DNA of 24,520 nt from Casimicrobiaceae bacterium (lineage in GTDB: Bacteria > Pseudomonadota > Gammaproteobacteria > Burkholderiales > Casimicrobiaceae): assembly GCA_955652025.1 (NCBI GenBank), contig CATPAO010000065.1, positions 1 to 24,520 on the forward strand. Reading direction: 5' to 3'. The position numbers were made by a program, and so were the translations under genes. Of this stretch, positions 1 to 24,520 are shown piece after piece (the stretch's first letter is position 1; every line of letters begins with the position of its first letter). Under the pieces are notes generated by a model, which did not search any database, was not told the DNA's origin, and saw nothing but the letters and a program-made list of their open reading frames with translations.

Positions 1-135
1 CCGCCCGACTCGCTCATCCGATTCCTGCAAGCGCTTTAAACTATGCGGAGACTTCGCCTGCCCCAACCACCTGCCGGCATAGGGGCGGGCGAGCTCGAAC
101 ACGACCACGTGCGCATAGTTGCGACCTGAGCATAG

Positions 136-167
136 GGGTCGCTATGTGGAGCTTTACATAGCGACCC
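136..167. repeat. Perfect 12-bp inverted repeat (hairpin) upstream of the glycosyltransferase gene
   Basis: GGGTCGCTATGT (136-147) and its exact reverse complement ACATAGCGACCC (156-167) enclose an 8-nt loop. A third segment, GCGACC at 121-126, can pair with GGTCGC at 137-142, so two mutually exclusive hairpins are possible. No T-tract follows, so a simple intrinsic terminator is unlikely. It could be a leader RNA structure, a protein-binding site, or the remnant ends of a small mobile element. Confidence 0.7.
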
Positions 168-178
168 GAATCGGTCAC

Positions 179-198
179 ACGGCTTCGCGCGAAGCCGT
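179..198. repeat. Perfect 20-bp palindrome
   Basis: ACGGCTTCGCGCGAAGCCGT is identical to its reverse complement. It lies 66 bp before the start of the 265-2076 gene and directly after the 136-167 hairpin. It could be an operator or the stem of a terminator for a gene upstream of the window, although no poly-T follows on either strand. Confidence 0.65.
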
Positions 199-264
199 CG
201 TTGAATGGTTGACCAATCTGGGATCGAGGACCGATCGATAGCATGAGTAGTCTAAAATGCGGCG

Positions 265-2076
265 ATGTTTGAGCTACGGACAAACTTTAAGGTCGCGGCA
301 CTGCCGTCCTGGTCACCTTCGGCGCATCGTTCGGGGCGCTTGTTGGCCCCGATTTGGACGATGCTCCCCCTCGCGGCAAAAGTATGCCGGGTTCGCAATC
401 CACTCAACGGTGTCGTTGTCGAGCTCTCGGCGGACCAGTACGCGATTTTGACCGCCTGCGAGGGCTGCAAAACGATCGACGAGCACGGCGTAGGCGTGCG
501 ACAAAAACTCGGTGTGCCTGACCAAGACTGGCCGACGATATCGCGGTGGCTCGCTGAATTTGCCTCTCGCGGTTTGTTCACTTCGCTGGACGATCTGGTC
601 AAGCGCCTTGACCCGGCACCGGATTGGGTACCTGCTTCCTTTGCCGGTGTGGTCATTAGGACGAGCGACCGTCCTGAACTGCTCGCGCGAGCGCTAAAAA
701 GCGCCGCGGCGCTCGAGCGCCGCACCGATGTGCGGTATCGCTATCAAGTGTTGGACGACTCTCGTGATGTTGCCAACATAGCAACAAATCGCAAAACTGT
801 GGCGGAGTCCGGGCTCGAATGCGTGCACCATGACTTGTCTCAAGAGCACGCGGTAGTCAAGGCGCTGCGCTTGGACTTTCCTTCAGCGAGCACAGAGATT
901 GATTGGCTTCTCGGAAAGCCTGCTCACGGAGAGGTAACCTACGGGCGTCCTATCAATTTTGCATTGCTGCTAACCGCAGGCCAACGTGTGCTTATTCTTG
1001 ATGATGATGCGGTGCTCGACCCACGGTGGTCGCCAGTCCAAGCGAGTGGCTTAGAAGTTTCGTCTAGTAAGGATGAACTATTCTGCTTCGGAAACGAGTC
1101 GGAACTGGAACTGGCATGCACCTCAGCCGATATCGACCCAATCGCTGCCCACTTAGAAGTTCTGGGTGCCCCTGTCGGGCGCGCATGGAACCAAATTACC
1201 CGTGATACTCAAGGGCCGGCCGTCACGGAGTTAATTGGAGATGATGCCTCCCGCTTTATAAGCGGCGCCCGAATCCTCATGACCCAAAATCACGCTATCG
1301 GTGATCCTGGGTCGGCACTGTTCCCGTATCACTTGTTGACACTACCCAAGGAATCGAGGGAGCAATTGCTAGGACCGTCGGCTCGTGTGTCTACGGCCTT
1401 CCGCGAGCGCTATAACTGGCGCGGTCATCCGCGGATGCGGCTAACTCCGAATCGTCCGCTCACGTTCACGACGCTCGCCGGTCTGGACAACAGCGTACTC
1501 TTGCCCGCCGCTGTTCGTGCTAATCGGAATGAAGACTTGCTGCTGGGCGACATCGTCCGATATGCACATCCAGGTGCATGGTCCTTCGATCTCCCGTGGG
1601 GTCTGCCGCATTGGCGGCGCCCTCCGAAGAACTGGTTGGACGCTTCCGCCAGCTTCCCGCAGGAACCTGTTCATTTCCTGATGGACTTCTTGGAAACGCG
1701 CGCTTCAAGCATTCTCAGTGAATTGCCCGCTGATCGCATACGCTTACTCGCGAGCGCGTTACTGGATCTCGCAACGACCAGTGATCGCCACCTGAATACC
1801 CTCCTCGAGCAACAGGCGGCAGATACTGCGAGCCGAGTCCGCTACGCGATCCAAGGACAGCTGGATGACGCAACGGTCCCCGCTCTCTGGAAGCAGCTAT
1901 TGAAACCGTGGCTCGGGTCGCCGACTTTGTCAACGAGTCCCGAGATGCTGCGGCAGCGACTCGCATCGCCGAGTTTGGTGCGCGGAAGTGCGCAGCACTA
2001 TGGACGCGCGCTCACTTTATGGCCGGACTTGTGGGAGTCGGCGACGCGATGGAACAAGTCTCGAGTCGACGTGTGA
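265..2076 (+). CDS. PqqD-like domain / GT-A-type glycosyltransferase fusion, hypothetical
   Basis: 603 aa; I do not recognise a named gene. Residues about 35-105 resemble a PqqD/RiPP-recognition winged helix: a short beta segment (RVRNPLNGVVVELSADQYAIL), then helices ending in WLAEFASRGLF. Residues about 125 onward look like a GT-A/GT2 fold: GVVIRTSDRPELLARAL, then VLDDS, an aliphatic strand ending in the metal-binding-like LILDDDAVLDPR, and RNEDLLLGDI resembling the ED motif that follows acceptor contacts in GT2 enzymes. The C-terminal 150 residues are helical and unassigned. The start could also be the ATG at 361, which would still keep the PqqD-like part. GC content and third-position GC are visibly lower than in all other genes here, suggesting transfer. 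No signal peptide is seen, so it is probably cytosolic. What it glycosylates cannot be told, and no adjacent precursor peptide was found. Domain calls rest on motif recognition only. Confidence 0.6.
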   Translation: MFELRTNFKVAALPSWSPSAHRSGRLLAPIWTMLPLAAKVCRVRNPLNGVVVELSADQYAILTACEGCKTIDEHGVGVRQKLGVPDQDWPTISRWLAEFASRGLFTSLDDLVKRLDPAPDWVPASFAGVVIRTSDRPELLARALKSAAALERRTDVRYRYQVLDDSRDVANIATNRKTVAESGLECVHHDLSQEHAVVKALRLDFPSASTEIDWLLGKPAHGEVTYGRPINFALLLTAGQRVLILDDDAVLDPRWSPVQASGLEVSSSKDELFCFGNESELELACTSADIDPIAAHLEVLGAPVGRAWNQITRDTQGPAVTELIGDDASRFISGARILMTQNHAIGDPGSALFPYHLLTLPKESREQLLGPSARVSTAFRERYNWRGHPRMRLTPNRPLTFTTLAGLDNSVLLPAAVRANRNEDLLLGDIVRYAHPGAWSFDLPWGLPHWRRPPKNWLDASASFPQEPVHFLMDFLETRASSILSELPADRIRLLASALLDLATTSDRHLNTLLEQQAADTASRVRYAIQGQLDDATVPALWKQLLKPWLGSPTLSTSPEMLRQRLASPSLVRGSAQHYGRALTLWPDLWESATRWNKSRVDV

Positions 2077-2302
2077 GGCTCCTGTTCCTATTTGCCGCTC
2101 GATCCGCAACAACGTCATCTGTCGACGACTCAGGGGGCACACGCCTCTCAGCTTCGGCGACAAGCTGCGTGACTGATTGAATCGCAAGTCCACTAACGGT
2201 CTCGGCCGCGATGGTCAGCGTCGCGATCGACACGATGTACGAGAATTGTCCGGCGACGAGTCCCATGAGCCGATAATCTCTCGCTCGGACGATGCGCCTC
2301 CG
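2077..2302. other. Intergenic region with a composition switch near 2195
   Basis: The first 120 bp have the mixed codon and base composition of the upstream gene; the rest is GC3-rich like the neighbourhood. A minus-strand open frame (2266 down to 2012) starts with a hydrophobic, native-looking stretch (GQFSYIVSIATLTIAAET) and then runs antisense into the foreign gene. It may be the truncated 5' end of a gene cut by the transferred block. No ribosome-binding site is evident for it, so it is not called as a gene. Confidence 0.3.
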
Positions 2303-2905
2303 ATGACGATCTCAATCCGATTCCAGCACCGAATCGCGCAGGCGTGTTGCGCCTGCGTGCTCGCGGGCGCGCTCGATCTGGCGCTTGCGCAGTCAGCGGC
2401 GACGCTGGAACTCGCCGCGCCCTACGTCGCGACACCCGCGTCGATCGTCGACGAGATCCTCACGCTCGCGGAAGTCGGACCCGGCGATTATGTCGTCGAC
2501 CTGGGCTCGGGCGACGGTCGGCTCGTCATCGCGGCGGTCGCCAAGTACAAGGCGCGCGGCGGATTCGGCGTGGACATCGATCCGGCGCTCGTCAAGCTCG
2601 CCAACGAGAATGCGGCGAAGGCCGGCGTCGCCGATCGCGTACGCTTCTTCGAGCGCGATCTATTCAAGACGGACGTCGGCGAAGCGACCGTCGTCACGAT
2701 TTACCTCTTGCCGCGTGTGATGGCACGCGTCGAAAAGAAGCTGCTGGCGGAACTCAAGCCCGGCGCGCGCGTCGTCGTGCACGATTTCCCGTTTCCGACG
2801 TGGCAACCGGACGAAATTGTCGAGCAGGACGCGCTCGACAAGATCGCCGTTACCGGCATGGCGTTCACGCAGCTTTTTCTCTACCGGGTTCCGTCGAAGC
2901 GTTAG
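2303..2905 (+). CDS. Class I SAM-dependent methyltransferase with N-terminal signal peptide
   Basis: 200 aa from the ATG at 2303. Residues about 1-30 form a signal peptide: a short basic part, a hydrophobic core (ACCACVLAGALDLALA) and an ALAQ cleavage-like end. The rest is a Rossmann methyltransferase: motif I VVDLGSGDGRLVIAA, an acidic residue in GVDIDPALVKLA at the expected adenosine/ribose position, then VRFFERDLF and an IYLLPRV segment. No internal start would give a protein without the leader while keeping motif I, so the leader looks genuine. An exported methyltransferase is odd because SAM is cytosolic; the N-terminus might instead be an uncleaved anchor. It is convergent with the cytochrome c gene. 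The substrate is unknown. Confidence 0.8.
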   Translation: MTISIRFQHRIAQACCACVLAGALDLALAQSAATLELAAPYVATPASIVDEILTLAEVGPGDYVVDLGSGDGRLVIAAVAKYKARGGFGVDIDPALVKLANENAAKAGVADRVRFFERDLFKTDVGEATVVTIYLLPRVMARVEKKLLAELKPGARVVVHDFPFPTWQPDEIVEQDALDKIAVTGMAFTQLFLYRVPSKR

Positions 2906-2942
2906 CCCCCGAACGCGGTTAACGACGCGCGCACCGGCGACA

Positions 2943-2966
2943 AGACGGCGAAGATTCTTGCCGTCT
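2943..2966. repeat. Hairpin between the convergent methyltransferase and cytochrome genes
   Basis: AGACGGC (2943-2949) pairs with GCCGTCT (2960-2966), and an inner AAG/CTT pair extends the stem. It lies in the 116-bp gap where transcripts from both sides end, so it may help termination. No U-tract follows in either direction. Confidence 0.4.
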
Positions 2967-3021
2967 ACATCGTCGCAAAGGGCAGGCCGCTCGCGACCCC
3001 CGCGCCGTCATAGCGGATAGG

Positions 3022-3924
3022 TCATCGTCCGCCGGCGGCTCGCGGCGGCAGACTCTTCAGGAACATGTAGACCGCCGCGACGTCGGTGTCGTTCAGGTTC
3101 TTGAGCGACTCGAACGGCATCACGGCGCTGACGGCGGTGGCGTCGGGCCGCTTGCCCGTGCGCAACATGGTGACGAATTTTTCCGGCGAGTCGTAACGCG
3201 GCATCGCGCTGCCGGTGCCGGGCGTCAGGTTCGCCGCCGGTGGCCATTCGGGCGGCGTCCCGGGAATCGGTCCCCCGGAAAAGTGGTCGCCATGACAGCC
3301 CTGGCACATGGTCGCGACGTACGCCCCGTGCTCCTTGGTGACTGCGTCGGGTACCGGAATCGATGGCGGCAGCGCGTGGTCGATCTCCTCGGCGTCGTCC
3401 TTGATCTGCCCGACCGCGTACAGTCCCTTGATGATCAACGGGAAGCGGATCGTCGCGCCTTCGCCCGCCACGGGCGGCAGGCTCCGCACATACGCGACGA
3501 GCGCCGCCAAGTCCGCGTCCGTCAGCCGGTTGTAATCCTTACTCGGCATGATGATCACCGGGTGCTTGTCGGGCTTGATGCCGTGGCGGATCGTGCGCAC
3601 CCAATCGGCTTCGGTGTAGCTCTTCACGACGCTTCCCGCGTCGGTGCTGATATTGGGCGATTTGACGTAGAGTCCGCCGCTGTCGATCACGACGATGCCG
3701 CGCCCGTCGGCGCCGTGACATTCGGCGCAGCCGCGCGAGTCGAACAGGTATTTGCCGCGCACGCGCGCCGCATCGTCCGACACATAAGCGACCGGCGCGA
3801 CGGCGACATCGATCGCGCGCTGGCGCTTGCGCTCGCTCATGACGCTCGCCAACAACACCAGACACCCCGCCAACACGACGAGTCCGGCGACAACGATTGC
3901 GATGATCTTGATGGCCTTGCGCAT
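3022..3924 (-). CDS. Membrane-anchored di-haem cytochrome c
   Basis: 300 aa from the ATG complementary to 3922-3924, preceded by GGAG 11 bases upstream; an upstream in-frame start at 3969 only adds a basic tail. Residues about 5-28 (IIAIVVAGLVVLAGCLVLLAS) form an uncleaved anchor or signal. There are two c-type haem sites, CAECH near residue 66 and CQGCH near residue 200. Each is followed by a plausible Met axial ligand (IIMPSKDY; SAVMPFESL), giving two cytochrome c domains in tandem. It should act at the periplasmic face as an electron carrier. Di-haem cytochromes of this size often serve as the electron-acceptor subunit of molybdenum or flavin dehydrogenases, but no such enzyme is adjacent, so the partner is unknown. 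It is transcribed away from the substrate-binding-protein gene. Confidence 0.88.
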   Translation of the reverse strand: MRKAIKIIAIVVAGLVVLAGCLVLLASVMSERKRQRAIDVAVAPVAYVSDDAARVRGKYLFDSRGCAECHGADGRGIVVIDSGGLYVKSPNISTDAGSVVKSYTEADWVRTIRHGIKPDKHPVIIMPSKDYNRLTDADLAALVAYVRSLPPVAGEGATIRFPLIIKGLYAVGQIKDDAEEIDHALPPSIPVPDAVTKEHGAYVATMCQGCHGDHFSGGPIPGTPPEWPPAANLTPGTGSAMPRYDSPEKFVTMLRTGKRPDATAVSAVMPFESLKNLNDTDVAAVYMFLKSLPPRAAGGR

Positions 3925-4089
3925 TGAGCGTCTCCGTGGAATTGTCGCTCGTGGCGTTGTTATTCGCACACTGCGTGCCGCGCCGTTCGCGTTTCCGAAA
4001 AGAGTACTACATCGCGGCGGCCACCTTCGCCTGCGCTATCATCCCCGCACCCATCCGGCGCCGCCTGCCGGTGGGACAGGGGAGGAGCC

Positions 4090-5112
4090 ATGCGGCACGT
4101 CGTCGGAGTCCTGGCGGTTATCGCACTCGCGACTTGCGCCGGAACGGCCGCCGCGCAGGGCCAGCTCAACATCGTCTGCAGCGTGCAGTTGCCCTGGTGC
4201 GAGGCGGTCGTCAGCGCTTTCCAGAAAGACACCGGCATCAAGGTCGGCATCACGCAGAAGTCCGCCGGCGAGGCGATGGCACAAGTCGCCGCCGAAAAAG
4301 CGAATCCGAAGATCGACGTTTGGTACACCGGGTCGGGCGATCCGCATCTGCAGGCCGCGGAGCTCGGCCTCACCGACGAATACAAATCCTCCATGCTGCC
4401 GCAGTTGCACGATTGGGCGGTCAAGCAGGCGGAGCAGTCGAAGTTTCGCACCGTCGGCGTCTATACGGGCGCCCTTGGCATCGGCTACAACCCGGAGCTC
4501 CTGGCAAAAAAGAAGCTACCGCCGCCGAAATGTTGGGCCGACCTCGCCAATCCAATCTATAAGGACGAGGTGCAGATGGCCAATCCGAACGCCTCCGACA
4601 CCGCGTACGCGACGCTCGCGACGTTCGTCCAGATCTTCGGCGAGGACAAGGCGTTCGAGCTACTTAGAGGCATGCACAAGAACACGAACAACTATCCGCG
4701 GAGCGGTCCCGGCGCGATCCGTGCGGTTGCGCGCGGCGAGACCGGCATCGGCATCACCTTCTTACATGACGGCATGACCGAGATCGCCAACGGCTTTCCG
4801 GTGAAGATCGTCGTTCCTTGCGAGGGGACCGGCTACGAGGTCGGCTCGATGAGCATCGTCAAGGGCGCGAAGAATTTCGACAACGCGAAAAAGTTTTACG
4901 ACTGGGCGCTCACACCGGCTGCGCAGCGGATCGGGGGCGAGCTCAAGAATTTCCAGATGCCGTCGAACAAGGCTGTGCCGCCTCCGACCGGCGCGCCGAC
5001 AATGGAGGAGATCAAGCTCATTAACTACGACTTCGCCAAATACGGCAGCGCCGCCGAGCGGAAGCGGATTCTGGAGAAGTGGTACCGCGAGGTCTACGCA
5101 ATACCACGGTAG
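4090..5112 (+). CDS. Periplasmic ABC transporter substrate-binding protein (COG1840 / ferric-type fold)
   Basis: 340 aa with a clear signal peptide (residues 1-22, ending TAAAQ) and a strong ribosome-binding site (GGGGAGGAG just before the ATG). The family signature regions are present: LNIVCSVQLPWCEAV near the mature N-terminus, IDVWYTGSGDPHLQAAELG, GIGYNPELL, and a C-terminal KKFYDWALTPAAQ followed by ERKRILEKWYREVYAIPR. COG1840 proteins bind Fe(III), hexose phosphates (AfuA) or phosphonates (PhnS). The Tyr-Tyr pair typical of ferric-binding FbpA is absent from the whole protein, so iron is not a safe prediction. No permease or ATPase gene is in the window. A decayed paralogue follows 8 bp downstream, and a scrap of a third copy sits at 15904-15987. 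Confidence 0.85.
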   Translation: MRHVVGVLAVIALATCAGTAAAQGQLNIVCSVQLPWCEAVVSAFQKDTGIKVGITQKSAGEAMAQVAAEKANPKIDVWYTGSGDPHLQAAELGLTDEYKSSMLPQLHDWAVKQAEQSKFRTVGVYTGALGIGYNPELLAKKKLPPPKCWADLANPIYKDEVQMANPNASDTAYATLATFVQIFGEDKAFELLRGMHKNTNNYPRSGPGAIRAVARGETGIGITFLHDGMTEIANGFPVKIVVPCEGTGYEVGSMSIVKGAKNFDNAKKFYDWALTPAAQRIGGELKNFQMPSNKAVPPPTGAPTMEEIKLINYDFAKYGSAAERKRILEKWYREVYAIPR

Positions 5113-5120
5113 GCGGTCCG

Positions 5121-6143
5121 ATGAAAATCGCGCTCCGCGCGTTCAGCGCGCTTGTTGCGCTCGCGGGGTGGTCCGGCGCGATCGCCGCCGACGCGCCGCA
5201 ATCGCTCAACCTGTTGTGCAGCGCCCCGTTGCCGTGGTGCGAGGCGCTCGCTGCCGCATTCGAGGGCAAGAGCGGAATCAAAGTCGCAGTCACGCAGAAG
5301 GCGACGGCCGAAACTCCTGCGTTGTTGGCAGCGCAAAAGGCGGCGCCGCGCTTCGACGTCTGGTACGGCGGCGCCGGCGATCTGCACTTGTACGCGGCCG
5401 AAGATGATACGACCGACGAATATCGTCACCGCACTTGACCGAGCTCTACGATTGAGGGGCGCAACACGCCCGACAAAGCCGGTATCGCTCGGTCGCACTT
5501 TATTTGCGGCGATCGGCATCGCGGTCAACACGCAGCGGCTGGCGGCGAAGCAGTTGCCCGAACCCAAATGCTGGAGCGATCTTGCGCGGCCGGAGTACGA
5601 CGACCTGTTGCAGATGGGTCAGCCCGGGCAATCCGGCGCGGCGCGCACGACGCTCATCACGTTGGTTCAACTCTTCGGCGAGGAAAAGGCGTTCGACCTG
5701 ATCAAGCGAATCCACGGCAACGTCGGCAGCTATACGCGCCGCGCCACCAACGCGGCGCGCCGTGGCGCGTGGCGACGCCACGCTCGCCGTGATCTTCCTC
5801 TATGAAGGCGCGACCGAAATCGCGGAGGGATTTCCGGTGAAGCTCATCGCGCCGCGCGAAGGATTGGGCTACGACGTCCTCGGCATGAATCTTGTCAAGC
5901 AAGCCCACAACCGCGAAGGCGCGCGGCTCTTCTACGATTGGGCGCGCTGACGCCGGAGTCCCTCGAGCTCGAATACTCGTTTTCGTTCTGGCAAACGCCG
6001 GCTGCGCGGCTACGCTTGCGCCGCAGGTTCCCAAGACCGATGGCGCGAAGCTCGTTGCGTAGGACAGCGGCCGATTCGGCGTCGCCGAGCGCAAGCGACT
6101 TTCCGAGCGCTGGGAGCGCGAGGTTTCGGTATTGCCGCGGTAA
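5121..6143 (+). pseudogene. Decayed tandem paralogue of the substrate-binding protein
   Basis: It begins with an intact signal peptide and N-terminus (LNLLCSAPLPWCEAL, matching LNIVCSVQLPWCEAV in the upstream gene). It can then be followed to the shared C-terminus only by changing frame at least five times. In-frame nonsense codons include TGA at 5453-5455, exactly where the intact copy has Trp (LTELYD-stop against LPQLHDW), and TAG at 6060-6062. Recognisable islands are LPEPKCWSDLARPEYDDLLQMG, FLYEGATEIAEGFPVKLIAPRE and the terminal AERKRLSERWEREVSVLPR ending at TAA 6141-6143. It follows the intact paralogue by 8 bp, indicating an old tandem duplication. The number of lesions makes sequencing error an unlikely sole cause. 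Confidence 0.9.
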
Positions 6144-6153
6144 CGCGGGTAGA

Positions 6154-7068
6154 TCAGCCGAAACGGCGCTTCCACCACGCGCCAATCGACCGTCCGTAAA
6201 TGTTGACGACCAGGCCGGCGAGCACGAGGCCGACGCCGGCTGCTTGCAACGGTGCCAGCGTTTCACCGAGAAACAATGCGCCGCTCGCGAGACCCGACAC
6301 CGGAATCAGCAGCGCGAACGGCGCGATCAGCGCGGTCGGATAGCGGTGCAACAGACGCGCCCACGAAGCGAAGCCGAACAAGGTCGCCACGTAGGCGAGG
6401 AACACCGCGCAGCCCCAGGCGAGCGGGCTGGCCGATGCGACGGCATGCCAGGGCGCCGTGCCGCCTTCGAACGCGAACGACAATGCGGCGAGCGGCAGTG
6501 GCGGCACGAGCGACGACCACACGACGAGCGCGAACATGTCGGCGTGATGCTTCTGAGCCGCGCGCTTGGCGATCACGTTGCCGGCGCCCCAGGCGAATGC
6601 GGAGGCGATGACGAGCAACAGCCCGATGAACGTCGAGCTCGCGCCGCCCAGGATTTTGTAGACCGCGAGCACCACGACGCCTAAGGCCGCGATCACGGCA
6701 CCGATCGCATTTTCGCGATGCAGACGGTCGCCGAGGAACGCGACGCCGAGTCCGATCGTGAAGAATACCTGCAGTTGGATGACGAGCGACGACAGGCCGG
6801 CGGGCATGCCGAGCTTCATGCCGAGGAACAACAGACCGAACTGGCAGACGCCGATGCCGAGACCGTAGGAGATCACCTGGGACGCGGGCATCCGCGGCGG
6901 CTTGATCACGAAGACGAGCGGTATCGCGGCGAAGCAGAACCGCAACGCGGCGAAGGCGAACGGCGGCATTTCTTCGAGGCCGACTTTGATCGGCACGAAC
7001 GAAAATCCCCACAGCGTGACGACGGCGAGGATCAGCGCGAAGTCGCGCGGGACGACGGCGGTATTCAA
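6154..7068 (-). CDS. eamA: EamA-family (DMT superfamily) amino-acid/metabolite exporter
   Basis: 304 aa, about ten membrane segments in two EamA repeats. The sequence tracks E. coli EamA (YdeD), the cysteine/O-acetylserine exporter, along its length: an N-terminal WGFSFVPIKVGLEEMPP, then GMPAGLSSLVIQLQVFFTIGLG, FAWGAGNVIAKRAA, VVWSSLVPPLPL and a late PFALLIPVSGLASGALFLGE. It is an inner-membrane exporter; the substrate could be cysteine-pathway metabolites or another small molecule. The start is a TTG (complement of 7066-7068), since no ATG or GTG occurs before the first membrane segment. The ribosome-binding site is weak. It is divergent from iolC and convergent with the SBP pseudogene, ending 10 bp from it. 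A role in inositol transport is not implied by the family. Confidence 0.8.
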   Translation of the reverse strand: MNTAVVPRDFALILAVVTLWGFSFVPIKVGLEEMPPFAFAALRFCFAAIPLVFVIKPPRMPASQVISYGLGIGVCQFGLLFLGMKLGMPAGLSSLVIQLQVFFTIGLGVAFLGDRLHRENAIGAVIAALGVVVLAVYKILGGASSTFIGLLLVIASAFAWGAGNVIAKRAAQKHHADMFALVVWSSLVPPLPLAALSFAFEGGTAPWHAVASASPLAWGCAVFLAYVATLFGFASWARLLHRYPTALIAPFALLIPVSGLASGALFLGETLAPLQAAGVGLVLAGLVVNIYGRSIGAWWKRRFG

Positions 7069-7162
7069 GTGTGAATCCGGCGCGGACGCTCGTGGCCTGT
7101 AACAGGCGAATCGGTAGTGAACGGTAGCGGTATGACGTTGCTATCCGAGTCGAGCGCAAGGC

Positions 7163-7203
7163 GCAGCTGCGCAGCAAGGGTAGGCCCCCTTGCAAGCAGC
7201 TGC
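7163..7203. repeat. Long stem-loop in the eamA/iolC intergenic region
   Basis: GCAGCTGC (7163-7170) pairs with GCAGCTGC (7196-7203). Internally GCAAGGG (7174-7180) pairs with CCCTTGC (7187-7193), leaving a 6-nt loop. No poly-T follows. It may be a leader structure or a protein-binding site. Confidence 0.55.
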
Positions 7204-7299
7204 AACGCAGTGATCGGCTTGGAGAGCGAGTCAGACACTCACGATTTGCCTGTTGCAGGCCACTGGTGGACGGCTCGTTCCAAGTTGCGGCAAAAATGG

Positions 7300-7316
7300 A
7301 ATTTGCGTTTCAAATT
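7300..7316. promoter_or_regulatory. Candidate iol operator, AATTTG-N5-CAAATT
   Basis: An exact 6-bp inverted repeat with a 5-bp centre overlaps the likely -35 of iolC. It also includes GGAA-N6-TTTC (7298-7311), one base from the GGAA-N6-TTCC site described for RpiR-type IolR of rhizobia. An RpiR-family regulator is encoded within this operon, so binding by that protein is a reasonable inference. Confidence 0.35.
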
Positions 7317-7414
7317 GCGCTCTGCGAGAATGAATATCCTACAACCTGCGGCATCGGACGTTGCGCTTAGCGCGCGCGTACGACGATCGCGGGGAATTCC
7401 GTTCGCGATCCCGC

Positions 7415-9367
7415 ATGCGCAACACCACCCGCTTCGCCGCCGGCCGCCGACTCGACGTGATCTGCCTCGGGCGCTTCGGCGTCGATTTTTACGCGCAGCA
7501 GATCGGCGCGCGGCTCGAAGACGTCACGAGCTTTGCCAAATATCTGGGAGGCTCGTCCGCGAATACGGCATTCGGGTGCGCGCGCCTGGGGCTCAAGGCC
7601 GGATTGATTTCGCGCGTCGGCGACGACGCGATGGGGCGGTTCCTGGTCGAGACGATCGCACGCGAAGGCTGCGACACCAGCCATGTCGGCGTCGACCCTG
7701 CGCGCCTCACCGCCGCGGTCGTGCTCGGCATCGAAGACAAGGACACGTTTCCGCTGATCTTCCTGCGCGAGAACTGCGCCGACATGGCGATCGGCGAAGC
7801 CGAGATCGAGGAGGCGTACATCGCGCAAAGCCGTGCGCTCTTGATCACCGGTACGCATTTTTCGACCGCGTACATCGATGGACTCTCCAATCTCGCGCTC
7901 GATCGTGCGCGAAAGCACGACGTACGGACGATTCTGGACATCGACTACCGTCCCGTGTTGTGGGGGCTCACCAAGCGTGGCGACGGCGAGACGCGCTATA
8001 TCCAATCGGAGACGGTCACCGCGCATCTGCAGCGGCTCCTGCCCAAATTCGACCTCGTGATCGGCACGATCGAGGAATTCAACATTGCGGGCGGCAGCCC
8101 CGACATCCTGCGCTCGCTCGCCGAAGTGCGGCGCAAGACGCAGGCGGTGCTGATCGTCAAGCGCGGACCGCTCGGCTGCGCGGTGATCGATGGTGCGATA
8201 CCGGGCTCGCTCGACGATGCATTCAACGGGCGTGGCGTCGAAGTTGCGGTGCTCAACGTGCTGGGCGCCGGCGACGCGTTCTCCTCCGGTTTTCTTTCGG
8301 GCTGGGTGCGCGGTGAGGATTACGACGCCTGCGCCCGCTATGCGAATGCCTGCGGCGCGTTGGTCGTCTCGCGCCACGGGTGCGCGCCAGCGATGCCGAC
8401 CCGCGTCGAGCTCGACTATTTTCTGGCCCATGCCGACGCGATTCCGCGGCCAGACCAAGACGCCACGCTGACGCGACTGCACCGCGTGAGCGCGCCGCGA
8501 ACGCCGCGCGAGGAGCTCTACGCGTTCGCGTTCGATCATCGCAACCAGTTCTTCGGTCTGGCGCAGCAGGCGGGCGCGGACGAGTCGCGGATCGCCCGGT
8601 TGAAGACGTTGTTCGTGGAGTCGGTCGCCGCGACGGAGGCCGCGCGCGGCTTGGCGGGCCGGATTGGCATTCTGTGCGACGACCGTTACGGGCAGGACGC
8701 GCTCAACGCCGCCACCGGCCGTGGCTGGTGGATCGGCCGGCCGGTCGAATTGCCCGGATCGAATCCAATCATTTTCGATCGCGGCCGCTCGATTGGTACG
8801 ACGCTCATCGCTTGGCCGCACGAGCATGTCGTCAAATGTCTCGTGCCGTTTCACCCCGATGACGCGATCGACCATCGGCTCGAGCAGGAAGCGCAGATCC
8901 GCGTGCTCCACGACGCCGTCCAGGCGAGTGGCCACGAGCTGTTGCTCGAGATCATTCCGCCGAAGACGTCTTCGCGGACCCATGACACTGTTTATCGCGC
9001 GATCAAGCGCCTCTACAACCTCGGCATCTTTCCCGAGTGGTGGAAACTCGAGCCGATGGACGCCGGGCAATGGCGCGCGATCGACGCGCTGATCGCCGAG
9101 CGCGATCCGTATTGTCGCGGCGTGGTGCTGCTCGGCCAGAACGCGGACGTCGAGACGCTCGCGGCGGCCTTTCGCGAAGCGCGCGACAGCACGACGTGCC
9201 GCGGCTTCGCCGTGGGCCGCACGATCTTTCAGGGGCCTTCGGCGCAATGGCTCGCGGGCGCCATCGACGACGCTACGCTGAAAGAGCGCATCCGCGCGAG
9301 CTTCGAGGCGCTGATCGATATGTGGCGCGCGGCCCGCGCGGCGACGAAGGAGCGGGTCGCAATATGA
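7415..9367 (+). CDS. iolC: 5-dehydro-2-deoxygluconokinase fused to DUF2090 (probable aldolase)
   Basis: 650 aa. Residues about 10-325 are a PfkB-type sugar kinase: GRFGVDFYA near the N-terminus, KYLGGSSANTAFGCARLG, and the C-terminal PfkB signature with the catalytic base in VLGAGDAFSSGFLSGW. Residues about 345-650 match DUF2090, found fused to IolC in many proteobacteria and annotated as the 5-dehydro-2-deoxyphosphogluconate aldolase half, which would replace IolJ. The protein phosphorylates 5-dehydro-2-deoxygluconate in inositol breakdown and probably cleaves the product. The ATG at 7415 gives a normal family length; an in-frame TTG at 7361 is possible but adds a non-conserved tail. There is no good ribosome-binding site. 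Its stop overlaps the iolD start (ATGA, 9364-9367). First gene of the operon. Confidence 0.93.
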   Translation: MRNTTRFAAGRRLDVICLGRFGVDFYAQQIGARLEDVTSFAKYLGGSSANTAFGCARLGLKAGLISRVGDDAMGRFLVETIAREGCDTSHVGVDPARLTAAVVLGIEDKDTFPLIFLRENCADMAIGEAEIEEAYIAQSRALLITGTHFSTAYIDGLSNLALDRARKHDVRTILDIDYRPVLWGLTKRGDGETRYIQSETVTAHLQRLLPKFDLVIGTIEEFNIAGGSPDILRSLAEVRRKTQAVLIVKRGPLGCAVIDGAIPGSLDDAFNGRGVEVAVLNVLGAGDAFSSGFLSGWVRGEDYDACARYANACGALVVSRHGCAPAMPTRVELDYFLAHADAIPRPDQDATLTRLHRVSAPRTPREELYAFAFDHRNQFFGLAQQAGADESRIARLKTLFVESVAATEAARGLAGRIGILCDDRYGQDALNAATGRGWWIGRPVELPGSNPIIFDRGRSIGTTLIAWPHEHVVKCLVPFHPDDAIDHRLEQEAQIRVLHDAVQASGHELLLEIIPPKTSSRTHDTVYRAIKRLYNLGIFPEWWKLEPMDAGQWRAIDALIAERDPYCRGVVLLGQNADVETLAAAFREARDSTTCRGFAVGRTIFQGPSAQWLAGAIDDATLKERIRASFEALIDMWRAARAATKERVAI

Positions 9368-11211
9368 CGCCCACGACGCGGCTCACGATGGCGCAGGCGC
9401 TGATTCGTTACCTGGCGGCGCTTCGCACCGGGGACGACGCGCCACTGTTCGGCGGGGTCTTCGCGATTTTCGGCCACGGCAACGTCGCCGGCATCGGCGA
9501 GGCGCTGTACGCGAGCCGCAACGCGCTGCCGACGTTTCGCGCGCACAACGAGCAGGCGATGGCGCATGCGGCGGTCGCCTACGCCAAGGCGCACATGCGC
9601 CGCCGCATGATGGCGTGCACGACGTCGATCGGACCGGGCGCCACCAATCTCGTGACCGCGTCTGCGCTGGCGCACGTGAATCGATTGCCCGTGTTGATGC
9701 TTCCGGGAGATGTCTTCGTCACGCGCGCGCCCGACCCGGTGTTGCAGCAGGTCGAGGACTTCGCGGATGGCGGCGTCTCGGCCAACGATTGCCTGAAACC
9801 GGTGTCGCGCTATTTCGATCGCATCGTCCATCCGGCGCAATTGCAGACCGCGCTGCCGCGCGCCGTGCGCGTATTGACCGATTCCGCACTGTGCGGTCCG
9901 GTGACGCTCGCGCTGCCGCAGGACGTGCAGACGATGGCATGGGATTATCCGAATGATTTTCTCGCGCCCCCGCCAGTGCTGTTCTTCGCCGCGCCGCCGC
10001 AGGAAGCGGAGCTCGCGAACGCGGTGTCGATTCTGCGCGCGGCCAAGCGCCCGCTGATCGTCGCCGGTGGCGGCGTCCTTTATGGGCTCGCCGCCGATGT
10101 GCTCAAGACGTTCGTCGAAACGCACGGCGTGCCCGTCGCCGAAACGCAGGCCGGGAAGGGTACGCTGCCGTGGGACCACCCGCTGCAGCAGGGTGCGATC
10201 GGCGTGACCGGATCGCCGGCGGCGAACGCGCTCGCCGGGGACGCAGACGTCGTGCTGGCGATCGGCACGCGGCTCCAGGATTTCACCACCGGCTCGCATT
10301 CGATGTTCAGCGCGGCCAAGCTGGTGGCGCTCAACGTCAATCCGTTCGACGCGCTCAAATGGCGCAGCGCCGAATTGCGCGCCGACGCGCGGCTCGGGCT
10401 CGATGCGTTGTCGAAGGCGTTGTCGGATTGGCACGCCGACGCGGCATGGACACGCCGCGCCGAGGAGGGCGCGGACGGATGGCGCGCGGATATCGCCCGC
10501 ATCACCGGCCGGCGCGACGCGGCACTTCCGTCCGAGGGCGACGTCATCGGCGCCGTGCAACGCTCGGCGGCGGATTCGACCACGTGCGACATCGTCGTCT
10601 GCGCCGCGGGGACGCTCCCCGCGGAGTTGCACAAGCTGTGGCGGACGGCGGTTCCCGGCGGCTATCACGTGGAGTACGGCTATTCGTGCATGGGGTACGA
10701 GATCGCCGGCGGCCTGGGCGTCAAGATGGCGCGGCCCGAGCGCGAGGTCGTCGTCATGGCCGGCGACGGCAGCTACCTGATGCTCAATTCGGAGATCGCG
10801 ACGTCGCTCATGCTCGACAAGAAGTTGATCGTCGTCGTGCTCGACAATCACGGCTACGGTTGCATCAACCGATTGCAACAGGCGTGCGGCGGCGCGCCGT
10901 TCAACAACCTGTTCGTCGACTGTGCGCAGGGGGCAAGCGGGCCGCCGCGGATCGATTTCGCCGCGCATGCGAAGGCGCTGGGCGCGCTCGCCGAGAACGT
11001 CACGACCCTCGCCCAACTGGCGGCCGCGCTCGCGCGGGCACGCGCGGCGGATCGCACGTATGTGATCGCGATCGAGACCGATCCGAACCGGACGACAAAC
11101 GAAGGCGGCGCGTGGTGGGACGTGGCGGTGCCGGAAGCATCGGAGCGCGCGGAAGTGCGCGCCGCACGCGAACAGTACGAAGTGGACAAGAAGCAGCAGC
11201 AGAAACCATGA
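9364..11211 (+). CDS. iolD: 3D-(3,5/4)-trihydroxycyclohexane-1,2-dione acylhydrolase (ThDP-dependent)
   Basis: 615 aa. It opens the inositol-derived ring to give 5-deoxy-D-glucuronate. It has the three-domain ThDP fold: the N-terminal pyrimidine-binding domain with the catalytic Glu in FRAHNEQAMAHAAVAYAKA and CTTSIGPGATNLVTASALAH, a central domain (RPLIVAGGGVLYG), and a C-terminal pyrophosphate domain with GDGSYLMLNSEIATSLMLD leading to LDNHGYGCINRLQQ as the GDG...N motif. The start at 9364 is set by the ATGA overlap with iolC and by AAGGAG at 9347-9352. Its own stop overlaps the iolE start (ATGA, 11208-11211), so translation is probably coupled. Cytosolic. Length is normal for the family. 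Confidence 0.96.
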   Translation: MTPTTRLTMAQALIRYLAALRTGDDAPLFGGVFAIFGHGNVAGIGEALYASRNALPTFRAHNEQAMAHAAVAYAKAHMRRRMMACTTSIGPGATNLVTASALAHVNRLPVLMLPGDVFVTRAPDPVLQQVEDFADGGVSANDCLKPVSRYFDRIVHPAQLQTALPRAVRVLTDSALCGPVTLALPQDVQTMAWDYPNDFLAPPPVLFFAAPPQEAELANAVSILRAAKRPLIVAGGGVLYGLAADVLKTFVETHGVPVAETQAGKGTLPWDHPLQQGAIGVTGSPAANALAGDADVVLAIGTRLQDFTTGSHSMFSAAKLVALNVNPFDALKWRSAELRADARLGLDALSKALSDWHADAAWTRRAEEGADGWRADIARITGRRDAALPSEGDVIGAVQRSAADSTTCDIVVCAAGTLPAELHKLWRTAVPGGYHVEYGYSCMGYEIAGGLGVKMARPEREVVVMAGDGSYLMLNSEIATSLMLDKKLIVVVLDNHGYGCINRLQQACGGAPFNNLFVDCAQGASGPPRIDFAAHAKALGALAENVTTLAQLAAALARARAADRTYVIAIETDPNRTTNEGGAWWDVAVPEASERAEVRAAREQYEVDKKQQQKP

Positions 11212-12113
11212 CGCAAGCCTTCGACGTTCGCATCGGCATCAACCCGATCTCGTGGAGCAACGACGACCTACCGTCGCTCGGCGGCGAAACGCCGCTCGAG
11301 GTCGCGCTGTCCGAGGGCAAGGCGATCGGCTACGCGGGCTTCGAGCTGGGAAACAAGTTTCCGCGCGAATCGAAGGCGCTGCGTGACGTCTTGGCGAAAT
11401 ACGACCTGTCGCTCGCGTCCGGCTGGTATTCGGGGCGTCTCGCGCGCCGCTCGGTCGACGAAGAGATCGCCGCCGTCGGGCCACATCTGAAACTGTTGGC
11501 CGACAACGGCGCGACGGTGATGGTCTACGGCGAAGTGGCCGACAGCATCCAGGGCGCGAACGTGCCGTTGTACAAGCGACCGCGGTTCTACCAACCTGCG
11601 CAGTGGCGCGAGTACGGTGATCGGATGACGGCGTTCGCGCGCTACACGCTGCAACACGGCGTGCGCGTCGCCTATCACCATCACATGGGCGCGTACGTCG
11701 AAACGCCCGACGACGTCGACCGCTTCGTCGCGCGCACGGGCGAGGAAGTGGGCCTATTGTTCGATAGCGGTCACATGACGTTTGCGGGCGGCGACGCGGT
11801 CGCGATGCTCGACAAGCACGTCGCGCGTGTTTGCCACGTCCATTGCAAAGATGTGCGGCCCGAGGTGATCAAGCTCGCGCGCAATCGCAATTGGAGCTTT
11901 CTCGAAGCGGTCGTCAACGGCGCCTTCACCGTGCCCGGCGACGGCGCCATCGATTTTCGCTCGCTCGTCGCGACGTTGCATCGCGGCGGCTATCGCGGCT
12001 GGCTCGTCGTCGAGGCCGAGCAGGACCCGGTCGTCGCGCCGGCGTATCGCTACGCCGAGATCGGCTATCGACATTTGTCCGGGCTCGTCGCCGCGAGTGT
12101 AGGGGGACCGTGA
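11208..12113 (+). CDS. iolE: myo-inosose-2 dehydratase
   Basis: 301 aa, a TIM-barrel protein of the xylose-isomerase/AP-endonuclease-2 superfamily. It dehydrates 2-keto-myo-inositol to the diketone used by IolD. Typical features: an N-terminal GINPISWSNDDLPSLGG, GFELGNKFPR, YHHHMGAYVETPDDVDR with metal-binding His, LLFDSGHMTFAGGD, HVHCKDVR and VVEAEQDP near the end. The start is fixed by the 4-base overlap with iolD. The end overlaps a GTG start for iolB (GTGA, 12110-12113). Confidence 0.95.
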   Translation: MTQAFDVRIGINPISWSNDDLPSLGGETPLEVALSEGKAIGYAGFELGNKFPRESKALRDVLAKYDLSLASGWYSGRLARRSVDEEIAAVGPHLKLLADNGATVMVYGEVADSIQGANVPLYKRPRFYQPAQWREYGDRMTAFARYTLQHGVRVAYHHHMGAYVETPDDVDRFVARTGEEVGLLFDSGHMTFAGGDAVAMLDKHVARVCHVHCKDVRPEVIKLARNRNWSFLEAVVNGAFTVPGDGAIDFRSLVATLHRGGYRGWLVVEAEQDPVVAPAYRYAEIGYRHLSGLVAASVGGP

Positions 12114-12907
12114 ACAGCCTGCTCGTCAAAGCCAAGCGCGAAGGTTCGCTGATCGTCGACGTCACGCCCGATTCGGCGGGTTGGCGCTACGTCGGATTCA
12201 GCGCGCTGCGACTGCCGGCAGGCAGTTTCATCGACCGCGTTCAGCCGGGCAGCGAAATGTGCATCGTCGTTCTCGCGGGAACGGTAAGCGTGCGCGCCGG
12301 CGGAGAGACGTGGCGCGATCTGGGCGAGCGGCGCAGCGTGTTCGAGGACCGCGCGCCGTATGCGGTCTATCTGCCTGATGGCGCCGCCGTGAATGTCACC
12401 GCGCACACGGACGCCGAAGTCGGCATCGCGAGCGCGCCGGGGATGGATGGCGGCGCGGCGCGGGTGATCGAGCCCGGGTCGATGAAGCGCTTCGCGCGCG
12501 GCGTCGGACTGAACGAGCGTTTCGTCTGCGACATCCTGCCGCAAACCGAGCCGGCGGCACACTTGCTGGTCGTGGAAGTGCGCACGCCGAGCGGACATTC
12601 GTCGAGCTATCCGCCGCACAAGCACGACACCGATGATCCTCCGCAGGAATCCGCGCTCGAGGAAACCTACTATCACCGATTGCGCCCCGCGCAGGGTTTC
12701 GCGTTTCAGCGGGTCTACACCGACGACCGTTCGCTCGACGAATCGCTTGCCGTCGAGGACCACGACGTCGTGCTGGTGCCGCGCGGCTATCACCCGGTGG
12801 TCGTACCGTACGGCTACGAGTCCTACTACCTGAACGTGATGGCCGGGCCGAAGCGCGAGTGGCATTTCAAAAACGATCCGGCGCACGAATGGATGCTGAA
12901 GCGCTGA
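12110..12907 (+). CDS. iolB: 5-deoxy-glucuronate isomerase
   Basis: 265 aa, a bicupin of the IolB family that converts 5-deoxy-D-glucuronate to 5-dehydro-2-deoxygluconate. The GTG start at 12110 overlaps the iolE stop and is preceded by AGGGGG; no later start keeps the conserved N-terminal cupin. Typical motifs are SSYPPHKHDTDDPPQESALEE with metal-binding His and Glu, the aromatic YYHRLRPAQGFAFQRVYTDD, and VLVPRGYHPVVVPYGYESYY near the C-terminus. Length is normal. It overlaps the following regulator gene by 19 bp if that gene starts at 12889. Confidence 0.94.
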   Translation: MNSLLVKAKREGSLIVDVTPDSAGWRYVGFSALRLPAGSFIDRVQPGSEMCIVVLAGTVSVRAGGETWRDLGERRSVFEDRAPYAVYLPDGAAVNVTAHTDAEVGIASAPGMDGGAARVIEPGSMKRFARGVGLNERFVCDILPQTEPAAHLLVVEVRTPSGHSSSYPPHKHDTDDPPQESALEETYYHRLRPAQGFAFQRVYTDDRSLDESLAVEDHDVVLVPRGYHPVVVPYGYESYYLNVMAGPKREWHFKNDPAHEWMLKR

Positions 12908-13812
12908 AGCGCGGCACGGGCACCGCGCGCACGGGCACGAAGGCCGCCACGCGACCGACGCCGGTCGTGGCGCTGCTCGCCCGCATCGGGACCGAATACG
13001 ATGCGCTGCCGCGCCAGTTGAAGAGCGTCGCGAAATACGTCGAGCAGCACCGTGCGCGCGTGATGGTCGATCGCATCGGCGACATCGCCGTCCATTGCGG
13101 CGTCCAACCCTCCGCAGTCGTCCGCTTTGCGCAGCGATTCGGCTATCCGGGCTTTTCCGCGATGCAGGCGGTATTTCGTCACGAATACACCGAGCGGGCG
13201 AGCCCGCTTGCTAGCTACCAGCAACGGATCCGGACGCTCATCGCCACCAAGCGCCACACGCTGACCGGCGGCAACGTGGCGCGCGAGTTCATCGCTGGCA
13301 GCATGAGCGGACTGGACGAACTGGCGCGCGACCTCGACGACGCGCAGATCGAAGCGGCGGTCGACATCCTGGAAAGGGCGGAGAACATCCACGTCGTTGG
13401 CGTCCGCCGTTCGTTTCCGGTCGCGGCTTACATCGTCTATGCGCTCTCGCACACCGACAAGCGCGTACATCTCATGTCCGGCGCGGGCGGCATGTTCCGC
13501 GAGCAGATGCGCTCGATCCGTCCGTCGGATGTGGTGATCGCGATCAGCTTCACGCCCTACGGCAAGGAGACGCTGGCCTGCGTCCGCCACGCGCATCGCA
13601 GCCGTGCGAAGACCGTCGTCGTCACCGACAGCCGCTTGTCGCCGCTCGCCCGCCACGCGAGCGCGCTGTTGACGGTGAAGGAAGGGAGCGCCTTTGCCTT
13701 TCGCTCGCTCACAAGCACGATCTGCCTGTGCCAGGCGCTGTTCGTCGCGCTGGCATACCGGCTCGCGCTCAACATCGAAGAAACAAGGGACCACGGAGAA
13801 TACGATGATTGA
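12889..13812 (+). CDS. MurR/RpiR-family transcriptional regulator, probable iol regulator
   Basis: 307 aa from the ATG at 12889; a GTG at 12859 would add 10 residues. The N-terminal RpiR helix-turn-helix is seen in LKSVAKYVEQHRARVMVDRIGDIAVHCGVQPSAVVRFAQRFGYPGFSAMQ. The C-terminal SIS (sugar-isomerase) domain is seen in ENIHVVGVRRSFPVAAYIVYAL, DVVIAISFTPYGKETL and AKTVVVTDS, and should bind a sugar phosphate or inositol intermediate. It lies inside the iol operon between iolB and iolG, overlapping both (19 bp and 8 bp), so it is co-transcribed. RpiR proteins in rhizobial and betaproteobacterial iol clusters repress or sense the pathway; the likely targets are the repeats near 7300. Confidence 0.9.
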   Translation: MDAEALKRGTGTARTGTKAATRPTPVVALLARIGTEYDALPRQLKSVAKYVEQHRARVMVDRIGDIAVHCGVQPSAVVRFAQRFGYPGFSAMQAVFRHEYTERASPLASYQQRIRTLIATKRHTLTGGNVAREFIAGSMSGLDELARDLDDAQIEAAVDILERAENIHVVGVRRSFPVAAYIVYALSHTDKRVHLMSGAGGMFREQMRSIRPSDVVIAISFTPYGKETLACVRHAHRSRAKTVVVTDSRLSPLARHASALLTVKEGSAFAFRSLTSTICLCQALFVALAYRLALNIEETRDHGEYDD

Positions 13813-14791
13813 TGTCGCGTTGTTCGGTGCCGGGCGCATCGGCAAGATCCACGCCGCCAACCTCGTCCGCCAGCCGGGCGTCAATCTCAAATACGTCGTC
13901 GATGTCGACGCCGCCGCTGCGACGGCGCTTGCCCACCAGCACAGCGCGCGAACGGCAAGCGCCGAGATCGTCTTTGCCGATGCGGGCGTCGCCGCGGTGG
14001 TCATCGGATCGTCGACCGATACGCACGCCGACCTGATCCTGCGCGCGGCGGCGGCGGGCAAGGCGATCTTCTGCGAGAAGCCGGTGGACCTTGCGCTCGA
14101 TCGCGCACGCATCTGCGCCGAGGCGGTCGCGCGCGCGGGGGTCGCCTGCCTGATCGGATTTCAGCGGCGCTACGATCCGACGTTCGCAGCGCTAAAGGCG
14201 CGCATCGCGCAAGGCGAGATCGGCGATCCGGAAATGCTCGTCGTGACGAGCCGCGATCCCGGCGCGCCGCCCGTCGATTACGTCAAGCGCTCGGGCGGCA
14301 TCTTCAAGGACATGCTGATCCACGATTTCGACATCTTTCGCTGGATCCTCGACGACGAGGCGGCGACGTTGTACGCCACCGGAAGCTGCCTGACGGATCC
14401 CGCGATCGGCGCCGCGGGCGACATCGACGCAACCGCCGTGACGATTCGCACTCGGCGCGGCCGGCTCGCGCAGATCAACACGCTGCGGCGAGCCGCGTAC
14501 GGCTACGACCAGCGCTTCGAAGTCATCGGCAGCAAGGGCATGTTGCAGGCGGGCAACCACAAGCCGACCGAAGTCGTCGCCTGGAACGCGCAAGGCGTCG
14601 GTGCGGATAGGCCCGAGCATTTCTTTCTCGAACGCTACCGCGCCGCGTATGCGGCCGAGATGGCGCATTTTTTCGATGCGCTCGCGCGCGGCGTGCCGAT
14701 GCGCACGTCGATCGACGACGGCGTGAAAGCACTGGCGCTGGCCGAGGCCGCGACCACGTCGTGGCGCGAGAAACGGATCGTCGAACTATGA
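13805..14791 (+). CDS. iolG: myo-inositol 2-dehydrogenase (Gfo/Idh/MocA family)
   Basis: 328 aa. It performs NAD-dependent oxidation of myo-inositol to scyllo-inosose, the first step of the pathway. Rossmann motif GAGRIGKIHAANL is at residues 7-19, the family EKPVDLALD (EKP with catalytic Lys) at about residue 95, then GFQRRYDPTF, and GGIFKDMLIHDFDIFRWIL with the catalytic Asp/His pair (D..IHDFD). The start at 13805 has GGAGA ten bases upstream and overlaps the rpiR stop by 8 bp. The EKPVDL sequence is typical of inositol dehydrogenases rather than general Gfo/Idh members. A second family member follows after a repeat-like spacer. Confidence 0.92.
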   Translation: MIDVALFGAGRIGKIHAANLVRQPGVNLKYVVDVDAAAATALAHQHSARTASAEIVFADAGVAAVVIGSSTDTHADLILRAAAAGKAIFCEKPVDLALDRARICAEAVARAGVACLIGFQRRYDPTFAALKARIAQGEIGDPEMLVVTSRDPGAPPVDYVKRSGGIFKDMLIHDFDIFRWILDDEAATLYATGSCLTDPAIGAAGDIDATAVTIRTRRGRLAQINTLRRAAYGYDQRFEVIGSKGMLQAGNHKPTEVVAWNAQGVGADRPEHFFLERYRAAYAAEMAHFFDALARGVPMRTSIDDGVKALALAEAATTSWREKRIVEL

Positions 14792-14795
14792 GCAC

Positions 14796-14873
14796 CGCCG
14801 GGCCGTCCCAAGGTGCGAATTGCGCCCCCTCTGGGGGCAGCGCAGCGGCGAAGGCCGCAAGCGTGGGGGTCCA
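14796..14873. repeat. REP-like structured spacer between iolG and the second dehydrogenase
   Basis: The spacer contains two hairpins, CCCCC-TCT-GGGGG and GCGGC-GAAG-GCCGC, ending in a GCGTGGGGGT segment that also supplies the purine-rich stretch before the next start. Its layout resembles GC-rich dispersed intergenic elements I have seen repeatedly in Burkholderiales genomes. This is recognition from memory, not a search. Confidence 0.45.
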
Positions 14874-15902
14874 ATGATGGCTCAAGCGCCATTGCGCATC
14901 GGCATCGCAGGCTTGGGGCGCATGGGCCGGCATCACGCCGAGAATCTCGCCCGTCGCGTGAATGGCGCCACGCTCGTCGCCGCCTGCAGCCCGGTCGCAG
15001 ACGAGCTCGCGTGGGCGGAGCGCGAGCTCGGTGTCGTTCAGACGTTCACCGATTATGCCGCGATGCTCGCGCATCCGAGCATCGACGCCGTCTTTCTCGT
15101 GACGCCGACGACGTTGCACGCGCAGCAGATCGTCGACGCGCTGCACGCCGGCAAGCACGTGTTCTCCGAGAAGCCGCTATCACTCGATCTGGACGAATGC
15201 CGTCGCGTCGAGGCCGTCGCCGCAAAATTTCCGGCGCAGAAGGTGATGATCGGCTTTGTTCGCCGCTTCGACGCTAGTTACCGCGATGCCTACGACAAGG
15301 TCGCTCGCGGCATGATCGGGACGCCGATCCTCGTTCGCTCGCAAACGCTCGATAAGAATGATCCGAGCGGCTTTTTCGTCCGTTTTTCTGCCACGAGCGG
15401 CGGGATCTTCCTCGATATGAGCGTCCACGACATCGATTGCGCGCGCTGGCTGCTGGGCGATCGCGCGCCGGTGCGCGCATACGCGACGGGGACCGTAGCC
15501 GTGCACGAAGGCCTGCGCCAATGGCAGGACGTCGACAACGGCGTGGCGATTTGCGAGTTCGAAGGCGGCGCGATCGCCTACTTCTACGCGTCGCGCACAA
15601 TGGCGCACGGCTTCGAGGCCTCGACGGAGATCGTCGGCACCGCGGGCCGGCTCACCGTGTGCAGCAACCCGCGACTCGATCTGGTCGACATCGCCGACGC
15701 GCACGGCGTGCGCAACGAATGCACGCCGACGTTTTACGAACGGTTCGAGGACGCGTTCTTGCGCGAAGCGCAGGCGTTCGTCGACTCGGTGCGTGAAGAC
15801 CGCCCATCGCCGCTGCCATTACGTGACGCGACCGAGGCTACGCGCATCGGGATCGCCCTAGGCGAATCGATGCGGACGAAACGAGTTATCGAATTGCAAT
15901 AG
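14874..15902 (+). CDS. Gfo/Idh/MocA-family oxidoreductase, probably a second inositol dehydrogenase
   Basis: 342 aa. Two adjacent ATGs (14874, 14877) are preceded by GTGGGGG; a GTG/ATG further upstream (14820) falls inside the repeat-like spacer and is not used. N-terminal Rossmann motif GLGRMGRHHAENLA, EKPLSLDLDECRR with the catalytic Lys, VRRFDASYRDAY and GGIFLDMSVHDIDCARWLLG with the Asp/His pair mirror IolG, so it is a paralogue. Position at the end of the operon suggests oxidation of another inositol stereoisomer (scyllo- or D-chiro-inositol) or of an inositol derivative; this is inference. The divergence from IolG is clear (EKPLSL against EKPVDL). Confidence 0.85.
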   Translation: MMAQAPLRIGIAGLGRMGRHHAENLARRVNGATLVAACSPVADELAWAERELGVVQTFTDYAAMLAHPSIDAVFLVTPTTLHAQQIVDALHAGKHVFSEKPLSLDLDECRRVEAVAAKFPAQKVMIGFVRRFDASYRDAYDKVARGMIGTPILVRSQTLDKNDPSGFFVRFSATSGGIFLDMSVHDIDCARWLLGDRAPVRAYATGTVAVHEGLRQWQDVDNGVAICEFEGGAIAYFYASRTMAHGFEASTEIVGTAGRLTVCSNPRLDLVDIADAHGVRNECTPTFYERFEDAFLREAQAFVDSVREDRPSPLPLRDATEATRIGIALGESMRTKRVIELQ

Positions 15903-15903
15903 C

Positions 15904-15987
15904 GGAATAAAGCAGATCGCCTTCGCTGTGGGACGCAAGCGCATTCTGGAAAAATTGGACAAGGAGGTCTATGCGCTTTCCCGTTGA
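15904..15987 (+). pseudogene. C-terminal remnant of a third substrate-binding-protein copy
   Basis: The frame ending at TGA 15985-15987 reads IKQIAFAVG then RKRILEKLDKEVYALSR. This lines up with the C-terminus of the intact protein at 4090-5112 (IKLINYDFAKYG, then ERKRILEKWYREVYAIPR), with a short internal deletion. No start or upstream body remains: the remnant directly follows the dehydrogenase stop at 15902. It marks the former end of an SBP gene located between the dehydrogenase and the phosphatase genes. Confidence 0.8.
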
Positions 15988-16009
15988 GGCGGTCGCGTCG
16001 CGTTCATGA
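15971..16009 (+). CDS. Possible 12-codon leader peptide overlapping the IMPase start
   Basis: ATG at 15971 opens MRFPVEAVASRS and ends at TGA 16007-16009, overlapping the phosphatase ATG as ATGA (16006-16009). A perfect AAGGAGGT (15961-15968) precedes it, but only 2 bases from the ATG, which is closer than optimal. The Shine-Dalgarno-like bases are also the Lys-Glu-Val codons of the SBP remnant. It could couple translation into the phosphatase, or be chance. Confidence 0.3.
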   Translation: MRFPVEAVASRS

Positions 16010-16794
16010 TCGATCGCTACGTGGTCGCGCGCGATCTCGCACGCCGGGCCGGCGCGCTTGCGCTCGATTTCTGGCGCCGCCGTGCGGAGCTTGTCGTCGA
16101 GCTGAAAGGGCCGGGCGACTTTGTCAGTCTCGCCGACCGCGAAGTGGAAACGTTGATTCGGCGCGATTTGGCACGCGCGTTCCCGGACGATGCCTTTCTC
16201 GGGGAGGAAACGGCGGCAAGCTTCGGGGGCGTGATCGATCGCTGCTGGGTCGTCGATCCGATCGACGGCACGCACAATTTCCTGCGCGGGATTCCGTATT
16301 GGAACGTCGCGATCGCTTATGTCGAGAACGGACGCGCGCAGATAGGCGTCGTGTTCGATCCGCCGCACGACGAGCTGTATCACGCGATGCGCGGCGGCGG
16401 CGCGTGGTGCGACGGCGAATCGAAATCGACGCGTCTCGCCGTGGCGCCGACGATGGAGTTGGCAGGCGCGTTCGTCGCGCTCGGCCACCACGACCGCGCG
16501 GTGGAGCTGCGGTATCTCGACGTCCGGCGGCGGATGATGGATGCCGGCGTCGCGATGCGCAATTTTGGCGCTGCCGCGTTACAGCTTTCTCATGTCGCGG
16601 CGGGGCGGCTCGACGGCTTCGTCGAATTGGAGCTCTCGATCTGGGACGCGATCGGCGGCCTGGCGCTGGTCGAGGAGGCCGGCGGCTACGCTGCGCCGTT
16701 TGCGCCGCCGCGCGCATCCGCGAAGGCCGCCTGCCTCGCCTGTGCGCCTGGGATCGCCGACGCGCTCGCGGCCCTCACCGGCGTCGGGCGCTGA
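16006..16794 (+). CDS. Inositol-monophosphatase-family phosphatase
   Basis: 262 aa, a Mg-dependent phosphatase of the IMPase/FBPase superfamily. Motifs: DFVSLADREVE (metal and Lys/Thr region), the FLGEET loop, the signature WVVDPIDGTHNFLRGIPYW with metal ligands DP-DG, and the second signature SIWDAIGGLALVEEAGGY. It would hydrolyse inositol monophosphates or related sugar or nucleotide phosphates such as histidinol phosphate; family members are hard to tell apart. Placement right after an inositol-catabolic operon favours inositol phosphate as substrate, which is inference. The ATG at 16006 has no good ribosome-binding site of its own; a 12-codon reading frame overlaps its start. An icmF promoter follows at once. 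Confidence 0.88.
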   Translation: MIDRYVVARDLARRAGALALDFWRRRAELVVELKGPGDFVSLADREVETLIRRDLARAFPDDAFLGEETAASFGGVIDRCWVVDPIDGTHNFLRGIPYWNVAIAYVENGRAQIGVVFDPPHDELYHAMRGGGAWCDGESKSTRLAVAPTMELAGAFVALGHHDRAVELRYLDVRRRMMDAGVAMRNFGAAALQLSHVAAGRLDGFVELELSIWDAIGGLALVEEAGGYAAPFAPPRASAKAACLACAPGIADALAALTGVGR

Positions 16795-16823
16795 CGATTC
16801 CGGGTCCGTCGGGCACCTGGGAG

Positions 16824-16856
16824 CGTCAATTGACGTTTACGTAAACGTCATATAAG
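16824..16856 (+). promoter_or_regulatory. icmF promoter with perfect 20-bp palindromic operator (LiuR/MerR-like)
   Basis: TGACGTTTACGTAAACGTCA (16831-16850) is its own reverse complement. It lies between a -35-like TTGACG (16830-16835) and a -10-like TATAAG (16851-16856), 15 bp apart. An overlapping 12-bp palindrome, CGTCAATTGACG, is at 16824-16835. The paired ACGT-type half-sites resemble operators described for MerR-family LiuR, the regulator of branched-chain amino acid catabolism in proteobacteria. That fits icmF, which handles isobutyryl-CoA from valine. The regulator gene is not in the window. Confidence 0.65.
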
Positions 16857-16921
16857 GTGGCGGGAATCCATCGGCAGAAGGCGGTGGAGTAATCTTTGTT
16901 CCCGGCCTGCCGGAGTTCGCT

Positions 16922-19900
16922 ATGAACGACTCGACCCGTCCGCCGCTCGTCTACAAGCCGATCCACAAGGTGCGCTTCGTGACGGCGGCGAGCCTGTTCG
17001 ACGGCCACGACGCGGCGATCAACATCATGCGGCGCATCCTGCAGGCGACCGGCTGCGAGGTGGTTCATCTCGGGCACAACCGGTCGGTCGAGGAGATCGT
17101 CACCTGCGCGTTGCAGGAAGACGCGCACGGTATCGCGATCTCGTCGTACCAGGGTGGGCACGTCGAGTTCTTCAAATACATGCTCGACCTCTTGCGGGCG
17201 CGCGGCGCCGGCCACATCAAGGTTTTCGGCGGCGGCGGCGGCGTGATCGTTCCCGCCGAGATCAAGCTATTGCACGACTACGGCGTCGCGCGCATCTTCT
17301 CGCCCGAGGACGGACAGAAGCTCGGGCTACAGGGGATGATCAACGAGATCGTGTCGACGGCGGACGTCGATCTCGCGCATTCGCTGCCCACTTCGCTGTC
17401 GCCGCTCTCCGATCCCGATCGTCATACGCGAGCGCGCGCGTTGGCGCGACTCATTACCGGCCTGGAGAATGGCGTCGTGCCGCCCAAGCTGCGCGACGAA
17501 ATGGTGGCGATCGCGAAGAGGGCCAAGGTTCCTATCCTCGGCATCACCGGCACCGGTGGCGCGGGCAAGAGCTCGCTTACCGACGAGCTGGTGCGCCGGT
17601 TTCGCGTCGACCAGGACGACGCGCTCAAGATCGCGATCATTTCGATCGACCCGTCGCGGCGCAAATCCGGCGGCGCTCTCTTGGGCGACCGCATCCGGAT
17701 GAACGCGATCGAGCATCCCAACATCTACATGCGCTCGCTCGCGACGCGCGACACGGGCACCGAAATCTCCAAGGCGCTGCCCGACGCCATTGCAGCGTGC
17801 AAGGCGGCCGGCTTCGATCTCGTCATCGTCGAGACATCGGGCATCGGGCAGGGTGATGCGGCGATCGTGCCCCATGCCAACCTGTCGCTGTACGTGATGA
17901 CGCCGGAGTTCGGCGCGGCGTCGCAGCTCGAAAAGATCGACATGCTCGATTTCGCCGATTTCGTCGCGATCAACAAGTTCGACCGCAAGGGCGCCGCGGA
18001 CGCGCTCCGCGACGTGCGAAAGCAATATCAGCGCAATCGGGAGCTGTTCCGTGAACCGGCGGACGCGATGCCGGTGTACGGAACGATCGCGTCGCGCTTC
18101 AACGACGACGGCGTCACCGCGCTCTACCAGGCCGTCGCGTCGAAGCTGACCGAGCACGGCCTCAAGCTCAATCCCGGCACGCTGCCGGCGGTGACGATCA
18201 AGCAATCGACGGGGCAAAACGCGATCGTGCCCACGGCCCGATCGCGCTATCTCGCCGACATCGCCGAAGCCGTACGCCGTTATCACCGGCACGCCGACGA
18301 GCAGGCGCGCCTTGCGCGCGAGCGGCAACAGTTGATGGCGACGAAGGCGATGCTCGCTGCGACCCTCACCCCAACCCTCTCCCGCAACGCGGGAGAGGGA
18401 GTCGCCTCCGGCGGCTCCTCGAGGGAATCCCTCTCCCCCGTGGGAGCGAGCGTGGGTGAGGGGATTGCTGCGATCGACACGCTCATCACCGACCGCGACG
18501 CCAAGCTCGATGGCCGCTCGAGGAAACTCGTCGAGATGTGGCCGGGGACGCGTGCCGCCTACGCCGGCGACGAGTACGTCGTGAAGATTCGCGGCAAAGA
18601 GCTCCGCACAACGCTCACGACGACGTCGTTGTCGGGCACGAAGGTGCGCAAGGTCGTGCTGCCGAAATTCGAGGACGACGGCGAGATCCTGCGCTGGCAA
18701 CTCACGGAGAACGTCCCCGGCAGCTTTCCGTTTACCGCGGGCGTGTTCGCGTTCAAGCGCGAGAACGAAGACCCGACGCGGATGTTCGCCGGCGAGGGTG
18801 ACGCGTTTCGCACCAACAAGCGCTTCCATCTGCTGGCCGACGGCATGCCGGCGAAGCGCCTGTCCACGGCGTTCGACTCGGTCACGCTCTACGGCAACGA
18901 GCCCGATCTCCGCCCCGATATCTATGGCAAGGTCGGCAACTCGGGCGTGTCGATCGCGACGCTCGACGACATGAAGGTGCTGTATGCCGGTTTCGACCTC
19001 TGCGCGCCGAACAATTCGGTGTCGATGACGATCAACGGCCCGGCGCCGTCGATCCTCGCGATGTTCATGAACACCGCGATCGACCAGCAGCAGGAGAAAT
19101 TCCGCGCCGACAACGGCCGCGATCCGACGGAGGACGAGGCCGCCAAGATCAAGGCATGGACGCTCGCTACCGTGCGCGGCACCGTCCAGGCCGACATCCT
19201 CAAGGAAGACCAGGGCCAGAACACCTGCATCTTCTCGACGGAGTTCAGTCTCAAGGTGATGGGCGACATCCAGGAATACTTCGTCCATCACGACGTCAAG
19301 AACTTCTACTCGGTATCGATTTCGGGCTACCACATCGCCGAGGCTGGCGCGAACCCGATCTCGCAGCTCGCGTTCACGCTGTCGAACGGCTTCACGTTCG
19401 TCGAAGCCTATCTCGCGCGCGGCATGCATATCGACGATTTCGCGCCGAACCTGTCGTTCTTTTTCAGCTACGGTATGGACCCCGAGTATGCGGTGATCGG
19501 CCGCGTCGCGCGGAGAATATGGGCGGTCGCGATGCGCGAACGCTACGGCGCCAACGAGCGCAGCCAGAAGCTCAAATTTCACTCGCAGACGTCGGGCCGT
19601 TCGCTGCACGCGCAGGAAATCGCATTCAACGACATCCGCACAACGCTGCAGGCGTTGATTTCGACCTACGACAACACCAATTCACTGCACACCAACGCCT
19701 ACGACGAGGCGATCACGACGCCGACCGAAGAAAGCGTCCGCCGCGCGATGGCGATCCAGCTCATCATCAACCGCGAATGGGGACTCGGCAAGAACGAGAA
19801 TCCGAACCAGGGGTCGTTCATTATCGACGAGCTGACCGATCTGGTCGAGGAGGCGGTGCTGAAGGAGTTCGAGGCGATTTCCGAGCGCGGCGGCGTACTG

Positions 19901-20275
19901 GGTGCGATGGAAACTGGCTACCAGCGCGGCAAGATTCAGGAGGAGTCGCTCTATTACGAGCACAAGAAACACGACGGCAGCTATCCGATCGTCGGCGTCA
20001 ACACGTTTCGCGCCGCGCACAGCGATGCGGCGCCGGTGAAGATCGACCTCGCCCGCTCGACCGAGGAAGAGAAGCACTCGCAGCTCTCGCGCCTCGCCGA
20101 CTTCCACGCGCGCCATGCCGACGAAGCGCCCGCGGCGCTCGCGCGGCTGCAACGGGTCGTCATCGAGAACGGCAATGTGTTTGCCGAACTGATGAACTCG
20201 GTGCGCGTGTGCTCGCTCGGTCAGATCACGAACGCACTGTTCGAGGTGGGTGGACAGTATCGCAGAAGCATGTAG
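16922..20275 (+). CDS. icmF: Fused isobutyryl-CoA mutase (B12 / G-protein chaperone / mutase), IcmF
   Basis: 1117 aa; coenzyme-B12-dependent interconversion of isobutyryl-CoA and butyryl-CoA, with its own MeaI-type GTPase. Residues about 15-150 are the B12 domain with base-off DGHDAA and GGGGG. Residues about 190-450 are the GTPase: P-loop [37 protein letters not shown]. About 545-1090 is the mutase barrel. The specificity residues look ICM-like: Phe in TAGVFAFKR (Tyr in methylmalonyl-CoA mutase) and Gln in [10 protein letters not shown] (Arg in that enzyme). Residues 481-517 in the linker after the GTPase are encoded by an inserted palindromic repeat (separate entry), so the protein is 37 residues longer than expected. 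ATG at 16922 is preceded by GGAG. Monocistronic; cytosolic. Confidence 0.95.
18363..18466. mobile_element. 104-bp palindromic REP/MITE-like element inserted in frame within icmF
   Basis: Outer 9-bp inverted repeats are CCCTCACCC (18363-18371) and GGGTGAGGG (18454-18462). Inside, a perfect hairpin has arms CCCTCTCCCGC (18375-18385) and GCGGGAGAGGG (18389-18399), and a second CCCTCTCCC begins at 18429. The 7-bp direct repeat GCTGCGA flanks it at 18356-18362 and 18467-18473, the expected mark of insertion. Element plus duplication is 111 bp, or 37 codons, so the frame is kept. Removing it restores [18 protein letters not shown]. The motif resembles a common dispersed proteobacterial intergenic repeat; it encodes no transposase, so it would need one in trans. 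Confidence 0.85.
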
Positions 20276-20285
20276 CGCTTGTCGC

Positions 20286-20299
20286 GGCCGCGCGCGGCC
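20286..20299. repeat. 14-bp GC palindrome after icmF
   Basis: GGCCGCGCGCGGCC lies 10 bp after the icmF stop, in the 53-bp gap before the convergent monooxygenase stop. It could form a strong hairpin, but no T-run follows directly, so a terminator role is only possible. Confidence 0.35.
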
Positions 20300-20328
20300 A
20301 CGACGACGAGACGCCGCAGCATTTCGCT

Positions 20329-21882
20329 TTATTGCGCCGGTGCGCCGCGCGGAAGCAAGCGCCACTCGCCCAGGTACTGGTTGAACTTCTCCGCGCCTGC
20401 TTCGGCATCCGCGAATCCGATATAGCCATCCGGCCGTACCAGATAGATCGCGTTACGCTGGAGTCCGGCTGTGTGCATTGCGTCCCGCCACGTGAACACA
20501 TGCACTGCCACCCCCTTCGCGTGGCACGCTTCGGCAATGGCAGAAGGCACCGCACCATACACATGCACCTGCCAATCCAGCGCCGTCAGCGGCGTGTAGT
20601 TGTCGGCGACCGAGTTTGAGCCATCTTCCGGCTGGACCCACGGCAGGCGATCGCCGGCGCGAACCTTTCCGACTGCACCGCTGCTCAAGGCACTGTCGCG
20701 GTAGTTGATCTTCGTTTGCGAGACGACGCGGAACATGAATCGGCGGAGCGCGGTCGACGTGAACACCCGGGGCAGGATGCGCGGTACGACGTGCATGCGG
20801 ATGAAACGGGCGATCGGGCCATCGCTCGTCACGACCTGAAATGCTCGGTCGGTGGTCGCCACCAATCGCCGCGCGAAGGCGATCCGCTCGGGCTCGTAAG
20901 TGTCGAGCAGCCGTTCGTCCGCGCGCGATTGCACGACCGCGCCGAGCTTCCACGCGAGGTTGATGGCGTCGCCGATGCCGGTATTCATCCCCTGACCGCC
21001 AACTGGGCTGTGAATGTGCGCCGCATCGCCCAGCAGAAACACGCGGCCCTGGCGGAACCGCGATACGACACGGTGGTGCACGTGATACGTCGAGAACCAG
21101 TTGACGCGCTCCACGTCGATGCCCAAGTGCTCGATGACGCTGCGGCTCACGTCGCTCCATGCGAGCTTGTCGTGCCGATCTTCGGGCCGCTCGGTCACGG
21201 TCCCGATCAGCCGCGCCCGCCCCTCGCCCTTCAGCGGGAAGACCGCCAGGAAATCCGCTTCGTCGAGCGCGACGTGCAGCTCGTGGTTCATTACCGGCCC
21301 GATCGCCTCCGCGTCGGCGACGTAGAACACATGCGAATACGTGCCGCCCGGAAAGCCCGTCCCCAGAATGTCTCGCACTTTCGAACGGGCGCCATCGCAA
21401 GCGCCGAGATACGCTGCTTCGCATGTCTCGTCGCGGCCGTCGGCATGCTTCAGCCGCGCGACGATACCGTCGCCGTGATCGTCGAACCCCACCAGCTCGA
21501 CCGGGCGCTCCACTTCAATGCCTGCCGCGTGCAGCCATTCGATCAGCAGGCGCTCGTGCTCGTCTTGGGGAAAGATGACCATGTAGGGAAAGGGACTGAT
21601 CCCCGTGCCCATGGCGCCGAACTCCGCATGTGCGACCTGCCGGCCTTTGACCCAGACATTGGCGGCGGCGAACTTGAGTCCGCGCTCGACGACAGCGTCG
21701 GCGAGCTCGATCTGCCGATAGAGCTCGAGCGTGCGGGCATGCACGACGAGCGCGCGCGACGTGGTGCCTGGCTGAGTCTCCTTGTCGACGATGCGCACGC
21801 GAGCGCCACTGTGGCGGAGCCACAAGGCAAGCACGAGGCCGGTGGGGCCAGCTCCCGCAATCAGGACATCGGTGTCGGGCAT
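20329..21882 (-). CDS. FAD-dependent aromatic-ring monooxygenase (PheA/TfdB family)
   Basis: 517 aa. The N-terminal FAD-binding Rossmann motif VLIAGAGPTGLVLALWL is at residues 5-21, followed by DKETQPGTTSRALVVHARTLE. The DG motif is GACDGARSKVRDILG, and the second FAD motif is GRVFLLGDAAHIHSPVGGQGMNTGIGDAINLAWKL near residues 280-315. The C-terminal 130 residues form the thioredoxin-like tail usual in this class. Such enzymes hydroxylate phenolic or polyketide substrates with NAD(P)H and O2; the substrate cannot be told. No partner aromatic-degradation genes are adjacent. The ATG is the complement of 21880-21882 with AAGGTG upstream. It is divergent from the acetyltransferase gene across 94 bp, which includes an AT-rich TATATT patch near 21935. 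Confidence 0.88.
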   Translation of the reverse strand: MPDTDVLIAGAGPTGLVLALWLRHSGARVRIVDKETQPGTTSRALVVHARTLELYRQIELADAVVERGLKFAAANVWVKGRQVAHAEFGAMGTGISPFPYMVIFPQDEHERLLIEWLHAAGIEVERPVELVGFDDHGDGIVARLKHADGRDETCEAAYLGACDGARSKVRDILGTGFPGGTYSHVFYVADAEAIGPVMNHELHVALDEADFLAVFPLKGEGRARLIGTVTERPEDRHDKLAWSDVSRSVIEHLGIDVERVNWFSTYHVHHRVVSRFRQGRVFLLGDAAHIHSPVGGQGMNTGIGDAINLAWKLGAVVQSRADERLLDTYEPERIAFARRLVATTDRAFQVVTSDGPIARFIRMHVVPRILPRVFTSTALRRFMFRVVSQTKINYRDSALSSGAVGKVRAGDRLPWVQPEDGSNSVADNYTPLTALDWQVHVYGAVPSAIAEACHAKGVAVHVFTWRDAMHTAGLQRNAIYLVRPDGYIGFADAEAGAEKFNQYLGEWRLLPRGAPAQ

Positions 21883-21976
21883 GAGAGCACCTTGGCGATT
21901 AAGCGCCGAAACAACGGGCGGCGGACGTCCGGAGTATATTTTGTAGCATTAATTGCTGCGTTGGCACCGAAGTCCC

Positions 21977-22588
21977 ATGGCCAAAAGTGCGCCGCTCGAA
22001 ATTCATCCGCTCGACGCCAAACGTTGGAAAGACCTCGAGACACTCTTCAATGGTCCCGGAGGCGCGCAGGTTCGCGGTTGCTGGTGCATGTACTACCGCC
22101 GCTCCGGGCGCACCGAAGTGCCGCCGGGAATGTCGCGCCGCGAGCACGACAAATGCTCGCTCAAGGCGCTGGTCGATCGGCACATCGCGCCTGGATTGAT
22201 TGGCTATCGGGACGGGCAACCGATTGCGTGGGTCTCGTTCGGTCCGCGCGAAGACTTCGAGAAACTCGCGCGCTCGACGGTGATGAAGGCGGTCGACGAC
22301 AAGCCGGTGTGGTCGGTCGTCTGCTTTTACACGGCGAAATCAGCACGCGGCGAGCGCGTCGCGGAGGCGATGCTGCAAGGCGCGATCGACTATGCACACG
22401 CCCACGGCGCGAGGTTGGTCGAAGCGTATCCGGTCGACAAGCCGGGACGCGACCGCGACGATTCCATGTGGTTCGGCGCGAAGAGCATGTACGATCGCGC
22501 GGGCTTCACCGAGGTCGCGCGTCGAAAGCCCGCGCGGCCCGTCGTGCGCAAGACACTGCGCCCAAAGAGAGGCGTAACATGGCGTTGA
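21977..22588 (+). CDS. GNAT-family N-acetyltransferase
   Basis: 203 aa from the ATG at 21977; an upstream in-frame start at 21953 adds only 8 residues. It has the arrangement of small GNAT proteins: an N-terminal GPGGAQVRGCWCMYYRR with two Cys, then IGYRDGQPIAWVSFGPREDFEKL as the central beta strands, WSVVCFYTAKSARGERVAEAMLQGAIDYAHAHGA as the acetyl-CoA-binding strand and helix (here SARGERVAEA instead of the classical Q/RxxGxG/A), and a terminal MYDRAGFTEVARR as the usual YEKxGF-type strand. Substrate unknown. The gene ends 34 bp before the HtrA-like gene on the same strand, so the two may be co-transcribed. Confidence 0.82.
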   Translation: MAKSAPLEIHPLDAKRWKDLETLFNGPGGAQVRGCWCMYYRRSGRTEVPPGMSRREHDKCSLKALVDRHIAPGLIGYRDGQPIAWVSFGPREDFEKLARSTVMKAVDDKPVWSVVCFYTAKSARGERVAEAMLQGAIDYAHAHGARLVEAYPVDKPGRDRDDSMWFGAKSMYDRAGFTEVARRKPARPVVRKTLRPKRGVTWR

Positions 22589-22622
22589 CATCATCCGAAG
22601 CCGCGCGCTCGCGCGATTTGCC

Positions 22623-23597
22623 ATGGCCGAATCCACCCACTGGTCGTTTCCCTCGGAGTTGCAGCCGCGTGCGAGCGACGTCACATTCGATTTGAAGCCC
22701 ACGCTGGACGCGGTCGTCATGCTGCGGTCCGTCGTCCCCGACGATGCTTTCACCGCGTCGATTCTCGGCACCGAGCGCGGCGGCAACGGCGTGGTGATCC
22801 GCGAGGACGGTCTGACGCTTACGATCGGCTACCTGATCACCGAAGCCGAATCGGTGTGGCTCACGACCAACAGCGGGACGACGATCGCCGGTCATCCGCT
22901 CGCCTACGATTTCGCGACCGGATTCGGCTTGGTATTGCCGTTGGGCAAGCTCTCCGCGCCGTTTCTCGAGCGCGGCAGCGCGGCGTCGGTGGCAGTCGAC
23001 GACGAGGTCTTCGTTGTCGGTCACGGCGGACGCACGCATGCGCTGAAGGCGCGCGTGATCGCCAAGCGCGAATTCGCCGGCTACTGGGAATACGTGCTCG
23101 ACGAAGCGCTCTTTACCGCACCGGCGCATCCCGAATGGAGCGGCGCCGCGCTGCTCGACGACGCGGGGCGATTGCTCGGCATCGGATCACTGCTCGTTCA
23201 GGAATCGGTCGGCGACAACACGGTGCAGGGCAACATGTTCGTGCCGGTCGACCTGCTGGACCCCGTGCTCGACGATCTCCTCAAGTTCGGAAGCTCGGCG
23301 CGAACGGCGCGTCCCTGGCTCGGCATCTACACGTCCGAAGTCGCGAACCATCTCGTGGTGAACGGTTTGGCGACGAACGGTCCGGCCGACGCGGCCGGCG
23401 TGCGCTTGGGCGATGTCGTCGTCGACATCGGCGGAGAACGCGTCGCGGGACTGGCGGACCTGTATCGGAAGGTGTGGCGGTTGGGACCGCCCGGCACGGC
23501 GATTCCGTTGACGCTCGCACGCGACGGTACGATCACGCGCACGGAGGTACGCTCCGCCAATCGCGGCGATTTCCTCAAAAAACCGCAATTGCAGTAG
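22623..23597 (+). CDS. HtrA-like trypsin-fold/PDZ protein lacking most of the catalytic triad
   Basis: 324 aa. Residues about 25-215 follow the HtrA protease fold: RGGNGVVIREDGLTLTIGYLITEAESVWLTT, where active enzymes have the His in an LTNNHVV-type segment, and LAYDFATGFGLVLPLG, where active enzymes have DPRTDLAVL. HPEWSGAALLDDAGRLLGIG holds a Ser at the GNSGGPL position (about residue 173). So the Ser may remain, while the expected His and Asp are absent. Residues about 225-315 form a PDZ domain (ATNGPADAAGVRLGDVVVDIGG). No signal peptide or membrane anchor is visible, so it is probably cytosolic. The role may be non-proteolytic, such as peptide binding or chaperoning. The start at 22623 has no clear ribosome-binding site. 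Confidence 0.8.
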   Translation: MAESTHWSFPSELQPRASDVTFDLKPTLDAVVMLRSVVPDDAFTASILGTERGGNGVVIREDGLTLTIGYLITEAESVWLTTNSGTTIAGHPLAYDFATGFGLVLPLGKLSAPFLERGSAASVAVDDEVFVVGHGGRTHALKARVIAKREFAGYWEYVLDEALFTAPAHPEWSGAALLDDAGRLLGIGSLLVQESVGDNTVQGNMFVPVDLLDPVLDDLLKFGSSARTARPWLGIYTSEVANHLVVNGLATNGPADAAGVRLGDVVVDIGGERVAGLADLYRKVWRLGPPGTAIPLTLARDGTITRTEVRSANRGDFLKKPQLQ

Positions 23598-23602
23598 GCA
23601 AG

Positions 23603-23685
23603 CCACCGTCGTTCCCGCGAACGCGGGAACCTAGCGTCTTTTCATGCAACGACACTGGGTCCCTCTTTCGCGGGGACGACGATGG
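23603..23685. repeat. About 83-bp imperfect palindromic REP-like element
   Basis: The left end (CCACCGTCGTTCCCGCG) and right end (CGCGGGGACGACGATGG) are inverted repeats with two mismatches. The left part also forms a local hairpin, GTTCCCGC-GAAC-GCGGGAAC. It resembles the widespread CGTCATTCCCGCGAAAGCGGGAA-type dispersed repeat. It lies between the convergent ends of the HtrA-like and outer-membrane-factor genes, and could act as a bidirectional terminator or mRNA-stabilising hairpin. Confidence 0.6.
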
Positions 23686-23692
23686 AAGGAAA

Positions 23693-24520
23693 TCAGCGCG
23701 CCGCGCCGCTCCCGAGTCCCAGGACCCCGGTCGGCTGCTCGACGGCGGTGTCGCCCTCCCATCCGCCACCCAACGCCTTCGCGAGATCGACGACGGCGAG
23801 GCGAACATTCCGCGCGGCGATGATCTGAAATGTCTGCGCCTGCAGCAACTGTCGCTGCGCATCGAGCACTTCGAGGTACGGCGAATAGCCGGAGCGATAA
23901 CGCAGATCGGACAATTCGAGCACGTTGGAAAGCCTGTCCTTGCGCTCCGTTTGCGCGGCTAACGCCGCCCGCGTCGTTTCGTTCGCGGACAGTGCGTCGT
24001 GCGCGTCGTGGAATGCGCCCTGCACGGACCTCGTGTACGCGACGATCAGCTCATTGCGCGCCGCCGTCTTCGCATCGACGTTCGCCTCGATCGCCTTCAA
24101 TCCGATCAACGGCTGCGCGAGCGACGCGCCGATGGTCCATATGGCAGCCGGCCCGCTGAACAGGCTCTTGATCGCGGCGGATTCGCTTCCGAAGAGGCCC
24201 GTCAGCGAAACGGCGGGAAAGTAATCCGCACGCGCGACGTCGATCCGCATGTTGGCCGCGGCCAGTTGTGCCTCGGCCTGGCGAATGTCGGGACGTCGCG
24301 CCAGCATGTCCGACGGCAGGTTCGCGGGGATCGGCGCAATGGCCGTCGTCCCCCACGACATCGCGACGTTGCGCGCGAGCTGCGGCGTGAACACGTCCCG
24401 TGGCGAGCGGCCCAGCAGCACCGTCAGCGCAGATTCGAATTCCGCGACGGCGCGCTTGGCGACGGCGATATCGGCGGCGACGCTCGCGCGTTCCGCTTGC
24501 GCCGTGCCGAGGTCGTAGTC
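23693..24520 (-). CDS. RND efflux outer-membrane factor (OprM/NodT-type TolC family), 3' part
   Basis: Only the C-terminal 275 residues are inside the window; the frame stays open to the right edge. Typical OMF features are present: YDLGTAQAERASVAADIAVAKRAVAEFESALTVLLGRSP (helical barrel plus the conserved LLGRSP), IPANLPSDMLARRPDIRQAEAQLAAANMRIDVARADYFPAVSLTG (LLxRRPDI signature and the start of the second repeat), and LSDLRYRSGYSPYLEVLDAQRQLLQAQ near the C-terminus. It forms the outer-membrane exit duct of a tripartite efflux pump; the membrane-fusion and RND genes would be expected upstream, beyond the right edge. N-terminal lipoprotein status cannot be judged. Confidence 0.92.
   Translation of the reverse strand, partial: DYDLGTAQAERASVAADIAVAKRAVAEFESALTVLLGRSPRDVFTPQLARNVAMSWGTTAIAPIPANLPSDMLARRPDIRQAEAQLAAANMRIDVARADYFPAVSLTGLFGSESAAIKSLFSGPAAIWTIGASLAQPLIGLKAIEANVDAKTAARNELIVAYTRSVQGAFHDAHDALSANETTRAALAAQTERKDRLSNVLELSDLRYRSGYSPYLEVLDAQRQLLQAQTFQIIAARNVRLAVVDLAKALGGGWEGDTAVEQPTGVLGLGSGAAR

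Follow-up and report, generated by a model that had tools for sequence, protein, structure and literature searches.

Short palindromic repeats that lie in frame within protein-coding genes have been described in several bacteria. Di Nocera et al. (2013) reported GTAG and CGTC REPs in frame within genes, often as inverted dimers; the accessible portion of that paper (PMC3733652) places REPs in many proteins, proposes flexible linkers or loops as tolerant sites, equates CGTC-1 with dRS3 and reports no dedicated transposase for the CGTC repeats. The same portion describes the recB genes of two Xanthomonas species, which carry different REPs at roughly one site. In Rickettsia, palindromic elements of ∼150 bp are retained as in-frame protein inserts (Ogata et al. 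2000, 2002, as summarized in the available part of a review, PMC10969869). For such in-frame palindromes it has so far been hard to tell whether they have simply survived by chance or genuinely supply new protein sequence. Our search of the literature, which lacked most subscription journals, found no paper on palindromic repeats in Casimicrobiaceae or in isobutyryl-CoA mutase. We describe here a palindromic insert in the icmF gene of a Casimicrobiaceae bacterium, which proved to be one among many such events rather than a lone fresh insertion. We favor, with a probability of roughly 0.77, the reading that old, in-frame REP-like repeats of several unrelated families have been received repeatedly by a tolerant linker loop of IcmF, where they turn over quickly.

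The stretch of DNA that was analyzed (‘the window’; 24,520 nucleotides) lies on contig C65 of a 2.78 Mb genome that is 67% complete in 400 contigs (G000). Its icmF gene (positions 16922–20275, forward strand, as are all features below) encodes a fused isobutyryl-CoA mutase/MeaB-type GTPase of 1117 amino acids, in an open reading frame that continues uninterrupted across the insert. A domain search identified a B12-binding domain (PF02310, residues 18–113; 16973–17260), a MeaB-type GTPase domain (PF03308, residues 174–407; 17441–18142) and a methylmalonyl-CoA-mutase-type catalytic domain (PF01642, residues 593–1110; 18698–20251). The insert, which belongs to a repeat family that we term A, was delimited by its palindromes, its folding and its alignment with relatives whose linker is empty; together with flanking GCTGCGA words it spans 18356–18473 (residues ∼479–518, in the interdomain linker).

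The palindromic element itself occupies 18363–18466, with one GCTGCGA on its left (18356–18362) and one on its right (18467–18473). Its left REP-like unit (CCCTCACCCCAACCCTCTCCCGC..GCGGGAGAGGG; 18363–18399) contains perfect 11-nucleotide arms (18375–18385 and 18389–18399), and its right arm (GGGAGCGAGCGTGGGTGAGGG; 18442–18462) repeats the left end (18363–18383) imperfectly in inverted orientation, the two 21-nucleotide arms being 76% complementary. The region 18346–18483 folds much better than its shuffled counterparts (z = −4.48; 0 of 200 shuffles as good), and the 111 nucleotides from 18356 to 18466 correspond to 37 stop-free codons. A prior interpretation made from the DNA letters (the sequence-only reading) had described this element, its perfect 11-bp hairpin and its GCTGCGA flanks correctly, and the reading frame and domain assignments bear out its placement of 37 in-frame codons in the linker after the GTPase domain. 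The terminal inverted repeats that it also proposed are present, but they are imperfect and unsymmetrical, with an extra GATT that separates the right arm GGGTGAGGG from the GCTGCGA following it.

Conserved domains lie on both sides of the insert, and to judge from the sequence the enzyme presumably still works with the insert in place. The closest structure in the PDB, 4xc6 (IcmF of Cupriavidus), has a short loop at the position of the linker. In an AlphaFold2 model of the window protein (mean pLDDT 71.7, built on a shallow alignment and with further weak stretches), insert residues 484–510 have pLDDT values below 50 and form a loop flanked by helices at residues 443–481 and 511–528; because 253 of the 1117 residues in the model fall below 50, the low value at the insert is a weak sign of disorder.

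The sequence-only reading regarded the insert as the product of a single recent transposition, in which a 104-bp non-autonomous element entered an otherwise intact site and created a 7-bp target duplication. The in-frame fit of 37 codons and the GCTGCGA words on both sides speak for that account. However, the closest proteins among the matches listed (P0002, P0003 and P0004; 93–95% identical) share the insert at other lengths, with linkers of 75, 75 and 73 residues compared to 67 in the query, so that the insert predates these lineages and is old rather than fresh. Close relatives with an empty site do exist, as had been anticipated (P0008, P0012, P0013 and P0017, each with a linker of 35 residues), but the nearest proteins among the matches listed carry the insert. 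Removal of the 37 codons, rather than restoring a typical IcmF, leaves a linker of 30 residues that is 5 short of the empty relatives, which argues against a single clean event. Linkers of 73–75, 67 and 35 residues instead point to an original net gain of ∼40 codons and a later loss of ∼8 in the query, and the agreement between 104 + 7 nucleotides and 37 codons looks coincidental. The insert would then be an old in-frame family A copy, seated in a loop between two helices of the region joining the GTPase and mutase halves of the enzyme; such a loop may tolerate many sorts of open, hydrophilic stretch.

The ends of related elements bear on the proposed duplication. We compared 30 family A elements, drawn from eight genomes, for which both true ends are in hand. 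The window copy stands alone with its direct repeat of 7 bp: flanking direct repeats at the other 29 measure 2–5 bp, and the best repeats at the four other complete G000 copies are 3, 3, 3 and 2 bp. With swapped flanks, repeats of 1–5 bp were obtained in 98% of cases. Two further families, B and C (described below), have flanking direct repeats of at most 4 bp (38 and 7 elements, respectively; the B set was chosen for CGTC ends and contains a few chance pattern matches, at L219). Measured against swapped flanks, a fixed-length target site duplication, the mark of a DDE-transposase MITE, was found in none of the three sets (30 A, 38 B and 7 C elements). We conclude that these elements leave no fixed duplication, contrary to the claim that the element transposes with one of 7 bp. 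This lack fits IS200/IS605-type single-strand transposition, which may be the chemistry by which the elements move.

At the window copy, we take the GCTGCGA pair to be chance or a local event and no trait of the element. Alanine codons abound in the linker, and in the empty relative P0012 the site is already preceded by MLA and followed by AAID (two alanines before ID). Conversely, in P0002 and P0003, too, a pair of alanines stands on either side of the insert, and given that repeats of at least 7 bp occur in only 0.5% of swapped flanks, a real duplication at this single copy retains a small chance. Recent transposition as a whole we consider quite improbable.

The proposal that a dispersed repeat has here been turned into in-frame protein sequence, by comparison, held up well. 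The left 39–46 bp of the window element, with its left REP-like unit, recur at five other places in G000, and more copies are found in the genus. Four of those five share a build of 65–71 bp, comprising CCCTCACCCC, a hairpin, a spacer and a right end of GAGGG; the window copy is longer and its right half is degenerate. The fifth, a half copy, is in frame within metG, where it separates the synthetase domain from the tRNA-binding domain. Matches to family A occur in 33 of 61 genomes searched (own included), with a maximum of 37 in genome G002. Several copies in G002 and G009 consist of two inverted units with a spacer, and inspection by eye of the copies read revealed no GTAG tag next to the stem and no CGTC tag.

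Seven of the 63 family A places read are in-frame cases in MetG, E2, E3, ABC ATPase and HsdR. The family lies between domains in MetG (in frame in the linker of both G000, L003, 1501–1538, and G009, L269), in E2 (G005 and G009), in E3 (G013) and in a two-domain ABC ATPase (G014); in HsdR (L276) it is found inside a domain, not in a linker. The in-frame copies in E2, E3, ABC ATPase and HsdR are located at L270, L277, L258, L291 and L276. For family B, none of 12 frames scanned among 30 places read in G002 lay between two domains. The occurrence of family A between domains of several proteins favors, for this family at any rate, tolerance of linkers rather than a special target.

We compared the same linker in 121 IcmF proteins (the query and the best 120 of 7998 scored). 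It exceeds 45 residues in 75 of them, and 47 of those 75 read as translated palindromes from three unrelated families. By label, the set comprises 17 A, 21 B and 9 C linkers, 28 long linkers with no recognizable palindrome, and 46 that are empty. Most of the 121 are known from protein sequence alone and their labels are accordingly peptide patterns. Outside the linker these patterns matched 9 of 1934 windows, and among shuffled long linkers they matched less than 1%. Family A is of the CCCTCACCCC type, family B is CGTC-tagged and dRS3-like, and family C has GGGTCAGAG inverted repeats; in G002, copies of B inspected by eye display a CGTC end, a stem of 8–9 bp and inverted dimers. A non-palindromic, helix-like linker of exactly 63 residues recurs in P0033, P0083, P0085, P0120, L014 and L022.

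We read both the DNA and the protein of the linker at 30 loci (own included). In all three genomes checked, the insert is that genome's own dispersed repeat: family A in G000; a B element in G002 that recurs near full length in dozens more places; and in G014 a C element, marked by long inverted repeats, that recurs near full length at four other places and in shorter form elsewhere. The icmF linker of G005 contains a family A hairpin in a different reading frame, and that of G017 a decayed family A element. In a set of 80 titled IcmF loci from genome contigs, 77 linkers measure 32–53 residues; in the same set L167, which lies outside the genus on the tree, contains a B element at the DNA level, and long linkers without a clear palindrome were seen at L155 (63 residues) and L170 (75 residues). 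Linker lengths span 28 to 100 residues overall, and exact insertion points vary among species. Across 231 aligned IcmF sequences, internal insertions of at least 8 residues number 116 entries at P0008 residues 475–488 and 5 elsewhere (a count that leaves out the N-terminus and in which one row may count twice). A separate loop, in the GTPase domain, carries an in-frame palindrome that represents a fourth type (CCGTTCGCCCTGAGC...GCTCAGCCCGAACGG, from position 1129) in an Ottowia sp. MAG (L149); in L151, L155 and L172 that loop is occupied by dissimilar inserts.

An artefact of assembly or binning might be suspected from the fragmented and incomplete state of G000 and from the icmF gene of G012, which ends in a confused repeat cluster. 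The insert, however, is present in three other sequence clusters, one of them on a 400-kb contig (P0003), its frame is open throughout, and a B-bearing linker lies on a contig of 564 kb (P0026); we regard an artefact as scarcely credible. The G012 locus itself (L026, at the end of G012:C174) runs from icmF into a GGGGTCAGAG repeat cluster and then into an inverted piece of the linker, an arrangement that is either real or an assembly fold-back.

The three families were then placed on a FastTree phylogeny of 164 rows, from which the linker columns had been removed. The minimum number of label changes is 11 for A, 15 for B and 9 for C, with 10, 13 and 8, respectively, forced by well-supported branches; these counts combine gains with losses, and recombination of linkers would lower them. 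Shuffled labels require more changes on average (19.2, 21.8 and 9.8), and for family C 85 of 500 shuffles were as low as observed. Families A and B are therefore also partly inherited, and C not clearly so. Different families occupy the linkers of P0034/P0110 and of P0053/P0059 despite 97.3–97.5% identity outside the linker, and the sister rows P0005/P0006 (96.7% identical outside the linker) also differ in family. We propose that in a genus near Casimicrobiaceae (Burkholderiales), so placed by the source names of close proteins, the unrelated palindrome families A, B and C arrived independently and repeatedly, and that linker palindromes degenerate and give way to others quickly, in contrast to the conserved remainder of the enzyme.

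The presence of three unrelated families at one spot, with turnover between proteins that are 97% identical elsewhere, could also mean that the linker DNA or its transcript attracts palindrome transposition; the Ottowia element, which is similar but sits at another site of icmF, indicates that insertion into the gene is not confined to a single place. Set against such targeting are the family A copies between domains of MetG, E2, E3 and the ABC ATPase, and the differing icmF insertion points across species. Targeting of this kind appears improbable, and tolerance rather than targeting probably decides the site. Tolerance alone leaves unexplained why three families meet at one linker in one genus, and some preference at the DNA level may contribute.

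Selection on linker length is a further alternative, in which length alters GTPase–mutase coupling or GTP-driven oligomerization and palindromes serve as raw material. IcmF is described as oligomerizing through its G domains (in the accessible part of PMC10481361), and non-palindromic linkers of 62–65 residues recur in the group, close in length to many linkers that carry B. Adaptive tuning is nevertheless rather unlikely, since lengths range so widely, close relatives are empty, and no peptide was seen in common among the families.

Genes for PF01797 transposases are present in 10 of 22 genomes of the genus. The matching transposase expected by the sequence-only reading did not emerge for family A: PF01797 was not found in G000 at its 67% completeness, and family A copy number displays no association with PF01797 presence in the genus (p = 0.82). 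Four of eight PF01797 loci read (L097, L098, L100 and L101) are flanked by inverted GGGTCAGA-type repeats, which match the core of family C, and these genes are candidate movers of that family.

Repeated reception of REP-like repeats by a tolerant loop, the reading we prefer, would make this linker a useful case. Different elements have entered a single site many times over, close relatives with an empty site provide controls, and the structure of a relative has been solved (4xc6), so that the origin of linkers, tolerance versus targeting, and the effect of length on GTPase–mutase coupling become directly testable. A bolder version, which we offer tentatively, is that the IcmF linker is a shared landing pad, with unrelated palindromes swapped in and out within species-level time, and that the linkers of other multidomain enzymes (MetG, E2, E3 and the ABC ATPase) are supplied in the same way. 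If so, the lineage would obtain ever new linkers, and throughout these bacteria REP-like elements would generally provide the stretches that join domains.

REPINs, reportedly described by Bertels and Rainey together with RAYT transposases, are said to be dispersed, non-autonomous pairs of inverted REP-like units with a spacer. Family A resembles them in its two inverted units, spacer and dispersal, but differs in the missing PF01797 match in G000 and in the lack of a copy-number association. The PF01797 genes between inverted GGGTCAGA-type repeats recall the TIR-flanked tyrosine transposases (TIRYTs) described in the accessible portion of PMC3733652, although the repeats match family C in their core rather than over their full length, and the resemblance is known here at the level of sequence. 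The Rickettsia elements, as the available part of PMC10969869 presents them, hit many unrelated genes, whereas here several families hit one gene, and the host and sequences are different. The intragenic REPs of PMC3733652, so far as its accessible portion describes them, are likewise in-frame short palindromes, and family B resembles dRS3; in-frame palindromes in genes were known already from that work. The difference lies in three families at one linker of one metabolic enzyme, in many proteins and with rapid replacement, and it is this multi-family turnover at a single linker that is new.
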